Source: Ruania suaedae
GTDB lineage: Bacteria > Actinomycetota > Actinomycetes > Actinomycetales > Beutenbergiaceae
Reading direction: 5' to 3'
Length of the DNA stretch: 64,000 bases
Assembly (NCBI RefSeq): GCF_021049265.1
Contig: NZ_CP088018.1
Location: 3,410,001 to 3,474,000 of the forward strand
The first letter of the stretch is position 1. Every line of letters begins with the position of its first letter. Positions 1 to 64,000 of this stretch are shown in pieces. The notes beneath the pieces were generated by a model. It searched no databases. It saw nothing but the letters and a program-made list of their open reading frames with translations, and had not been told where the DNA came from. The translations under genes were made by a program, and so were the position numbers.

Positions 1-610
1 AGGACCAGGGGCTGTGCGGGGCCACGGTCGAGGAGACCTTGATCGAGACGTAGTCGACGTCCGGGCGGGCGAGTAGCCGGGCGGTCCCCGCCACCCGGCG
101 CCGGGCCTCCTCGTCCCCGAGGATCGCCTCACCGAGCAGGTTGATGTTGAGGCGGACCCCGTGCTCCTTGCCTGCGAGGGTGGCGATGGCCCGACCGAGC
201 CTGCGGTCACCGGCGTCGACGATGAGGTGGCGCACCATCCGGCGCAGCACCGCGCGAGCAGCCGGCACCACCACCCCCGGGGCCACGCGGCCGGCAAGAC
301 CCCCGGCGCGGATCGCCGCGCGCAGGTGCCAGGGCAACAGGCGCGGGGTGAGCGGCACCAGGCCGCGTAGCGCCCGGGCGGCCACGCGGTTGTCCTCCGG
401 CCGGATGACGTCGTCGACGAAACCCAGGGTGAACGCCAGGCCGTTCTCGTCCCGCAGGATCGTGGCCAGGCGCTGAGCCGCCGGGTCGACCGGATGGTCG
501 GTACTGTTCGCCAGCCACCGCCGCACCAGGGCGATGGCATCCTGCGCCAGGGCGTCATCGATCGCCGCCGCCGGCTCCGTCGGCCTCGTCGGCTCCACCG
601 TCTCGCCCAC
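1..610 (-). CDS. putA: Proline dehydrogenase domain of bifunctional PutA (partial, 5' end only)
   Basis: The reverse strand reads through the window edge, so only about the first 203 residues are present. They include DPAAQRLATILRDENGLAFT, NINLLGEAILGDEEA and VDYVSIKVSS, which match the proline dehydrogenase (FAD) half of actinobacterial bifunctional PutA. PutA oxidises proline to glutamate via pyrroline-5-carboxylate. I chose the GTG at 610 because AGGAGG lies four bases upstream and the family N-terminus begins there. The gene diverges from a LysR regulator whose product probably controls it. The aldehyde dehydrogenase half lies outside the window, so bifunctionality is inferred from the N-terminal sequence type. 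Confidence 0.85.
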   Translation of the reverse strand, partial: MGETVEPTRPTEPAAAIDDALAQDAIALVRRWLANSTDHPVDPAAQRLATILRDENGLAFTLGFVDDVIRPEDNRVAARALRGLVPLTPRLLPWHLRAAIRAGGLAGRVAPGVVVPAARAVLRRMVRHLIVDAGDRRLGRAIATLAGKEHGVRLNINLLGEAILGDEEARRRVAGTARLLARPDVDYVSIKVSSTVAPHSPWS

Positions 611-680
611 CGGTCCTCCTCCGCTCTGTCGATCGACTCAGTGTGGTGGTGAGGGACCTGTGAATAAAAGTGATAGTTTC

Positions 681-707
681 CGAACTTGTCTGTTCGATTT
701 CATCGAA
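681..707. promoter_or_regulatory. Overlapping palindromes between putA and the LysR gene
   Basis: Two overlapping inverted repeats lie in the divergent intergenic region: CGAAC-6-GTTCG at 681-696 and the perfect TTCGAT-TTC-ATCGAA at 693-707. This stretch is AT-rich against its surroundings and sits 13 bases before the regulator start. It is a plausible binding site for the adjacent LysR protein, which would control both putA and itself. Binding is inferred. Confidence 0.5.
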
Positions 708-719
708 ACGACGGGGCAT

Positions 720-1631
720 ATGACCATGTGGGACTCCGGCCGGCTGCGGTTGCTGCGTGAGCTACAACTGCGCGGCACGGTCACGGCCGTGGCCCAGACG
801 CTGAACTTCAGCGTCTCGACCGTCTCACACCAGCTCGCCCGGTTGGAGCGCGAGGTCGGCGAGAAGCTGCTGGAGCCGGACGGCCGGCGGGTCCGGCTGA
901 CGGCGCAGGGCCGGGTGATCGCCGAGCACGCTGCGCGGATGATGGACGCCGAGGAGGCGGCTCGGGGCGCCCTGGAGGCATTGGAGCCCGGTCCGGAGAC
1001 CGTCCGGGTGGCGTCCTTGGAGACCGCAGCCCGCGCCCTGCTGCCGCGGGCGCTCGACGCGCTGGCGGTCTCCCGACCCCAGCTGCGGGTCGAGGTGGCC
1101 GTGGTGCCGCCGGAGGTGGGCCTGTTCGAGCTGGAGGCGCGCCACTTCGACCTGACGATCGCCGAGGAGTACCCGGGTTCGACCCGACGGCTGCGCCCGG
1201 GCCTGGACCGGGTGAGCCTCGGCACGGACCCGGTGCGCCTGTGCGCGGATGCCGCCACCACGGCAACCCGATTGGAGGACATGGCGGATCAGCCCTGGGT
1301 GATGGAGCCGCCGGGCGCGATCGTGCGCGACTGGGGGATCCAGCAGTGCCGGGCCGCGGGGATCGAACCGGATGTGCGCTACGAGGCCACCGACCTCACG
1401 GTGCACATCCGGCTGATCGCCGCAGGCCACGCTGTCGGGATCCTGCCCGATCTGGTGTGGGCCGGCTACTCGGCCGAACTGGCGCTGATCGACCTTCCCG
1501 GCAACCCGCACCGCGAGCTGTTCACCTCCGCCCGCCCGGGATCACGGGAGCGACCCGCGGTGCAGGCCGTGCACGACGCGCTGGCCCGGGCGCTGCGCTC
1601 ACCGGCGGCCCACCCGGCCTCGCGCCGGTAG
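720..1631 (+). CDS. LysR family transcriptional regulator
   Basis: This 303-residue protein starts with a winged helix-turn-helix (residues about 3-62, including VAQTLNFSVSTVSHQLARLE) followed by a LysR substrate-binding domain (about 90-290). I chose the ATG at 720 because the HTH begins immediately after it; upstream in-frame codons would run through the intergenic palindromes. It is divergent from putA, an arrangement typical of activators of proline catabolism, so proline or a related amino acid is a likely effector (inference). The palindromes at 681-707 are probable targets. Confidence 0.85.
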   Translation: MTMWDSGRLRLLRELQLRGTVTAVAQTLNFSVSTVSHQLARLEREVGEKLLEPDGRRVRLTAQGRVIAEHAARMMDAEEAARGALEALEPGPETVRVASLETAARALLPRALDALAVSRPQLRVEVAVVPPEVGLFELEARHFDLTIAEEYPGSTRRLRPGLDRVSLGTDPVRLCADAATTATRLEDMADQPWVMEPPGAIVRDWGIQQCRAAGIEPDVRYEATDLTVHIRLIAAGHAVGILPDLVWAGYSAELALIDLPGNPHRELFTSARPGSRERPAVQAVHDALARALRSPAAHPASRR

Positions 1632-1640
1632 CCGCGAGGG

Positions 1641-2531
1641 TCAGCCCTTCACGGCTCCGGCGGTCAGGCCCTGCACGATCCACTTGCTGGCGAGTGCGAA
1701 CATCACCATGGTCGGCAGGATCGTCAGCACGGCGGCAGCCGACATCGATCCCCAGTCGATGTTGAAGGTGGAGATGAAGCCGTTCAGCGCCGCCGGGATC
1801 GTCCGGTTCGACTCCGCGTGCATCAGCACCACGGACAGGAACAGCTCGTTCCAGGAGTTCACGAAGTTGAAGATGAACGCCGCGATGATCCCTGGTGTCA
1901 TCACCGGCACGATCACCCGGAACAGCGCTCCCAGCCGGGAGCACCCGTCGATCATCGCCGCCTCTTCCAGCGCATCGGGCACGTTCTGGAAGAAGCCGCG
2001 CAGCATGATCGTGGAGAACGGGATGCTGATGGCGATGTAGACCAGCACCAGTCCGAACTTGCGGTCCACCAGCCCCAGCTCGGACATCATCGAGTACAGC
2101 GGCCCGAGCGCGATGAACGCCGGGATCATCTGGGTCAGGAGGAAGGCGATCAGCACTGCACCTCGGGTGCGGAAGTGGAACCGGGCCAGCACGTAGGCGC
2201 TGAGCAGGGCGATCAGCGTGGCCGTCACGCCGGCGGTCGTCGCGACCACGGCGGAGTTCGCCATGAACACCCCGAAGTTGCTCTGCTCGAACAGGCCACG
2301 GTAGTTCTCGACCGAGAGTTCCCCCGGCCAGTACTCCAGCGGGAAGCGACTGATCGTTCCCGGCGCCTTGAGCGAGGTGATGGCGATCCAGTACAGCGGG
2401 AACAGCGTGATCAGGAGCCAGGCTCCCAGACCGACCACACGCACGATCGCGCCGAGGGTGACACGCCGTGGTGCCTCCCGGTCGGCCACGGGCTCGGTGG
2501 GCGCGGGGGTGAGGGTCGCCGTCGTGCTCAT
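1641..2531 (-). CDS. Carbohydrate ABC transporter permease (MalG/CUT1 type)
   Basis: A 296-residue inner membrane protein with six predicted membrane segments and the permease EAA loop (EEAAMIDGCSRLGALFRVI) that docks the ATPase. The C-terminus GLTAGAVKG is typical of the second (MalG-like) CUT1 permease. Its ATG overlaps the stop of the upstream permease by four bases, so translation is coupled. It is the last gene of an operon with a PLP enzyme, a binding protein and another permease. There is no ATPase gene nearby; in actinomycetes such systems often share one ATPase (MsiK), which is inference here. The substrate is unknown. Confidence 0.9.
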   Translation of the reverse strand: MSTTATLTPAPTEPVADREAPRRVTLGAIVRVVGLGAWLLITLFPLYWIAITSLKAPGTISRFPLEYWPGELSVENYRGLFEQSNFGVFMANSAVVATTAGVTATLIALLSAYVLARFHFRTRGAVLIAFLLTQMIPAFIALGPLYSMMSELGLVDRKFGLVLVYIAISIPFSTIMLRGFFQNVPDALEEAAMIDGCSRLGALFRVIVPVMTPGIIAAFIFNFVNSWNELFLSVVLMHAESNRTIPAALNGFISTFNIDWGSMSAAAVLTILPTMVMFALASKWIVQGLTAGAVKG

Positions 2532-3484
2532 TGGTTGTCCGCCTTCCGGATGGCGAGCAGGTAGAAGGCGCAGAACACCAGCAGGAAGCCCACCACGCAC
2601 AGGCCGATGGCACTGGCCAGGCCGTAGTTGCCCTGCTGGGTGTAGTTGATCATCCAGGTGGTGACGATGTGCGTGCGGTTGGCCGGCCCGCCCCCGGTCA
2701 TGGCGTAGATGATGTCGGGGAAGTTGAAGATCCAGATGATCCGCAGCAGCACCGTGAGCAACAGGGTCATCGAGATGGTCGGGATGATGATCGAGAACAA
2801 CGTCCTCGCCTTCCCGGCGCCGTCGAGGCTGGCCGCCTCGAGCATCTCCTCCGGCACCGACTGCAGCGCCGCGAGGATCATGATCGCGAAGAACGTCACC
2901 CCGTACCAGATGTTCGCCACGATCACCGCGGCCATCGCCAGGGTCGGGTCGGCGAGCCACGGGATCGGCGCGTCGATCAGCCCGACCTTGCCGAGCAGGT
3001 CGTTCACCACCCCGAACTCGGCGTTGAACATCCACCGGAACAGCATCCCGATGAGGAACCCCGAGACAGCCCAGGGGAAGAACACCAGCGCCTGGTACAC
3101 GCCGCGGAACCGGAACCGCTTGCGCAGGGCGAGCGCGAGCGCGAACCCGATCAAGAGCTGCGGTACCAGCGAACCGACCACCCACAGCACCGAGTTGCGC
3201 ACGACGGTGGGGAAGACCGGATCGCTGAAGATGGTGGCGAAGTTGTCGAACCCGATGAACGGCGTCGAGGTGAGGTCCCACAGGTTCCAGTCCCGGAAGG
3301 CCATCGTGGCCCCGCGCAGCATCGGGTAGTACGTGAACCACCCGACGAAGACGATCGCCGGGGCCAGGAACGCCAGGATCGTCAGGCCGTGACGAGCCCG
3401 GAACGCCGGCCGGCGGCGGCTGCCCGGCGTCCCGCCGCCCGTGGGGGCGGGACGCCGGGTGGAGGTGGTGGTCACCTCAGTCAC
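2528..3484 (-). CDS. Carbohydrate ABC transporter permease (MalF/CUT1 type)
   Basis: A 318-residue permease with a basic, proline-rich N-terminal tail of about 30 residues, six membrane segments and the EAA loop LEAASLDGAGKARTLFSIII. It starts with GTG in a four-base GTGA overlap with the binding-protein stop codon and ends in an ATGA overlap with the second permease. It would form the heteromeric channel with the downstream permease. The substrate cannot be read from the sequence; an imported sugar or sugar derivative is expected from the CUT1 family. Confidence 0.9.
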   Translation of the reverse strand: MTEVTTTSTRRPAPTGGGTPGSRRRPAFRARHGLTILAFLAPAIVFVGWFTYYPMLRGATMAFRDWNLWDLTSTPFIGFDNFATIFSDPVFPTVVRNSVLWVVGSLVPQLLIGFALALALRKRFRFRGVYQALVFFPWAVSGFLIGMLFRWMFNAEFGVVNDLLGKVGLIDAPIPWLADPTLAMAAVIVANIWYGVTFFAIMILAALQSVPEEMLEAASLDGAGKARTLFSIIIPTISMTLLLTVLLRIIWIFNFPDIIYAMTGGGPANRTHIVTTWMINYTQQGNYGLASAIGLCVVGFLLVFCAFYLLAIRKADNQ

Positions 3485-4788
3485 TCCGCGGCGTACTTCT
3501 CGGTCCAGAACTCATCCCAGGAGGTCAGCAGCTCCTCCTGCGTCATGTCCCCGAGGAGCACGCTCTGGATCTCCTGGTCGGACTTCTGGATCCACTCGGT
3601 CCACCAGCTCACGTCCCGCGGCTGGGTGACGTTGACATAGGTGTCCGGGTTCTCGGTCATGGTCACGTAGCTGGTCCACGGACCCTCGGAGTAGAACGGG
3701 TCGTCCGAGGCGGACGCGATCGGCGGCACGAGGCTGTTCGCCTGCGCGAACTCCGTGCCCGGCTCCTCGGAGGCGAGGTACTGCACGAGTGCCACCGCCT
3801 CGTCGCGGTGCTCGCTGAACTCCGTCACACCCCATCCGGCCACGGCCAGCGGTTGTGCCGCCCGGCCCGTGGGCCCGACCAGCAGCGGCGCGGTGCCCCA
3901 CTGGTCCTCGGAGAGGGTGTCCGAGCCCTGGATGGTGGCGATCACCTCGGGGTCCTGCAGCAGGAAGGCGGTCGAGCCGTTGTTGAAGCCCTCCACCATC
4001 TCCGGGTATCCCCAGGAGACGGCGGACGGCGGGGAGGCCTCCTCGAAGAGCGCGAAGTAGGTCTCCAGTGCATCCTCGGCCTCCGGGGCGGCGAAGATCG
4101 TCGATCCGTCCTCCATCAGGAAGGCGTTCTCGGTGTCGAGACCGTCGATCACGTACGCCTCGATCGCGGCGACGACGTTGCTGTTGGCGTTCTGACCACC
4201 GCGGAAGGCGTATCCGTAGGTGTTGCTGGAGGGATCCTGGATCGCCGAGGCCTGCTCCAGCAGGTCCTCCCAGCTGGACGGCGGCCCGTCGAACCCGGCC
4301 TCCTCCACCAGGTCGGTGCGGTAGAAGAGCGAGAGCCCGTAGAAGCCGTAGGGAAGGAAGTAGCTCTCGCCGTCCCCCTCGGCCACGGCGCGGGCGTTGT
4401 CGGTGAGGGCGTCCCATCCGTCCCAGGACTCCAGGTCACCGCTCATGTCGTAGAGCCAGCCGTTGTTGGCGAACGGACCGACGGTGATGTCGCGGACCTC
4501 CAGCACGTCCACACCGGAGCCGGACTGCAGCATCTGCTGGATGGTCTGATCCGCCTGCTCGGTCGGGGGCGAGACCAACTCGACCTCGACCCCGGGGTTC
4601 TCGGCCTCGAAATCGTCGAGCAGGCCACGGATCAACGTGGTGCGATCCGGGTTGGTCAGGGACTCCACCATCTGGAGGGTCACGGTGCCGTCGGAGGCTC
4701 CGGCATCACCGGAGTCACCCGAGCACGCCGCCAGGGCGATCATCGACAGGCCGGCCGTCGCGGCGGCTGCGGAACGCAGGTGTCTCAT
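3481..4788 (-). CDS. Extracellular solute-binding lipoprotein (family 1)
   Basis: This 435-residue protein has a lipoprotein signal peptide ending in LAAC with the lipidated cysteine at residue 22, followed by a family 1 solute-binding fold (MalE-like, with VTLQMVESLTNPDRTT as the first strand). It should deliver a sugar to the two downstream permeases at the outer face of the membrane. The ATG at 4788 has AGGAGA upstream. Its 5' end is overlapped for 74 bases by the end of the upstream PLP-enzyme gene in another frame, which is unusual for a translationally linked pair. Confidence 0.88.
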   Translation of the reverse strand: MRHLRSAAAATAGLSMIALAACSGDSGDAGASDGTVTLQMVESLTNPDRTTLIRGLLDDFEAENPGVEVELVSPPTEQADQTIQQMLQSGSGVDVLEVRDITVGPFANNGWLYDMSGDLESWDGWDALTDNARAVAEGDGESYFLPYGFYGLSLFYRTDLVEEAGFDGPPSSWEDLLEQASAIQDPSSNTYGYAFRGGQNANSNVVAAIEAYVIDGLDTENAFLMEDGSTIFAAPEAEDALETYFALFEEASPPSAVSWGYPEMVEGFNNGSTAFLLQDPEVIATIQGSDTLSEDQWGTAPLLVGPTGRAAQPLAVAGWGVTEFSEHRDEAVALVQYLASEEPGTEFAQANSLVPPIASASDDPFYSEGPWTSYVTMTENPDTYVNVTQPRDVSWWTEWIQKSDQEIQSVLLGDMTQEELLTSWDEFWTEKYAAE

Positions 4789-6082
4789 GTGTTCTCTCCT
4801 TTGAGGGGGACGGGTCGGGAGACGATGGTGCGTGACCAACGGAGCGGGTTCGCCCAGGCGAGGCGGCCAGTCCGCTGGCTTCGAGCACGAGCGGGATGGC
4901 CCGCTCGATGAACTGGTGGAAGTCGGACTCCTCGGTGTACAGGTGCGCCGAGAGGCGCAGGTAGGGCCGGGAGTCGAAGGTGGTGAACGCGGCCTCCACG
5001 CCGGCGCGCTGGAACAGCACGTCACGCAGCCGGTCTGCGGCTTCGCGGCGGTCGGCGAGGGTGTCCGGCATCCGCACCAGACGCATCGACGGCACCTGCG
5101 CGGCGCTGACGACCACCGGATCGGAGTCGAGGTAGGGCGCGATGGCCTCGCCGATGATCGTGGCGCCGTGGTCGACGAGCTCGGTCATCGTCTCGCGAGC
5201 AGCCGACCAGCCGTACTCCTGCTCGATCCAGGAGATCGCGAGGGGCGCGGCGAGGTAGCTGGTGGCATCGATCGTGCCCTGGGTGTCGAAGCGTGCCGGG
5301 AACGGCTCCTCGGCAGCCCAGGAGTCGATGAGGGGCCAGAGGTCGTCGCGATCGGCAGCGGTGCTCACGAGCACGGCAGCGCCTCGAGGGGCGCACGGCC
5401 ACTTGTGGAGGTTGCCGAACCACCAGTCCGGCTCACCGCACTGGGCCGGGGCATCGATCAGCCCGGGTGCGTGGGCACCATCGACGAGCACGCGAACGCC
5501 GGAGCGGCGGGCCTGCGCCGTGATCTGCTCCACCGGGAAGCGACGGGCAGTGGGGGAGGTGATCTGGTCGACCACGATCAGCCGCGTGCGGGGGGTGGTG
5601 GACGCGGCGAACCGGGTGAGCACCTCCTCGTCCGAGGCGAGCAGCGGGATGGAGACGGTCCGCACGTGCGCCCCGAAGCGCCGGGCGAGCCGGCGGGCAC
5701 CCATCGTGATCGCGCCGTAGCCGTGGTCGGTCACCAGAATCTCGTCACCGGCCGCCAGGCGCAGGCCGTTGTAGACGACCGTCGCGGCGGCGGAGGCGTT
5801 GGGGACGAAGACCATGTCCTCGGCGCGAGCGCCGATGAACGGGGCGATCTCCTGGCGTGCCTGGGCCACCAGCGCGGGAATCTGCGGGAACCAGCCGACC
5901 GGGTTGCGATCGGCATGGGCCCGGAGCTCGTCCTGGCGGCGCACGACCTCGATGGGGACGGCACCGAACGAGCCATGGTTGAGGTGCACGACCTCGGGGT
6001 CGAGCGGCCAGGCGTCCCGTGCCCGGTCGTACCCGCGCAGGCTCACGGCGGCCACGGAGCCTCGACCGACCGTCTGTTGCAT
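4715..6082 (-). CDS. Aminotransferase class V family protein (isopenicillin N epimerase-like)
   Basis: A 455-residue fold-type I PLP enzyme. NHGSFGAVP (about 35-43) marks the isopenicillin N epimerase-like group; DGAHAPG (201-207) holds the PLP-binding Asp and His; K227 in NLHKWPCAPRGA is the Schiff-base lysine. It heads the ABC operon and diverges from a GntR/FCD regulator, so it probably acts on the imported compound or a derivative, perhaps an amino sugar or amino acid (inference). The last 24 codons run into the binding-protein gene and give a low-complexity Arg/Pro/Ser-rich tail not expected of the family, so the true end may be affected by a lost stop or a frameshift. Confidence 0.82.
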   Translation of the reverse strand: MQQTVGRGSVAAVSLRGYDRARDAWPLDPEVVHLNHGSFGAVPIEVVRRQDELRAHADRNPVGWFPQIPALVAQARQEIAPFIGARAEDMVFVPNASAAATVVYNGLRLAAGDEILVTDHGYGAITMGARRLARRFGAHVRTVSIPLLASDEEVLTRFAASTTPRTRLIVVDQITSPTARRFPVEQITAQARRSGVRVLVDGAHAPGLIDAPAQCGEPDWWFGNLHKWPCAPRGAAVLVSTAADRDDLWPLIDSWAAEEPFPARFDTQGTIDATSYLAAPLAISWIEQEYGWSAARETMTELVDHGATIIGEAIAPYLDSDPVVVSAAQVPSMRLVRMPDTLADRREAADRLRDVLFQRAGVEAAFTTFDSRPYLRLSAHLYTEESDFHQFIERAIPLVLEASGLAASPGRTRSVGHAPSSPDPSPSKERTHETPAFRSRRDGRPVDDRPGGVLG

Positions 6083-6108
6083 CGCGCCTCTCCACTCTCT
6101 GCACCCAT

Positions 6109-6184
6109 GTTGTTCGATGACTTATCGACAATCTTGGCTGCTGGCGCACTATGAGACCACCTTTCGCGCTACTTGTCGAACAAC
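6109..6184. promoter_or_regulatory. Widely spaced inverted repeat in the PLP-enzyme/GntR divergent region
   Basis: GTTGTTCGA at 6109-6117 and its exact complement TCGAACAAC at 6176-6184 flank 58 bases. Each copy is part of a smaller dyad: TTGT(T)CGAT-5-ATCGACAA on the left and TTGT-CGA-ACAA on the right. The right copy overlaps the -35 box of the GntR promoter. The arrangement suggests two sites for a second regulator or a looping repressor acting on both divergent genes (inference). Confidence 0.45.
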
Positions 6185-6213
6185 TCAAGACGCTCTAGCG
6201 TGGTCCAGACCAC
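6173..6213 (+). promoter_or_regulatory. Promoter and autoregulatory operator of the GntR/FCD gene
   Basis: TTGTCG (6173-6178), a 17-base spacer and TAGCGT (6196-6201) form a good promoter with a start near 6208. The perfect palindrome GTGGTC-CA-GACCAC at 6200-6213 covers the end of the -10 and the start point. It resembles the TGGTC/GACCA half-sites bound by FadR/FCD-type GntR proteins, so it is probably the autorepression operator. A GACCAC half-site also occurs at 6155-6160, nearer to the divergent gene. Confidence 0.6.
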
Positions 6214-6225
6214 GAAGGGGCGAGA

Positions 6226-6921
6226 ATGCGAGCACTGGAGACAGCACTGGACGGGCTGCGTGCCCTCATTGCCGGAGGCGACCTGCAACCGCGGGATCGG
6301 CTTCCGAGCGAATCGGAGCTGTGCGAACGATTCGGGGTCTCGCGCGGTTCCTTGCGCGAAGCGATCCGCATGCTCTCGGCACTGGGCGTCCTGGACACCC
6401 GGCACGGTTCCGGCACCTACGTCGGTGATCTGCGCGCGGCGCCGATCCTGGAGAACCTCTCGCTCACGGTGGGGCTCCTGCCCCTGGACTCCTTGCTGGA
6501 GCTGACCGAGTTGCGGCGCGCCCTGGAGTCACACGCAGCATCACTGGCCGCGGCGCGCATCGGCGATGCCGATCTGGACGCACTCGACGTCCTGCTCGCC
6601 GAGCTCGAGGTGACCACCGACGATACCGACCAGTCCCGGCTCGATCACGAGTTCCACATGCGCATCGTCGAGGTCGGGGCCAACACCGCCTTCGCGGCGA
6701 TGGTCGCCGTGCTCCGTTCCCGCTCCCGCGCCTATCACCTGTTCAGCACGGACGACGGGGCCGCGGTCAAGCAGCTCTCCGACGCCGGGCATCGCGCCAT
6801 CTGGCACGCCCTGCGGTCCAGGGATCCCATGGCCGCGGCCGCGGCTGCCGCCGCCCACGTCACCCAGACCGAGACGTGGTTGCGCAAGCACCGCCCGCCG
6901 GCCGTCGTCGCCGGTCCGTGA
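6226..6921 (+). CDS. GntR family regulator with FCD ligand-binding domain
   Basis: 231 residues: a winged HTH at about 5-68 (LPSESELCERFGVSRGSLRE, then the HGSGTYV wing) and an all-helical FCD domain at about 85-220 with candidate metal/ligand residues D140, H144, H189 and H211. It diverges from the PLP-enzyme/ABC operon and very likely controls it. FCD regulators usually sense carboxylates or sugar acids, which fits a catabolic operon, but the effector is not identifiable. A matching operator sits over its own promoter. Confidence 0.88.
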   Translation: MRALETALDGLRALIAGGDLQPRDRLPSESELCERFGVSRGSLREAIRMLSALGVLDTRHGSGTYVGDLRAAPILENLSLTVGLLPLDSLLELTELRRALESHAASLAAARIGDADLDALDVLLAELEVTTDDTDQSRLDHEFHMRIVEVGANTAFAAMVAVLRSRSRAYHLFSTDDGAAVKQLSDAGHRAIWHALRSRDPMAAAAAAAAHVTQTETWLRKHRPPAVVAGP

Positions 6922-6980
6922 AGGCAGGGGCGACTGCGGGCTGAGCGATCTGACGGGCGAGGCCAGGTGAGACTAGTGCC

Positions 6981-7790
6981 ATGGACACCGCCCCGGCCTC
7001 CTCCGCCCCGCCCCCCAGCCAGCGCGCGCGCTCGCGGCGGCTCACCGCTGAGATCTGGATCGTGCTCGGACTGAGCCTGGGACAGTCGGCCGTGTACGCC
7101 GTGGTCTCGATCATCGCCGCCCTGACCCGCGGCCCGCTCAGCGAGCAGACGACGGCACTGAACACCTCCCAGTCCCCGCGCCCCTACCTCGACCTGACCT
7201 ACCAGGTCCTCTCCGTGGCGTTCGCCCTCGTTCCGGTGGCGCTGGTGCTGTACCTGCTCAGCGATTCCGGGCGCAGTGCGTTCCGCCGGATCGGCCTGGA
7301 CCTGCGACGGCCGGTCACCGACCTGCGCTGGGGCGTCGCTCTGGGCGCCCTCATCGGGATCCCGGGCCTGGGGCTGTACCTCGCCGGTCGCGCGCTCGGC
7401 ATCACGGTCGCGGTGCAGGCCTCGGGGCTCGACCCGTACTGGTGGACGATCCCGGTGCTGATCCTGGCCGCGCTGAAGAACGCACTGCTGGAGGAGGTGA
7501 TCGTGGTCGGCTACCTGATCGAGCGCCTCGGCGAGAAGCGCTGGGGCGTGCCCGCGATCATCGCGACCTCCGCCCTCCTGCGCGGCGCTTACCACCTCTA
7601 CCAGGGGTGGGGCCCGTTCGCGGCGAACGTGATCATGGGCGTGATCTTCGCGCTGTTCTACCTCTCCCGGTTCGGCCGACGGCGGGTCATGCCCCTCGTG
7701 GTGGCGCACACCCTGCTGGACGTGGCCGCCTTCGTGGGCTACCAGTACCTTCCCGCCGAGTGGCTGGAGGCGCTGGGCGTCAGGACCTGA
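6981..7790 (+). CDS. CPBP family intramembrane glutamic endopeptidase
   Basis: 269 residues with about seven membrane segments. CPBP (Abi, Rce1-like) motifs are present: the paired glutamates E171-E172 in LLEEVIVVGYL, motif 2 around H205 (RGAYHLYQG) and the C-terminal H243 in VVAHTLLD. Motif 1 has Gly-Tyr where many homologues have FRG, a variant common in actinobacterial members. It probably cleaves membrane-embedded substrates; the target is unknown. The last 11 bases overlap the end of the convergent surface-protein gene. Confidence 0.82.
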   Translation: MDTAPASSAPPPSQRARSRRLTAEIWIVLGLSLGQSAVYAVVSIIAALTRGPLSEQTTALNTSQSPRPYLDLTYQVLSVAFALVPVALVLYLLSDSGRSAFRRIGLDLRRPVTDLRWGVALGALIGIPGLGLYLAGRALGITVAVQASGLDPYWWTIPVLILAALKNALLEEVIVVGYLIERLGEKRWGVPAIIATSALLRGAYHLYQGWGPFAANVIMGVIFALFYLSRFGRRRVMPLVVAHTLLDVAAFVGYQYLPAEWLEALGVRT

Positions 7791-9648
7791 GCGCGCGCCG
7801 GCTCCTCACCGCGAGCGTGAGCAGGCCGGCCGCGACCAGCAGCAGGGCCAGTGCGGACGGGGCGACCCACGCGGCGCCGGTCTCGGGCAGCTCCGCGGGC
7901 GGGTCTGCGGCGGGGGTGGGCTCGGGTGCGGGCGCGGGCTGTGTGGGCTCGGGCTCGGCAGCCACGGCCGTGATCTCGATCGGCTGGGATCCGATGACGA
8001 CGCCCTCGCGGACGAGCTCGAGGGTGTGCTCCCCGGCGCTGGTCCCGGCAGGGATGGTGACCTGCACCTCCAGCACGCCATTGACGATGGTCGCCTGACC
8101 AAGGGTCGCCGGGGTCGAGTTGAGCACGATCTCGTAGTCCCCGTCGGGCAGGTCGGTGCCGGTCAGCGCGATCTCGGTGCCGGCTTCGGCGCTCGCGGGT
8201 GCGGCGAACTCGCTGGAGTGCACATGCACGACGAGCTCGACGGTCGCCGTCGCCGGGTCGGGACGGCTGGCGTCGGCCACGGTGATGCTCACCCGGTGCT
8301 CACCGGCCGCCGTCGGGGTGCCGCTGAGGACTCCGCCCTCCAGCTGCAGGCCCTCGGGCAGGCCCCCGGCGGTGAACTCGTGCGGTTCACTGCCGCCGGT
8401 CACCGTCAGGGTGTGCTCGTAGGGGTGGCCCTGGATCGCCTCCGGTAGCGAGCCGATCGCGAGTTCGGGCGCCAGGACGGTGATGGTGACGGTGGCGGGC
8501 TCGCTGGCCCCGCCGGGCCCGGTGGCGGTGTAGGTGAAGGAGTCGGTGCCCACGACGTCGGCGTCCGGGGTGTACACCAGGTCCATTCCGTCGGCGGTCG
8601 CCTGCCCGAACGACGGCGGTGTCTCCACGCTCAGGCCGGTCGCACCGTCGACCTCCGGCGTCACTCGCACGGGGCTGCCGTACTCGGTCTCCACGCCGGC
8701 ATCGTCAGCGATGGCGGGGCCGGGCATGAGGTAGGCAATCGTGATCGACCCCTCACCGGCATTGGTGCCTGCCGAACCGGGTACCACGCTGACGCGCTCA
8801 TCGTCGGCCAGGAACCCTGAACCACCACCCCCGGCGCCGCGGTCGTCTATCGATCCGAGCCCAGAGTTGAGACCGTAGTCGGTCGTCCCGCCTGCGCCGC
8901 CGGCGTAGCCGGACCCGCCACCACCGCCTGCCCACCCGCCGGCGCCCCCTGCGCTGAGCGTGATGGTCTCTCCTGTGCTTCGGGGTGGGCCGTCCTGACC
9001 AGGGTGGCCGCCGTCACGAACGTCGCCGTATCCCTCGGCTTCCGGGTCCGGCTGACCGCCGGCTTCGGTGGCGCCACCACCGGGAGCGTGGGAGTCGAAG
9101 AGCGCGCTGGGTGTCCCAGGGTCCCCCGGGCCCACTCCCGGCGTTGTGGCGACACCGCCGTCACCACCGGCGACGCACCCGTGGTCGGGGTCGACATCGA
9201 CGTGGACATGTTCCCGCCCCGCACCGCCGCCTCCGCCGACCACGGCAAGCAGGTCGCCGCCGTAGCTGAGCGCGGTGCCCCCGCCGCCTCGCTCGTCAAC
9301 TCCATCGCCCGGGCTGCCTGCACCCACGCCGCCGATCGTGTATCCCACCGTTGACCCGGCAAGATCGTCATCCAGCCTCAGCGTCACCGCCCCACCGGCG
9401 CCCCCGTGGCGCGATTCCTCCGACCCGAAGAAGCACTCGCCGCCCGCCGCGCCACGAAGCGTGACCGTAACCTGCGTGGCCAGGCCGGGCACCTCCCACG
9501 AGCCAGGACCCTCGTCCGCCACCTCGACGGTGTGATGGACCGGATCCACGGCCGCCACCGCGAGCCCCGCAGGTCCCACCGCCCCCAGCAACGCCATCCC
9601 CAGCACGCTCGTCACACCCAGCCCCCTACCCACACCACGACTACGCAC
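7780..9648 (-). CDS. LPXTG-anchored glycine-rich surface protein with Ig-like domains
   Basis: 622 residues. The N-terminus has a signal-peptide-like stretch (LGMALLGAVGPAGLAVAA), followed by a glycine-rich segment (about 30-300), a cadherin/Ig-like repeat (YTPDADVVGTDSFTYTATG), a putative Ig (SLPEAIQGHPYEHTLTVTGG) domain and a Pro/Glu/Ala stalk. It ends in LPETG (587-591), a hydrophobic segment and RSRRALRS, the sortase sorting signal. It should be covalently attached to peptidoglycan and may take part in adhesion (inference). The GTG at 9648 is chosen because a GGAG motif lies seven bases upstream and the signal peptide follows. No sortase gene is in the window. Confidence 0.82.
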   Translation of the reverse strand: MRSRGVGRGLGVTSVLGMALLGAVGPAGLAVAAVDPVHHTVEVADEGPGSWEVPGLATQVTVTLRGAAGGECFFGSEESRHGGAGGAVTLRLDDDLAGSTVGYTIGGVGAGSPGDGVDERGGGGTALSYGGDLLAVVGGGGGAGREHVHVDVDPDHGCVAGGDGGVATTPGVGPGDPGTPSALFDSHAPGGGATEAGGQPDPEAEGYGDVRDGGHPGQDGPPRSTGETITLSAGGAGGWAGGGGGSGYAGGAGGTTDYGLNSGLGSIDDRGAGGGGSGFLADDERVSVVPGSAGTNAGEGSITIAYLMPGPAIADDAGVETEYGSPVRVTPEVDGATGLSVETPPSFGQATADGMDLVYTPDADVVGTDSFTYTATGPGGASEPATVTITVLAPELAIGSLPEAIQGHPYEHTLTVTGGSEPHEFTAGGLPEGLQLEGGVLSGTPTAAGEHRVSITVADASRPDPATATVELVVHVHSSEFAAPASAEAGTEIALTGTDLPDGDYEIVLNSTPATLGQATIVNGVLEVQVTIPAGTSAGEHTLELVREGVVIGSQPIEITAVAAEPEPTQPAPAPEPTPAADPPAELPETGAAWVAPSALALLLVAAGLLTLAVRSRRALRS

Positions 9649-9906
9649 GAACCCGCTCCACCGCCTCGACTCCCGGACCCGACGACCGTAGGGCGCCGCT
9701 TTACACCCGCGCAACGCTCCCGGGTGGCCGATCCAGGCCCCTGGCCGGAAGTGGCCAGGAGCCCGCCATCGGGCTCGTGCACGACCCGCGGCCGTCGTCT
9801 GCGTCCGTCCACCCGGTCCGGCGCCCGGGTGAGCACCGTCACAGCACCGCCCCCACCCGTGGAAATGGCCGGGGCGTGGCCACCTCGCTCGCCTACGATC
9901 GGGGTC
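9649..9906. promoter_or_regulatory. Divergent region with two adjacent hairpins
   Basis: This 258-base gap separates the surface-protein gene from the flippase gene. Two adjacent perfect hairpins lie in it: CCTGGCC-6-GGCCAGG at 9740-9759 and GAGCCCG-4-CGGGCTC at 9759-9776. A candidate promoter for the surface-protein gene on the reverse strand is TTGCGC-18-TACGGT. On the forward strand TACGAT at 9894-9899 ends seven bases before the flippase ATG, which fits a leaderless transcript. Confidence 0.45.
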
Positions 9907-12576
9907 ATGGCCGCCGAGACCCCGCACACCCCGGAGCCGCCGCGCGGTCCGGTGCGGACCGTCTCCCTGCTCGACCTGCCGGTCGCCCGGGTGCGCCGGC
10001 CGGTCGACCTGGCGCTGATGCTGGTCACCCTGGCCACGGTGGTCGCCGTGCTCGCGCTGTCGGTCTATGCCTACCGCACCGCCACAGGCGTGACGGCGGA
10101 CGTCCGGTCGGTCTTCTCCGAGGTCATCCGCAACATCCTGCTGGTCCCGGTGAACGCCATCGAGGGCTTCCTGACGCTCATCCTGCCGATCCTGGTGATC
10201 GTCGATCAGCTGCGCCGCCGCCAGCCGCGCAACATCCTCGATGCGATCGGCGCCGCCGCCGCGGCGGTGCTGGTGACGGCGGGGGTCTCCTGGCTGCTGA
10301 GCACCTACGCGCCCATCGAGGTGCTGCGGGCGTTGCGCATCCTCTCCGACGAGGGCTGGATGATGACGGTCACGCCGATGGTGGCGGGCCTGGCGGCGTT
10401 CCTGACCGCGATCGGCACCCGCTCGCGGCGCCGGCTGGTGGCGATCTCGTGGAACCTGCTCTGGATCGTGCTCGTGGTCTCGGTGATCGCCGGCGAGGCC
10501 ACGCTCGTCGGGGCGATCGTCTCGGTGCTGATGGGTCGCGCCGTCGGGCTGGGCATGCGCTACGCCTCGGGCGTGCGCTCCGAGCGCGCCCACGGTCAGG
10601 TGCTGGTGGACGGCGTACGGCGCGCGGGGGTGGACGCCGTCAGCGTGATCCGGATCGGTGACTACACCGACGTCAGCCGGATGCCACGCGAGACCGTCAC
10701 CGTCTCCAGCCCCATCGGGTACGTGCCCGACCGCACGCAGAGCCCAGGCGTCTCGTCCACGGCGAGCGAGACCACGACGTCGGAGCCGGCCCCTGTGGAG
10801 GCCGGCGTGCTCCCGCCGGCCGCACCCGCCGAGACCGCCCAGGTGCACCGCCCGCACCACCACGCCACCGGGCATGTGCAGGACTCGGCCACGGTGGCCA
10901 CCGAACGTGAGGGCGCGAACCGGGTCTACGCCGTCACCGATGCCGACGGGGTGCGCTGGGACGCCGTCGTGCTCGATGCGGACCGGCAGGTGATCGGCTG
11001 GCTGAACGCCGTGGTCTCGACGCTGGCCCGCCGTGGCCTGGACCGCCGGGCGACGGTCTCCCTGCGCCAGGCCGCCGAGCGGGCCTCCCTGATGTACTAC
11101 GCGGCTGCGGCGGCGGATGTGAACTGCCCGCGACTGCACGGGATCGCCGAGGCGGGCGACTCGGTGCTGCTGCTCGGTGAGCACGTCCCGGGCGCCTACC
11201 AGCTCAGCGACCTGCCGGCCGGGGAGATCACCGACGAGGTGATGCTGGGCGCGTGGGAGCAGATCAGCCGGGCGCACCGCGCGGGCCTGGCCCACCGCAA
11301 CATCAGCGCCGACACCGTGCACGTGGTCACCGAGGGGCAGGACCGCGATCAGGTCTGGTTCAACGGCTGGGAGGAGGGCGAGATCGCCTCGAGCTCCCTG
11401 GCCCGCCGGGTCGACCTGATGCAGCTGCTCACCCTGTTCGCGCTGCGGGTGGGCGCCCGGCGTGCCGTGGCGGCCGCCTCCCGCGTGCTCTCGATCACCC
11501 AGCTCGCCGAGATCGCCCCCCTCCTGCAGCCCATCGCCCTTCCCGCCCAGACGCGGGCCGAGGCCCGGGGCCGCAAGGAGCAGATGGCCGAGCTGCGTGC
11601 GCACCTGGTCGAGCTCATCCCGACCGCCGAGTCGGTCCAGCCGATCCAGATCGCCCGGTTCACGGCACGGACCGCGATCACCCTCACGATCGCCGTCGTG
11701 GCGGGGTGGGTGGTCCTGACCACGCTGAACTTCCGCCAGCTGGCCGACGTGGTGGCCGATGCCAACCCGGCGTGGATGGTCGTGGCCTTCGGCTTCGGCC
11801 TGCTCACCTACCTCGGCTCGGCGATGGGGCTGGTGGCCCTCTCGCCCACAGCCCTGGGGCTGTGGCGGACCATCCTGGTGCAGGTCGCGGCCTCGGTCGT
11901 CACCCTGGTCGCCCCGGCCGGCGTGGGTCCGGCGGCCCTGAACCTGCGGTTCATGCAGCGCCGCGGCCTGGAGACCCCGATGGCCCTGGCCACGGTCGCA
12001 TTGCTGCAGCTCTCCCAGTTCGTCACCACGGTGCTGCTGCTGCTGGCGATCGCCCTGCTCACCGGCAGCTCCAGCGCCCTGCAGCAGCTGCCCTCCGGCG
12101 CCGTGCTCGTGGTGATCGGGGCCCTCCTGGTGATCGGCGGCGCCGTCTTCGCGATCGGCCGGCTGCGGCGCTGGGTGATCGCCAAGACCAAGCCGACGCT
12201 GCAGCAGGTCTGGCCGCGGGTGGTGTGGGTCATCGGTCAGCCCCACCGGTTGCTGCTGGTGATCGGCGGCAACCTGGTTATGACGCTCGGCTTCCTCGCG
12301 GCGTTCGGCGCCTCCCTGGCCGCCTTCGGCCAGTCGCTGCCGCTGACGTCGCTCGCGATCGTGTTCCTCACCGGCACGGCGGTCGGCTCCGCCATCCCCA
12401 CCCCGGGCGGGATCGGGACCGTCGAGCTCGCGCTCTCCACCGGCCTGACGACGGCGGGGATCGCCGCCGCGGCCGCCGCCTCCGCCGCCGTGTTGTTCCG
12501 GGTGCTGACGTTCTGGATCCGGGTGCCGCTCGGCTGGTGGGCGCTGCGGCACATGCAACGGCGGGAGCTTCTCTGA
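9907..12576 (+). CDS. Flippase-like (LPG synthase TM domain) membrane protein with embedded pseudokinase
   Basis: 889 residues in three parts: about six membrane segments (35-225); a soluble kinase-like domain (about 330-510); and a C-terminal lysylphosphatidylglycerol-synthase transmembrane/UPF0104 domain (about 545-885, with LVAPAGVGPAALNLRFMQRR and TPGGIGTVELALSTGL). The kinase-like part has a catalytic-loop remnant HRNISADT at 463-470 where active kinases have HRD and a later Asn, so it is probably inactive. The C-terminal family includes lipid or glycolipid flippases. A PP2C phosphatase follows 61 bases downstream. A role in envelope lipid export controlled by phosphorylation signals is inference. 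The catalytic half of MprF is absent. Confidence 0.75.
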   Translation: MAAETPHTPEPPRGPVRTVSLLDLPVARVRRPVDLALMLVTLATVVAVLALSVYAYRTATGVTADVRSVFSEVIRNILLVPVNAIEGFLTLILPILVIVDQLRRRQPRNILDAIGAAAAAVLVTAGVSWLLSTYAPIEVLRALRILSDEGWMMTVTPMVAGLAAFLTAIGTRSRRRLVAISWNLLWIVLVVSVIAGEATLVGAIVSVLMGRAVGLGMRYASGVRSERAHGQVLVDGVRRAGVDAVSVIRIGDYTDVSRMPRETVTVSSPIGYVPDRTQSPGVSSTASETTTSEPAPVEAGVLPPAAPAETAQVHRPHHHATGHVQDSATVATEREGANRVYAVTDADGVRWDAVVLDADRQVIGWLNAVVSTLARRGLDRRATVSLRQAAERASLMYYAAAAADVNCPRLHGIAEAGDSVLLLGEHVPGAYQLSDLPAGEITDEVMLGAWEQISRAHRAGLAHRNISADTVHVVTEGQDRDQVWFNGWEEGEIASSSLARRVDLMQLLTLFALRVGARRAVAAASRVLSITQLAEIAPLLQPIALPAQTRAEARGRKEQMAELRAHLVELIPTAESVQPIQIARFTARTAITLTIAVVAGWVVLTTLNFRQLADVVADANPAWMVVAFGFGLLTYLGSAMGLVALSPTALGLWRTILVQVAASVVTLVAPAGVGPAALNLRFMQRRGLETPMALATVALLQLSQFVTTVLLLLAIALLTGSSSALQQLPSGAVLVVIGALLVIGGAVFAIGRLRRWVIAKTKPTLQQVWPRVVWVIGQPHRLLLVIGGNLVMTLGFLAAFGASLAAFGQSLPLTSLAIVFLTGTAVGSAIPTPGGIGTVELALSTGLTTAGIAAAAAASAAVLFRVLTFWIRVPLGWWALRHMQRRELL

Positions 12577-12637
12577 CCGGTAGGGTGGGAGGCAACGATC
12601 GGCAAACCCGGACACCCGATGTCGAAGGCGGTGAAGG

Positions 12638-13819
12638 ATGGCGGTGAGGTTCCGCTACGCCTTGGGGACCGACCTCGGCACCGTCCGCACCAACAACGAG
12701 GACTCTGCCCTCGCCAGCGACCGGTTGCTCGTCCTGGCCGACGGCATGGGCGGTCACGCGGCCGGCGAGGTGGCCTCGGCCGTGGCCCTGCGGGTGTTCG
12801 GCGAGTTGGTCGGCGATGACGGCGCCCGGCCGGCCGACGGCACGGTGGACGAGGCGATCGTGCAGGCGGGCCGGCGCACTCGCCGCGCGCTGCACGCGAT
12901 GTCGGAAGCCGATCCGCAGCTGGAGTCGATGGGGACCACGCTGATCGCGGTGGCCTGCGAGGGCGACCAGGTGACGGTCGGCCACATCGGCGACTCCCGG
13001 CTGTACGCGCTGCGCGAGGACGCCCTCTACCAGGTGACCACCGACCACACGCACGTGCAGCGCCTCATCGACACCGGCCAGCTCACCCCCGAGCGCGCCC
13101 GGACTCACCCGTACCGGTCGATGCTGCTGAAGTCGCTCGACGACCAGCCGGCCGGCGCCGATCTCGACGTCATCGACTGCGAGCTCCACCCCGGGGACCG
13201 GCTGCTGCTGTGCTCGGATGGGCTGTCGGACTACCTCTCCCCGGAGGACATCGGCAGCCTGCTCTCGACAGCCGACCTGGACGAGGCGATGCATCGGCTC
13301 ATCGATGCCGCGCTCGCGGTCGGCACCCGCGACAACGTCACCGTGGTCGTGGCCGACCTCACCGACGACGACGCCACCTCCCGGGGCGCCTCCCCCGCCG
13401 CGGTCGTGGGAGCCGCGAGCGAGCCGATCGACCTGTCCACCGACGCGGCGGCGGCGCTGCGCTCCAGCCTTCCCGACCTGCCGCTGGACTCCACCGCACC
13501 GATGGCCGGGGTGACCCGGACACTGTCGGGCGAGCCGGGCGAGCCCGACGAAACGGACGAGGTGCACGGCCTGGACGACCCGGCCGACCTGGACGACCTG
13601 AACGACCCGGCCGAGCCGGACTCCTCCGACCGACCGGAGGGGGCCGCCGTCGGTGAGGAACCGGGCGAGGGGCAGGATCAGCGCCCCCTGGCAGAGCACC
13701 CGAGCACACCGGGCGAGGCCGCCGTGCCCACCGGGGTGACGCCCTCACGCCTGCCGGCGGCCCTGGCGGCACTGGCCGTCCTGGCGATCGCCGTCGCCCT
13801 GTGGATCATCCTCGGCTGA
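12638..13819 (+). CDS. PP2C (PPM) family serine/threonine protein phosphatase
   Basis: 393 residues. A catalytic domain (about 5-240) has the PPM metal-binding motifs: TNNEDS (18-23), LADGMGGH (33-40), GHIGDSRLYAL, CSDGLSDYL and TRDNVTVVV. An acidic, Pro/Asp-rich linker (about 265-365) leads to a C-terminal membrane segment, so the catalytic domain is tethered on the cytoplasmic side. It resembles PstP/Stp phosphatases but lacks their usual pknA/pknB neighbours; here it follows a pseudokinase-flippase gene, suggesting joint signalling (inference). The final 14 bases overlap the convergent LssY_C gene. Confidence 0.88.
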   Translation: MAVRFRYALGTDLGTVRTNNEDSALASDRLLVLADGMGGHAAGEVASAVALRVFGELVGDDGARPADGTVDEAIVQAGRRTRRALHAMSEADPQLESMGTTLIAVACEGDQVTVGHIGDSRLYALREDALYQVTTDHTHVQRLIDTGQLTPERARTHPYRSMLLKSLDDQPAGADLDVIDCELHPGDRLLLCSDGLSDYLSPEDIGSLLSTADLDEAMHRLIDAALAVGTRDNVTVVVADLTDDDATSRGASPAAVVGAASEPIDLSTDAAAALRSSLPDLPLDSTAPMAGVTRTLSGEPGEPDETDEVHGLDDPADLDDLNDPAEPDSSDRPEGAAVGEEPGEGQDQRPLAEHPSTPGEAAVPTGVTPSRLPAALAALAVLAIAVALWIILG

Positions 13820-15188
13820 GCGCCCTGCGCTCCTTCAGGTCTGCCTCACCCTCCCGCGCCTGACCGCGGGTGAACACGCGCGCGGTCTCGCTCGAGAGCG
13901 CCAGCAGCACCAGGATCTCCACCGAGGTGCCCAGCAGCTGGCTCGTCAGCGCCGCCTCGGGGGCACCGATGATCCACAACACGGCGTAGGTGAGGACACC
14001 GAAGGCGCCGAGCAGGAGCGTCGCGGTGCGGGCCCAGTTCGCCCGGCGATAGACGAAGAACGCGAGCACCAGATACGCAAGCAGGTAGGCCATCAGGCAG
14101 ACGCGCACCGCCACCACGACGGAATCGATCGTCACGCCGATCTGCGTCAGCGGCGTCACCACCGGCAGGTCGATCAGTTGCGCCGGTGTCAGCTGCGCCA
14201 GCCACGCGAGCCCGACGATGCCGGTCACCACCCGCAGCAGCATCATCAGCATGCCGAACGCCACGGTCAGCGGGATGGCCCGGCGCTGGTGGTTGTCCGC
14301 GTCGTCGGCTTCGACCTCCTCGACGATATCGGGCGAGGGCGGTGGCGTGGCGCGCAGGTCCACGATCGGCAGGTCGCCGTCGGTGCGGATCTCGTCACCG
14401 CCGCCGTTGCGGTGGTGGTAGCCGGTGGAGAAGTTGAGCAGGTGCTTGACGGCGATGCCCTGGTTCCCGGCACCGGGCGCCGTGAGCGTGCCGAGGATGT
14501 GGTCGCGCTCGGCGTCGATGTCGGCGTCGATGCGGTGGGTCACCTGCAGGGTGAAGTGGGACAGGCCCACGGCGGTGTCGTAGGTGCCGGCGGCGAGCCA
14601 GTCCACCTTCTTGCCACCCGGCAACCGCCACCCGGCGGGGCAGGGCCAGAACCGCACGTGGTGGCGCTTGGCGGGGTTTCCCTCGACCTCCTGCTGATAG
14701 GTGAAATTCTGACGCCGCCCGAACAGGAACAGCGGACTGACCGGCGCGTCCGGGTAGCTGCGGCGCAGCAGCGTGGAGACGATCATCCGGCGGGAGGACT
14801 CGAGGTTGACCTCGTCGGCGCGGTGCCATCCCGCGCGGAGCATCGCGGTGTGGATCTGTTCCTCGGTGCCGCGCAGGCCCAGGTTTACCGGGTCGCCGAG
14901 CAGGCCCTCACGGGTGCGGGAGCGCCCGATGAAGTAGTTGGGCACGTAGACCAGCGTCAGCAACCGGTGCAGCCGCGGCAGCAGCAGGTAGGTGACGATC
15001 ACCCAGAACGGCACGAAAGCCCACAGGTGCCGCCATCCGGCGGTGAGCAACTGGTGGACGAGCAGGAACGCGAGCCATCCGGAGGCGACCGTACCGACCA
15101 CGAAGAACACGTGATCGGCGAACCTCACCGGGTTCTCGTGGACGACCTCGACGGCCGCGTGCGCCCGCTCGCTGAGCGTCCGTGGCAT
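13806..15188 (-). CDS. LssY C-terminal domain membrane protein
   Basis: 460 residues: two N-terminal membrane segments (about 25-75), a soluble LssY_C-like region (about 95-290, with REGLLGDPVNLGLRGTEEQI, LFLFGRRQNFTYQQEV and VGLSHFTLQVTHRIDADID) and four C-terminal membrane segments. The domain is found in membrane proteins linked to phosphatases of the PAP2 family, but its function is not established. The ATG at 15188 lies six bases after TATCCT (complement of 15195-15200), consistent with a leaderless mRNA. It converges on the PP2C gene with a 14-base overlap. Confidence 0.75.
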   Translation of the reverse strand: MPRTLSERAHAAVEVVHENPVRFADHVFFVVGTVASGWLAFLLVHQLLTAGWRHLWAFVPFWVIVTYLLLPRLHRLLTLVYVPNYFIGRSRTREGLLGDPVNLGLRGTEEQIHTAMLRAGWHRADEVNLESSRRMIVSTLLRRSYPDAPVSPLFLFGRRQNFTYQQEVEGNPAKRHHVRFWPCPAGWRLPGGKKVDWLAAGTYDTAVGLSHFTLQVTHRIDADIDAERDHILGTLTAPGAGNQGIAVKHLLNFSTGYHHRNGGGDEIRTDGDLPIVDLRATPPPSPDIVEEVEADDADNHQRRAIPLTVAFGMLMMLLRVVTGIVGLAWLAQLTPAQLIDLPVVTPLTQIGVTIDSVVVAVRVCLMAYLLAYLVLAFFVYRRANWARTATLLLGAFGVLTYAVLWIIGAPEAALTSQLLGTSVEILVLLALSSETARVFTRGQAREGEADLKERRALSRG

Positions 15189-15253
15189 GCTGCCAGGATA
15201 CTCGCGTGTGCGGCCCGCGCCGGCTATCCCCTCGACCGCCGAACGGAGGTCCG

Positions 15254-15700
15254 GTGGCTCACCCCCAGATGTTCGCCGACGGCGACCCCTACCTCGCCCA
15301 CGTCCGGCAAATCTGCCTGGCCTTCCCCCAGGCCGAGGAGCGGATCTCCCACGGCCGGCCCACGTTCCGCGCGAACAAGATCTTCGCCGTCTACGGTGGC
15401 GGCACGAAGGGCAGTGTGGACGAACGGCTGCGATACGACCATGCGATCCTGCTCCTACCCGACCCCGCGGAGCGAGAGGCCCTGGTGCAGGACCCGCGCG
15501 CCTTCGTCCCGGCCTACTACGGCCCGTCCGGCTGGTTCGGCTGGGATCTCGCGCACGCACGCACGCCCGCCGACCAGGTGGACTGGACCGAGGTGTTCGA
15601 ACTCGTCGACTCCTCCTACCGTGAGGTGGCCACGACCACGCTGAGAGTCCTGCTGGACGAGGCGGACCTCTCACCACCTGCGCCCCGTGCGGCAGGATGA
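15254..15700 (+). CDS. MmcQ/YjbR family protein
   Basis: 148 residues with the YjbR fold: LAFPQAEERISHGRPTFRA near the N-terminus, KIFAVYGGG, YYGPSGWFGWDL and DWTEVFELVDSSYREVA at the end. The family has a double-wing DNA-binding-like fold, but no molecular role is firmly known. I chose the GTG at 15254 because GGAGG lies four bases upstream; the first ATG (15269) would leave the ribosome site too far away. It is divergent from the LssY_C gene and followed by a MarR gene. Confidence 0.82.
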   Translation: MAHPQMFADGDPYLAHVRQICLAFPQAEERISHGRPTFRANKIFAVYGGGTKGSVDERLRYDHAILLLPDPAEREALVQDPRAFVPAYYGPSGWFGWDLAHARTPADQVDWTEVFELVDSSYREVATTTLRVLLDEADLSPPAPRAAG

Positions 15701-15757
15701 GCGGTGGGCGCCGCACCGGCGTCGCCCCACCGACACCCGCCGAACCGCAGGGATGAG

Positions 15758-16267
15758 ATGGCCGACCAGGGCGTGAGCACCGACGAGGGCGACGTGACGG
15801 CGTCGGACCCGCAATGGCTCAACGATGCCGAGCGCGACGCCTGGCTGGCCCTGGCCGGGCTGCTGCTACGCCTGCCCGGCACCCTGGACACCCAGCTCGA
15901 GCGGGACGCCGGCCTGAGCTTCTTCGAGTACATGGTGCTCGGGATGCTCGCCGAGCAGCAAGGCGGTGAGCTGCAGATGAAGAAGCTCGCCGTGCTGACC
16001 AACGGGTCGCTCTCACGCCTGTCGCATGTGGTGCAGCGGCTGGAACGGCAAGGCCTGGTCCGGCGCATCCCGTGCCCACAGGACCGCCGTGCGCGGCACG
16101 CCGTGCTCACCGATGAGGGCCAGGCGCACGTCCAGGCCGCCGCGCCGGGTCACGTCGGGCACGCCCGCGCACTCGTCGTCGACGCCGTGGACTCCGCCGA
16201 TCTCGAGGCCTTCGGCCGGGTAGCCGCCACCATCCTGGACCGGGTCGACGCCTGGCAACGGGGCTGA
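15758..16267 (+). CDS. MarR family transcriptional regulator
   Basis: 169 residues with a central winged HTH (ELQMKKLAVLTNGSLSRLSHVVQRLERQGL, wing CPQDRRARHAVLTDEG) flanked by dimerisation helices. It is clearly similar along its length to the second MarR protein encoded at 34153-34641 (shared WLALA/WAALA, DAGLSFFEY/DAGLTHFEY and SLSRLS), so the two are paralogues. Neighbours are a YjbR gene and a VOC gene; its target is not evident, and the TGACT palindromes seen near the other paralogue are absent here. Confidence 0.85.
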   Translation: MADQGVSTDEGDVTASDPQWLNDAERDAWLALAGLLLRLPGTLDTQLERDAGLSFFEYMVLGMLAEQQGGELQMKKLAVLTNGSLSRLSHVVQRLERQGLVRRIPCPQDRRARHAVLTDEGQAHVQAAAPGHVGHARALVVDAVDSADLEAFGRVAATILDRVDAWQRG

Positions 16268-16287
16268 CGTTCGCCCAGACCTCACCG

Positions 16288-16638
16288 TCAGTGCGAGCCC
16301 TCGGCCGCGACGCAGAACACGTTCTGTTGCGGGTCGGCGAGGATCACCCACCGGAAGTCGCCCATCGCGTGCTCACCGACGAGCCCGGCGCCGGCGGTCC
16401 GCAACCGCGTGACCTCGGCGTCCAGATCGGGCGCCAGCAGATCGAGATGGGTCCGGCCCTTGCCCGGCGTGGGGTCGTCGACCTTCTGGAACGCCATCCG
16501 GTGGCTCGGCGAGTCGACGACGTAGAACCAGCCGCCGTTCTCCTCGACGACCGAGCCCCCGAGCTGCTCGGCCCACCAGAGGGCCAGGGGCCCGGGGTCG
16601 GTGCTGTCGACAGTGACCATTCCCAGTCTGAGTGTCAT
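16288..16638 (-). CDS. VOC (glyoxalase/bleomycin resistance) family protein
   Basis: 116 residues with one pair of beta-alpha-beta-beta-beta modules: LGMVTVDSTDPGPLALWWAE opens the first and THLDLLAPDLDAEVTRLRTA the second, ending WVILADPQQNVFCV. This is the small-molecule-binding subfamily related to PhnB/glyoxalase proteins. The substrate cannot be inferred. The ATG at 16638 fits the family start, and TAGCCT (complement of 16646-16651) ends seven bases upstream, so it may be leaderless. Confidence 0.82.
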   Translation of the reverse strand: MTLRLGMVTVDSTDPGPLALWWAEQLGGSVVEENGGWFYVVDSPSHRMAFQKVDDPTPGKGRTHLDLLAPDLDAEVTRLRTAGAGLVGEHAMGDFRWVILADPQQNVFCVAAEGSH

Positions 16639-16721
16639 GCGTGTCAGGCTACGACCAGGCACTGACAACCGCCCCACTCACCGCCGCCCGGGCTCCCGGG
16701 CCAGGAAGGACCACTCCCACG

Positions 16722-17480
16722 ATGACCACACTCGAGGTCGAGCTCTCCGTGCAGGACCCCGCCGGTGTGACCACCGCCGCCCACCTGCACCCGGACCGGA
16801 TCGAGTTGTGCGCCGCGCTCGATCTGGGCGGACTCACCCCGTCCGCCGCTCTCATCGACGCGGCCGTGGCGGCCCGCGAGGCCGGCGGACCCGAGGTGCA
16901 CGTGCTGATCCGGCCGCGGGCCGGTCACTTCCACTACAGCAAGGCCGAGCTCGACGTCATCCTCGCGGACTGCCGGGACGCCGTCGCGCGGGGAGCGGAC
17001 GGCGTGGTGGTGGGGGCCGCCACCGCGGACGGGCAGCAGCTGGACCTGCGGGCGATCGAGGCGATGGTCGCCGCGGCGGGCGGCCGGCAGGTCACCGTGC
17101 ACCGGGTGCTGGACACGGTGGCCGACCCAGTGGCCTCAGCCGGGGAGCTGCGGGGGCTGGGCGTCACGCGCCTGCTCACCTCGGGAGGGGCGGCCACTGC
17201 CGTCGAGGCGCTCGAGGTGCTGCGCGCCATGGTCGAGGTGTGCGGGCAGGAGATCGCCGTGATGGCAGGGTCCGGCGTGCGGGCGGAGACGGTGCCCGAC
17301 ATCGCCGCGACCGGCGTGCGGGCGGTCCACGCCTCGGCCGGCACGCGCCAGGCGCCGGCCGGGGCCTCACTCGCCCTGGGCAGCACCGACGACGGGTCCT
17401 ATGCCACCACCGACGTCGATCTCGCGCGGCGGTTCATCGCCGCCGCGCGGGCCCTGACGTCGGCGGACGCGCACCGGTGA
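16722..17480 (+). CDS. cutC: CutC family protein
   Basis: 252 residues forming the CutC TIM barrel: HLHPDRIELCAALDLGGLTP at the start, VHVLIRPRAGHFHYSKAEL, DGVVVGAA and VTVHRVLDT, then GVTRLLTSGGAAT. CutC was named for copper homeostasis in E. coli, but that role is disputed; the fold suggests an enzyme. AGGAAGGA precedes the ATG. The end overlaps the convergent alkyltransferase gene by 47 bases, the longest antisense overlap in the window. Confidence 0.88.
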   Translation: MTTLEVELSVQDPAGVTTAAHLHPDRIELCAALDLGGLTPSAALIDAAVAAREAGGPEVHVLIRPRAGHFHYSKAELDVILADCRDAVARGADGVVVGAATADGQQLDLRAIEAMVAAAGGRQVTVHRVLDTVADPVASAGELRGLGVTRLLTSGGAATAVEALEVLRAMVEVCGQEIAVMAGSGVRAETVPDIAATGVRAVHASAGTRQAPAGASLALGSTDDGSYATTDVDLARRFIAAARALTSADAHR

Positions 17481-18087
17481 CCCCTTCCAGGCCCAGCAGC
17501 ACCCGTTTGGCGTCGAGGCCGCCGCGGTAGCCACCCAGCGTCCCGTCGCTGCGCAGCACCCGGTGGCAGGGGACCAGCACCGGCACCGGATTGGTCGCGC
17601 ACGCCGTCCCCACCGCACGCACGGCGCGTTCGGAGCCGACGGTCCGGGCAACCTGCGTGTAGCTGGCGGTGTGTCCGAACTCGATCGTGGGCAGCGCGAG
17701 CAGGACCTGGCGGCGGAAGCCGGAGGCCAGGGCGAGATCGATCGGGACGTCGAACCGCCGTCGGGAGCCGGCGAAGTACTCCTCGAGCTGGCGTGCGGCC
17801 GCGTCCAGACGGGCGGGGGCGGCGAGCACGCGCGGACTGAGGCGTGCGGCGAGATCGGCGAGGACGGCGTCGAAACCCTCCTGCGCGAACGCCACCCGCA
17901 CCACCCCGGCCGGCGTGGCGGCCAGCAACAGCTCCCCGACGGCGGAGCTCACCGTCCGGTAGGCCACATCCAGCCGGCCCTCGGCCTCGGCCGCGCCGGC
18001 GAGACGGGCATGCAGGTCGTGCAGGTGGGAGACGTCGTCGGGGGACGAGAGCGCCTCGGTGAGCGAGAAGGACGCGGGGTTGCTCAT
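17434..18087 (-). CDS. ogt: Methylated-DNA--[protein]-cysteine S-methyltransferase
   Basis: 217 residues. An N-terminal extension of about 40 residues precedes the alkyltransferase fold; the suicide acceptor cysteine is C174 in PVLVPCHRV, with the HTH region FGHTASYTQVARTVGSERAVRAVG before it. It removes O6-alkyl groups from guanine. Its ATG overlaps the stop of the sigma-factor gene (ATGA), so the two are translated together. The pairing of an ECF-like sigma factor with an alkyltransferase is seen in other actinobacteria and suggests co-regulated alkylation repair (inference). Confidence 0.92.
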   Translation of the reverse strand: MSNPASFSLTEALSSPDDVSHLHDLHARLAGAAEAEGRLDVAYRTVSSAVGELLLAATPAGVVRVAFAQEGFDAVLADLAARLSPRVLAAPARLDAAARQLEEYFAGSRRRFDVPIDLALASGFRRQVLLALPTIEFGHTASYTQVARTVGSERAVRAVGTACATNPVPVLVPCHRVLRSDGTLGGYRGGLDAKRVLLGLEGVTGARPPTSGPARRR

Positions 18088-18554
18088 GGGGTTGCCTCCA
18101 GGTAGCGACGGCGCAGGGCGGCGATACCGTCGGCGGCGGCGCGCCTCGCGGCTGCCGGGCTGCCGCCGAGCACGGCCGCCACCTCGGCGTGCGGCAGGCC
18201 GGCGATGTGGTGGTGGACGACGGCGGCCTGCTGCTTCGGCGGCAGGAGGGCGATGGCCTCCCACAGATCCCGTTCCCAGCCGCCAGGCCGGCCGTGCGGG
18301 CTGGGCTGTTCGGGCAGGGGGTCGATGGGGACGGTGCGCCCGCGGGAGCGGTGGGTGTCGATCGCCTTGCGCCGGGCGATGGTGACCAACCAGGCCTGGA
18401 CGTTAGCGCCGTCCGGGAGGTCGGGGTAGGCGCGCAGGGCGGCCAGGAAGGTCTCGGACCAGGCGTCGTCGGCGTGGTCGGGGCCGGCCACGGCGCGGCA
18501 GACCCGCAGCACGGTGGCGCCGTGCTCGGCGACGACGGACTCGAACGGTCTCAC
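18084..18554 (-). CDS. ECF-type RNA polymerase sigma factor
   Basis: 156 residues with only sigma regions 2 (FESVVAEHGATVLRVCRAVA and VQAWLVTIARRKAIDTHRSR) and 4 (LWEAIALLPPKQQAAVVHHH then LPHAEVAAVLGGSPAAARRA). Region 4 has an unusually alanine-rich recognition helix. It is coupled by a four-base overlap to the alkyltransferase gene and lies 43 bases after a small membrane protein gene that might be an anti-sigma partner (speculative). The start is uncertain: the GTG at 18554 fits the family start; a GTG at 18617 would add 21 residues and overlap the upstream gene. Confidence 0.78.
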   Translation of the reverse strand: MRPFESVVAEHGATVLRVCRAVAGPDHADDAWSETFLAALRAYPDLPDGANVQAWLVTIARRKAIDTHRSRGRTVPIDPLPEQPSPHGRPGGWERDLWEAIALLPPKQQAAVVHHHIAGLPHAEVAAVLGGSPAAARRAAADGIAALRRRYLEATP

Positions 18555-18597
18555 ACGGGGTAGACGCGTGGGGCGGGTGTGATGTGAGGTGCGGATC

Positions 18598-19053
18598 TCA
18601 CGAGGTCTCCCCGCCACCGATCACCGCGGTCTGCTCGACCGGCTCGAGCTCGGTGCCGTCCGGTCGGACGATGCTCCGGCCGGCGAGCGGGTCGGCCAGG
18701 CGGACGGTCTCGACTGCGGTGAGGAGGTCGTCGGAGCAGCCCTTGCCGATGAGGCGGGTGCCGGTGGGATCGACCCGTTGGCCCTGCAGCTCGACGGTGT
18801 CCTCGGTCTCGATCACCTGCACGCCGTACGGGTCGTGGCAGTTGGAGGACCCGACCTGGTAACGGACCAGGAGGTCCCGCTCGTTCACCACCGCGACCGC
18901 CTCCACGGGGGTTGGCGCCACGACCGGGAATCCGATCGCCAGGGCGTAGATGGCCGCGAGCGCCGCGATGACGGTGAGGGCGCCGAAGGTGGACAGCATG
19001 GCGGCCCGCAGCCGGGTGCGCCGCTCCTCCGGCAGTCCTCCCTCGCGTGCCAT
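18598..19053 (-). CDS. Hypothetical single-pass membrane protein upstream of the sigma factor
   Basis: 151 residues: a short basic cytoplasmic N-terminus, one membrane segment (about 19-45, AAMLSTFGALTVIAALAAIY) and an outside domain of about 100 residues with two cysteines (NCHDPYGV and GKGCSDDLL) that could form a disulfide. I do not recognise a family. It is the first gene of a probable three-gene unit with the sigma factor and alkyltransferase, and the large inverted repeat at 19113-19169 lies 60 bases upstream. It has no zinc anti-sigma motif (HxxxCxxC), so an anti-sigma role is only a possibility. Confidence 0.65.
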   Translation of the reverse strand: MAREGGLPEERRTRLRAAMLSTFGALTVIAALAAIYALAIGFPVVAPTPVEAVAVVNERDLLVRYQVGSSNCHDPYGVQVIETEDTVELQGQRVDPTGTRLIGKGCSDDLLTAVETVRLADPLAGRSIVRPDGTELEPVEQTAVIGGGETS

Positions 19054-19112
19054 AGGAGCATCATCGCGCAGATGGCCACCGATGGCTCCCCCCGAGCCGC
19101 TCCTGGGTCCCT

Positions 19113-19169
19113 CCAGGGGTCGAATATTTGACCCTTCCAGGTAGACGGGATCAAATATTCGACCCCTGG
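19113..19169. repeat. Perfect 19-base inverted repeat with nested palindromes
   Basis: CCAGGGGTCGAATATTTGA (19113-19131) and its exact complement (19151-19169) flank 19 bases. Each arm is itself part of a nearly perfect 18-base dyad, GGGTCGAATATTTGACCC on the left and a slightly degraded copy on the right, centred on AATATT. The AT-rich cores stand out strongly. The element lies 2 bases after the TSUP stop and 60 bases before the hypothetical membrane protein gene, both on the reverse strand. No T-run follows, so twin operators or a small mobile repeat fit better than a simple terminator. Confidence 0.7.
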
Positions 19170-19171
19170 GG

Positions 19172-19993
19172 TCAGATCAGCAGGTAACCCGCGCCGCCGA
19201 TGGTCAGCACGATCACCGCTCGCTCGAAGAGCGCCTGGTTCATCCGTGCGGCGAGCCAGCGGCCCACGAACGCGCCGAGGACCACGGTGGGGACGAGAAC
19301 GAGGTCCATCGCCAGGGTCGGCACGGTGATGAGGCCGATACCGATCGAGAACGGCAGCTTGACGAGGTTCACGACGGCGAAGAACCAGGCGGCCGTGCCG
19401 AGGAAGGTCCTCATCGAGAACTTCGAGGCGAGAAAGTACATCGACATCACCGGCCCCGCGGCGTTGGCGACCATCGTGGTGAACCCGCCGAGGGTGCCGT
19501 AGATGCCGGACTGGACCCGCTGGGCAGCTCTGCCCGGGGCCGGGGGCACCACTGCCGACCCACCGGCCGGCTCCCCGGCCGACCCACGTGCGGCCGACTC
19601 ACGCGCCGCACGCGCATCGCGACGCCGCTCGGAGTGGCGCCGCCAGATCGTGATGGCGATGACGAGCAGCAGGATCACGCCGATCACGCGCCGGACCTCG
19701 GCGTCATCGGCAAGTGCGAGGAAGACTGCTCCGAGAGCGAGGCCCGCGAGCACGGTGGGTACGAGTCGGCGCAGCACCGCCCAGTCGGCGTGCTTGCGGT
19801 AGGTCCAGATCGCGAAGGCGTCGGCCACGATGAGCAGCAACAGGAGCGCCCCGGTGGACTCACGCGCGGGGAGCAGCGCCGCGAAGATCGCGATCGAGAT
19901 CGTGTTGGCGCCGGGTAACGCCGTCTTGGAGATCCCGACCAGGACGGCGGAAACACCGAGCAGGATCCACGCGAGGGCGGTCAGTTCTGGCAC
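19172..19993 (-). CDS. TSUP (TauE/SafE) family membrane transporter
   Basis: 273 residues with about eight membrane segments in two repeats split by a basic and Ala/Gly-rich cytoplasmic loop (about 115-165). ILLGVSAVLVGISKTALPGA at the N-terminus and GTLGGFTTMVANAAGPVMSM after the loop are the paired TSUP motifs. The family moves sulfite, sulfoacetate or other organosulfur anions; the substrate here is unknown. The start is uncertain: GTG at 19993 is seven bases after TACGGT, as in other leaderless genes here, while GTGs at 20002 and 20044 are alternatives. Confidence 0.82.
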   Translation of the reverse strand: MPELTALAWILLGVSAVLVGISKTALPGANTISIAIFAALLPARESTGALLLLLIVADAFAIWTYRKHADWAVLRRLVPTVLAGLALGAVFLALADDAEVRRVIGVILLLVIAITIWRRHSERRRDARAARESAARGSAGEPAGGSAVVPPAPGRAAQRVQSGIYGTLGGFTTMVANAAGPVMSMYFLASKFSMRTFLGTAAWFFAVVNLVKLPFSIGIGLITVPTLAMDLVLVPTVVLGAFVGRWLAARMNQALFERAVIVLTIGGAGYLLI

Positions 19994-20104
19994 GGACGCC
20001 ACCGTACTGGCGTCACCGCCGCGGCCGAGGCTCCATCCGCCCACTGGGCCCCGGGGCTCGGAGCGAGACGGGCGGGTGCAGCAGCACGCGGCCTGGACTC
20101 GGCG

Positions 20105-21814
20105 TCACCCCGTCTCAGGCCATGCCTCGTCGTCCTCGAAACCCGTCAGCACCGCCGCCGCTGCCTCCCGGAGCTGGGCGCTCAGCACCGTCAGGTCGCT
20201 ACGCTCCGGCGCCCTGGTGTAGACGTGCCCGGTCGGAGTCCACCACGTGGTGATCCCGCTGCGGGGGTCGCGCTCGACCCGGAAGGCACGCTCGGTCTTG
20301 CCCTGGTGATGGCGCCGGCAGAGCACTTGCAGGTTGGTCTCGACCGTCTGCGCCCAGGCCTCGATCGCGGGGACGAACGGCACGATGTGGTCGATCTGGC
20401 CGCGCCACGCGGGCACCAGGCATCCCGGGAACCGGCACGTCTGGTCGCGCTCGAGCACGGCATCGCGCAGATGCTGGGACGGAGCGTAGGAGTCGCACGC
20501 GAGCAGACCGAGCTCGGTGGCCACGATCGTGCACGGATCGGGGCCGTCGCGCTCACGGCGGTGGACCCAGGCCACCACGTGCTGGGCGTTGGTGCCGTCG
20601 GGGACGCCACGAGGCAGGGCGGGAGGCAGTACGGCGTTCATCGGGTCCCACCGGGCGCGGACTCGCCGGGCTTCCTCGTGGGCCGCCTCGTCGGGGGCGG
20701 CCTCGTCGTGGACGGCCTCGCCATCGGCCGTTTCGCCGTGGACCGGCTCGCCCACGGCCCGCAGTGCCGACCCGGTGAAGCCGCGGTGCTCGAGGGTCGC
20801 GTCCGCGGCGAGCCTGCGCACCGCCGCCGCGCTGATCGGCCCGTAGCCGTGCAGCACGGCAGGGCTCTCATCGTCTCCGGCCAGGACCGACTCCGTCACC
20901 GTGATGCGGATGGCCGGCCGCCGCCCGTGTCTGGTGGGCAGCGCGTCACCGCCGGGTGTGTGCCCGCTGGTCAGGATCTCCCGGAACAACTCGGCGAAGG
21001 CGTCGGCCCGCCGCTGATCGAGGGTGCGCGGGTCACCGGCGGCGCAGTCGGCAGCGAGCCCGTCGACCACGCTGTAGGCCATCGCCGCAGACTCCGCGGA
21101 GAGCAACGCACTGACCCATTCCATCTGATGCGGCGCGGGTTCTCGCACCACCCGCCGCCGGCTCCACTCCTTCTCGCGCACACGCTCGGCCCCCGCAGGA
21201 TCGACGGCGAGCACTGCGGCCTCGAGCTCTCGGCGGAACTGCGGGGCGGTGTGATGTTCGCCGTACGCCACGCCGTGCTGCTGCACTGCCCGTGCCTCAC
21301 GCAGCGCGAGATCGCAGGTGGCCTCGGTGATGAGCTCCGCCTTGCGCGGGGTCAGGACTCCCCGCCTGAGCGCGTCCCACACCTCCGGCGCCTCGACGAG
21401 TCCCTCGGCCCGTCCGACCAGAGCCTCTGAGCCATAACCCGTCGTGGCGAGGCGGGCGGCCAGCTCGTCCACCGTCCGCGCCGCGCCCGCCGATCCCCGG
21501 CGTCGTTCCATCAGCTCGACGACGAACTCCGCCTGCAGCGCCGCCACGTGATTGACCAGCCGATCGCCGGCAGCGATCATCTCCACCAGCAGGGCCTCAT
21601 CCGGGGTGGCGGGGCCGTCGCACTCCTGCTCGAGCAGCGCGAGCAGATCCACATCCGGCTCCGCCTCGGCGACGACGGTCGCGGTGTGTGAGGCCCACGC
21701 ATCGAAGGACCCCGACGGCGTCGACCGGTCGGCCCTGAGGGCCTCGGCGAACCGTGCGCCCAGCGGCAGCGCGCCGGTGGGTGCACCACCTCGTCCGGCC
21801 CATTCCGTGGCCAT
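20105..21814 (-). CDS. DUF222 / HNH endonuclease domain protein (13E12 repeat family)
   Basis: 569 residues. A long DUF222 region (about 60-400) precedes a zinc-type HNH domain at about 455-505: CRFPGC, the IDHIVPF metal/catalytic His and NLQVLCRRHHQGKT. A charged, repetitive insert (GEPVHGETADGEAVHDEAAP) lies at about 360-390. The family is greatly expanded in actinobacteria, often as repeated copies, and may be mobile or involved in DNA metabolism; its role is not known. The ATG at 21814 has GGAGG eight bases upstream; a GTG three codons earlier is the alternative. Confidence 0.88.
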   Translation of the reverse strand: MATEWAGRGGAPTGALPLGARFAEALRADRSTPSGSFDAWASHTATVVAEAEPDVDLLALLEQECDGPATPDEALLVEMIAAGDRLVNHVAALQAEFVVELMERRRGSAGAARTVDELAARLATTGYGSEALVGRAEGLVEAPEVWDALRRGVLTPRKAELITEATCDLALREARAVQQHGVAYGEHHTAPQFRRELEAAVLAVDPAGAERVREKEWSRRRVVREPAPHQMEWVSALLSAESAAMAYSVVDGLAADCAAGDPRTLDQRRADAFAELFREILTSGHTPGGDALPTRHGRRPAIRITVTESVLAGDDESPAVLHGYGPISAAAVRRLAADATLEHRGFTGSALRAVGEPVHGETADGEAVHDEAAPDEAAHEEARRVRARWDPMNAVLPPALPRGVPDGTNAQHVVAWVHRRERDGPDPCTIVATELGLLACDSYAPSQHLRDAVLERDQTCRFPGCLVPAWRGQIDHIVPFVPAIEAWAQTVETNLQVLCRRHHQGKTERAFRVERDPRSGITTWWTPTGHVYTRAPERSDLTVLSAQLREAAAAVLTGFEDDEAWPETG

Positions 21815-21899
21815 CGCGCTCACCTCCGCCGCTCGTGTCGTCTGATGTTCAGTAGATCAGCGACCTCTGACATCGAACCTCGGTGCGCACCCAGAACCT

Positions 21900-21931
21900 G
21901 TTGACATTGACGCGACGTCAACGCCCAGACT
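21900..21931 (+). promoter_or_regulatory. MerR-type promoter with 19-base spacer and dyad
   Basis: TTGACA (21901-21906) and CAGACT (21926-21931) are 19 bases apart, the over-long spacing used by MerR-family activators. The spacer carries the perfect palindrome TTGACG-CGA-CGTCAA (21907-21921), and a broader GTTGAC/GTCAAC dyad includes the -35 box. The start point would be near 21938, just before the AAGGAGG ribosome site of the TipA-like gene, so autoregulation is expected. Confidence 0.75.
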
Positions 21932-21957
21932 CGTGGTCGAGCCAAGGAGGAGCACCC

Positions 21958-22716
21958 ATGACCGACACGACCGAGTGGTCGATGCACGAGATCACCCGCG
22001 CGGCCGGCACCACCAGCCGCACGCTGCGTCACTACGACGAGATCGGTCTGCTCCCGCCGGCCCGGATCGGTACCAACGGCTACCGGTACTACGACGCCGA
22101 CGGGCTCGTGCGACTGCAGCGCATCCTGCTGCTGCGCGAGCTCGGGCTCTCCCTGGCCGCCATCGCCGACGTCCTCGCCGGCGACCAGAGCGAGGCCGAG
22201 GCCCTACGCACCCATCTGGACCTGCTCGAGATCGAGCGCGGCCGGCTGGAGCGCAGGATCACCTCGGTCCGCACCACACTCACCACGAGAGAAGGAGGTG
22301 GACCTCTCATGGCCACCGAGATGTTCGACGGCTTCGACCACACCCGGTACGAGCAGGAGGTGACCGAGCGCTGGGGTCGCGATGCCTGGCAGCGCAGCGA
22401 CACCTGGTGGCGCTCGCTCACCACAGACCGCAAGGCCGAGTTCCAGGCCGAGCAACAGCGGATCGCCGCCGGACTCGTCGCCGCGTACAAGGCCGGAACG
22501 GACGCCGGCTCCGCGGACGTCGCCGAGCTCTGCCGGCGCCATCACGACTGGCTGGCCCAGTCCGTAGGCACCGTCAGCAAGGAGTACTACCTCGGCCTGG
22601 CTGACATGTACGTGGCCGACCAGCGATTCGCCACGAACTACGGCGGGCCCGACGGCGCCCGGTATGTCCGGGAGGCGATGCGTGCCTATGCCGACACCGC
22701 GACTTTCGTCCGATAG
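21958..22716 (+). CDS. TipA-like MerR family regulator (long form)
   Basis: 252 residues, close to TipAL of Streptomyces (253). Residues 8-75 form a MerR HTH (SMHEITRAAGTTSRTLRHYD, then NGYRYYD), a dimerisation helix runs to about 108, and a TipAS-like globin-related antibiotic-recognition domain follows (about 120-252, FDHTRYEQEVTERWG and LADMYVADQRFATNY). In TipA a cysteine before the MYV motif bonds thiopeptides covalently; here that position is glycine (LGLADMYV), so binding would be non-covalent or of another ligand. A strong internal ribosome site and ATG lie between the domains. The promoter at 21900-21931 suggests it activates itself. Confidence 0.88.
   Translation: MTDTTEWSMHEITRAAGTTSRTLRHYDEIGLLPPARIGTNGYRYYDADGLVRLQRILLLRELGLSLAAIADVLAGDQSEAEALRTHLDLLEIERGRLERRITSVRTTLTTREGGGPLMATEMFDGFDHTRYEQEVTERWGRDAWQRSDTWWRSLTTDRKAEFQAEQQRIAAGLVAAYKAGTDAGSADVAELCRRHHDWLAQSVGTVSKEYYLGLADMYVADQRFATNYGGPDGARYVREAMRAYADTATFVR
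22291..22716 (+). other. Internal ribosome site and start for a TipAS-like short protein
   Basis: GAAGGAGGTG at 22291-22300 is followed by an in-frame ATG at 22309 (Met118 of the long form). The complementarity to 16S rRNA is better than that of most gene starts in the window. Translation from here gives 135 residues, the isolated ligand-binding domain. Streptomyces tipA makes TipAL and TipAS in the same way from one gene. The short form would act as a ligand sink without DNA binding (family knowledge plus inference). Confidence 0.72.
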
Positions 22717-22887
22717 GCCGCCGGGCGCACCCGGACCCACCGATCAGCGAATCGTCCAGCCCAAGCGCCGGATCGTCCCTTCCCGCCGCCCTCACCGACT
22801 TCCTAGCATCGAAGCACCCACCCTGCGGCGCCTGACGTGCGCGCCCAGGAGCATGACCCGACCTCCAGCGCCGAAGGACCTTCCCCG

Positions 22888-25740
22888 ATGCCCGATCAGC
22901 CCACCACCGCCCGCCCGATTCAGAACGACACCGTCATCGATCTGTCCGGGGCGTGGCAGTGCCGCCTCGACCACGAGGGCGTTGGCGAACTCGAGCAGTG
23001 GTTCCGCCGCGATCTGCCGGGCGAGTCCACCACCCTCACGCTCCCTGGCTCGATCCAGCACCAGGGCCTCGGCGATCCCGTCACGCTGGACACCCCCTGG
23101 ACCGGCGGCATCGTCGACCGCTCCTACTTCACCGACGACGCCTACGCTCCCTACCGCGAGCCGGGCAACATCGCCGTCCCGTTCTGGCTGCAGCCACAGG
23201 TCTACTACCAGGGCGCCGCCTGGTTCCAGCGCGAGATCCACGTCCCCGAGGCCTGGCAGGGCCGGCGCATCGAGCTCGGCCTGGAGCGCGTGCACTGGGA
23301 GTCCACGGTCTGGGTGGACACCCACCGAATCGGATCCGAACGTAGCCTGACAACGGCGCACCGTTTCGATCTCGGGGCACTCACCCCGGGCACGCATCGC
23401 CTCACGATCCGCGTGGACAACCGCGCCGTGGTCGACGTCGGCCCGAACGCCCACAGTGTCTCCGACCACACCCAGGGCAACTGGAACGGCGTCGTCGGCG
23501 CCCTGACCCTGACTGCCCAGCCCGAGGTGAGGATCAGCCAGGTCCGGGTCTTCCCCGAGCTGGCCACCCGCTCCGCCGTGGTCAAGGTCGACATCTCCGG
23601 TGGCACCCGCAGTACGGGAAGCGGACGCGTCGAGGTCACCGCTCGCCCTTACAACGTCCCGGCGCACACCACCGGCACGCACGACGTCGAACCGGTCACC
23701 GCCCTGTTCCAGGCCGAGCACGGCCGCGACCTCGGCGAACGTGGCCTGACCGCCAGCGGAGCCCACGTGGACGTGAGCCTCCCCCTTGGCGAGGACGCGC
23801 GCGCCTGGGACGAGTTCGACCCCACGCTGTACGAGGTCACGGTCACCCTGATTACCGACCTTCACGGCGCCGAGCACCGCGACACCGTCACCACCACCTT
23901 CGGGCTGCGCGAGATCGGCACCGATGGCACGCAGGTCACGATCAACGGGCGCCCGACCTTCGTCCGCGGCACACTCGAGTCCTGCGTCTTCCCGCTGACC
24001 GGCTACCCTCCCACCGACGTCGATTCCTGGCGCGAGATCATCGCCACCGTGAAGGCTCACGGGCTCAACCTGCTGCGGTTCCACTCCTGGTGTCCGCCCG
24101 AGGCGGCCTTCGTGGCCGCCGACGAGGCTGGACTCTACCTCCAGGTCGAGGGTCCGATCTGGGCCAATCAGGGTGCCGCGATCGGCGAGGGCAGGCCGGT
24201 CGACGCCTTCCTCGACGAGGAGACCCGGCGCATCCTACGCGCCTACGGCAACCACCCGTCGTTCGTGATGATGGCGCACGGCAACGAACCCGGGGGGCGC
24301 GATGTGGAGCACCTCACTGCATGGGTCGCCGGCTGGCGCGCCCACGACCCACGTCGCCTCTACACCACCGGCGCCGGTTGGCCCGCCGCCCGTGAGAACG
24401 ACTTCGACAACATCCCCCACCCCCGCGCCCATCGATGGGACGAGGGACTCGAGTCGCGCCTCAACGGCCACCCGCCGGAGACCGAGTCCGACTACGCCGA
24501 GTGGGTGCGCGATCGCCCGGTCGTCAGCCACGAGATCGGGCAGTGGTGCGTCTACCCGGACTTCTCCGAGGTCGAGCGCTACACGGGGCTGATGCAGCCG
24601 AAGAACTTCGGCATCTTCGCCGACTTCCTGCGTGAGGCCGGCATGGCCGACCAGGCGGAGGAGTTCCTTCGCGCCTCCGGCAAGCTCCAGACCCTCTGCT
24701 ACAAGGAGGACATCGAGGCGGCGCTACGCACGGACGGGTTCGGTGGCTTCCACCTGCTGGGCCTATCGGACTTCCCCGGCCAGGGCACCGCACTGGTGGG
24801 CGTGGTCAACCCGTTCTGGGAGTCCAAGGGCTACTGCACTCCGGAGGAGTTCGCCCGCTTCTGCGGACCCACCGTGCCACTGGCCCGGCTTCCCCGCCGG
24901 ATCTGGGCGGCCGACGAGCAGATCACCTTCGAGGTGCAGGTGGCCCACTTCGGGCCGGCTCCCCTGCAGGCGCAGGTGCGCTGGAGCCTACGAGCCGACG
25001 ACGGCGCGGCCTTGAAGGACGGTGTGGTCGCCGAGCAGGAACTCGCTGTGGGCAACGGCACCCGGCTGGGGCCGGTGGTGGTACCGCCGGCTGACCTGGC
25101 CGAGGCTGCGCGGGTCACGTTGGTGGTCACCATCGAGGACGACTCCGGCGCCGTGTACGAGAACGACTGGGACCTGTGGCTCTACCCACAGATCCAGGCC
25201 CAGCCCTCCGGGGCGGTGTGCACCTCTGACGTGCAGCAGGCGATCGAGCGCGCCACGGCCGGCGAGAGTGTGCTGCTCGAACTGAGCCCGGAGAGCATCG
25301 GCAACGACATCGCCCTCGGGTTCACGCCGGTGTTCTGGAACACGGCCTGGACCAAGGGGCAGGCACCGCACACGCTCGGTATCACCCACGATCCGGAGCA
25401 CCCGGTGTTCGCAGGATTCCCCAGCGAGGGCCACACCTCCTGGCAGTGGTGGGAGCCGTTGCACGGGGCTCGCGCCATGCTGCTCGACGGGCTGCCGCAG
25501 ACGATGCGCCCCCTCGTGCAGCCGATCGACACCTGGTTCGAGGCGCGCCGGCTGGGCTGCCTGATCGAGGCCCGGCTCGGCGAAGGGAGGATCGTGGTCA
25601 GCTCGCTCAACCTCGACCCGGGCGCCGACCGGCTCGCCGCGCGGCAGCTGCGGGCCAGCCTGCTCGCCTACATGGCCGGCCCGGCCTTCGCGCCCGCCGA
25701 GACCATCGACGCCGGCCAGCTCCGCAGTCTGCTGCGCTGA
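22888..25740 (+). CDS. Glycoside hydrolase family 2 protein (beta-galactosidase/glucuronidase-like)
   Basis: 950 residues with no signal peptide, so cytoplasmic. Order: GH2 sugar-binding jelly roll (about 15-215, WFQREIHVPEAWQGRRIELG), Ig-like linker (215-355), TIM barrel (about 360-660), and C-terminal beta domains. The acid/base glutamate is E467 in MMAHGNEPGG; the likely nucleophile is E549 in VVSHEIGQWCVYPDF. It removes a non-reducing sugar from imported oligosaccharides; the exact sugar is uncertain. It ends tail-to-tail 29 bases from a carbohydrate ABC operon, which probably imports its substrate. GAAGGA precedes the ATG. Confidence 0.87.
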   Translation: MPDQPTTARPIQNDTVIDLSGAWQCRLDHEGVGELEQWFRRDLPGESTTLTLPGSIQHQGLGDPVTLDTPWTGGIVDRSYFTDDAYAPYREPGNIAVPFWLQPQVYYQGAAWFQREIHVPEAWQGRRIELGLERVHWESTVWVDTHRIGSERSLTTAHRFDLGALTPGTHRLTIRVDNRAVVDVGPNAHSVSDHTQGNWNGVVGALTLTAQPEVRISQVRVFPELATRSAVVKVDISGGTRSTGSGRVEVTARPYNVPAHTTGTHDVEPVTALFQAEHGRDLGERGLTASGAHVDVSLPLGEDARAWDEFDPTLYEVTVTLITDLHGAEHRDTVTTTFGLREIGTDGTQVTINGRPTFVRGTLESCVFPLTGYPPTDVDSWREIIATVKAHGLNLLRFHSWCPPEAAFVAADEAGLYLQVEGPIWANQGAAIGEGRPVDAFLDEETRRILRAYGNHPSFVMMAHGNEPGGRDVEHLTAWVAGWRAHDPRRLYTTGAGWPAARENDFDNIPHPRAHRWDEGLESRLNGHPPETESDYAEWVRDRPVVSHEIGQWCVYPDFSEVERYTGLMQPKNFGIFADFLREAGMADQAEEFLRASGKLQTLCYKEDIEAALRTDGFGGFHLLGLSDFPGQGTALVGVVNPFWESKGYCTPEEFARFCGPTVPLARLPRRIWAADEQITFEVQVAHFGPAPLQAQVRWSLRADDGAALKDGVVAEQELAVGNGTRLGPVVVPPADLAEAARVTLVVTIEDDSGAVYENDWDLWLYPQIQAQPSGAVCTSDVQQAIERATAGESVLLELSPESIGNDIALGFTPVFWNTAWTKGQAPHTLGITHDPEHPVFAGFPSEGHTSWQWWEPLHGARAMLLDGLPQTMRPLVQPIDTWFEARRLGCLIEARLGEGRIVVSSLNLDPGADRLAARQLRASLLAYMAGPAFAPAETIDAGQLRSLLR

Positions 25741-25769
25741 CCGGCGCCGATGCTCCGGCTGGGTGCGCC

Positions 25770-26684
25770 TCAGCCCTTGACCGACCCGGAGGTCAGGCCA
25801 CGGACGAAGAAGCGCTGCAGCAGGAAGAACACCAGGATCGGCAGGGCCATCGAGAAGAACGCCCCGGCAGAGAGGAGCTCCTCGCCCTGACCCTGCGTCC
25901 CGAGCAGCTGCTGCAGTTGCACGATGACCGTGGCGTTCGAGGGAGCCAGGAACAGCTTGGCGATGAGCAGGTCGTTCCACACCCACAGGAACTGCAGGGT
26001 GGCGAACGCGGCGATCGCGGGCATCGCCATCGGGGCGACCAGCAGCCAGAACGTCTGGTAGTGGCTGGCGCCGTCGATCTTGGCCGACTCCACCACCGAG
26101 TACGGCAGCGTCGACATGTAGTTGCGCAGCGTGTAGACGCACAGCGGCATCCCGAATCCGGTGTGCAGCAGCCAGGTGGCCACGAACTCCCCGGAGATCC
26201 CGATGCCGTTGGGCCCGAGCAGGTTCAGCATCGGCTGGAACGCCACCTGGATCGGCACCACCATCACGCCGACGATGATCACGAACAGCGTCTCCTTGAA
26301 CCGGAAGTTCAGGAAGGTGAACGCGTAGGCCGCGAAGGCGGCGAACATGATCGGCAGGATCGTGGCGGGCACCGCCACCACCACGGTGTTGAGGAAGCCC
26401 ACGCCCATGTCGGCGGCGCCGGTGAAGACACCGACGTAGTTGTCCCCCGTCCAGCCCTGACCGAACGGGTCGAGGAAGACCGTCCACCAGCCGCTGGTGA
26501 CGATGTCGTCGCGGCTGCGCAGGGAGTTGATGAGCAGGCCGACGGTCGGGATCGACCAGATGATCGCCAGCACGACCGTCACGATGATCGAGGTCCAGCT
26601 GCGGCGCCGGCCGTCCTTCATGTAGGAGGGCTGCCGCTTCGGCTTCGGCTTGGGCGTGGCCGGTACGGGTGCCGTGGCGGTCAT
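25770..26684 (-). CDS. Carbohydrate ABC transporter permease (MalG/CUT1 type)
   Basis: 304 residues: a Lys/Pro-rich cytoplasmic tail (TPKPKPKRQPSYMKDGRRRS), six membrane segments and the EAA loop VESAKIDGASHYQTFWLLVA, ending GLTSGSVKG. It is the last gene of the second sugar-import operon and overlaps the upstream permease by four bases. It lies next to the GH2 gene on the other strand. No ATPase is encoded nearby. Confidence 0.9.
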   Translation of the reverse strand: MTATAPVPATPKPKPKRQPSYMKDGRRRSWTSIIVTVVLAIIWSIPTVGLLINSLRSRDDIVTSGWWTVFLDPFGQGWTGDNYVGVFTGAADMGVGFLNTVVVAVPATILPIMFAAFAAYAFTFLNFRFKETLFVIIVGVMVVPIQVAFQPMLNLLGPNGIGISGEFVATWLLHTGFGMPLCVYTLRNYMSTLPYSVVESAKIDGASHYQTFWLLVAPMAMPAIAAFATLQFLWVWNDLLIAKLFLAPSNATVIVQLQQLLGTQGQGEELLSAGAFFSMALPILVFFLLQRFFVRGLTSGSVKG

Positions 26685-27817
26685 CGGGCCCCCTCCTTCC
26701 GGTAGTGCCGGACCTGGTAGATCAGGATCGGCGTCACGAGCAGCAGCAGCACCACCACGATCGCCGAGGCCCGCCCGGCCCGCTGGAACGTGAACAGCTC
26801 CTGGAAGAACTGCACCGCGATCACGTTGGTGCTGGCCTGGCCGTTGGTGAGCACGTAGATGATGTCGAAGACCTTCAGGACCAGAATCGTCACCGTGATG
26901 AAGACGGTGATCATCGTGCCCTTGATCTGGGGGATGATCACCTGGAAGAAGACCTGGGGCTCACTGGCGCCGTCCATCCGGGCCGCCTCCAACGTCTCCT
27001 CCGGCACGCCCTTGATGCCACCGGAGAGCAGGATCATCGCGAATCCGGCCTGCATCCAGATGAGGATCACCATCATCAGGAACGAGTTCAGCCGCAGCGT
27101 GTCCAGCCGGATCCAGTTCTGTGCCTCCCCGCCCAGGGAGGTCACGATGGAGTTCAGCAGGCCGATGTCCGGGTTCGGCGAATAGATCTGGATGGCCCAG
27201 ATGGTCGAGGCAGCCACGAACGAGATCGCCATCGGCAGGAAGATGAAGCTCTTGGCCACCTTCTCGCCCTGCGCCGAGAGCCGGTCCGCGAACAGCGCCA
27301 CCACCAGGCCGACCACCACGGTCAGCGCCGGCACCACGATGAGCCACAGCGCGTTGTTGGTCAGCGAGAGCCAGAACTCTCCGCTGCCGAAGATCGCGAC
27401 GTAGTTGTCGAAGCCGACGTAGGCGGTGCTGTCCTGGTTGGCGAAGCTGTAGTTGATCGTCTGCAGCGTCGGGTAGACGAGCACGAGCCCCAGCAGGAAG
27501 AACGAGGGGAACACGAAGACGTACGGGATCACGCCCTCGGAGAATCGCTGCGGCAGGCCCTCGATGAAGACGTTCACGAAGAAGAACAGCAGCGCCGCTC
27601 CCCCGACCCCGGCCAGCATGCCGATCACGGCCATCAGCAACCGGTTGTCGAAGAACCATTCCGGGTAGTACGCGAGCGCCAGGAACACGTTCGCCGCGAA
27701 CCAGGCGATCACCACCGCCCCGAGCAGGCCACCGACGATCCGCACCGGCCGGGCGCCACCGACCTTGCGAGGCCGGGACTGCTGCTCCGGTTCAGCGGCG
27801 GTGGCGGTGGCGGTCAC
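26681..27817 (-). CDS. Carbohydrate ABC transporter permease (MalF/CUT1 type)
   Basis: 378 residues, longer than usual because two extra membrane segments (about 28-85) precede the standard six. The EAA loop is LEAARMDGASEPQVFFQVII. It starts with GTG at 27817, with a strong AGGAGG ahead of it and a GTGA overlap with the binding-protein stop, and overlaps the next permease by four bases. With its partner it forms the channel for the sugar captured by the neighbouring lipoprotein. Confidence 0.9.
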   Translation of the reverse strand: MTATATAAEPEQQSRPRKVGGARPVRIVGGLLGAVVIAWFAANVFLALAYYPEWFFDNRLLMAVIGMLAGVGGAALLFFFVNVFIEGLPQRFSEGVIPYVFVFPSFFLLGLVLVYPTLQTINYSFANQDSTAYVGFDNYVAIFGSGEFWLSLTNNALWLIVVPALTVVVGLVVALFADRLSAQGEKVAKSFIFLPMAISFVAASTIWAIQIYSPNPDIGLLNSIVTSLGGEAQNWIRLDTLRLNSFLMMVILIWMQAGFAMILLSGGIKGVPEETLEAARMDGASEPQVFFQVIIPQIKGTMITVFITVTILVLKVFDIIYVLTNGQASTNVIAVQFFQELFTFQRAGRASAIVVVLLLLVTPILIYQVRHYRKEGAR

Positions 27818-29169
27818 GAGTCCTCCTCGCTCGTGGGCCAGCTCTCCTCGATAGCCGTCGTGACCTCTTCGGCCGAAGCCCCGTTGACCCAGTCGAGCAT
27901 CCCGGTCCAGAACGTCCCGCCGCCGACGGCATTGGGCATCAGGTCCGAACCGTCGAAGCGGAAGACATCGGCGTCGGCGACGATCTCGGCGGTGCGCCGG
28001 GTGAGGTCGTCCGGATACTGGCTGATGTCGAAGGTCGAGTGCGGGGACAGCCACCCACCGGACTGCGCCCACGGGCCGCCGAAGGAGTCGGAGGTGAGGA
28101 ACTGCATCAGCGCGATCGAGTCCGGGTCGTTGCCGTTCATCAACGCCGCCAGGTCACCGCCGCCGAGGATCGGCTGGTCGGTGTAGTCCCCGGAACCCGA
28201 GCGCGGGAAGACGAACAGCCCGACCTCGGAATCGAGGTTCTCCTGCACCTCCTCCGGCATGAACCCGGTGATGAAGTTGCCCTGCCGCTCCATCAGGCAC
28301 TCCGCCGGGTCCTCGAATGCAGGCAGGATGGCAGCGCTGAAGGGCACCGCGAGCACGTTCGAGGGTCCACCGAGGACGTTGCCGTCCTCGAAGAGCAACT
28401 CGCCGTAGGCCTCGAAGGCCTCGATCACGCGCGGGTCGTTGAAGGGGATCTCGTGGGAGGTCCACTGGTCGTACACGTCCGGGCCGTGCAGGCGGAGCAT
28501 GTACTCCTCGATCCAGTCGGTGCCTACCCAGCCGGTGGCCTGGTCCGACTCCCAGCCCATGCACCAGGGGGCGATACCGTCCGCGCGAATCTCCTCCGCG
28601 ACCTGCGCCAGGTCCTCCAGCGTCTCCGGCTCGGTGTCGTACCCGCCGGACTCGTACGGCTCGAGCGGGTACCAGACCAGCGACTTCACGGCCATCCGCA
28701 TCGGGGCGCCGTACACGCGGCCGTCGTCGTCGGTGGCCGCATCCAGGAAGCCCGGGACGAGCGTCTCCTCGAGGGAGGCCATGTCGAGGTAGAGGTCCAC
28801 CGGCTGCACGTTGCCGGCGCCGGCCTGCTCCATCAGCCCACCGGGCTGAGGGAAGATCGCGACATCCGGCGCCTGACCGGAGCTGGTCCGCGCCCGGATC
28901 GTGTTGGTGAAGTCCTGGTCGGAGGTGTACTGCACGTCGATCCCGGTGCGCTCCTCGAACTCCACCAGGGACTCGTTGAACGCCTCGGCCTCGGCCCCAC
29001 CGAAGGCTCCGAGGACCGTCACCACCCCGTCGCTGTCGGTCAGGTTGTTGTCGGGCCCGACTGCGTCGCCGCTGCCGCCACCCGGCTGCTGCAGGCAGCC
29101 GGCGAGGAGCAGCGCTCCGGTCGCAGCCAGGCTCGTCGCCGCAACCCTGCGGCGCACGCTCTGCGTCAT
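27814..29169 (-). CDS. Extracellular solute-binding lipoprotein (family 1)
   Basis: 451 residues with a lipoprotein signal (ALLLAGC, lipidated C25) and a family 1 binding-protein fold: VVTVLGAFGGAEAEAFNESL, then DVAIFPQPGG and PNAVGGGTFW late in the chain. The sequence type is close to alpha-glucoside or oligosaccharide binders, but specificity is not proven. It is the first gene of the operon and has GAAGGAG before the ATG. A -10-like TAGCCT (complement of 29222-29227) gives a leader of about 46 bases. Confidence 0.88.
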   Translation of the reverse strand: MTQSVRRRVAATSLAATGALLLAGCLQQPGGGSGDAVGPDNNLTDSDGVVTVLGAFGGAEAEAFNESLVEFEERTGIDVQYTSDQDFTNTIRARTSSGQAPDVAIFPQPGGLMEQAGAGNVQPVDLYLDMASLEETLVPGFLDAATDDDGRVYGAPMRMAVKSLVWYPLEPYESGGYDTEPETLEDLAQVAEEIRADGIAPWCMGWESDQATGWVGTDWIEEYMLRLHGPDVYDQWTSHEIPFNDPRVIEAFEAYGELLFEDGNVLGGPSNVLAVPFSAAILPAFEDPAECLMERQGNFITGFMPEEVQENLDSEVGLFVFPRSGSGDYTDQPILGGGDLAALMNGNDPDSIALMQFLTSDSFGGPWAQSGGWLSPHSTFDISQYPDDLTRRTAEIVADADVFRFDGSDLMPNAVGGGTFWTGMLDWVNGASAEEVTTAIEESWPTSEEDS

Positions 29170-29275
29170 CTGCAGACTCCTTCGTCCAGTCCCGAGGGCC
29201 GTCGTGACCCATCTGACTCGCAGGCTAGCGCTCCGACCGCCGTCGGGCAGGCCGAATGCGCGGTGGTGGCCACCC

Positions 29276-29323
29276 GTTGCCGAATCGCAACCTGATCGTG
29301 GATCTGATGTTCACGCTCACATC
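29276..29323. promoter_or_regulatory. Candidate operators upstream of the second ABC operon
   Basis: Two dyads lie upstream of the binding-protein promoter: GTTGC-CGAATC-GCAAC (29276-29291) and the imperfect GATGTTCACGCTCACATC (29306-29323). On the reverse strand the latter reads TGTGAGCGTGAACA, resembling lac-type operators of LacI-family proteins. No LacI gene is adjacent; the only one in the window is at 48075-49046. Function is inferred. Confidence 0.35.
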
Positions 29324-29342
29324 GGAGCGGACCGCACACGAA

Positions 29343-29386
29343 CGAACGGGCGACGGCGGAAGGTGAGTTCCGCCGTCGCCCGTTCG
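29343..29386. terminator. Strong hairpin terminator after lpdA
   Basis: GAACGGGCGACGGCGGAA (29344-29361) pairs perfectly with 29368-29385 across a six-base loop, and one further C-G pair extends it to 19 base pairs. It lies 34 bases past the lpdA stop on the reverse strand and insulates the downstream ABC operon from lpdA transcription. There is no T-run, as is usual for high-GC actinobacterial terminators. Confidence 0.8.
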
Positions 29387-29419
29387 GGTGGCCTGCAGGC
29401 GCCCGCGGGCGCCGTGGGA

Positions 29420-30817
29420 TCAGAGGTTGAGCATGTGCCCGGAGATACCGTGCACGGCCTCCTTGATCGCCTCGCCCAGCGTCGGGTGGGCGAAGACGTT
29501 GCGGGAGACCTCGTCGGCGGTGAGATCCCAGCGCTGGGCCAGGTTGAGCACCGGCAGCAGCTCGGTGACGTCCGGGCCGATCATGTGCGCGCCGATGATC
29601 TCGTTGTACTTCGCGTCCGCGATCACCTTGACGAAGCCCACCGCCTCGCCCAGGCCCATCGCCTTGCCGTTGGCGGTGAAGGGGAACTTCGCGACCTTGA
29701 CGTCGTAGCCCTTCTCCTTCGCCTGGTCCTCGGTGTAGCCGAAGGAGGCGATCTGCGGCTGGCAGTAGGTCGCGCGCGGGATGAAGTCGAACTCGATCTC
29801 CTGCGTCTCGGCGCCGGCGATGGTCTCGGCGGCCACCACGCCCATCGCCTCGGCGGTGTGGGCAAGCATGAGCTTGCCGGTCACGTCACCGATGGCGAAG
29901 ACGTTCTCCACGTTGGTGCGACCGCGGGAGTCGACGGCGATCGCGCCGCGCTCGGTGGTCTCGATACCGAGGTCCTCCAGGCCATAGCCCTCCATCCGCG
30001 GGGCGAACCCGATCGCGGAGAGCAACTTGTCGGCCTCGAGCACCTGGGACTCGCCGTCCTTGGGACTCACGGTCACCTTCACCCCGGAGCCGGTGTCCTC
30101 CACCGACTCCACCTTGGTGGAGGTCATGACCTTCACGCCAAGCTTCTTGTAGTGCTTGCCGAGTTCCTTGGAGATCTCGGGGTCCTCCAGCGGCACGAGC
30201 CGGTCGAGGAACTCCACGATGGTCACGTCCACGCCGAAGTTGGCCATCACGTAGGCGAACTCCACGCCGATGGCGCCGGAGCCGGCGATGATGATCTTGT
30301 CGGGGAGGTTCTCGTCGAGGATCTGCTCCTCGTAGGTGACGACGTTCTTGCTCACCTCCACGCCGGGCAGCATCTTCGTGACGGCGCCGGTGGCGATGAT
30401 CAGGTGGTCGAACGTCAGCTCGCTGGTGGAGCCGTCCTCCGCGGCTACCGACATCGACGTGCTCGAGGTGATCGTGCCCCACCCGTCGACCTCGGTGATC
30501 TTGTTCTTCTTCATCAGGAAGTGCACGCCCTTGACGATGCCCGCCGAGACCTGCCGGCTGCGGGCGTGCGTGGGGCCGTAGGACATGGAGGCATCGCCGG
30601 TGATGCCGAACTTGTCCTTCTCATGGGTCAGCGTGTGCGCGAGCTCGGCGTTGCGCAGCAGAGCCTTGGACGGGATGCAGCCCACGTTCAGGCAGACACC
30701 GCCCCAGTACTTCCGCTCCACCACGGCCACGTTGAGACCCTCTTGAGCCGCGCGGATCGCGGCGATGTACCCACCGGGGCCTGCTCCGAGAACAACGACG
30801 TCATAGTGTGAAGTCAC
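29420..30817 (-). CDS. lpdA: Dihydrolipoyl dehydrogenase (E3)
   Basis: 465 residues, the usual size. FAD-binding GAGPGGY at 11-17, the redox-active disulfide C42/C47 in [18 protein letters not shown]-binding [15 protein letters not shown], second FAD motif VFAIGDVTG and the C-terminal catalytic His-Glu pair in [14 protein letters not shown]. It reoxidises lipoamide in 2-oxoacid dehydrogenase complexes and, in actinobacteria, supports the glycine cleavage system. It is monocistronic, with a strong terminator. The GTG at 30817 follows TACAGT (complement of 30825-30830) by seven bases and no ideal ribosome site is seen, so the transcript may be leaderless. Confidence 0.95.
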
Positions 30818-31058
30818 GTCTCCGACTGTACTGGCGCAGCGCTGGTGGTGCGATCCCCGGCCGGTGAGCCCTGCATCACACCGGGCCGCAGGGACGGATG
30901 TGAGGGCCGCGCCCGAGGCGCACGAGCCCCGGCGCACGCATGACAGACTGCTCCTGCGGGGGCTCTCAGCGCGTCCCACGGGTGGGATACCGTGTGAAGT
31001 GCAGCCCCTGAACGCGTCAAGTACGAGTCAACCCCTGCTTCGTTCTCCTGGAGGTGCC

Positions 31059-31532
31059 ATGGTCGCAATGGAACGCGTGGACTGGACCGACCCCGACCTG
31101 CAACGGCTCGTGGCCGACCAGGAGCAGGAGATCGACGCCCGCTACGACGACGGCGACCACGACAACCACCTCGACGCCGAGACCGTCACCGTGGCGGTGC
31201 TCGCACGCGACGAGGACACCAAGGAAGCCATCGCGTGCGGCGTCCTGCGCGATCCGGCCCCCAGCTTCGAGGCGGGCACCGGTGAGCTGAACCGCATGTA
31301 TGTCCACCCCGACCACCGCCGCCGGGGCATCGGCAAGGAGATCCTGCGAGCCCTGGAGGCTGCCGCGAAGGATCGCGAGCTCGGTCAGCTCGTCCTCGAG
31401 ACGGGCATCCAGCAGCCGGAGGCGATCGGGCTGTACACCTCCGAGGGGTACCGGATCATCGACAACTACCCGCCGTACGAGGACGACCTCGACTCGCGGT
31501 GCTTCGCGAAGGCCATCGGCGAGGAGGGCTGA
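31059..31532 (+). CDS. GNAT family N-acetyltransferase
   Basis: 157 residues with the GNAT core: strands carrying VAVLARD and ACGVLRD, GTGELNRMYVHPDHRRRGIG (motif A, acetyl-CoA pyrophosphate loop HRRRGIGKEIL) and LGQLVLETGIQQPEAIGLYT (motif B). It transfers an acetyl group to an amine of an unknown substrate. GGAGG lies before the ATG at 31059. A possible -10, TACCGT at 30988-30993, gives a leader of about 60 bases. It diverges from lpdA, with no functional link visible. Confidence 0.88.
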   Translation: MVAMERVDWTDPDLQRLVADQEQEIDARYDDGDHDNHLDAETVTVAVLARDEDTKEAIACGVLRDPAPSFEAGTGELNRMYVHPDHRRRGIGKEILRALEAAAKDRELGQLVLETGIQQPEAIGLYTSEGYRIIDNYPPYEDDLDSRCFAKAIGEEG

Positions 31533-31568
31533 GACCTCACTCAGGGCTGCTCGGGCTGCTCGGGCTGG

Positions 31569-32183
31569 TCAGCGCTGAGCGCGGTAGGCCCACTGATGGG
31601 CCGCCGCGCCGAGCCAGATCAGCAGCCCGAGCAGGACCACCACGGCGAACGGAGCCAGGTCCGCGAGGACGAGCACGAGCGCCCCGACGGCGGACCAACC
31701 CAGGATCGCGCCCGCCACCCGCAGCGCGGGGCTCCACACGTAGGAACGCGCGAGCATGACGACCATCGGGCCGAGCGTGACCACGTGGAGCACCCCGCCG
31801 CCCAGGGCGGCGGCCAGATGCAGGGCGCCGGCCCCCGTCGTGGACAGCACGGGGGCGAGCACGCTCAACGCCAGGTGCGCCACGCCCGCTGCCCCCGGCA
31901 CGACGACGGCCACCGCGGCGAGCGGTCCGGCCCACCCCGCGCCGCGTGTCACCTCCCGGTAGGCGGCCGCGAGGACGGCCAACGCGCCGGCTGCGATCAG
32001 GGTCATCCCCCCGGCGACCAGACTCGCCACCGGGTGGTCCAGGAAGTAGTCACGGGCGTCGGCAGAGCCCGGCAGCGGCATCGCCATGCCCGCCGCGCCA
32101 CTACGCGCCAGTGCCGCACCCAGCTCGGCAACCACCAGCACGGCGGTCGCCACCACCGCCGCTCCGCCGGTGCGCGCTCCCAT
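31569..32183 (-). CDS. Hypothetical multi-pass membrane protein
   Basis: 204 residues with about six hydrophobic segments, among them VVATAVLVVAELGAALA, VASLVAGGMTLIAAGALAVL and AVVVLLGLLIWLGAAAHQW near the end. I do not recognise a conserved catalytic motif. The ATG at 32183 begins just before the first hydrophobic segment; a GTG two codons earlier is possible. It lies 37 bases after the HepT toxin gene on the same strand and could be read through from it. Confidence 0.65.
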   Translation of the reverse strand: MGARTGGAAVVATAVLVVAELGAALARSGAAGMAMPLPGSADARDYFLDHPVASLVAGGMTLIAAGALAVLAAAYREVTRGAGWAGPLAAVAVVVPGAAGVAHLALSVLAPVLSTTGAGALHLAAALGGGVLHVVTLGPMVVMLARSYVWSPALRVAGAILGWSAVGALVLVLADLAPFAVVVLLGLLIWLGAAAHQWAYRAQR

Positions 32184-32220
32184 GGCCACACGGTAGGTGC
32201 TCGGCACGGCGAGCGCCGCG

Positions 32221-32637
32221 TCAGCCTGCAGCGAGAAGGTCCGCCACCTGCGCCACGAACTGACGGATGGGCTCGAGGTCGGTGAGGCGAGCGACCACGA
32301 TGGCATCGTCCACCTCCACATACTCGTGCACGAGAACGTTCCGGAAGCCCACGGCCCGGCGCATCGACGACGCCAGGTCCACCTCCAGGACGCCATGCAC
32401 GCCGAGTAGCCTCATGGCGTCCCCGTTGTCCGCAGGCGGGCCCCAACCGGATGCAGCGCAGACGTGCTGCGCCACGTCCACGCACGACTCGATCATCGTG
32501 ACGAACGAGTACTTGACGCCAGGCATCCACATGGCGTCTTCACGGCGGGACTGCTCAGCCGAGGCTTCACGGTGCAGGACGTGCACGTCGTCGGTGATCC
32601 GGCGCAACAGGCGCTGGAGCCGGAGCGGATCAACCAC
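32221..32637 (-). CDS. hepT: HepT family toxin (DUF86 RNase/HEPN)
   Basis: 138 residues, all-helical HEPN domain. The conserved Rx4HxY RNase motif is intact: R99, H104 and Y106 in FRNVLVHEY. In known MntA-HepT pairs HepT cleaves RNA or tRNA until MntA adds AMP to the tyrosine of this motif. The GTG at 32637 overlaps the antitoxin gene by eight bases. Antitoxin first, toxin second is the standard order. Confidence 0.88.
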   Translation of the reverse strand: MVDPLRLQRLLRRITDDVHVLHREASAEQSRREDAMWMPGVKYSFVTMIESCVDVAQHVCAASGWGPPADNGDAMRLLGVHGVLEVDLASSMRRAVGFRNVLVHEYVEVDDAIVVARLTDLEPIRQFVAQVADLLAAG

Positions 32638-33016
32638 GACGTACGCTCTCGAGGAAATCGCGGTGCGCGCGCTCGAACCGTGGGCGTTCGTCGAAATAGA
32701 TCTTGCGGGTGGTCGCCTCCCACGCGACCCGTTCGGAGGCGTCCTGCTCGAACAGGAGAGTGCCCGAGGCCGCCACTCTCCCGGCGAGCTCGAGCGGCGC
32801 GGTGTCCAGGACGAGCAGGTCGACTCCCGGTTCGAGGAGGACGTCGGACGCCACCAGATCGCTGCGACCGAACAGTGCGGCGAGGTCGACATCCGAACGC
32901 TGCCTCGCACGTCCCGTCGCGCGGCTGCCGTGCAGGTAGCAGAAGCGGGCGCCGGCAGCGCGAAGCGCCGCTATCGCACGCTCGATCACCGGCCCGTCCT
33001 CATCCATGAGGGTCAT
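32630..33016 (-). CDS. mntA: MntA family nucleotidyltransferase antitoxin
   Basis: 128 residues with the minimal nucleotidyltransferase motif: G30-S31 in YLHGSRATGRARQR followed by S41-D42-V43-D44 (SDVDLAALF), and later LLVLDTA with a candidate third Asp. MntA antitoxins neutralise HepT by AMPylating it. The gene overlaps hepT by eight bases. The ATG at 33016 or the in-frame ATG at 33007 could be used; neither has an ideal ribosome site. No obvious autoregulatory palindrome is visible upstream. Confidence 0.86.
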   Translation of the reverse strand: MTLMDEDGPVIERAIAALRAAGARFCYLHGSRATGRARQRSDVDLAALFGRSDLVASDVLLEPGVDLLVLDTAPLELAGRVAASGTLLFEQDASERVAWEATTRKIYFDERPRFERAHRDFLESVRRG

Positions 33017-33050
33017 CATCCCAGTCTCGTGCGGACACGGCCAGAGCGGG

Positions 33051-34100
33051 CTACTCGAGATGGCCGCGGAGTACTGCGACCGCGCGTTCGACATCCTCAG
33101 CCGTGGTGTGCACATGGAAGGAGAACCGCACTCTCCCGGCCCTCCCGGCCGTGACGATGCCGGCATCAGTGAGCGCTGCCCTCCCTCGCTCGCTCACCGG
33201 GAGGGACACGATGGCCGAAGCGGTCTCCCCCAGCCCCAGCCCGGTGGTGAACCGGTTCGCGAGACCCACGGCGTGCGCGTGCAGCGCTGCCGGCCCGATC
33301 TCGGTCAGCAGCTCCAACGCCGGCTCAGCCCCCACCCAGACCGGCCACGCCGGGGAGACGTCGAAACGGCGCGCCGAGCTCGCCAGCCGCAGCGGGCCGC
33401 CGTAGATCGACGACCACCGGTCCTCGCCCGCGTACCACCCGGCCTGCGAGGCGACCACGGCGTCGAGCAGGTCCTCCCGCACGCTCAGGTAGCCGGTGCC
33501 GCGGGGGGCGAGGAGCCACTTGTACCCGGCGCACACGGTGAACGCGACGCCGTCGAGGTCCGTCGGGAGCCAGCCGGCGGACTGGGTGAGGTCGAGCAGG
33601 ATCTCGGTGCCGTGGGCCCGGCACGCGGCCCGCAGCGCGGAGAGGTCGAGCACTGCCCCGTCCGCGGACTGCACCATCGAGACGGCGACGAGCGCTGTCT
33701 GGGGGCCCACCGCCGTGGGGAGGTGCGCCAGCGGTACCTCCCGCACCCGCACGCCCCGCCCCTGCTGGGCGAAGAAGGGGAACGTCACCGAGGTGAATTC
33801 GCCCTCGGCCACGAGGACCTCGGCCCCATTCGGGACCCACGCGGCGACCGGGGCGACCATCGCCGATGCCTGGCTCCCGACCGCCACGGCAGATGGGTCG
33901 AGGCCGACGAGCGCGGCGTAGAGGTCCCGGCACCGGGCCACCACGGCGTCCAGGTCCTGCGGCTGCACCCGGCCGGCGGCCCACGCGTCCAGGTGGGCCG
34001 TCATCGCCTCGCGGGTGCCGCGGCTGGGCAGTCCCATCGAGGCCGCGTTGAGGTAGATGCCGTCGGGGACGAACTGTTCGGCCCAGGGCCAGTGGTTCAT
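33051..34100 (-). CDS. Aminotransferase class V-fold PLP-dependent enzyme
   Basis: 349 residues, fold-type I: YLNAASMGLPS (16-26), the PLP Asp in ILLDLTQSAGW (D170) and the Schiff-base lysine K194 in CAGYKWLLAPRGTGYL. It resembles the kynureninase/cysteine desulfurase/IscS-like group but has no recognisable desulfurase cysteine loop, so a desulfurase role is not assigned. The substrate is unknown. It is 34 bases from mntA on the same strand and 52 bases from a MarR gene, also on the same strand. Confidence 0.83.
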   Translation of the reverse strand: MNHWPWAEQFVPDGIYLNAASMGLPSRGTREAMTAHLDAWAAGRVQPQDLDAVVARCRDLYAALVGLDPSAVAVGSQASAMVAPVAAWVPNGAEVLVAEGEFTSVTFPFFAQQGRGVRVREVPLAHLPTAVGPQTALVAVSMVQSADGAVLDLSALRAACRAHGTEILLDLTQSAGWLPTDLDGVAFTVCAGYKWLLAPRGTGYLSVREDLLDAVVASQAGWYAGEDRWSSIYGGPLRLASSARRFDVSPAWPVWVGAEPALELLTEIGPAALHAHAVGLANRFTTGLGLGETASAIVSLPVSERGRAALTDAGIVTAGRAGRVRFSFHVHTTAEDVERAVAVLRGHLE

Positions 34101-34152
34101 GCGGCCATGCTACGAGCGCGCTCCGGCCCCACCCTCCGTTCGCCACCCTGGT

Positions 34153-34641
34153 TCAGGTCGGCGGCACCCAGCCCTCCTCCGGACGGATCGCGCGCAACAC
34201 CCGTGCGGAGATCTCCCGCAGCTGCCGGCGCTGGGCCTTCGTCAGCGGGTCGAGCACCAGGCGGCGCACGGCGGTTTCGTGCCCGGGGGTCGCCGCCTCG
34301 ACCTTTGCCAGTCCTTGATCGGTGAGCGTGGCCAGGGTGTAGCGCCCGTCGGAGGGGTCGGGTGCCCGACGCAGCCACTCCTTGGCCTCGAGACGAGTCG
34401 CGGCGCGGGAGAGACGCGAGAGGGAACTGTTCGCATAGCCGGCCAGCACGCTCATCCGCAGCGTCGCCTCCGGTGCGCGGGCGAGCGCATAGAGGACTCC
34501 GTACTCGAAGTGGGTGAGCCCGGCGTCCTGCTGCAGTTGCTCGTCGAGAGCAGCCGGCAACCACTCCAGCACGGTCGCCAGCGCCGCCCAGGTCTGCAGG
34601 TCCTCACCGGTGAGCTCAGGCGGGGAGCCGGGTGTCGTCAT
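34153..34641 (-). CDS. MarR family transcriptional regulator
   Basis: 162 residues with a winged HTH (TLRMSVLAGYANSSLSRLSR, wing PDPSDGRYTLATLTDQG) and terminal dimerisation helices; paralogous to the MarR protein at 15758-16267. It is divergent from an SDR gene, and two palindromic sites lie between them, so it very probably represses both. TAGGCT (complement of 34648-34653) ends exactly six bases before the ATG, which points to a leaderless mRNA; the operator covers its -35 region. Confidence 0.9.
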   Translation of the reverse strand: MTTPGSPPELTGEDLQTWAALATVLEWLPAALDEQLQQDAGLTHFEYGVLYALARAPEATLRMSVLAGYANSSLSRLSRAATRLEAKEWLRRAPDPSDGRYTLATLTDQGLAKVEAATPGHETAVRRLVLDPLTKAQRRQLREISARVLRAIRPEEGWVPPT

Positions 34642-34661
34642 AGGGTAAGCCTATCGCCGGA

Positions 34662-34690
34662 TTGACTTGCTCAGTCACGTCATCCATGCT
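34662..34690 (+). promoter_or_regulatory. Promoter of the SDR gene
   Basis: TTGACT (34662-34667), a 17-base spacer and CATGCT (34685-34690) face the SDR gene, giving a start near 34697. The -35 box lies inside the first MarR palindrome, so occupancy would block transcription. The -10 matches the consensus at three positions only. Confidence 0.5.
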
Positions 34691-34715
34691 GAACGTCGCT
34701 TGACTGAGCAAGTCA
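34663..34715. promoter_or_regulatory. Twin MarR operators in inverted orientation
   Basis: TGACTTGCTCAGTCA (34663-34677) and its exact reverse complement (34701-34715) are 23 bases apart. Each copy is itself a dyad, TGACT-5-AGTCA, the size bound by one MarR dimer. The first covers the -35 regions of both divergent promoters and the second lies in the SDR leader. They are probable sites for the MarR protein encoded alongside. Confidence 0.78.
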
Positions 34716-34750
34716 TCGTGGATGGCTGGACAACGAGAAGCACGGGGACC

Positions 34751-35542
34751 ATGGATCTGGAACTGGTAGGCAGGCGCGCGTTCATCAGCGGTTCGACGCA
34801 GGGCATCGGCGCAGCGATCGCCGAGGTGCTGCTGATCGAGGGGGCCTCGGTGGTCATCAACGGCCGCTCCCAGGAGCGGGTGGACGCTCGCGTCGAGTCG
34901 CTGCGTAGCGCTCACCCGGGTAGCGACGTCATGGGCATCGCGGCCGATCTCGAGGACGCCGGCCAGACGCAGACGCTGCTCGATCGCCTGGGGCCTGTCG
35001 ACATCCTCGTCAACAACGCCGGGGTGTTCGAGATGACGGAGTTCTCGGCCATCTCCGACGAGGAGTGGCAGCGCTACCTGCAGACCAACCTCATGTCCGG
35101 CGTCCGGCTCTCCCGTCACCTCCTGCCCGGCATGCTCGAGCGCGACTGGGGCCGCATCCTGTTCATCGCGAGCGAGTCCGGGGTGGACGTCCCGCCCGGG
35201 ATGATCCACTACGGGGTCACCAAGGCGGCAGTGCTGGCGCTGGGCAACGGACTGGCCAAACTCACCCGCGGCACGCAGGTCACGGTGAACACGATCCTGG
35301 GCGGGCCCACCTACTCCGACGGCGTCGCCCAGGCGATCGAGAAGATCGCCCGCGCCCAGGGCGCCGCGCCGGGCGACCTCAAGGCGGCGATCGCCGCGCA
35401 GAACCGGACCTCACTGCTGGAGCGCTTCCTCGAGCCCGCCGAGATCGCGAGCCTCGCCGCCTACCTCGTGAGCCCGGTGGCGTCCGCCACCAACGGCGCC
35501 GCGCTACGCGCCGACGGGGGAACGCTCACGACCACTCTGTGA
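34751..35542 (+). CDS. SDR family NAD(P)-dependent oxidoreductase
   Basis: 263 residues with a complete classical SDR set: cofactor loop SGSTQGIG (13-20), NNAG (88-91), catalytic serine in IASESG (141 or 143), Y154 and K158 in YGVTK. Such enzymes oxidise alcohols or reduce carbonyls. R39 after the second strand (INGRS) suggests NADP(H) preference (inference). It is divergent from a MarR regulator, an arrangement common for reductases induced by reactive carbonyls or phenolics. Confidence 0.88.
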   Translation: MDLELVGRRAFISGSTQGIGAAIAEVLLIEGASVVINGRSQERVDARVESLRSAHPGSDVMGIAADLEDAGQTQTLLDRLGPVDILVNNAGVFEMTEFSAISDEEWQRYLQTNLMSGVRLSRHLLPGMLERDWGRILFIASESGVDVPPGMIHYGVTKAAVLALGNGLAKLTRGTQVTVNTILGGPTYSDGVAQAIEKIARAQGAAPGDLKAAIAAQNRTSLLERFLEPAEIASLAAYLVSPVASATNGAALRADGGTLTTTL

Positions 35543-35559
35543 GGTCGGGCGGTGGGTGT

Positions 35560-36033
35560 TCAGAGGCCGGACTTCTCCCGCACCTGCCGCTTGATCCGGC
35601 CGAGCATGCTGCCCATCCCCCGCAGCCGTAGCGGCGTGATCGCGCGGGAGAGGCCGAGCCGATCGGAGACATCGTCGGGCACCGCGAGCACCTGGGCAGC
35701 GGTGAGCCCGTCCAGGCCCTCGTGCAGGATGCCCGCGAACCCCCGCGTGGTGGGGGCCTCGGCCGGGGCCGAGAAATACAGGCGCACGACGGCGTCCGCC
35801 GCCGCGCCGCTGTCGTCACCGATCACCTCGGTCACCAGGAAGATCGGCGACTGGCACTCCGGCACCGGCTCCAGCAACTCGGGGTGCTCGGCATAGCGCT
35901 CGGGCAGGTCGGGCAGACCTTCACTGAACTCCAGCAGCAGCTGCAGCCGGTCGGGCTCGCCGAGGGCGTTGAAATCCTCGACGATCGCCGCGAGCGCCTG
36001 CGGCAGCGGGACTGGGGTGGCGCTCGCCGTCAT
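35560..36033 (-). CDS. SufE family protein
   Basis: 157 residues with the SufE fold; the sulfur-accepting cysteine is C60 in [11 protein letters not shown], and [15 protein letters not shown] is the conserved helix-loop before it folds back. SufE takes persulfide sulfur from a desulfurase or sulfurtransferase and passes it on. Its ATG overlaps the sulfurtransferase stop (ATGA), so the two are translated as a pair. This SufE-sulfurtransferase pairing, without sufS, is common in actinobacteria. Confidence 0.9.
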
Positions 36034-36941
36034 CGAGCAGCAACCCCGCTGGGGACCTCACCGGGCTGCTCACCCTGCGCGATGGGCACGCGCACTGCGT
36101 TGCCCCACTCGGTCCACGATCCGTCGTAGTTGCGCACATCGTCGAACCCGAGCAGGTGCGAGAGCACGAACCAGGTGTGGCTGGAGCGCTCCCCGATCCG
36201 GCAGTAGGCGATCACCGGCTCGGCCGGGCTCAGCCCCTTCTCCTGCCGGTAGATCTCCTCCAGCTCGGAGCGGGACTTGAAGGTGCCGTCCTCGTTCGCG
36301 GCCCGCGCCCACGGCACCGACTGGGCGCCGGGGATGTGCCCGCCGCGCAGGCTGCCCTCGTCGGGATAGTCCGGCATGTGCGTGCGCTCGCCGGTGTACT
36401 CCGGAAGTGAGCGCACGTCCACGAGCTGACCGCCGAGGAAGGAGAGCACGTCCTCCTTGAAGGCGCGCACCTGCGAGTCGTCCCGCTCGATCACCGGGTA
36501 CTGCGTGGGCGCCGGGCTCGGGACGTCGGTGGTGAAGTCGCGACCCTCGGCCACCCACAGAGCGCGGCCGCCGTCGAGCAGGCGCACGTCGGGGTGTCCG
36601 AACAGCGTGAACACCCACAGCGCGTAGGCCGCCCACCAGTTGTTCTTGTCCCCGTAGATGACCACCGTCGTGTCGCGGCTGATGCCCTTGGCCGCCATCA
36701 GCGCGGCGAATCCCTCACCGTCGACGTAGTCGCGCGTGACCGGGTCGTTGAGCTCGGTGTGCCAGTCGATCTTCACCGCACCGGGGATGTGCCCGGTCTC
36801 GTACAGCAGCACGTCCTCGTCGGACTCGACCACCACGAGGTCCTCGCTGCCGAGGTGGGCAGCGAGCCAATCGGTGCTGACCAGGCGCTCCGGGCGCGCG
36901 TAGGCGGTGAACTTCTCGGCATCGTCATAGGGCAAAGGCAT
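36030..36941 (-). CDS. Sulfurtransferase (thiosulfate sulfurtransferase/rhodanese, two-domain)
   Basis: 303 residues with two rhodanese domains (about 20-140 and 165-295). Only the C-terminal one carries the active-site loop, C247 in [10 protein letters not shown]; the N-terminal equivalent is VIYGDKN. It moves sulfane sulfur from thiosulfate or a persulfide to an acceptor, probably SufE encoded by the overlapping gene. AGGAGG precedes the ATG at 36941. Confidence 0.92.
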
Positions 36942-37076
36942 GAACGTTCCTCCTGGCAGATGTTGCTCGGGGGCGGACGGGCACTTCCTCGATCCTCTCA
37001 CCGGGCGCGCGCGGGCTCCAAGGCAGCGGGGCGGGTCCGCATGGTGGTCACCTGCCGGCCGGAGCAGGATGGGTTC

Positions 37077-37565
37077 ATGATCAGCGAGACCGACCGTCAG
37101 CACCTGCGCCGATGCCTCGAGCTCGCCCGCACCGCCCTGGCGGCCGGCGACGAACCGTTCGGCTCGGTGCTCGTGGCAGCGGACGGGCGCGAGCTGTTCG
37201 CCGATCACAACCACGTCGCCGTCGGCGACCACACTCAGCACCCGGAGCTGGCGATCGCACGATGGGCCGCCCAGCACCTGGATCCGGACGCGCGGGCGCG
37301 AGCCACGGTCTACACCTCCGGAGAGCACTGCCCGATGTGCGCCGCCGCGCACGGCTGGGTCGGCCTGGGTCGGATCGTCTACGCCAGCAGCTCCGCCCAG
37401 CTGACCGCCTGGCACGCCGAGTGGGCTCTGCCCTCCGGGCCGGTACGGCCGTTGGCGATCACGGACGTGGTCCCGGACGCCGTCGTGGATGGGCCTGATC
37501 CCCGCCTGGCTCCGCAGGTGCGGGAACTGCACCGGCGCCTGCACGGACGGGCCGGGCCAACGTAG
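37077..37565 (+). CDS. Nucleoside/cytidine deaminase family protein
   Basis: 162 residues with zinc-deaminase motifs: HPE (H55, E57) and PxxC, with C85 and C88 in [11 protein letters not shown]. The usual HAE is HPE here, as in several guanine/cytosine-deaminase-like proteins. It hydrolytically removes an amino group from a purine or pyrimidine; the base is unknown. The ATG at 37077 follows CAGGAT by six bases, so the mRNA may be leaderless. It lies between the sulfurtransferase and the convergent trkA gene. Confidence 0.85.
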
Positions 37566-37603
37566 AAGTCCCGGTCCGTCGATCGCAGGCTCGGTCTGTG
37601 GCC

Positions 37604-38287
37604 TCACGCCATGTCGATGAAGCGCTCGGCCTTGGCGGCCGGCCCCATCACGATCACCGTGTCGTTCCAGTCGAGCACCGTCTGCTCGGTGGCGTGGACC
37701 CACCCTCCCCCGCGCTTGCGCACGGCGGTGACATTGAGGTTGTGCTTGGAGCGCAGGTCGATCGCCCCGATCGTCGACCCCACCCACGAGGGCGGCACGG
37801 CGGCCGTGACCATCGCGAAGCCGCCGCCGATGTCCTGGTAATCGGCGATCGAGCCTCGCAGCAGGTGCGCCACCCGCCGCCCCATCTCCGACTCCGGGTA
37901 GACCACCTGGTGCACCCCGAGCTGATCGAGGATCTGACCGTGCGGCTCGGTGATCGCCTTCGCCCACACGGTCGGGATCCCGAAGCGCACGAACCACGAG
38001 GCCGTCAGGATCGAGGCCTCCAGGTCGTTGCCGATCCCCACCACCGCGTGCGTGAAGTCGGGCACCGCCAGCTGCTCGAGCACCTCCCGCTTGGTGGAGT
38101 CGGCGCGCACGACGTGCGTGAGCCCACCGCTGAGGGACTGCACGATCTCGGCGTCGGTGTCGATGCCCAGCACATCCACCCCGGCCTGGGCGAGCTCGAT
38201 CGCGAGCGCGCTCCCGAAGCGGCCGAGCCCGGCCACCACCACCGAGTCCGACGGGCTCAACGACGTGCGGGACTTGCCCCCTGCCAT
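37604..38287 (-). CDS. TrkA-type K+ uptake regulatory subunit (RCK domain)
   Basis: 227 residues: a Rossmann RCK_N domain ([19 protein letters not shown], with the nucleotide-selective acidic residue in GIDTD) at about 15-140 and an RCK_C domain to the end. It sits on the cytoplasmic face of TrkH and gates K+ uptake in response to nucleotides. Its ATG is one base past the trkH stop, with no ribosome site of its own in range, so it is translated by coupling to trkH. Confidence 0.92.
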
Positions 38288-38288
38288 G

Positions 38289-39665
38289 TCAACCAATGAT
38301 CGGCCTCTCCTTGGGAAGTTCGAACATGAGCTTGCGCTCGCGGAGCGCCAGTGCCGAGCCGACGGTGATCGGGCCCAACCGCCCCACGAACATGATGACC
38401 ACCAGCAGCAGGTGCGCCCCCGGCGGCAGGTCGGCGGTGATCCCGGTGGACAGACCCACCGTCGCGAACGCCGAGATCACCTCGAACAGCACCTGGTCGA
38501 GCGAGAACGGGGTGACGATCAGCAGCACCCAGGTGCCGCCTGCCACCAGCGCGACGGCCAGCAGCGCCACCGTGATCGCCTCCCGGTGCACCGCCCGGGA
38601 GAGCCGGCGGCCGAAGATGTTCACCGCCGTCTCCCCGCGCAGCTCGGTGACGATGAGGAAGAACAGCACCAGGAAGGTGGTCACCTTCACCCCGCCGGCG
38701 GTACCGGCCGGCCCGCCGCCGATGAACATCAGCAGGTCCTGGGTGAACAGGGACTGCGTGCTCATCGCCGCGGTGTCGATCGCGTTGAAGCCTGCCGTAC
38801 GGGTCATCACCGAGGCGACGAAGCCGAGCAGCAGCTTCTCCGCCACCGTGTACTCGCCCAGGGTCCCGGGATTGCTCCACTCCAACGCCGTCAGCGTGAT
38901 CCAGCCGAGCAGCAACAACGAGACGGTGCCGAGCACCACCAGCTTGGTGTGCATGCTCCACCGCGGCCAGCGGATGTGCTTGCGCAGCTCGAACAGCACC
39001 GGGAAGCCTAACCCGCCGATGATCACCGCGACACAGACCGGTACCAGGACCCACGGATCCCTCGAGTAGCCCATCAGGCTGTCGGAGTCGAGAGCGAAGC
39101 CGGCGTTGTTGAACGCCGAGACGGCGGTGAACACGCCCTTCCAGAGGGCCTGCGGCAGCGGGACCTGATAGCTGACCACGTAGCGGGTGACGAGGATGGC
39201 CGCGACCAGCGCTTCCACCGCGAAGCTCACCTTCGCCACACCGACCACGATGCTGCGCACGTCTCCGATGCCCACCGCTCGCACGGAGGCGCTTGCCACC
39301 AGCCGCGAGCGCAGCCCGAGCCTGCGCGCCATCACGATCGCGATCAGCGAGGCCGCGGTCATGATGCCCAGGCCGCCGATCTGGATCAGGACGGCGATCA
39401 CCGCCTGCCCGAAACCGCTCCAGTAGGTGGCGGTGTCCACGACGATCAGTCCGGTCACGCAGACGGCGGAGGTCGCCGTGAACAGTGCCTCCTCCCAGGT
39501 GGGAGGTGCCCCGGCAGATGCGGTGACCGCGATCGGCAGCCGCAGCAGCAGGGTGCCCACGGCAATGGCCGCGACGAACGCCAGGGCGAGAACCTTCGCC
39601 GGGTGCTGAGGGCCGGCGCTCCGGCGGCGGGCCGAGCGCGGACGTGCCCGACCGGAGAGTGCCAC
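38289..39665 (-). CDS. TrkH/KtrB family potassium transporter
   Basis: 458 residues with a basic N-terminus and four channel-like MPM repeats; selectivity-filter loops include TSAVCVTGL, SAFNNAGFAL, MTRTAGFNAID and SAFATVGLSTG. It imports K+ together with the TrkA-type protein encoded immediately downstream. The start is GTG at 39665, exactly six bases after a TAGATT -10, so the transcript should begin at the start codon. It faces the Na+/H+ antiporter operon across a shared 344-base region. Confidence 0.93.
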   Translation of the reverse strand: MALSGRARPRSARRRSAGPQHPAKVLALAFVAAIAVGTLLLRLPIAVTASAGAPPTWEEALFTATSAVCVTGLIVVDTATYWSGFGQAVIAVLIQIGGLGIMTAASLIAIVMARRLGLRSRLVASASVRAVGIGDVRSIVVGVAKVSFAVEALVAAILVTRYVVSYQVPLPQALWKGVFTAVSAFNNAGFALDSDSLMGYSRDPWVLVPVCVAVIIGGLGFPVLFELRKHIRWPRWSMHTKLVVLGTVSLLLLGWITLTALEWSNPGTLGEYTVAEKLLLGFVASVMTRTAGFNAIDTAAMSTQSLFTQDLLMFIGGGPAGTAGGVKVTTFLVLFFLIVTELRGETAVNIFGRRLSRAVHREAITVALLAVALVAGGTWVLLIVTPFSLDQVLFEVISAFATVGLSTGITADLPPGAHLLLVVIMFVGRLGPITVGSALALRERKLMFELPKERPIIG

Positions 39666-39671
39666 GGCTGA

Positions 39672-39700
39672 AATCTAGACCTGTGCGACGGCGTTTCCAA
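39672..39700 (-). promoter_or_regulatory. Leaderless promoter of trkH
   Basis: On the reverse strand TTGGAA (39695-39700), a 17-base spacer and TAGATT (39672-39677) form a near-ideal housekeeping promoter. Six bases later comes the GTG of trkH at 39665, so the predicted +1 is the first base of the start codon. This makes both the promoter and the chosen start more secure. Confidence 0.75.
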
Positions 39701-39784
39701 CGGCCGTGCCGGTGAGGTGGCTCACGCTCGGGCCGTCGGGCGACTGCGCGGCCGGCGCTAACCATCCCTGTAGACTGTGGATCG

Positions 39785-39922
39785 ATGTCAGCCCCCACCC
39801 GTGTCTCGTCGGCGGCGTTCACGCCGATCGTGCGGGTTCTGCCGCCTCTGGGGACGAATGGGCACATCTCCACCTGGGGAGCCGAGCTCGCCGGGACCGC
39901 GCCCCCCGCCGTCGCTGACTGA
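39785..39922 (+). CDS. Possible 45-residue leader peptide upstream of mnhA
   Basis: An ATG eight bases after the -10-like TAGACT (39771-39776) opens 45 codons ending TGA at 39920-39922. The product begins MSAPTRVSSAAFTPIVRVLP and contains GTNGHISTWGAELAG. Codon third positions are mostly G or C, as in genes here. It is too short to identify and could be chance in high-GC DNA, but its position at a predicted transcript start ahead of the antiporter operon suggests a leader ORF. Confidence 0.35.
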   Translation: MSAPTRVSSAAFTPIVRVLPPLGTNGHISTWGAELAGTAPPAVAD

Positions 39923-40009
39923 GCTTCGGCCCGATATCGTCCCCCCATGGCGTGGACGACGTGACCTCGGACCGACCTGGCCCTTCACCGACCGGACCGA
40001 GGTGTTGAC

Positions 40010-42781
40010 TTGCTTCTCACGTGCGTCGCGATCGCGGCCGGCACCTGTGCCGCCGCTCCCTTCCTGACCCGCGCCGTCGGCCGTCGGGCCGGCTGGATCC
40101 TGGCGCTCCCGCTGCTGGTCGCAGCCGCCCTGATCGTGGGCACGTCCGACCTGGGCACTCCCGTCGCCCAGGAGATCCCCTGGATCCCGCAGCTGGGCGT
40201 GGACCTGGCCCTGCGCCTGGACGGACTCTCGCTCGCGTTCGCGCTACTGGTGCTGGTGATCGGCGCAGCCGTGCTGTTCTACTCCGCGCGCTACCTCGGC
40301 GACAAGAGTAAGCACCACTCGTTCTACGGGTGGATGACGGCCTTCGCGGCCGCGATGCTGGTGCTGGTCCTCTCCGACAACCTGGTGCTGCTGTTCGTGG
40401 CCTGGGAGGGCACGACGCTGTGCTCGTTCTTCCTCATCGGTCGCTCCGGGCCGGCCGGGCGGGAACCGGCGATCCGGACGTTGCTGGTGACCGCCTCGGG
40501 TGGGCTGAGCCTGCTGGCCGCCGTCGCCGTGATGGCCGTCGGCACCGGCACCACCCGGATCAGCGAGGTCCTCACCTCCACCGCGTGGCAGGAGGGGGGC
40601 TTCACCACCGCCGTCGCGGTCCTGCTCGCTGTCGCCGCCTTCACCAAGTCGGCCCAGTTCCCTTTCCAGTCGTGGCTGCCGGAATCCATGGTGGCGATCA
40701 CCCCGGTCTCGGCCTACCTGCACGCTGCCGCCATGGTCAAGGCCGGCATCTACCTGCTGCTGCGCTTCTCCCCGGCGCTGGCCGAGGTGCCGATCTGGAC
40801 GATCCTGCTCGTCACCAGCGGCCTGATCACCGCGCTGCTCGGTGCGGCGGCGGCTCTGCGGCGGCACGACCTCAAGGAACTCCTGGCCTACTCCACCATC
40901 AGCCAGCTGGGACTGCTGGTGACGATGATCGGCGTCGGCACCCCCGATGCGCTGAAGGCAGCGGTGGTGCACACCCTGGCGCACGCGCTGTTCAAGTCGG
41001 CGCTGTTCATGTACATCGGGGTCATCGACAAGCAGGCGGGCACGCGGGACATCCGTGAGCTCGCCTCCCTGCGCCTGCGGATGCCGGTGACCGTCGTCGC
41101 CATCGGCCTGGCGGCCGCATCGATGGCGGGGGTTCCCCTGCTCCTGGGCTTCATCAGCAAGGAGTCGATGTTCACCGCCTTCGTCGAGGCGCCAGGGGTG
41201 TGGGTGCCGCTTCTCGCCACGGCGGGCGCCGCCGTCGCCTCGGTGCTGACGTTCGCCTACTCGGGCCGGATCGTGCTCGGTGCGTTCTCGGGCCGCACCG
41301 GAGAGGTCGTGCGCGAGGCCTCCACCCCCTTCTGGATCGCGCCGGCGCTCGCGGCCGCGGCCGGCCTCGTGCTCGGCGTGGTTCCCGCAGTGCTAGACCC
41401 GCTCGTCTCCAGCGCCGCCACGGCCGTCGTGGGATCGCAGGTCGAGACCCATCTGGCGATCTGGCACGGTGTGAACCTCCCGCTGGGCATCTCGGTGGCG
41501 ATCCTGACCCTGGGGACCGTCCTGGTCCTCACCCGCGCCAGGGTCGAACGCTTCACCGCACCCCTGGCCATCCCCATCTCCGCCCCCGCGATCGTCGACG
41601 CGATCCGCGCCGGCATCATCCGGACCGGGACCGTCGTCGGCTCCTGGACCGGGAGCACCTCGCCCCGGCGCCATCTGATCATCCCCGTCGTGTGCGTGAC
41701 GCTGATCGCCGCCGTCGCGTCGACCCGCATCGACTCGCTGCCCCCCGTGGTCGGCAACCCGACCCGGGTCGAGGACTGGGCCCTGGTCGCTCTCGTCGCG
41801 GTCGGCGTGGTGGCCACCCTGCGTGCCCGCACCCGGATCTCGGCGATCGTGGTGATCGGGGTGGTCGGCTTCGCGATGACGCTGTGGTTCTTCGTCCTCG
41901 GCGCCCCCGACGTGGCGCTGACGCAGTTGCTCGTGGAGATCCTCACGGTCACGGTGATGGTGCTGCTGCTGCGCCGCCTGCCGGACAGGTTCGCCACCCC
42001 GTCGGCGCGCGGGCGGCTGCCGAAGGTGCTGATCGCCCTCGGGGCAGGCGGCGCGACCACGCTGGGGGTGTGGGCGCTGACCGGCCGCCGAGAGATGTCC
42101 GAGGCGGCGACCTACTATCTCGGTCAGGCCGAGGAGGCCACCGGCGGGGCGAACATCGTCAACACCATCCTGGTGGACTTCCGTGCCCTGGACACCCTCG
42201 GCGAACTGACGGTGCTGGGCGTGGCCGGGGTCGCCATCGCCGCCCTGCTGACCTCCAGGCGGGCGGCACCGACCCGGTCGGCGAAGCTCGCGAAGGACTC
42301 ACCACTGGCCGATGCCCGCGACAACGCGGTCTTCGCCGGGACCGCCGCCAAGGTGCTCGCGCCGCTGGTGGTGCTGGTCTCCCTGATGCTGTTGCTGCGA
42401 GGCCACCAGGAGCCCGGCGGCGGCTTCATCGCCGCGCTCGTCGGTGGCGCCGGGTTCGCGCTGCTCTACCTGGCTGCACCCTCCGACGTCGCCGCCCGGA
42501 TCCGCTGGCCCTACCTCACCCTGATCGGACTCGGTGTGGTAGTCGGGACCGGGACGGGGTTGCTCGGCTACATCGACGGGTCCTTCCTGACCCCGCTGCA
42601 CCCCGAGGTGCTCGGCATCAAACTGACCACCGCCCTGGTCTTCGACATCGGCGTCTACCTCGCCGTGGTCGGGATCGTGCTCACCGCCTTCAACCTCCTC
42701 GGCCGGCAGCACCGGATCGTCCACCGCGATCGTGAGGACGCCGAGCAGCCCGCCGACCCGAGCGCGAGGGAGACCCGATGA
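40010..42781 (+). CDS. mnhA: Na+/H+ antiporter subunit A with fused B-type domain (MnhA/MrpA)
   Basis: 923 residues, over 20 membrane segments. The N-terminal two-thirds is the NuoL-like proton-channel part (YSTISQLGLLVTMIGVGTPD, with TKSAQFPFQSWLPESM and HALFKSALFMYIGVIDKQ). Then come the MbhD/DUF4040 part (FFVLGAPDVALTQLLVEIL) and a C-terminal MnhB-like part (LRGHQEPGGGFIAALVGGAG). This explains the absence of a separate mnhB. It exports Na+ in exchange for H+ as part of the Mrp complex, for pH and salt homeostasis. It starts with TTG at 40010; GAGGTG lies upstream. Confidence 0.93.
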   Translation: MLLTCVAIAAGTCAAAPFLTRAVGRRAGWILALPLLVAAALIVGTSDLGTPVAQEIPWIPQLGVDLALRLDGLSLAFALLVLVIGAAVLFYSARYLGDKSKHHSFYGWMTAFAAAMLVLVLSDNLVLLFVAWEGTTLCSFFLIGRSGPAGREPAIRTLLVTASGGLSLLAAVAVMAVGTGTTRISEVLTSTAWQEGGFTTAVAVLLAVAAFTKSAQFPFQSWLPESMVAITPVSAYLHAAAMVKAGIYLLLRFSPALAEVPIWTILLVTSGLITALLGAAAALRRHDLKELLAYSTISQLGLLVTMIGVGTPDALKAAVVHTLAHALFKSALFMYIGVIDKQAGTRDIRELASLRLRMPVTVVAIGLAAASMAGVPLLLGFISKESMFTAFVEAPGVWVPLLATAGAAVASVLTFAYSGRIVLGAFSGRTGEVVREASTPFWIAPALAAAAGLVLGVVPAVLDPLVSSAATAVVGSQVETHLAIWHGVNLPLGISVAILTLGTVLVLTRARVERFTAPLAIPISAPAIVDAIRAGIIRTGTVVGSWTGSTSPRRHLIIPVVCVTLIAAVASTRIDSLPPVVGNPTRVEDWALVALVAVGVVATLRARTRISAIVVIGVVGFAMTLWFFVLGAPDVALTQLLVEILTVTVMVLLLRRLPDRFATPSARGRLPKVLIALGAGGATTLGVWALTGRREMSEAATYYLGQAEEATGGANIVNTILVDFRALDTLGELTVLGVAGVAIAALLTSRRAAPTRSAKLAKDSPLADARDNAVFAGTAAKVLAPLVVLVSLMLLLRGHQEPGGGFIAALVGGAGFALLYLAAPSDVAARIRWPYLTLIGLGVVVGTGTGLLGYIDGSFLTPLHPEVLGIKLTTALVFDIGVYLAVVGIVLTAFNLLGRQHRIVHRDREDAEQPADPSARETR

Positions 42782-43215
42782 CCATCGCCATCACCGCAGG
42801 GCTGCTCGTGGCCGGAGCGGTCTACCTGTTCATGCAGCGCGAGATGCTGCGCATCGTGCTGGGTTTCATCCTGCTCAGCCATGCGGTCAACCTCGTGATC
42901 ATCGCCGCCGGTGGCACATCCCGCCGCGACGCCCCCTTCGGCGCCCCGGAGGACGTCTCCACCGTGGCCGACCCGCTCCCCCAGGCCTTCGTCCTGACGG
43001 CGATCGTGATCGCCTTCGCGATCACGATCCTGATGCTGGTCCTCTCGGTGACCGGGCGTGAGGACGGCGACTCCACCGAACCCACCCACGACGACCAGGA
43101 ACCGCCCGCCGGTGAGGGCCGCGGCCGGGCGGGCCGGGGCGACCCCGAATCCGGCGTCGAAGCCGGAGCAGGTGCGGGCGCCGAGAGCGACCAGGATCGG
43201 ACGGTCACCTCATGA
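42778..43215 (+). CDS. mnhC: Na+/H+ antiporter subunit C (MnhC/MrpC)
   Basis: 145 residues, NuoK-like with three membrane segments: LLVAGAVYLFMQREMLRIVL, LGFILLSHAVNLVIIAAGG and QAFVLTAIVIAFAITILMLV. It ends in a hydrophilic, acidic and Gly-rich tail of about 50 residues that is not typical of the family. It overlaps mnhA and mnhD by four bases each, so the Mrp subunits are made in fixed proportion. Confidence 0.92.
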   Translation: MTIAITAGLLVAGAVYLFMQREMLRIVLGFILLSHAVNLVIIAAGGTSRRDAPFGAPEDVSTVADPLPQAFVLTAIVIAFAITILMLVLSVTGREDGDSTEPTHDDQEPPAGEGRGRAGRGDPESGVEAGAGAGAESDQDRTVTS

Positions 43216-44744
43216 TCTCCTCCCTCCTCCCCCTGCTGGTCGCCGTCCCGCTGCTGACGGCGGGTGCGCTGGTCGCCGTCGGGAACCGGCCGCGCCTGCA
43301 CAAACTGACCATGCTGACCGTGCTCGTGGCCTCGCTCGCTGCCTCCATCGCGATGGTGGCCACCTTCGCCGACGGCGGGGCGCTCGCCCACGGGGTGGCC
43401 AACTGGCCCTTCGGCGTGGCCATCCCCTTTGTGGCGGACATGTTCAGCGCGCTGATGCTGACGGTGACCGGACTGCTGACCGTGACCTGCACGGCCTTCG
43501 CGATCGCCTCCCGGCGCGCCGAGTCGCCCTACTTCGCCCCGCTGGTGATGGTGCTCATCGCGGGGATCAACGGGGCACTGCTCACGGCGGACCTGTTCAA
43601 CCTGTTCGTCTTCATCGAGGTCATGCTGCTGCCCTCGTACGGTCTGTTCATCCTCGCCGCCCCCGGGAAGGCCCCCCTGCGCCAGATCGCCGGTGCGCGG
43701 CTGTACGTGACCTTGAACCTGCTGACGTCGACGATCTTCCTCGCCGGGGTCGGCTTCGTCTACGGCACTGCCGGGACGGTCAACCTCGGCGAGCTCTCCG
43801 CGGCTGCCGCGGAGGACTCGAGCGTGGCCATCGCGACCGCGATCTGCATCTTCGCGCTCGGGATCAAGGCCTCGGTGGTACCCGTGCACGGCTGGCTCGC
43901 ATGCGCCTACCCCAGCACCTCCCCCGCGATCACCGCGCTGTTCTCGGGGCTGCACACCAAGGTGGCGATCTACGCCATCTACCGGATCTACGCGGTCGTC
44001 TTCGACGGTGACGCGCAGTGGTTGTGGATCGGGGTGGCGATCTGCGCCGCCACCATGGTCATCGGCGTCCTCGGCGCCGTCGGCGAGAACAACACCCGCT
44101 CGATCCTGGCGTTCCACATGGTCAGTCAGATCGGCTACATCCTCCTGGGCGTGGCCCTGTTCACCCAGGCCGGGCTGACCGCCGGGATCTTCTACCTGTT
44201 GCACCACATGATCGTGAAAGCCTCGCTGTTCCTGTCCACCGGCGCCATCGAGGTGCGGTACGGCACCGGCAATCTCGGCCAGGTGGGCGGAATCGGCCGC
44301 CGTGAACCGGTGATCGCGGTCGCCTTCTTCGTGGCAGCCCTCTCGCTCGCCGGGATCCCCCCGTTCTCCGGATTCGTCGCCAAGCTCTCGCTGATCCTCG
44401 CGGCGCTCGACGACGGCCAGATCGTGGCGGTGGTCGTGATGCTGGTGGTCAGCATCGTGACCCTGCTGTCGATGCTCAAGATCTGGTCCGGGGTGTTCTG
44501 GGGCAAGCCCACCGAGGCCGACGACAACGACGAGGCCGACGACGGCCCCCGCGGTGCGGGCGCGAGCACGCAGACCGCCGTCCGGCCTCGTATCGGCGTC
44601 GCGCTCGCGGCCCCCGCCGTCGCCCTGGCAGCGCTCACGCTGACCCTGGGGATCGGAGCCGAGGTGCTGATGTCGCTGTCGGCGACCGCCGCGGAAGGCC
44701 TGATGGACACGACCAGCTACGTCGAGGCGGTGAGGGGCTCATGA
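43212..44744 (+). CDS. mnhD: Na+/H+ antiporter subunit D (MnhD/MrpD)
   Basis: 510 residues with about 14 membrane segments, NuoN/NuoM-like. Signature stretches include NLFVFIEVMLLPSYGLF (carrying the conserved ion-path glutamate), GIKASVVPVHGWLACAYP, HTKVAIYAIYRIYAV and NNTRSILAFHMVSQIGYILL. It provides one of the proton pathways of the Mrp complex. It overlaps its neighbours by four bases on both sides. The final segment is preceded by an acidic loop (TEADDNDEADDGPRG). Confidence 0.93.
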   Translation: MISSLLPLLVAVPLLTAGALVAVGNRPRLHKLTMLTVLVASLAASIAMVATFADGGALAHGVANWPFGVAIPFVADMFSALMLTVTGLLTVTCTAFAIASRRAESPYFAPLVMVLIAGINGALLTADLFNLFVFIEVMLLPSYGLFILAAPGKAPLRQIAGARLYVTLNLLTSTIFLAGVGFVYGTAGTVNLGELSAAAAEDSSVAIATAICIFALGIKASVVPVHGWLACAYPSTSPAITALFSGLHTKVAIYAIYRIYAVVFDGDAQWLWIGVAICAATMVIGVLGAVGENNTRSILAFHMVSQIGYILLGVALFTQAGLTAGIFYLLHHMIVKASLFLSTGAIEVRYGTGNLGQVGGIGRREPVIAVAFFVAALSLAGIPPFSGFVAKLSLILAALDDGQIVAVVVMLVVSIVTLLSMLKIWSGVFWGKPTEADDNDEADDGPRGAGASTQTAVRPRIGVALAAPAVALAALTLTLGIGAEVLMSLSATAAEGLMDTTSYVEAVRGS

Positions 44745-45100
44745 CCTGGTTGACCTGGCCCGGGCGGCTGCTCGTCTTCGCACTCTGGTTCGCGAAGGAG
44801 GTCATCGTCTGCAACCTGACCGTCCTGCGTGACAACGTCACGCCCGGGCAGAACTCCACACCCGGGATCGTGCGGCTGCCCACCCGGTGCCGCACCGACG
44901 GCGAGGTGACACTGCTCGGCGCGCTGATCACGCTCACGCCCGGCACCCTGACCCTGGGCACCAACGTCGTCGGCTCGGGCACGCGGGTGCTCTTCGTGCA
45001 CGGGATGTACAACTCGGGCGCCGAGGACCTGCGCTCGGACCTGGAGGAGATGGAGTCCCGCATGCTCCACGCGGTCCGCAGGCGGGGTGATGGACGATGA
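44741..45100 (+). CDS. mnhE: Na+/H+ antiporter subunit E (MnhE/MrpE), short form
   Basis: 119 residues against about 160-190 for typical MnhE. The first two membrane segments are missing; it starts at the segment WPGRLLVFALWFAKEVIVCN and keeps the conserved soluble domain (TLLGALITLTPGTLTLG, then FVHGMYN). The ATG overlaps mnhD by four bases, which shows that this short start is the genuine one. Short E subunits may be normal in this lineage, since the operon is otherwise intact. Confidence 0.85.
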   Translation: MTWLTWPGRLLVFALWFAKEVIVCNLTVLRDNVTPGQNSTPGIVRLPTRCRTDGEVTLLGALITLTPGTLTLGTNVVGSGTRVLFVHGMYNSGAEDLRSDLEEMESRMLHAVRRRGDGR

Positions 45101-45354
45101 TCGGCGTCGACATCGCCATCGCCATCATCGTGCTGGCCTGCCTGACCACCACCTACCGCATGGTCAAGGGCCCGACGGACGCCGACCGCGCGATCGCCTC
45201 GGACCTGCTGATGTTCGGCATCGTCGGGCTGGTGGCCCTGTTCGGTGTGCGGACCGCGAGCGCGTACACCTTCGACATCGTCCTCGTCGGGGCGCTGGTG
45301 GGCTTCCTCAGCGCGCTCGCACTGGGTCGTGCGCTCACGAGAGGGAAGAGATGA
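45097..45354 (+). CDS. mnhF: Na+/H+ antiporter subunit F (MnhF/MrpF)
   Basis: 85 residues with three membrane segments; the family motif MVKGPTDADRAIASDLL occupies residues 22-38, and the last segment is VLVGALVGFLSALALGRAL. Subunit F has been linked to Na+ and bile-salt efflux within the Mrp complex. ATGA overlaps occur at both ends. Confidence 0.9.
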   Translation: MIGVDIAIAIIVLACLTTTYRMVKGPTDADRAIASDLLMFGIVGLVALFGVRTASAYTFDIVLVGALVGFLSALALGRALTRGKR

Positions 45355-45698
45355 CCACCGTACTGTCCGTGATCGGCAACATCGCCATCGTCCTGGGTGC
45401 GCTGGTGCTGGCCTCCGCCGCGCTGGGGATCCTGCGCTTCCCCGACGCCTACACCCGCGCCTCGGCGGTCGGCACGGCCGGCGGCGTGGGCATCGTGCTG
45501 GTGGTGACGGGATCGCTGCTGCTGCAACCGACGATCCCCGACCTGATCAAGGTGATCGTGATCGTCCTGCTGCAGCTCGGCACGTCGGCGATCGGCAGCA
45601 TGGCCCTGGCTCGGGCCGCCTTCCTGGTCGGCTCCCCGCTGAAGCGGATGACGTTCGACGAGCTCTCGGACACCTCGGGACCGAACCGGCGCGCCTGA
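45351..45698 (+). CDS. mnhG: Na+/H+ antiporter subunit G (MnhG/MrpG)
   Basis: 115 residues with three membrane segments. ALGILRFPDAYTRASAVGTA is the MnhG signature and MALARAAFLVGSPLKRMTFDE the cytoplasmic end. It is the last gene of mnhACDEFG; its ATG at 45351 overlaps mnhF by four bases. The HelR-type helicase gene starts 31 bases downstream with its own ribosome site. Confidence 0.92.
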   Translation: MTTVLSVIGNIAIVLGALVLASAALGILRFPDAYTRASAVGTAGGVGIVLVVTGSLLLQPTIPDLIKVIVIVLLQLGTSAIGSMALARAAFLVGSPLKRMTFDELSDTSGPNRRA

Positions 45699-45729
45699 CC
45701 CACCGGCCGGGACGGGTCGCGAGGGAGCG

Positions 45730-48057
45730 ATGGACGAGCAGATCAGGATCGAGCAGACGGTCGTGGACCGGCTGTACGTACGCCTGGACGCCCTGCGCGG
45801 CGGGGTCGAGGAGGAGCTGAGCAGAGTCCGCCGTGAGCCGGCGAGCCGCCCGGGTGACCTCCTCGACCGCGACGCCAGGGTCGCACGACTGCAGGATCGG
45901 CTGACGAGTCTGGCCAGCGCCGAGGAGTCGTTGTGCTTCGGCCGGCTGGACCGCCGGGACGGCACGACCACCTACGTCGGCCGGATCGGCCTGCGATCGG
46001 CCGAGCTGGACACGCTCCTGGTCGACTGGCGCGCACCGGCGGCGGCGGACTTCTACCGGGCCACACCGGCTGGGCGTACCGACGTGGTCCGCCGGCGTCA
46101 CCTACGCACCCGCGCCCGCCGGGTGGTCAGCATCAACGACGAGCTGCTCGACACCACCGTCGAGGCCGAGGGCTCGGGCCTGGTCGGCGAGGGCGCCCTG
46201 ATCGAGGCGCTGACCGCCGAGCGCAGCGGTCGCATGAACGACATCGTCGCCACCCTGCAGGCCGAGCAGGACCGCATCATCCGCTCCCCTGCCGAGGGCA
46301 CGCTGGTGGTGCAGGGCGGGCCGGGCACCGGGAAGACGGCGGTGGCGCTGCACCGCACCGCCTACCTGCTCTACGGCCACCCGAGGCTCGCCGAGCGGGG
46401 CGTGCTGGTGCTGGGGCCGACCTCGGCCTTCCTGGACTACATCGCTGACGTGCTGCCCTCGCTCGGCGAGAACCAGGCGGTGCTGGCCACCGTCGACGGG
46501 TTGGTCCCGGGCCTGCTCGCGGACAGGTCGGAGCCGATCGCGGCGGCGGCGGTGAAGGCCCTGCCGGTGATGGCCGACGTCGTCGGCGCGGCCGTGCGTG
46601 CCCGCCAGGGATCAGGCCATGACGTCCGGCTGGTCTACCAGGGCGACGAGTACGTGCTCACCGCGAGGACCATCGGCGCCGCCGTCGAGCGGGCACGGCG
46701 GACCGGATATCCGCACAACGTCGCCCGGCGCACGTTCCGCAGCGAGGTCCTCGATCATCTCCTGACGCAGGTGCTGGCCCGCGAGCGGCAGCTCTACGAC
46801 GACGCCGATCGCGGTTTCGAGGCGGAGATCGCCGGCGTGGATGCGGCGCTGCGGCGCTCACCGGACCAGTTGCCGGCCGCGATGGCGGGGGCGGGGACCG
46901 AGGTGACCGGTCTGGCGGCCCGGCACGAGGCGCCGCGGGTGCGGCGTGAGCTCGCCGCCGACCCGCACGTGGCCGCGGCGCTCGAGGCGCTCTGGCCGAC
47001 CCTCGATCCGCAGACCCTCGTGACCGAGCTGCTGACCGGCGGCGCCCGGCTGGCCGAGGCCGGCGCCGGCCTGCTCGACGACGATCACCGCCGGGCGCTG
47101 CTGCGCGCGCCGCGACCGGGCTGGTCCAGTGGCGACATCCCGCTGCTGGACGAGGCGGCGGAGCTGCTGGGGGAGGACGAGTCGGCCGGACTCGAGCAGC
47201 AGCGGCGCCGGCGTGGCGCCGATCTGCGCCACGCCCGGCAGGTGATCGCTGCCGCCGAGGGGGCGGGCGGCGGTGTCAGCGCCGAGGAGCTGGCCGACCG
47301 TTTCGCCGAGCGGGACACGCGCCCGCTGGCCGAACGGGCCGCCGACGATCGCTCCTGGGCGTACGGGCATGTGATCGTGGACGAGGCGCAGGAGCTGACC
47401 GCCATGCAGTGGCGAATGGTGTTGCGGCGGGTGCCGAGCGGCTCGATGACCGTGGTCGGTGACGTGCACCAGACCGTGTCCGTGGCGGGGACCACCTCCT
47501 GGGAGGCTCTCGCGCGTACGCAGCCGTCGCGGCGGTGGGTGCGGGAGGAACTGACGATCAGCTACCGCACCCCGGGGGCGCTGATGACCGCGGCCGACGC
47601 CGTCCTGCACGCGCTCGACCCTGCGGCGAGCCCACCGCGCTGCGCCCGGGCGGACGGCGCGCAGCCGTGGCTGAGATCCTCCCGCGGCGACCTCACCGGC
47701 GCGCTGACCGACGCTGTCGTGGCGGAGCGACGGGCCGTGGGCGCGGGCACGCTCGCGGTGATCGCCCCCGGGGAGCGGCTGGCGGAGATCGCGATGGCGG
47801 TGACCATCGCCCTGCCCGGCGCCTCGTTCGGGCCGGACCTGGACCTCGCGGCGCCGTGCGTGGTGATCACGCCGGCCCAGGCGAAAGGGCTGGAGTTCGA
47901 TGCCGTGGTGGTGGCCGACCCGGGCACGATCCTCTCCGGGCCCCGTGGCCTCAACGCCCTGTATGTAGCGATGACCCGGCCCACCCGTCGCCTCGGGGTG
48001 CTCTGCGACGGACCGGTCCCGGCGGTCCTGGCAGGGCTTGCGACCGACCGGGGCTAG
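45730..48057 (+). CDS. HelD/HelR-type RNA polymerase-associated helicase
   Basis: 775 residues, UvrD-like superfamily 1. An N-terminal coiled region (1-70) that in HelD proteins enters the polymerase secondary channel is followed by Walker A GGPGTGKTAVAL (about 195-206), Walker B VDEAQELTAMQW (about 550), VGDVHQTVSVAGTTSWE and the C-terminal motif AKGLEFDAVVVADP. Actinobacterial homologues remove stalled polymerase from DNA and one class (HelR) protects against rifamycins. I saw no rifamycin-associated element upstream. GAGGGAG precedes the ATG. Confidence 0.85.
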   Translation: MDEQIRIEQTVVDRLYVRLDALRGGVEEELSRVRREPASRPGDLLDRDARVARLQDRLTSLASAEESLCFGRLDRRDGTTTYVGRIGLRSAELDTLLVDWRAPAAADFYRATPAGRTDVVRRRHLRTRARRVVSINDELLDTTVEAEGSGLVGEGALIEALTAERSGRMNDIVATLQAEQDRIIRSPAEGTLVVQGGPGTGKTAVALHRTAYLLYGHPRLAERGVLVLGPTSAFLDYIADVLPSLGENQAVLATVDGLVPGLLADRSEPIAAAAVKALPVMADVVGAAVRARQGSGHDVRLVYQGDEYVLTARTIGAAVERARRTGYPHNVARRTFRSEVLDHLLTQVLARERQLYDDADRGFEAEIAGVDAALRRSPDQLPAAMAGAGTEVTGLAARHEAPRVRRELAADPHVAAALEALWPTLDPQTLVTELLTGGARLAEAGAGLLDDDHRRALLRAPRPGWSSGDIPLLDEAAELLGEDESAGLEQQRRRRGADLRHARQVIAAAEGAGGGVSAEELADRFAERDTRPLAERAADDRSWAYGHVIVDEAQELTAMQWRMVLRRVPSGSMTVVGDVHQTVSVAGTTSWEALARTQPSRRWVREELTISYRTPGALMTAADAVLHALDPAASPPRCARADGAQPWLRSSRGDLTGALTDAVVAERRAVGAGTLAVIAPGERLAEIAMAVTIALPGASFGPDLDLAAPCVVITPAQAKGLEFDAVVVADPGTILSGPRGLNALYVAMTRPTRRLGVLCDGPVPAVLAGLATDRG

Positions 48058-48074
48058 CTGACATCACAGCCAGC

Positions 48075-49046
48075 TCAGCACCCGCAGCTGCGCCGGCGGA
48101 CCAGGGCCGGTGCCAGGATGCTCTGCTGCGGCTCCCCCGGCTGGAGGAGGAGGTCGAGGGCACGCCCGACCATCTCCTGCGTCGGCTGGGTGACGGTGGT
48201 CAGCGGCGGCCACGCATAGGCGGAGGCGATCGACCCGTCGAAGGCCACCACCGCGACGTCCTCCGGGACACGCGCGCCCGCCTCGTGCAGGGCCAGCAGT
48301 GCCCCCAGCCCCTGCTCGTCGGACCCGGCGAGCAGCGCCGTCGGGGGCTGGTCGAGCGCCAGGAGCCGGCGGGCGCCACGGTAACCGCCCTCCCGCGAGT
48401 ACTCCGCCTCGACCGCCGGACCCTCGCCCAGCCCGGCCGCGCGCAGGGCATCCGACCAACCACGACGGCGATCCTCGCCCGGGGCCGCGCCGATGAAGGC
48501 GACCGACCGGTGCCCGTGGCCGAGCAGGTGCTCCACGGCCGTACGGGCACCGCCGAAGCGGTCCACCCCGACGCTGGCCACGCCGTCGGGGGCGGTGGCC
48601 TCGTTGATCAGGACCGTGGGCACCCCGGTGGCCCTCACCGCGGCGGTGCTGGCCTCGTCCATCGACTGGGCGATGAGCAGGCCGTCGACCTGACGTTCGG
48701 CGAGCTGCTCCACGGCGGTGGTCAGGTCACGGGCGGAGTTGGTGCGCACCAGCAGGGCCAGGCCACGGGCGGCCGCCGCGCGCTCGGTCTCGTCGGTGAG
48801 CTGACCGAAGTACGGGTTGCTCATCGTGGCCACGACGAGCCCGATCTGCCCGGTGCTGCCCAGCCGCAGCGCCCGCGCGGTGGCGTTGGGCCGGTAGCCG
48901 AGCTCGCGCACGGCGGCGAGCACGCGATCGCGCGTGGCCGGCGCCACGTTCTTCGGACCCCCGTTGAGCGTGTAGCTCACGACGGCGGTGCTCACCCCCG
49001 CGCGGGCGGCCACCTCCGCGCGGGTCACCCGGCCCGTCGGGCTCAT
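48075..49046 (-). CDS. LacI family transcriptional regulator
   Basis: 323 residues. The N-terminal HTH with hinge helix (VTRAEVAARAGVSTAVVSYT, NATARALRLG) is followed by a periplasmic-binding-like effector domain (GQIGLVVATMSNPYFGQLTD, LINEAT, VGVDRFGGARTAVEHLL). The sequence ends in an unusual Cys-rich RRRSCGC. It lies 30 bases after the Gfo/Idh gene on the same strand and probably controls that gene and the divergent sugar permease through the palindrome at 50321-50330. Confidence 0.9.
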   Translation of the reverse strand: MSPTGRVTRAEVAARAGVSTAVVSYTLNGGPKNVAPATRDRVLAAVRELGYRPNATARALRLGSTGQIGLVVATMSNPYFGQLTDETERAAAARGLALLVRTNSARDLTTAVEQLAERQVDGLLIAQSMDEASTAAVRATGVPTVLINEATAPDGVASVGVDRFGGARTAVEHLLGHGHRSVAFIGAAPGEDRRRGWSDALRAAGLGEGPAVEAEYSREGGYRGARRLLALDQPPTALLAGSDEQGLGALLALHEAGARVPEDVAVVAFDGSIASAYAWPPLTTVTQPTQEMVGRALDLLLQPGEPQQSILAPALVRRRSCGC

Positions 49047-49076
49047 CGAGGACTCACCGGTGGCTGCTCGCCCGGC

Positions 49077-50282
49077 TCACTGGGGCGCGTCACCGAGATC
49101 GTCGATGCGCAGGCGCTCGCCACCCCGCCGCGCGGACTCATGGGCCACGATCCCGGGCAGCGTGTAGCGGGCGGCGACCCAGGCGTTGACCGGCGGCAGC
49201 GCCTGGTTGTTCACGGCGGTGACGAAGTCGTGCACCAGCAGCTGGTGACTGCCCATGTGCCCGTTGCCCATCCCCACCAGCTCGGGCGGCAGGTCGGAGG
49301 TGTCGTGCACCGGGGCGTGGCCGGAGACGAAGGAGTCGTGCAGGCGCGGGTCGACCGCCGCGAGGCGCTCGGCCTCCGCGGCGTCGATGTCCGCGTGGCC
49401 GGGACGCACCAGGTCCGAGACGTCCTTCAGCTCACCCGAGCGCTCGTGCCAGACGGTCGCGGCGGCGCTCTGCTCGAGGATCCCCTCGGTGCCGTAGAAG
49501 GTGAATCGTGACTCCGGCACGCCCTCGGCCAGGCCCACGCGGCGGAACTCGTTGGTGCGCAGACTGCCGCCGTCGGCGGTCTCGAAGAACGCCGTGGCGT
49601 TGGAGAAGTCGTTGTCGAACATGCTCACGGAACGGTCGAAGACGCCGTCGCCACGGCGGTCGGGCACCCCGATCGCACTGACGCTGACGGCGTGGGTGCC
49701 CCAGGCGCCCAGCACCCCGCCCAGGGCGTGGGTGGGGTACATCAGCGGCGGGTAGCTGGCGGTGCGCTTCCAGTCGGCGCCGCCGCTGTACTGGTAGGCG
49801 GCGTAGAAGCCGTGGTCCATGTCGTGCACGTAGTCGCCCTCGGCGTAGAAGACCTGCCCGAACGCGCCCTCGGCGAACTTCTGCCGCGCCAGCACCGTGG
49901 TGGGGTTGTACTGGCTGGTCTCCCCCATCATGTAGGTCAGGCCGGTCTCCTTGACCGTCTCGACGATCTCCGCAATTTCGTCGCTCGTGAAGGCCATCGG
50001 CACGGCCGAGTAGACGTGCTTGCCGGCGCGCAGCGCCTTGACCACGAGGGGGCCGTGCGTCCACCGCTGGGTGAAGATCGCGACGGCGTCCACATCGCTG
50101 GCGAGCATCGCGCCGGCGTCATCGACCACGCCGGCCAGACCGAGGTCGGCGTGCAACGCGGCGGCGCGCTCGGCGAGCAGGTCGGTGGCGGTGACCCGGG
50201 AGACACCCGGGTGGGCCTGGAAGAGCTTGGCGAAGCTGCCGGCGAACTGTCCGGCGCCGATGAATCCGAGCGAGAACGTCAT
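49077..50282 (-). CDS. Gfo/Idh/MocA family oxidoreductase
   Basis: 401 residues: an N-terminal NAD(P)-binding Rossmann domain (LGFIGAGQFAGSFAKLFQAH, 5-24) and a C-terminal substrate domain. The conserved EKP motif, whose lysine is catalytic in most relatives, is replaced by VPMA in HVYSAVPMAFTSDE, so the mechanism may differ. It is coded with a LacI regulator and opposite a FucP-like permease, suggesting catabolism of fucose or a similar sugar (inference). AGGAG precedes the ATG. Confidence 0.85.
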   Translation of the reverse strand: MTFSLGFIGAGQFAGSFAKLFQAHPGVSRVTATDLLAERAAALHADLGLAGVVDDAGAMLASDVDAVAIFTQRWTHGPLVVKALRAGKHVYSAVPMAFTSDEIAEIVETVKETGLTYMMGETSQYNPTTVLARQKFAEGAFGQVFYAEGDYVHDMDHGFYAAYQYSGGADWKRTASYPPLMYPTHALGGVLGAWGTHAVSVSAIGVPDRRGDGVFDRSVSMFDNDFSNATAFFETADGGSLRTNEFRRVGLAEGVPESRFTFYGTEGILEQSAAATVWHERSGELKDVSDLVRPGHADIDAAEAERLAAVDPRLHDSFVSGHAPVHDTSDLPPELVGMGNGHMGSHQLLVHDFVTAVNNQALPPVNAWVAARYTLPGIVAHESARRGGERLRIDDLGDAPQ

Positions 50283-50316
50283 GGGATGGATCTCCTTCGA
50301 GCGTGGGGTCGACTCC

Positions 50317-50344
50317 AATCTACTCGAGTAACTTCGTCGGTCAA
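50317..50344 (-). promoter_or_regulatory. Promoter of the Gfo/Idh-LacI operon with LacI-type operator
   Basis: Reverse strand: TTGACC (50339-50344), 16-base spacer, TAGATT (50317-50322), giving a start near 50310. The perfect palindrome TACTCGAGTA at 50321-50330, with the central CG typical of LacI-family operators, overlaps the -10. It lies between divergent genes, so one bound repressor could hold both the oxidoreductase and the permease off. Confidence 0.68.
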
Positions 50345-50434
50345 GGCCCGATCGGCGATCAGGATCCTGGTGCAGCGGGACACGGCCCGGCGGCCGTGGT
50401 TGACTGCCAGCACCCGACGGGCGAAGGAGCCCTC

Positions 50435-51757
50435 ATGAGCACCAGCTCGACCGAGACGAATCTCAGCCACGAGCGCGCCCGGTTCCTGCATCCCGGCATG
50501 CTCGTGCCGTTCGTGCTGCTGGTGGCGTGCTTCGCCGCCTGGGGCACGGCGGCGAACATGACCGACACGCTCGTGTCCACGTTCACCGCCGTCTTCGACG
50601 ACATGTCGACCGTGCAGGCCACGCTGGTGCAGTCGGCGTACTACGGCGCCTACTTCCTCCTGGCGCTGCCCGCGGCGTTCGTGAACCAGCGCTTCAACTA
50701 CAAGGTGGGGGTGCTGCTCGGGCTCGGCCTGGCGGCCTCCGGCGGCTTCCTGTTCCTGCCCGCCGCACAGGCGCAGACGTTCGGCTTCTTCCTCGCCGCC
50801 ATCTTCGCGCTCGCCGCGGGGCTGTCGATCCTGGAGACCTCCGCCAACCCGTACGTGATGAGCATGGGCCCCGAGTCCAACGCGACCCGGCGGCTGAACT
50901 TCGCGCAGGCCTTCAACCCGGTCGGCACCAACACCGGCGTGCTGCTGGCGGCATTGCTGATCGCGCCGAACCTGAGCACCCTCACCGCCGAGGAGCGCGA
51001 CGAGCTGCCACCCGTCGAACGGGAGGCGCTGCTGACCACGGAGCTCGATGCCGTGATGACCCCCTACGTCGGCCTCGCGGTGGTCCTGCTGCTGATCTGG
51101 GTGGGGATCGCCGTCACGCGCGTGCCCGGGCTGAAGGTGGGGTCCAGCGGCGAGGTGGACCCGCGGGGCTCCTCCTCCCGGGTGAAGCGGCTGGTCACCA
51201 ACACGCACTACTCCTTCGGCGTGGTCGCGCAGTTCTTCAACGTGGCCGCCCAGACCTGCATCTGGACGTTCACCATCACCTACGCCCGCGACCAGATCGA
51301 GGCCAGCCCGACGGCGGCCAACTGGTGGTTGCAGGCGAGCCTGCTGGTGTTCCTGGTGGCACGGTTCACGATGGTGGCACTCATGGGCAGGATCGACTCC
51401 CGGGTGCTGATGCTGACGATGACCTCCCTCGGCGTGGTGCTGTGCGTGGTCGCGGTGGCCTTCCCCGGGATGGTGGGGCTGGTGGCGGTGGTGTCGCTCT
51501 CGGCGTGCCTGTCGCTGTTGTTCCCGACGATCTACGGGATCGCGCTGGAAGGGCTGGGGGGCGATACCAAGTTCGGCGCCGCCGGTCTGGTGATGGCGAT
51601 CGTCGGCGGGGCGACGGTGCCGCTGCTGCAGGGCCAGCTGGTCGACTCGGTCGGCTCGGCGTTCTCCTACGTGGTGCCGGCGGGTTGCTTCGTGGTGATC
51701 GTGGCCTATGCGATCTTCACGCTGCGGGCGAAGCGACCGATCCGGGAGACGGGCTGA
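50435..51757 (+). CDS. MFS sugar permease, L-fucose:H+ symporter-like (FucP family)
   Basis: 440 residues with 12 membrane segments. The FucP-type motifs GTAANMTDTLVSTFTAVF, QSAYYGAYFLLALPAA, SILETSANPYVMSMGPE and RRLNFAQAFNPVGTNTG place it in the fucose/galactose/glucose:H+ symporter group. It diverges from a Gfo/Idh oxidoreductase and LacI regulator, forming a small sugar-use locus. Fucose itself is not certain. GAAGGAG precedes the ATG. Confidence 0.88.
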   Translation: MSTSSTETNLSHERARFLHPGMLVPFVLLVACFAAWGTAANMTDTLVSTFTAVFDDMSTVQATLVQSAYYGAYFLLALPAAFVNQRFNYKVGVLLGLGLAASGGFLFLPAAQAQTFGFFLAAIFALAAGLSILETSANPYVMSMGPESNATRRLNFAQAFNPVGTNTGVLLAALLIAPNLSTLTAEERDELPPVEREALLTTELDAVMTPYVGLAVVLLLIWVGIAVTRVPGLKVGSSGEVDPRGSSSRVKRLVTNTHYSFGVVAQFFNVAAQTCIWTFTITYARDQIEASPTAANWWLQASLLVFLVARFTMVALMGRIDSRVLMLTMTSLGVVLCVVAVAFPGMVGLVAVVSLSACLSLLFPTIYGIALEGLGGDTKFGAAGLVMAIVGGATVPLLQGQLVDSVGSAFSYVVPAGCFVVIVAYAIFTLRAKRPIRETG

Positions 51758-51759
51758 GC

Positions 51760-51780
51760 GTATATACTGGCGCCATATAC
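51760..51780. promoter_or_regulatory. VapBC operator/promoter
   Basis: GTATAT (51760-51765) and ATATAC (51775-51780) form an inverted repeat around a nine-base GC-rich core, and TATACT at 51763-51768 is a good -10. It lies 15 bases before vapB. VapB-VapC complexes usually bind such palindromes to repress their own operon. Confidence 0.6.
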
Positions 51781-51794
51781 ACCCAGGAGGTCGC

Positions 51795-52025
51795 ATGCGG
51801 AGCACGGTGTTCAGAAACAACCGGACGCAGGCCGTCCGCCTGCCGAAGGCTGCTGCACTTCCGGAGGACGTCCGCGAGGTGAATGTGCGCGTGATCGGGC
51901 GCAGCCGCGTGATCGAGCCCGTGGGGTCCAGTTGGGACGAGTGGTTCGAGCACGGCCTGCGCACGAGCGCCGACTTCCTCGCCGACCGCGACCAGGGCAC
52001 TGCAGAGGAGCGGCCCGGGTTGTGA
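51795..52025 (+). CDS. vapB: VapB family antitoxin (AbrB/SpoVT fold)
   Basis: 76 residues. The N-terminal swapped-hairpin DNA-binding part (MRSTVFRNNRTQAVRLPKAA and VREVNVRVIGRSRVIEPVG) is followed by a flexible tail (about 50-76) that would bind VapC. AGGAGG precedes the ATG. It overlaps vapC by four bases (GTGA). An AT-rich palindrome lies just upstream. Confidence 0.9.
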   Translation: MRSTVFRNNRTQAVRLPKAAALPEDVREVNVRVIGRSRVIEPVGSSWDEWFEHGLRTSADFLADRDQGTAEERPGL

Positions 52026-52426
52026 GCACGCTCTACCTGCTCGACACCAACGTGCTCGTCGCCCTCCTGCGTGGCCAGGCTGAGCGTGCGCACCCCCGGC
52101 TGCGTGCCGCCGAGGGCCGGATCGCCGTCTCCACGATCAGCGAGATGCAGCTGGAGTACGGCGTCGAGCGTTCACAGGAGCCGCTGCGGAATCGGCAAGC
52201 GGTTGACGAACTGCTCTCGCTCGTCGAGATCCTGGAGTTCGACACGATCGCGGCCATGCACGCCGGACGGATCCGTGCGGTCCTGGCGTCTGCCGGGGCT
52301 CCGATCGGTCCGTTCGACAGCCTGCTGGCCGGACATGCGCGCTCACTCGGGCTGGTGCTCGTCACGAACAACACCCGGGAGTTCACTCGCGTGCCCGGCC
52401 TGGAGGTCGAGGACTGGCTGGCCTGA
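52022..52426 (+). CDS. vapC: VapC family toxin (PIN-domain ribonuclease)
   Basis: 134 residues, PIN domain with the acidic metal-binding residues D8 (YLLDTN), E41 (STISEMQLEYG) and D99 (IGPFDSLLAGHA), plus NNTREF near the end. VapC enzymes cut tRNA or rRNA when VapB is lost. GTG start in a four-base overlap with vapB. It ends one base before the convergent YdeI-like gene. Confidence 0.92.
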   Translation: MSTLYLLDTNVLVALLRGQAERAHPRLRAAEGRIAVSTISEMQLEYGVERSQEPLRNRQAVDELLSLVEILEFDTIAAMHAGRIRAVLASAGAPIGPFDSLLAGHARSLGLVLVTNNTREFTRVPGLEVEDWLA

Positions 52427-52427
52427 C

Positions 52428-53027
52428 TCAGTCCGTCGGCATCCGTTTCTGCGGGTGCAGCGTCTCGTGCCGGGCCAGCATGGCGACGAACTCGGTGATC
52501 TTGCGTTCGCGGGTCTCGGCCCGTTTCACGTTCTCGATCCGGTAGATCAGCGCGAAGCGGTTCTGCGAGGTGAGCACCTCGAACATCGCCTGGGCGTCCG
52601 GGTTCGCCGCGATCGCGGCCGTCAGATCCTCCGGCACGACGGCGCTCGCCGGGCCGGCGTAGGCCGCCTCCCAGCGGCCGTCCGCCTTGGCCTCCTCGAC
52701 GGCGGCGCGGCCGGCGGGAAGCATCTTCCCCTCGGCCTCGAGGCGTGCCACACGCTCGACATTCTTGGCCGACCAGCGGCTGCGCGGGCGACGCGGGGTG
52801 TAGCGCTGGAGCGAGGTGGCTGCGTCGCGGGACTTCGCCTGCCCGTCGATCCAGCCGACGCACAACGCCTCCAGCACCGCGCTCTCGTAGGCCACCGTGG
52901 TGACGTTGCCGCCCTTCTTGCCCAGCACCAGCCAGACGCCGGGCGAGGCGGCGTGATTCGCGATCAGCCACTCCCGCCACGTGGCGGGATCGGGGAGCAG
53001 GAGCTCGGGCAGCGGCGGGGCGGGCAT
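52428..53027 (-). CDS. YdeI/OmpD-associated family protein
   Basis: 199 residues. An N-terminal DUF1801/YdeI-like region (TWREWLIANHAASPGVWLVL and ALCVGWIDGQAKSRD, RYTPRRPRSRWSAKNVERV) and a C-terminal OmdA helical region (LTSQNRFALIYRIENVKRAE). The family is widespread with no firm function; a stress link has been suggested elsewhere. It is monocistronic or precedes nothing on its strand, and converges with vapC. Confidence 0.85.
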   Translation of the reverse strand: MPAPPLPELLLPDPATWREWLIANHAASPGVWLVLGKKGGNVTTVAYESAVLEALCVGWIDGQAKSRDAATSLQRYTPRRPRSRWSAKNVERVARLEAEGKMLPAGRAAVEEAKADGRWEAAYAGPASAVVPEDLTAAIAANPDAQAMFEVLTSQNRFALIYRIENVKRAETRERKITEFVAMLARHETLHPQKRMPTD

Positions 53028-53095
53028 AGCCGGAGCCTAGCCAGTGGCACCGACATCGACGAGGCTGTCCTGCCGCGGCCGCCGTGCTCGTGCCC

Positions 53096-54055
53096 TCAGT
53101 CCCGGCGGACCCGCCCGTCGGCGAGGAGCCGGGTGACGGACTCCTCGATAGCGGCGAACGTCGAGTAGCGCGGCGTGTGCCCGAGCAGCCGCACCGCCTT
53201 CTCGATCGAGTGCGAGGGGGAGCGCCCGATGTGGTCGAGCGTGGCGCGAGCGTCGTCGGGGTCCTGGGCGACCGACCACTGATCGAGTGGTTGGAACTTC
53301 ACCCGCGGCTCCTGCCCGAACCACCGGTACATGTGCTCGGCGTAGCCGCGCAGGTTCACCGCCTGAGGCGAGACGGCGTTGAAGGCCTCCCCCACCGCGG
53401 CGCCCCACCCGGCGATCGCGCGCTCGAAGATCTGCGCGACGTCGTCGGCGTGGACGTGGTGGACCGTCTCGAGCCCGAGGTTGGGCAGCACCAGCTCCTC
53501 GCCGCGAGCTATGCGGGAGAAGATCTCCGGGTCGAAGTGCCCGGCAGGGTTGAGCGGCACCCATCCGGGGCCGCAGATGTGGCCGGGCCGGATCACCGTG
53601 GCCGGTAGGCCCGTGCGGCGTGCCTCGTCGAGCAGGTAGGTCTCGATGGCCGCCTTCTGGACGCCGTAGGTCCCGTACGGGTTGAGCGGATGGTCCTCGG
53701 TGGCGGGGACGGTGGCGTTGTGCCCGTAGACCCAGATGGTGCCGCAGTGCAGGAGGTGCTGGACGCGGCCACGCAGGGCCTCGACCAGCTCGCGGGCACT
53801 GTCGAGGGTGAAGCAGATCAGGTCCACCACCACATCCGGCTCCAGCGCCGCGATCGCGCCACCGAAGGCGCCGTCCCGCTCGGCGACGTCGCGGTCCAGG
53901 ACCACCTGCTCGACGCGCTCCCAGGCGGCGTGGGGCGTGTAGGGGGTGGCCTTGCCGCGGCTGACGCTGATCACCTCGTGGCCGGCGTCGACCAGACGGG
54001 GCACGAGGTAGGTGCCGACGTGGCCGCTTCCTCCGATGACGACGACGCGAGCCAT
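53096..54055 (-). CDS. NAD-dependent epimerase/dehydratase family protein
   Basis: 319 residues, extended SDR. NAD-binding VVVIGGSGHVGTYLVPRL (4-21), IWVYGHN, and the catalytic Tyr/Lys pair in NPYGTYGVQKAAIE, followed by TVIRPGHICGPG. It would epimerise, dehydrate or reduce a nucleotide sugar or related metabolite; no neighbour narrows this down. GGAGGAAGCC precedes the ATG at 54055. Confidence 0.87.
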   Translation of the reverse strand: MARVVVIGGSGHVGTYLVPRLVDAGHEVISVSRGKATPYTPHAAWERVEQVVLDRDVAERDGAFGGAIAALEPDVVVDLICFTLDSARELVEALRGRVQHLLHCGTIWVYGHNATVPATEDHPLNPYGTYGVQKAAIETYLLDEARRTGLPATVIRPGHICGPGWVPLNPAGHFDPEIFSRIARGEELVLPNLGLETVHHVHADDVAQIFERAIAGWGAAVGEAFNAVSPQAVNLRGYAEHMYRWFGQEPRVKFQPLDQWSVAQDPDDARATLDHIGRSPSHSIEKAVRLLGHTPRYSTFAAIEESVTRLLADGRVRRD

Positions 54056-54163
54056 GGCTTCCTCCGGGTCCGAGCGGGTGTGCTGGTTCCTCGCCACGCT
54101 ACAGCGACCATGCGCACCCGGCACAGGCTCGCGCTCCCGCCGCCTACACGCCATGATCGGCCC

Positions 54164-54973
54164 ATGCTCATCTGTGCCACCTGCGCGGTGGAGTACGACG
54201 AACCGGTCCCGGCGGTATGCCCCATCTGCGCCGACGAGCGCCAGTACGTCCCGGCCGACGGGCAGAGATGGACCACGGTGGCCGAGCTGCGCGCAGCCGG
54301 CACGACGCTGACCTGGACCGAGACCGAACCGGACGTGCACGGCCTCAGCACCCGGGACGCCGTCGGGATCGGGCAGACCGCGCAACTGGTCCGTGCCCCC
54401 GGCGGTTCCCTGCTGTGGGACCCGCCGGGCTATCTGGATGACGACGGCGTCGCCCGGGTACGCGAGCACGGTCCGGTCCTGGCGGTGGCCGCCAGCCACC
54501 CGCACATGTTCGGCGTCCAGGTGGAGTGGGCCCGTGAGCTGGACGCCGAGGTGCTGGTGTGCGAGTCCGATGCCGGATGGCTCGGTCGTTCCAGTGACCG
54601 GGTCCGGTTCTGGTCGGGCACCCGCGAGGTGGCGCCGGGTCTGACCTTGCACCAGGTGGGCGGGCACTTCCCCGGGAGCACGGTGGTCCACTGGGGCGCC
54701 GGGGCCGGTGGGCGGGGACTGCTGCTGACCGGGGACACGATCTTCCCCAACCCGGACCGGGCCTCGGTGGGGTTCCTGCGCAGCTACCCGAACAAGATCC
54801 CGCTCTCGGCGGCGGTGGTGGAACGGATCGCGGCCCAGCTCGCCTCGCTGACCTTCGACCGGATCGTCGGGAACTTCGGCAACGCGATCGACTCCGACGG
54901 GCAGGAGGTGTTGCGAAGATCAGCTGAGCGGCACATCGCCTGGGTGCGTGGCGACTTCGACCGCCTGACCTGA
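54164..54973 (+). CDS. MBL-fold metallo-hydrolase with N-terminal zinc ribbon
   Basis: 269 residues. A rubredoxin-like zinc ribbon (C4, C7, C19, C22) precedes a metallo-beta-lactamase fold with metal-ligand candidates in ASHPHMFG, VGGHFPGST and LTGDTIFP. The standard HxHxDH is altered (SHPHMFG), as in several MBL proteins of unknown substrate. CATGAT at 54152-54157 ends six bases before the ATG, suggesting a leaderless transcript. It diverges from the epimerase gene. Confidence 0.82.
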   Translation: MLICATCAVEYDEPVPAVCPICADERQYVPADGQRWTTVAELRAAGTTLTWTETEPDVHGLSTRDAVGIGQTAQLVRAPGGSLLWDPPGYLDDDGVARVREHGPVLAVAASHPHMFGVQVEWARELDAEVLVCESDAGWLGRSSDRVRFWSGTREVAPGLTLHQVGGHFPGSTVVHWGAGAGGRGLLLTGDTIFPNPDRASVGFLRSYPNKIPLSAAVVERIAAQLASLTFDRIVGNFGNAIDSDGQEVLRRSAERHIAWVRGDFDRLT

Positions 54974-54991
54974 GAGGTACCCTCGCGGTCG

Positions 54992-55726
54992 TTACGCCGT
55001 CGGGCGCTCGGGCCGATCGACCTGGGGGCGCGACGGCAGGGCGCCCGCGATCCGTTGCTCGAGCGCGCCGGTGGTCGCTTCGGGAAGGGCGATGAGCCCC
55101 TCCAGTTCACGGGTGGCGCGGCGGTAGGCGGACTGGCGTTCGGCCTGGGTGGCGCCGGTGTCGTCAGCGAGCGCCAGCAGCTGCTTGGCCCGGTTCAACG
55201 ATGCCCGCTCGGTCTCGGAGAAGTCGGACGTGCGTCGGCGCCGCGCCTCACGTTCGGCGATGTCGAAGGCGAGCTGGTAGTCGCGGACCGCGTCGCGGTA
55301 GCGCGAGAGCGCGTCCGGGTCGCGCAGTTCCTCGGTGTCGTCCGGCCGCAGGCCATCAGCGTTGCGTTTGGCGCGGTGGAAGTCGGCGGTGACCTGTTCG
55401 CGCATGTCGGTCATGACGGGGTAGTCGATCAGCTTGGCGACGTCGAGCTCATAGGCGAGCCAGCGGCGGTTCACCTCGTCGTGGTCGGCCAGGACGCGTT
55501 CGATCTCGCGGGTGCGCACCTGCGCGGGTGCCGCCGGCTGATCCGGCGCATGGGGTGGAGTGGCCGCGCTGTGCTGTGCGCCGTACTTCAGCCGGTACAT
55601 CTCCAGCTTGTCCCGGCGGCGGCGCTCGTCCCACTTCTGGACGCCCTTGAACCAGCCGCCCGTGATCCCGGCGAGCGGGAACACCAGCCACCAGTAGCCG
55701 CCGACGAACTGCCAGAAGTCCTCCAC
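54992..55726 (-). CDS. Hypothetical membrane-anchored coiled-coil protein
   Basis: 244 residues. A hydrophobic N-terminal segment (about 8-25, VGGYWWLVFPLAGITGGWF) is followed by charged, helical, coiled-coil-like sequence to the end (DERRRRDKLEMYRLKYG, YQLAFDIAEREARRRRTSDF). I do not recognise a family. TATCCT (complement of 55733-55738) lies six bases before the GTG at 55726, supporting this start and a leaderless mRNA. It converges on the MBL gene. Confidence 0.7.
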   Translation of the reverse strand: MEDFWQFVGGYWWLVFPLAGITGGWFKGVQKWDERRRRDKLEMYRLKYGAQHSAATPPHAPDQPAAPAQVRTREIERVLADHDEVNRRWLAYELDVAKLIDYPVMTDMREQVTADFHRAKRNADGLRPDDTEELRDPDALSRYRDAVRDYQLAFDIAEREARRRRTSDFSETERASLNRAKQLLALADDTGATQAERQSAYRRATRELEGLIALPEATTGALEQRIAGALPSRPQVDRPERPTA

Positions 55727-55790
55727 CTGAACAGGATAGTGAGCCGACCCCCTCTTCCTGCTCCTGGCGAGCACGAGGCAGGATGGACCG

Positions 55791-56966
55791 ATGAGCATTC
55801 CCCCGCCGCCGGAATCAGCGCCCGTGCGCGTCGCCGTCATCGGCTGCGGCGCCCGAGCCTCGCTCGCGCGGCACGTCGACCCGGTCGGCCGTGCCACTGC
55901 TCTCGTCGATCCCGATACCGAAGCGCGCGCCCGCACGGCTGAGTTCCTGCCCGGCGAACCCGTGCAGTACGCCACCGTCGCCGACCTCCTCGAGGCCCCC
56001 GGCGCCGTCACAGCGGCCCTGGTCCTGACCCCCGACGACACCCACGCCGAGGTCACCATCCCGCTGCTGGAGGCCGGGATCGCCGTGTTCTGCGAGAAAC
56101 CGCTCGCGATCACGACGGCGGACGCCGACCGGATCCTGGCCGTGGCCACCCGCACCGGGACACCCCTGTACGTGGGCCACAACATGCGACACATGAGCGT
56201 GGTGCGGCTGATGCGCGAGATCATCGACCGGGGCGAGATCGGCGAGGTCAAGGCCGTCTGGTGCCGCCATTTCGTGGGCCACGGCGGCGACTACTACTTC
56301 AAGGACTGGCACGCCGAGCGCGCCCGCAGCACCGGCCTGCTGCTGCAGAAGGGTGCTCATGACATCGACGTCATCCACCATCTGGCCGGCGGCTACAGCA
56401 CCCGCGTCACCGGGATGGGCGGCCTGACCCTCTACGACCAGGTCACCGACCGCCGCGACAACTCCGATCGCCGGATGGCGGACTGGTTCTCCCTCGAGAA
56501 CTGGCCGCCACTCAGCCAGCGCGAGCTGCACCCCGTCATCGACGTCGAGGACCTGTCGATGGTCCAGATGCAGCTCGACAACGGCGTCCACGCCTCGTAT
56601 CAGCAGTGTCACTACACCCCCGACTACTGGCGCAACTACACCGTGATCGGCACCGAGGGCCGGCTGGAGAACTTCGGCGACGGCGAGGGCGGCGTGGTGC
56701 GGGTGTGGAACCGACGCTCGGGCTACCGGCCCGACGGTGACGCCGAGTACCCGATCACCGGCGACGAGGGCGGGCACGGCGACGCCGACGCGCGCACCGT
56801 GGCGGAGTTCCTCGCCATGGTGACCGACGGCGCACCCACCCTCACCTCCCCGCTGGCGGCGCGCCACGCCGTCGCCACTGCCGTGGCGGCCACCGAGTCG
56901 CTGCGGGCCGGCTCCGCTCCGCGGGAGGTCCCGGCACCGGACCTCGACCGAAGGACGACCTCATGA
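55791..56966 (+). CDS. Gfo/Idh/MocA family oxidoreductase (first of three)
   Basis: 391 residues: Rossmann motif VAVIGCGARASLARHV (12-27), the EKP catalytic motif in VFCEKPLAITTADAD and YVGHNMRHMSVVRLMREIID; the C-terminal domain carries LLLQKGAHDIDVIHHLAGGY with the conserved Asp/His pair. It oxidises a sugar or cyclitol with NAD(P). The next dehydrogenase gene overlaps by four bases. The end is rich in Ala/Pro (GSAPREVPAPD). Confidence 0.87.
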   Translation: MSIPPPPESAPVRVAVIGCGARASLARHVDPVGRATALVDPDTEARARTAEFLPGEPVQYATVADLLEAPGAVTAALVLTPDDTHAEVTIPLLEAGIAVFCEKPLAITTADADRILAVATRTGTPLYVGHNMRHMSVVRLMREIIDRGEIGEVKAVWCRHFVGHGGDYYFKDWHAERARSTGLLLQKGAHDIDVIHHLAGGYSTRVTGMGGLTLYDQVTDRRDNSDRRMADWFSLENWPPLSQRELHPVIDVEDLSMVQMQLDNGVHASYQQCHYTPDYWRNYTVIGTEGRLENFGDGEGGVVRVWNRRSGYRPDGDAEYPITGDEGGHGDADARTVAEFLAMVTDGAPTLTSPLAARHAVATAVAATESLRAGSAPREVPAPDLDRRTTS

Positions 56967-58000
56967 CCCCTCCCGCTCCCGCGCTGCGCGTGGGTCTCTT
57001 CGGCGCCGGCGGGATCGCGGGCGTGCACGCCCCCGCCTGGCGAAGCCTCGGTGCCGAGCTGCTCGTGCACTCCACCCGCGGGGCGCCGGACCTGGTCGCC
57101 CGCTTCGGCGGCACGGTCACCGACAGCCTGGAGGAGCTGCTCGACCGGGTCGACGTGGTCGACGTCGTCACCCCGACCGCCACCCATGCCGACCTCGCCC
57201 TCGCCGCGATCGCCGCCGGTAAGCACGTGGTCTGCGAGAAGCCGCTTGCCCTCACCTCCCACGACGCCACCGTGATGGTCGAGGCCGCCGAGCAGGCAGG
57301 CGTGCGGCTGTTCCCGGCGCACGTGGTGCGCTACTTCCCCGCCTACGCCGCGGCCCACGCCGCCGTGGCGGCAGGCCGGATCGGACCGCCGGCCGTCAGC
57401 CGCTTCCGGCGGGTCAGCGCCGCTCCGGCGCAGGACTGGTTCTTCGACGTCCCGCGCTCCGGGGGCATCGTCATGGACCAGATGATCCATGACCTGGACC
57501 AGGCCACCTGGCTCTCGGGCCCGGTCACCGAGGTGTTCGCCCAGTCCGTCACGCGCACCGCCGACAGCGCCCGGACCGCGAGCGCCACCGTCACCCTCAC
57601 CCACGCCTCCGGCGCGATCAGCCATTGCTTCGGCGTGTGGGGCCACCCGCACCTGCCGTTCTCCTCCTCCTTCGAGCTGGCCGGGCGGGACGGTCTGCTC
57701 CGGCACGACTCGGCCCGCGAGGACGGCGTGCGGTTGCACCTGCCGCCGACCCCCGGAGGCGGCTACCTGCCACCGGCGGACGTGGCCACCAGCCCCTACA
57801 CCACCCAGATCGTCGACTTCGCCCGGGCCATCCGGGAGGGTTCACCGGCACAGGTGGGCGGACCGGACGGGATCGCCGCCGTACGCCTGGCCGAGGCCGC
57901 CAACGAATCCATCCGGACCGGCGCGGTGGTCGCGCTTGCCGGATCGGACGCGGACGCTCCGGCCACCGGCCGACCCACCACCGAGGAGGCCCGCCGATGA
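56963..58000 (+). CDS. Gfo/Idh/MocA family oxidoreductase (second of three)
   Basis: 345 residues: VGLFGAGGIAGVHAPAWRSL (8-27), EKP motif in VVCEKPLALTSHDA, then GGIVMDQMIHDLDQATWLSG with the conserved Asp-His in the substrate domain. ATGA overlaps at both ends make this the middle gene of a tightly coupled unit. It diverges clearly from its neighbours in sequence, so each probably acts on a different intermediate. Confidence 0.87.
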   Translation: MTPPAPALRVGLFGAGGIAGVHAPAWRSLGAELLVHSTRGAPDLVARFGGTVTDSLEELLDRVDVVDVVTPTATHADLALAAIAAGKHVVCEKPLALTSHDATVMVEAAEQAGVRLFPAHVVRYFPAYAAAHAAVAAGRIGPPAVSRFRRVSAAPAQDWFFDVPRSGGIVMDQMIHDLDQATWLSGPVTEVFAQSVTRTADSARTASATVTLTHASGAISHCFGVWGHPHLPFSSSFELAGRDGLLRHDSAREDGVRLHLPPTPGGGYLPPADVATSPYTTQIVDFARAIREGSPAQVGGPDGIAAVRLAEAANESIRTGAVVALAGSDADAPATGRPTTEEARR

Positions 58001-59010
58001 CGCTGACCGTCGCGATCCTGTCCTTCGCCCACCCGCACGTCCACGGTTACGCCGCCTACCTGAGGGCGCAGCCCGGGATCCGCGTGATCGGGACCGACAC
58101 CGGCGCTCCGGACCCGGGCACCCGGCGCGGCGCCGAGCTCGCCGCCGACCTCGGTCTGGAGTACCTCCCGGACGTGGCGAGCGTGCTGGCGCAGGCCCCG
58201 GACGCCGTCGTGATCTGTGCGGAGAACACCGCCCACCGCGAGCTGACGGAGCAGGCGCTGGCGGCGGGGGCGCACGTGCTGTGCGAGAAGCCGCTGGCCA
58301 CCAGTGACGAGGACGCCGCGGCGATGGTGGCCGCCGCGGAGGCCGCGGGCCGGATCCTGATGACCGCCTACCCGGTGCGGTTCGCGCCGGTGGTCGAGGA
58401 CCTGCTCGCGCGGGTCCGTGCCGGCCAGCTCGGGCAGATCATGTCGGTGCACGGCACCAACAACGGCAAGATGCCGCGGCCACAGGAGCGCTCCTGGTTC
58501 ACCGACCCGGAGCGCTCGGGGGGTGGGGCGATGATGGACCACGTGGTGCACGTGGCCGACCTGCTCGACGCACTACTGGGCGAGCCGGCCGAACGGGTGC
58601 ACGCGGTGACCAACCAGATCCTGCACCCGGACGCCGGGGTCGAGACCGGGGGCGTGGTCTCGGCGTGCTACCCCGGTGGCGTGATCGCGCAGATCGACTG
58701 CTCGTGGTCGGTCCCGGACTCGGCACCGACCTGGGGCGGGCTGACGCTCGAGGTGCAGGGCACCGAGGGGTCGATGCGGATCGACCCGTTCGCCGGCCAT
58801 GTGGGCGGCTACGACTCCGACGGCTCGATCTGGCAGGCCTACAGCACCGACCTCGACGCCCGGCTGATCACCGCCTTCCTCGAGGCGGTCCGCACCGGGA
58901 CCGCCCCGCAACCGGACGGCCGCGTCGGTGCGCGCACCCTCGCGCTCGTGACGGCGGCGCAGCGGTCGGTGGCCTCGGGGCAGGTGGAACAGGTGCGCGC
59001 CGTCGGGTGA
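57997..59010 (+). CDS. Gfo/Idh/MocA family oxidoreductase (third of three)
   Basis: 337 residues. The N-terminal loop is ILSFAHPHVHGYAAYLRAQP, with a His-Pro-His in place of the usual GxGxxG, as in a minority of the family. EKP motif: VLCEKPLATSDEDA; substrate domain: SGGGAMMDHVVHVADLLDAL. It overlaps the second gene by four bases. Three such enzymes in one operon suggest stepwise handling of a sugar or inositol; no transporter or isomerase gene is in the unit. Confidence 0.86.
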   Translation: MTLTVAILSFAHPHVHGYAAYLRAQPGIRVIGTDTGAPDPGTRRGAELAADLGLEYLPDVASVLAQAPDAVVICAENTAHRELTEQALAAGAHVLCEKPLATSDEDAAAMVAAAEAAGRILMTAYPVRFAPVVEDLLARVRAGQLGQIMSVHGTNNGKMPRPQERSWFTDPERSGGGAMMDHVVHVADLLDALLGEPAERVHAVTNQILHPDAGVETGGVVSACYPGGVIAQIDCSWSVPDSAPTWGGLTLEVQGTEGSMRIDPFAGHVGGYDSDGSIWQAYSTDLDARLITAFLEAVRTGTAPQPDGRVGARTLALVTAAQRSVASGQVEQVRAVG

Positions 59011-59031
59011 CGGGAGCGATCGGATGACACC

Positions 59032-59052
59032 TGTCACACGGAGCTCGTGACA
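59032..59052. promoter_or_regulatory. Inverted repeat upstream of the ABC/two-component operon
   Basis: TGTCAC (59032-59037) and GTGACA (59047-59052) flank nine bases; a further TGACA-CC-TGTCA dyad (59025-59036) overlaps it on the left. It lies 44 bases before the ABC ATPase gene. It could be the binding site of the LuxR-type response regulator coded at the end of the same operon (inference). Confidence 0.5.
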
Positions 59053-59096
59053 GCACCCCCTCGCGGTGGACACCTCCGCGGCGCCACCGTGGGGGT

Positions 59097-60005
59097 ATGA
59101 GCACATCACCGGCCGTCGAGCTCGACGGCATCGTCAAGGAGTTCCGGTCCGCCGCAGGGCCCGTCCGTGCGGTCGACGGGATCGACCTGACCATCCGGAC
59201 CGGCGAGATCGTCGCCTTCCTCGGACCGAACGGCGCCGGCAAGACCACCACGCTCGACATGGTGCTCGGCCTGACCGACCCCACCGCGGGCACGGTGACG
59301 GTGGCCGGTCAGCAGCCCCGCCGCGCCGTGGCCACCGGCCGGGTCTCGGCCGTGCTGCAGACCGGGGGGCTGCTGCGTGACCTCACCGTGGCCGAGACCA
59401 TCCGGCTGATCGCCTCCACCTACGCCGACCACGCCGGAGTCGGCAGCGTGCTCGAGCGCGCGGGCCTGACCGACATCGCCGGCCGGAAGGTGTCCAAGTG
59501 CTCCGGCGGGGAGCAGCAGCGGCTGCGCTTCGCCCTCGCGCTGCTGCCCGACCCGGACCTGCTGATCCTCGACGAGCCCACCGCCGGGATGGATGTGACC
59601 GCCCGGCGCGAGTTCTGGCGCACGATGCACGCCGAGGCGGCGAACGGGCGCACGGTCGTCTTCGCCACCCACTACCTGGAGGAGGCCGACGCCTTCGCAC
59701 AGCGGATCGTGATGGTGGCAGGCGGGCGCGTCGTGGCCGACGGCACCACGGAGGAGATCCGTGCCCGCGCCACCGGACGGCGGGTCTCGGCCGCGTTCGG
59801 CGACCCGTCCGGTGCCCTGGCTCGCCTGCGCGACCTCGAGCTCGTCACCTCCGGCGAGCACGACGGCGAACGCGTGCACCTGCACGCCACCAACTCCGAC
59901 GCCCTGGCCCGCACCGTGCTCGACCTGGGCGGCACCGACCTGCTCGTCACCTCCGGCTCGCTCGACGACGCCTTCACCACTCTCACCCAAGGAGCCACCC
60001 GATGA
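59097..60005 (+). CDS. ABC transporter ATP-binding protein (ABC-2 export type)
   Basis: 302 residues: Walker A GPNGAGKTTTL (43-53), Q-loop VLQTGGLLRDLTV, signature KCSGGEQQRLRFALAL and Walker B LLILDEPTAGMD, then the His switch FATHYLEEAD. The signature starts CSGGE rather than LSGGQ, which is tolerated in DrrA-like exporters. A C-terminal regulatory-like domain (about 220-300) is typical of multidrug or lipid exporters of this group. It overlaps the permease gene by four bases. Confidence 0.92.
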   Translation: MSTSPAVELDGIVKEFRSAAGPVRAVDGIDLTIRTGEIVAFLGPNGAGKTTTLDMVLGLTDPTAGTVTVAGQQPRRAVATGRVSAVLQTGGLLRDLTVAETIRLIASTYADHAGVGSVLERAGLTDIAGRKVSKCSGGEQQRLRFALALLPDPDLLILDEPTAGMDVTARREFWRTMHAEAANGRTVVFATHYLEEADAFAQRIVMVAGGRVVADGTTEEIRARATGRRVSAAFGDPSGALARLRDLELVTSGEHDGERVHLHATNSDALARTVLDLGGTDLLVTSGSLDDAFTTLTQGATR

Positions 60006-60760
60006 ACACCACCTACCTGCGCATCGAGCTCGCCCGCGTGAGCCGGGACCTGGTCAGCATGTTCTTCATCGCGGTGATGCCGGCGTTCTTCTTCATCGTC
60101 TTCGGCGCCTCAATGGACTACGGCGCCTACCCGATCGGCAACGGCAACGTCTCCATGCACACGATGATCTCGATGGCGGCCTTCGGGGCCGTGACGGCGA
60201 CCACTGGCGTAGGCGGGATGGCCGCCGTCGAGCGGATGCAGGGGTGGGGTCGCCAGCTCGGCCTGACGCCGATGTCGGATGCGCGCTACGTCACGGTGAA
60301 GACGACCGTGGCCTTCACGATCTCGCTGATCCCGATCGGCCTGGTGTACGTGATCGGCGCGTTCACCGGCTCCAGCGCACCCGGGTGGGTGTGGGCCGCG
60401 AGCGCCGCGATCGTGATGCTGGGGGCGGCGGTCTTCTCGCTGTACGGCCTCATCGTGGGCCTGCTGTTCCGCAGCGAGGCGGCGGTGGGGGCGGCCAGTG
60501 GCGCCCTGGTGATCCTGGCATTCCTCGGCAACATCTTCTTCCCCCTGAGCGGCGCGATGCTGACGATCGCGAAGTTCACCCCGCTGTACGGGATCATCGG
60601 CCTCGCCCGCTTCCCGCTCACCGACGGCGCCCTGGTGGCCACGGACGGCGTCGGCGGGTCGGACCCGCTGTGGGTGCTGCTGGCCAATTCCGTGGCCTGG
60701 ACACTGATCTTCGCCGTCGGGGCGGTGCTGCTGGTGCGGCGCGGCCGCTCCCGTCAGTAA
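60002..60760 (+). CDS. ABC-2 type transporter permease
   Basis: 252 residues with six membrane segments, including FFIAVMPAFFFIVFGASMDY and LVILAFLGNIFFPLSGAML, plus the ABC-2 motif region AAVERMQGWGRQLGLTPMSD. With the ATPase it forms an exporter. The pair is followed by a histidine kinase and response regulator, an arrangement like Bacillus DesKR-associated or antibiotic-responsive YvfRS/YvfTU systems. The exported substrate is unknown. Confidence 0.88.
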   Translation: MNTTYLRIELARVSRDLVSMFFIAVMPAFFFIVFGASMDYGAYPIGNGNVSMHTMISMAAFGAVTATTGVGGMAAVERMQGWGRQLGLTPMSDARYVTVKTTVAFTISLIPIGLVYVIGAFTGSSAPGWVWAASAAIVMLGAAVFSLYGLIVGLLFRSEAAVGAASGALVILAFLGNIFFPLSGAMLTIAKFTPLYGIIGLARFPLTDGALVATDGVGGSDPLWVLLANSVAWTLIFAVGAVLLVRRGRSRQ

Positions 60761-60776
60761 CGCAGGGCGCGAGACA

Positions 60777-61928
60777 ATGACTCCCACCATGACGACGCCC
60801 AGTGAGGTCCCGACCACCGGTACGGCCGAGGCGAGCAGCGGCCCGGGCGACGCGCTCGAGGAGCCGGCCCTGCCGCCCGCACCCTGGCTGCGGTTCAGCT
60901 GGCTGCTCGCCACCCCGTGGCTGGCCTTCCTCGCCTTCCCGGTGGCCGGGATCCTGCAGTCCCCGCTGACAGGTCTGGCCGCGGCGATCCCGCTGACGGC
61001 GATCGTGGCCTTCGCGGGCCTGTACGTCTACGCCTTCATCGTCAACGCGCGCACCCTGGGTCAGGACGGTCACGCCGCCGTGCTGCTGGGGATTCTCGGA
61101 GTGCTGACCGTGCCGGTGTTCGTGGCCGTGGGGGTGGATGCCTTCGGGATGTTCACGTTCCTGGCCACCTATGCGATCTTCAGCCAGCCGCTGCGGCGCG
61201 CGGTGCAGTTCGTGGCGGTGCTGCTGCTGGCGATGGCGGTGGTGCTGATCAGCACCGACCATCTGGACCGGTGGTTCTACCTGATGATCACCGCCGGCAC
61301 GGCGGCCTTCGTCGGCATGATCCGGTGGATCGACGGCCGTCAGCAGCAACGCGATGAGCTGGAGAACCAGCTCGTCCTGACCGCCGAGCGGGAGCGGGTG
61401 GCACGGGACGTCCACGACGTGCTCGGGCACAGCCTCACGGTGGTGACCGTCAAGGCCGAGCTCGCCGAGCGACTGGTCGATGCCGATCCGGAGGCTGCCA
61501 AGGCGGAGATCGCCGCGATCCGATCCCTCACGCGGGAGGCACTGGGCGAGGTGCGCGCGACGGTGAGCGGACTCCGGGTCGCGAGGCTCGCGGACGAGCT
61601 GGAGTCCGCCCGCGCCGCGCTCATCGACGCCGGCATCACTGCCGTGGTCCCGGCCGACCCCGCCGTGGTCGACCCCCGGCACCGCATCGTGCTCGCCTGG
61701 GTGCTGCGCGAGGCGGTCACGAACGTGGTGCGCCACGCCCGTGCCACCCGCTGCGAGGTCACCCTGGCCTCGGCATCGATGCAGGTGATCGACGACGGCG
61801 TGGGGCCGGGGGCGGCCACCGAGTCCGGCGGGTTGCGGGGTGCGCGGGAGCGGGTGCGAGCCGCGGGTGGCACGCTGACGGTCAGCCCCGGCGAGGCCGG
61901 GGGAACCCGGGTGGAGGTGCACTGGTGA
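60777..61928 (+). CDS. Sensor histidine kinase (DesK/NarL-type, HisKA_3)
   Basis: 383 residues: a disordered tail (1-37), five or six membrane segments (about 40-185), HisKA_3 with phospho-acceptor H213 in RERVARDVHDVLGHSLTVV, and an HATPase_c domain (VLREAVTNVVRHARA, then GLRGARERVRAAGGTL). No extracellular sensor domain is present, as in DesK, so it probably senses the membrane or the transporter itself. ATG at 60777 or 60789. It overlaps the response regulator by four bases. Confidence 0.9.
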   Translation: MTPTMTTPSEVPTTGTAEASSGPGDALEEPALPPAPWLRFSWLLATPWLAFLAFPVAGILQSPLTGLAAAIPLTAIVAFAGLYVYAFIVNARTLGQDGHAAVLLGILGVLTVPVFVAVGVDAFGMFTFLATYAIFSQPLRRAVQFVAVLLLAMAVVLISTDHLDRWFYLMITAGTAAFVGMIRWIDGRQQQRDELENQLVLTAERERVARDVHDVLGHSLTVVTVKAELAERLVDADPEAAKAEIAAIRSLTREALGEVRATVSGLRVARLADELESARAALIDAGITAVVPADPAVVDPRHRIVLAWVLREAVTNVVRHARATRCEVTLASASMQVIDDGVGPGAATESGGLRGARERVRAAGGTLTVSPGEAGGTRVEVHW

Positions 61929-62533
61929 GCATCCGCGTACTGCTGGCCGATGACCAGGCGCTGGTGAGAGGGGCCCTCGCCGCCCTGCTCCGGCTCGAGG
62001 ACGATCTCGACGTCGTGGCCGAGGTGGGCACCGGGGACGCGGTACTTGCCGCGGCCCGCGAGCACGAGGCGCAGGTCTGCCTGCTCGATATCGAGATGCC
62101 GGGGAAGGACGGGATCGCGGTGGCCGCCCAGCTGCGTGCCGAGCTGCCGGAGGTCCGCTCGCTGATGGTCACCACGTTCGGCCGGCCCGGCTATCTGCGG
62201 CGCGCCCTCGAGGCCGGTGCCGCGGGGTTCGTGGTCAAGGACACCCCCGCCACCGAACTGGCTGATGCGATCCGCGCAGTCCATGCCGGAAGGCGAGTGG
62301 TCGATCCGACCCTCGCCACCGAGTCGCTGACCGGGGGCCCGAACCCCTTGACCGAGCGGGAGGCCCAGGTGCTGCGTGCCTGCCTGGACGGCGAGCCGAT
62401 CGCCACGATCGCGGGGCGGGTGCACCTGAGCCAGGGCACCGTGCGCAACTACATCTCCTCCGCCATCGGGAAGGTGGGCGCCTCGAACCGGGTGGAGGCG
62501 GCGCGCACCGCCGACCGGTATGGGTGGCTGTAG
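61925..62533 (+). CDS. NarL/LuxR-type response regulator
   Basis: 202 residues: a receiver domain (D9, D10 and phospho-acceptor D55 in VCLLDIEMPG; K at FVVKDTPA) and a LuxR HTH (about 138-198, LTEREAQVLRACLDGEPIAT, VHLSQGTVRNYISSAIGKVG). GTG start in a GTGA overlap with the kinase. It probably controls the transporter operon, whose upstream inverted repeat is a candidate site. Confidence 0.92.
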   Translation: MSIRVLLADDQALVRGALAALLRLEDDLDVVAEVGTGDAVLAAAREHEAQVCLLDIEMPGKDGIAVAAQLRAELPEVRSLMVTTFGRPGYLRRALEAGAAGFVVKDTPATELADAIRAVHAGRRVVDPTLATESLTGGPNPLTEREAQVLRACLDGEPIATIAGRVHLSQGTVRNYISSAIGKVGASNRVEAARTADRYGWL

Positions 62534-62546
62534 GCCGGGAGCGGGA

Positions 62547-62614
62547 CGCAACTGACGGCCTGCACGGCATCCGTGCCCCATCTGGCACGGAGTCGCTGGG
62601 GCCCGTCAGTTGCG
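62547..62614. terminator. Layered inverted repeat between convergent genes
   Basis: CGCAACTGACGG (62547-62558) pairs with 62603-62614 over a long loop. Inside, TCCGTGCC-6-GGCACGGA (62570-62591) and CACGG-CAT-CCGTG (62563-62575) share bases and cannot form together. It lies between the response regulator and terC stops, so a bidirectional terminator is the simplest role, but the switching hairpins are unusual for that. Confidence 0.6.
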
Positions 62615-62630
62615 GTCGGCGGCTGCGTTC

Positions 62631-63431
62631 TCAGACGCCGGCGCCGGTGCGCGGTTCGCGGTACTTGCCCTTGAGGTGCACCGGCTCCGGGCTCGCGCCG
62701 GCCTTCTTCGCGCTGCGGTTGCGGTAGATGAGGTTGAGCACCTCCACGCCGATCGCGAAGGCGATCGGCCCGTAGATCATCCCCTTGCTGACGTGCACAT
62801 CGAAGCCCTCGGCGAGCAGCGTGGCGCCGATGAGCACCAGGAAGGCCAGGCACAGCATCTTCACGGTCGGGTGGCGGTCGACGAAGTCACCGATCGACTT
62901 GGCCAGGAACATCATCAGCACGATCGCCACCACCACTGCGGTGATCATCACCCACAGCTGGTCGACCATGCCGACGGCGGTGATCACCGAGTCGAGCGAG
63001 AACACCATGTCGATGAGGACGATCTGCAGGATCACCCGACCGAAGGTGGTGGCAGCCTGGGAGGCCGTGCCTTCCTGCGCGCCCTCGGCGCCCTCGAGCT
63101 TGTGGTGGATCTCGGTGACGGCCTTGTAGATCAGGAACGCACCGCCGGCGATCAGGATCAGGTCGCGGCCCGAGAAGGCCAGCGCCTCGATCCCACCGAT
63201 CGTGAACCACGGATCGGTCAGGCCCACGATCCAGGAGGCGAAGAACAGCAGGATCACCCGCATCACCAGCGCGAGCGCCAGGCCGATGACGCGCGCCCGC
63301 TGGCGCTGCTCGGCCGGGAGCCGGTTGGCGAGGATGGAGATGAAGACGACGTTGTCGACGCCGAGCACGAGCTCGAGTGCGAGCAGCGTGGCGAGGGCGA
63401 TCCAGACGTCCGGGCTGGCGAGTGATTCCAC
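62631..63431 (-). CDS. TerC family integral membrane protein
   Basis: 266 residues with about seven membrane segments. The TerC motifs VLGVDNVVFISILANRLP and LIDMVFSLDSVITAVG contain the paired metal-binding Asp residues. TerC relatives were found in tellurite resistance and some export Mn2+ to secreted enzymes. The GTG at 63431 begins just before the first segment. It is alone on its strand, converging with the two-component operon. Confidence 0.88.
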   Translation of the reverse strand: MESLASPDVWIALATLLALELVLGVDNVVFISILANRLPAEQRQRARVIGLALALVMRVILLFFASWIVGLTDPWFTIGGIEALAFSGRDLILIAGGAFLIYKAVTEIHHKLEGAEGAQEGTASQAATTFGRVILQIVLIDMVFSLDSVITAVGMVDQLWVMITAVVVAIVLMMFLAKSIGDFVDRHPTVKMLCLAFLVLIGATLLAEGFDVHVSKGMIYGPIAFAIGVEVLNLIYRNRSAKKAGASPEPVHLKGKYREPRTGAGV

Positions 63432-63580
63432 GAGCCAGAGAGTAGCCCTATCGACGGCCCCGCGGTGGCGGTGTGCGGCGCGGCGAGTGCTTTCACCGCG
63501 CGCCACCGGCTCGGTACTACTACGTTGAGTGCTGCCCGGGCGAGATCCGCCCCGGGCCAGTTACTGCAGGAGGCAACACC

Positions 63581-63847
63581 ATGGGAATTCTCGGCTATCT
63601 GATCGTCGGGCTCATCTGCGGCGCCCTGGCCAAGGCGATCCTGAAGGACCGTGCCGTCGGTGGCTGGCTCGCCAGCCTCGTGATCGGCGTGGTCGGAGCG
63701 ATCGTCGGCGGTTTCCTCGGCTCCGCCCTTCTCGGTGAGGGCATCGAGGACTTCTTCAGCATCCAGACCTGGCTGCTGGCCCTCGCCGGCTCCATCCTCG
63801 TCCTGGTGATCTACACCGCCGTCACCGGACGCCGCAAGCGCACCTGA
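63581..63847 (+). CDS. GlsB/YeaQ/YmgE family stress-response membrane protein
   Basis: 88 residues with three membrane segments and the glycine-rich family motif (GYLIVGLICGALAKAILK and ASLVIGVVGAIVGGFLGSAL). Homologues (transglycosylase-associated protein) are often general-stress induced. A region between the second and third segments (GEGIEDFFSIQ) matches the longer actinobacterial form. AGGAGG precedes the ATG. A strong hairpin follows. Confidence 0.9.
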   Translation: MGILGYLIVGLICGALAKAILKDRAVGGWLASLVIGVVGAIVGGFLGSALLGEGIEDFFSIQTWLLALAGSILVLVIYTAVTGRRKRT

Positions 63848-63854
63848 TCTCGCG

Positions 63855-63888
63855 ACCTGGGGCCCGTCCGGAGGGGCGGGCCCCAGGT
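63855..63888. terminator. Terminator hairpin after the GlsB-like gene
   Basis: ACCTGGGGCCCG (63855-63866) pairs perfectly with CGGGCCCCAGGT (63877-63888) across a ten-base loop, eight bases after the stop codon. No T-run follows, as for other hairpins here. It separates this gene from the next one. Confidence 0.8.
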
Positions 63889-63948
63889 GCGGGCCAGGAT
63901 GGGTCCGCACCCACACCACCGAACGGGAGCACCGACCAGGAGCACCGC

Positions 63949-64000
63949 ATGACCGAGGCGAATGTTCGACATCCCCGCATCAGACAGACGGTGATCGACG
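63949..64000 (+). CDS. Start of a gene, probably VOC family protein (partial)
   Basis: An ATG at 63949 with AGGAG nine bases upstream opens 17 codons to the window edge, MTEANVRHPRIRQTVID. The RIRQTVID start resembles many actinobacterial VOC/glyoxalase-like proteins, but this is too short to be sure. Confidence 0.45.
   Translation, partial: MTEANVRHPRIRQTVID

Follow-up and report, generated by a model that had tools for sequence, protein, structure and literature searches.

A TipA-class MerR gene with a conserved internal start and a putative second protein, the free TipAS domain

The window, a 64 kb stretch of DNA (64,000 nucleotides), comes from an actinobacterial genome of 3.56 Mb that is carried on a single contig. 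It contains a gene whose open reading frame begins with an ATG at 21958-21960 and whose stop codon ends at 22716 (Table 1). Judged by the N-terminal MerR helix-turn-helix and the C-terminal TipAS domain of its product, this gene is a TipA-class MerR regulator. In Pfam, MerR_1 spans residues 8-74 (E 2e-18) and the TipAS domain (PF07739) spans residues 131-244, with 111.5 bits against a cut-off of 23.8; the TipAS match is complete (profile positions 1-117 of 117), and the gene has this single TipAS stretch, with no tandem repeat of the AlbA type in Pfam. The coiled coil is assigned through alignment to TipA N and SkgA. The best full-length matches in the PDB are SkgA (7CLA) and then a MerR-like regulator (3QAO), and the best single-domain matches are TipA N (2VZ4) and TipAS (1NY9, 2MBZ). 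The closest named relative found, in Ruania rhizosphaerae, is 81% identical over residues 1-251.

The gene has a glycoside hydrolase family 2 gene downstream (22888-25740), which adjoins an oppositely oriented transporter permease gene. Among five relatives (L033-L036 and L038), this hydrolase gene is collinear with the regulator only in L033, that of Ruania rhizosphaerae; L034 has other pieces of the region in common. A gene for a DUF222 protein (20105-21823, minus strand) is divergent to the regulator, and because its mechanical ORF start is only 134 bp from the TipA-like start codon, the two genes may share a promoter region.

Table 1. Features of the TipA-like gene, in positions of the window
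Feature	Position	Strand	Basis
MerR-type promoter: -35 TTGACA (21901-21906), 19-bp spacer, -10-like CAGACT (21926-21931)	21901-21931	+	sequence; homologue upstream regions
Operator-like inverted repeat TTGACG-CGA-CGTCAA, in the spacer	21907-21921	.	genome search; homologue upstream regions
Long-form ribosome-binding site AAGGAGGAG	21944-21952	+	sequence; SD score -11.2
Long form, 252 aa: MerR DNA-binding half, coiled coil, TipAS domain	21958-22716	+	ORF translation, Pfam, PDB matches
Internal ribosome-binding site GAAGGAGGTG	22291-22300	+	sequence, homologues, SD scoring
Putative short form, 135 aa: TipAS ligand-binding domain alone	22309-22716	+	start ATG 22309; Pfam, fold prediction

Inside this reading frame, a Shine-Dalgarno (SD) sequence, GAAGGAGGTG, is followed after 8 nt by an ATG at 22309-22311, which lies 351 nt (117 codons) past the long start and is therefore in frame. 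Since the TipAS domain occupies residues 131-244, the entire domain falls inside the predicted short form. An earlier note on this DNA had described a TipA-like gene with a long form of 252 residues, an internal SD at 22291-22300, an in-frame ATG at 22309, and a short form of 135 residues; the ORF and Pfam agree with the first part of this description, and its coordinates and lengths are correct throughout. SD strength was scored as the pairing between the anti-SD tail and the bases that lie at -18 to -4 relative to each ATG. On this scale ATG 22309 reaches -16.4, and it is the sole ATG at -14 or better among the 1089 present on both strands of the window. When codons were resampled with the amino acids held fixed, using the gene's own codon usage plus a pooled pseudocount, none of 400 resamples matched the internal site (p = 0.0025). 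The ATG scan and the resampling together rule out an SD that arose by chance. Masking of the internal SD by RNA structure is likewise ruled out, as the local folding is ordinary (z -0.08), and Rfam gives nothing at gathering scores within 21500-23000.

Homologues were collected through genus, order, class, and phylum searches, from which were taken 30 loci among the matches listed, 6 of 6, 104 of 130 (the first 30 included), 70 of 108, and 30 of 120 (with some repeats); they are thus the better-scoring matches and not a random draw. Removal of 14 duplicate proteins and of three incomplete or over-long ones (L136, L191, and L157) from the resulting 213 loci left 196 distinct full-length sequences, with the window gene and a weak paralogue, L002, counted in. 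Within the junction, defined as columns 106-121 of the window protein, an in-frame ATG is present in 187 of the 196 sequences and a GTG in eight of the other nine. Only L002, a second, weak TipAS gene of the same genome (G000:C1:572630-572896), has neither.

The best junction ATG of the 187 genes has a mean SD score of -9.86, with 84.5% at -8 or better, compared with -3.62 and 6% for the other in-frame ATGs of the same genes (n=667), although the junction is favoured both by its residues as such and by the choice of the best among several ATGs, and a synonymous null in which the same choice is made averages -8.0. The internal SD is stronger than the long-form SD by more than 0.5 in 123 of 155 genes; these are the genes, among the 187 with a junction ATG, for which the script-chosen long start was usable. 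As a control, 20 MerR genes without a TipAS match were hand-picked among the matches listed: five have a junction ATG and two have an SD at -8 or better. (A MerR gene without a TipAS match, L248 [G054:C78], is possibly another two-product regulator: the ATG that it carries in this residue range is preceded by a strong SD of -11.9.) The earlier note had read the gene as having a two-product layout and had held that relatives lacking the internal SD and ATG would refute this; the comparison does not refute it. All seven same-genus homologues keep the junction ATG, preceded by GAAGGAGGTGA in four and by a shorter GAAGGG in three. The internal translation start is therefore supported by conservation of the site, while the products themselves are what we infer from it.

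An internal SD that sits between two domains might instead delay elongating ribosomes there and give the MerR half time to fold, in which case there would be no second protein; ribosome pausing at SD-like sites inside Caulobacter genes has been reported in the available part of PMC4117421. Pausing needs no start codon, yet one is kept in almost every homologue (ATG in 187 and GTG in 8 of 196). In addition, the start and its SD move together. By the alignment column in which the internal start lies, the genes fall into a column-118 group that includes the window gene (77 genes), a column-113 group of the Streptomyces tipA type (77), a third set at column 117 (20), and 13 genes at other columns, among them a column-119 subgroup (n 4) with a weak SD of -5.2. 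Judging by where the S. lividans TipAS chain begins, the Met at column 113 is its first residue. Between subfamilies, the position of the SD shifts together with the start column, which is another point against pausing.

The nature of the start codon itself gives a further indication. Among 89 sequences with a GF[DN]H motif, column 118 is ATG in 76, GTG in six, and something else in seven, six of which have an ATG one codon earlier. All six valines at this column are encoded by GTG, and none by GTC, GTA, or GTT; the GTG share of GTN codons in the GF[DN]H genes is 454 of 1080, start codons included. On a quick tree read by eye these six GTG valines fall at about five separate places. (The tree covers 119 rows, made up of 12 plasmid relatives, one in three of the column-113 rows, one in two of the column-118 rows, and all others except L002; the order in which the start column changed is likewise a by-eye reading of it.) Valine encoded only by GTG speaks against pausing, which we regard as highly unlikely to account for the site, and it also speaks against a purely structural reading of the conserved residues.

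On the structural reading, an alpha6-alpha7 contact with the DNA-binding domain accounts for the conservation of Met118 and the Gly/Glu-rich linker, and the SD is a by-product of those residues. This reading is consistent with the SkgA dimer, in which the residue aligned with Met118, Met115, forms a hydrogen bond to Arg44 in the DNA-binding part (available text of PMC7762955), so that conservation of the Met may be partly structural. The structural reading also fits genes of the tipA type, where the residues M-E-A alone yield GGAGG and synonymous resampling therefore finds no excess (p<0.05 in 1 of 77). Nevertheless, the residues beneath the SD differ from gene to gene while the pairing stays: in the column-118 group they include GAA GGA GGT (EGG), GAG AAG AGG AGG (EKRR), and GCA GAA GGG (AEG), as well as KRR and KGD, and in the tipA type they are MEA. 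Within the column-118 group the SD core is found in each codon phase (in 4, 6, and 67 genes), it being noted that cores were matched over 4 to 10 bases and that many are short (4 or 5 bases in 131 of 186, all groups together).

Synonymous codon choice in the window's group is also difficult to reconcile with a by-product, since codons such as GAA GGA GGT stand in place of GC-ending ones. In the column-118 group, GC at third positions falls from about 0.87 to 0.38, 0.21, 0.19, 0.48, and 0.52 over codons -6 to -2 and is 0.48 at +1. The enrichment of AT3 thus extends to the codon after the ATG, a further point against pausing. Among representatives below 65% identity, AT3 at the junction exceeds that elsewhere in the column-118 group (0.484 versus 0.106, p 4e-8, 26 representatives), in the column-113 group (0.225 versus 0.098, p 5e-4, 25 representatives), and in the column-117 group (0.40 versus 0.129, p 6e-5, 15 representatives); the junction is the single AT3-richest window of eight codons in 17 of 26, 3 of 25, and 5 of 15 of these, respectively. 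The synonymous test gives p<0.05 in 36 of the 77 column-118 genes and in none of the 20 column-117 genes, its silence in the column-113 and column-117 groups being explained by residues that alone largely make the SD. Among 50 representatives below 60% identity, four reach p<0.05, while a paired comparison over all of them shows a significant shift (Wilcoxon p 2e-5). Given these codon choices, the varying residues, and the GTG valines, we consider the structural reading most unlikely.

Taken together, the joint movement of start column and SD, the variation in phase and residues, the dip in third-position GC, and the exclusive use of GTG for valine support selection for the internal start and not for the protein that it overlaps. 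The site also extends outside the phylum. Matches were present in 35 plasmid records, 12 of which were analysed: all eight Bacillota relatives have a junction ATG, seven of them with an SD at -8 or better and one with a weak SD (-5.6); a Pelagibacterium relative has a junction ATG with an SD of -8.9, and one from the actinobacterium Rhodococcus ruber has a junction ATG with an SD of -11.6. No ATG is found at the junction in the Novosphingobium and Sphingomonas relatives. Because the Bacillota and Pelagibacterium plasmid relatives have the junction ATG, the two-product layout may be older than Actinomycetota; the two sphingomonad homologues without the site would then mean that it was lost, or never gained, in some lineages. 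On balance, we think it more likely than not that the two-product layout is no peculiarity of Streptomyces tipA and that most MerR-TipAS genes have it as an old trait under selection. The internal ribosome site would then have persisted in both Actinomycetota and Bacillota despite sliding by one to five codons and changing phase and residues, and a regulator plus a free drug sponge would be the default of the family.

Upstream of the gene, the spacer of the putative promoter is of the long kind that is typical of MerR-activated promoters. The operator sequence lying in it, TTGACGNNNCGTCAA, has one occurrence in the whole genome, at 21907-21921. In the relatives, TGACGnnnCGTCA is present near the long start (at most 250 nt ahead of the chosen start or 100 nt past it) in 76 of the 77 column-118 genes and in 15 of the 20 genes of the column-117 group, compared with two occurrences in 299,049 bases of control; the 77 tipA-type genes have CTCACGnnnCGTGAG in 33 cases, the TGACG form in six, and neither exact pattern in 38. 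An operator that is unique in the genome and lies near the long start in relatives fits a gene that regulates mainly itself, and the arrangement suggests autoregulation through a MerR-type promoter with an operator. A regulon beyond the gene itself is not supported, as the operator pattern is at one genomic site; a looser pattern with 2 mismatches occurs at three further places, against one for a reversed-pattern control. In 43 of 76 genes of the column-118 group and 12 of 17 of the column-117 group (L134, L028, L017, and L122, for example), the first in-frame start lies less than 24 nt after the operator, near the -10 box. The long form in those relatives may be translated from a leaderless mRNA and the short form by way of its SD, an arrangement that would favour the short product.

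A short product could in principle be translated from a short mRNA made at an internal promoter, or be cut from the long form by proteolysis, instead of arising by internal initiation on the long mRNA. Internal transcripts with short in-frame products have been reported in bacteria, as in the available account of ftsW in Caulobacter. Against such a promoter, a consensus scan with 16-18 nt spacers finds no sigma-70-like site in 21820-22900, although because of these spacer limits the scan also misses the gene's own promoter; an internal promoter would in any case still use the ATG and SD found here. (A scan for intrinsic terminators found none.) Proteolysis would need neither an SD, nor a start codon, nor the codon signature. 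We therefore judge an origin by either route to be unlikely and favour internal initiation.

The predicted short form is all-helical, with a mean pLDDT of 88 and with residues 1-9 under 50 (AlphaFold2, from a 15-sequence alignment). At E <0.001 a single PDB entry matches it, namely 2MBZ, the TipAS of the promothiocin complex (E 1.8e-4, TM 0.72). In the alignment, Gly213 of the window protein takes the place of the cysteine in the TipA motif CLGEMY, which we take to be the thiopeptide-bonding one of the two TipA cysteines. The earlier note had seen here a replacement of cysteine by glycine. The glycine is real, but no special replacement is involved and loss of the cysteine is ruled out as a special trait, since glycine is the commonest residue in this column (150 of 196, against 22 of 196 with cysteine). 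The 22 cysteine carriers have their starts at column 113 (19 genes), 108 (two), and 112 (one), and on this comparison glycine is the ordinary state and cysteine the specialised one. The second TipA cysteine, in DCG, is present in 75 of 77 column-113 genes and absent from the window protein. With both TipA cysteines absent, covalent capture of a ligand through them appears unlikely.

We consider it highly probable that the gene is a self-regulated TipA-class switch in which two proteins would be made from one mRNA. The start sites, domain boundary, promoter, operator, conservation, and codon signature on which this reading draws come from sequence and the fold from prediction; the making of both proteins we infer. 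The mechanism, drawn by analogy with S. lividans TipAL/TipAS, is probably as follows. The long form would sit on its own promoter, between the two hexamers, and capture of a ligand by its TipAS domain would lead it to activate that promoter. Ribosomes would enter the same mRNA at the internal SD as well and produce the TipAS domain alone, and this short form, present in surplus, would bind and sequester the same ligand. In S. lividans, tipA makes both forms; TipAS predominates and retains the antibiotic, and TipAL is the activator of the promoter (available text of PMC7762955). Because the long-form SD of the window gene is also good, the ratio of its two putative products is not predictable.

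If this reading is true, annotation overlooks a free ligand-binding protein in many genes that are listed as a single MerR regulator, and these genes follow a simple rule by which one gene with one promoter buffers a toxic ligand. The generality of dual products in the TipA class then becomes a directly testable question. The family would also offer a bacterial internal start under visible selection, in which a ribosome-binding sequence is conserved independently of the protein that it overlaps. The open-licence literature searched, available in part, holds no statement on family-wide conservation of the internal start, a result that does not prove that none exists. Genes of the TipAL/TipAS kind are known; it is the family-wide conservation, the sliding, and the phase-switching of the internal start that were not found in print.

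Among known systems, Mta of Bacillus and SkgA of Caulobacter are, like the window protein, TipA-class MerR regulators; the literature passages available contain no report of a short product for either. Phage endolysins also have two in-frame ORFs with a common stop codon in one gene (PMC9430671, in the part available), although the proteins and their role are unrelated. AlbA of Klebsiella (AlbAL/AlbAS) is a MerR protein described as containing an in-frame start from which a short, drug-binding form would be made (PMC12531866, available text), but it has two tandem TipAS-like repeats whereas the window gene has one; according to the portion of PMC6078987 available, both AlbA species are still to be identified in vivo. 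The nearest parallel in layout is S. lividans tipA, which likewise combines MerR and TipAS domains; its in-frame internal start gives TipAS alone and it shows autoregulation of the MerR type, two traits that are predicted for the window gene as well; the lengths of 252 residues for the window protein and 253 for TipAL (the latter from the same part of PMC6078987) are also alike. The two genes differ in that the internal start of the window gene lies five alignment columns further downstream and has its own SD, formed by the codons GAA GGA GGT in place of the ATG GAG GCA of the tipA type. In addition, the operator of the window gene has TTGACG/CGTCAA, compared with CTCACG/CGTGAG in L188, which stands in for tipA with 91% identity to S. 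lividans TipAS over that domain, and the TipAS domain of the window protein is without the two cysteines found in TipA.
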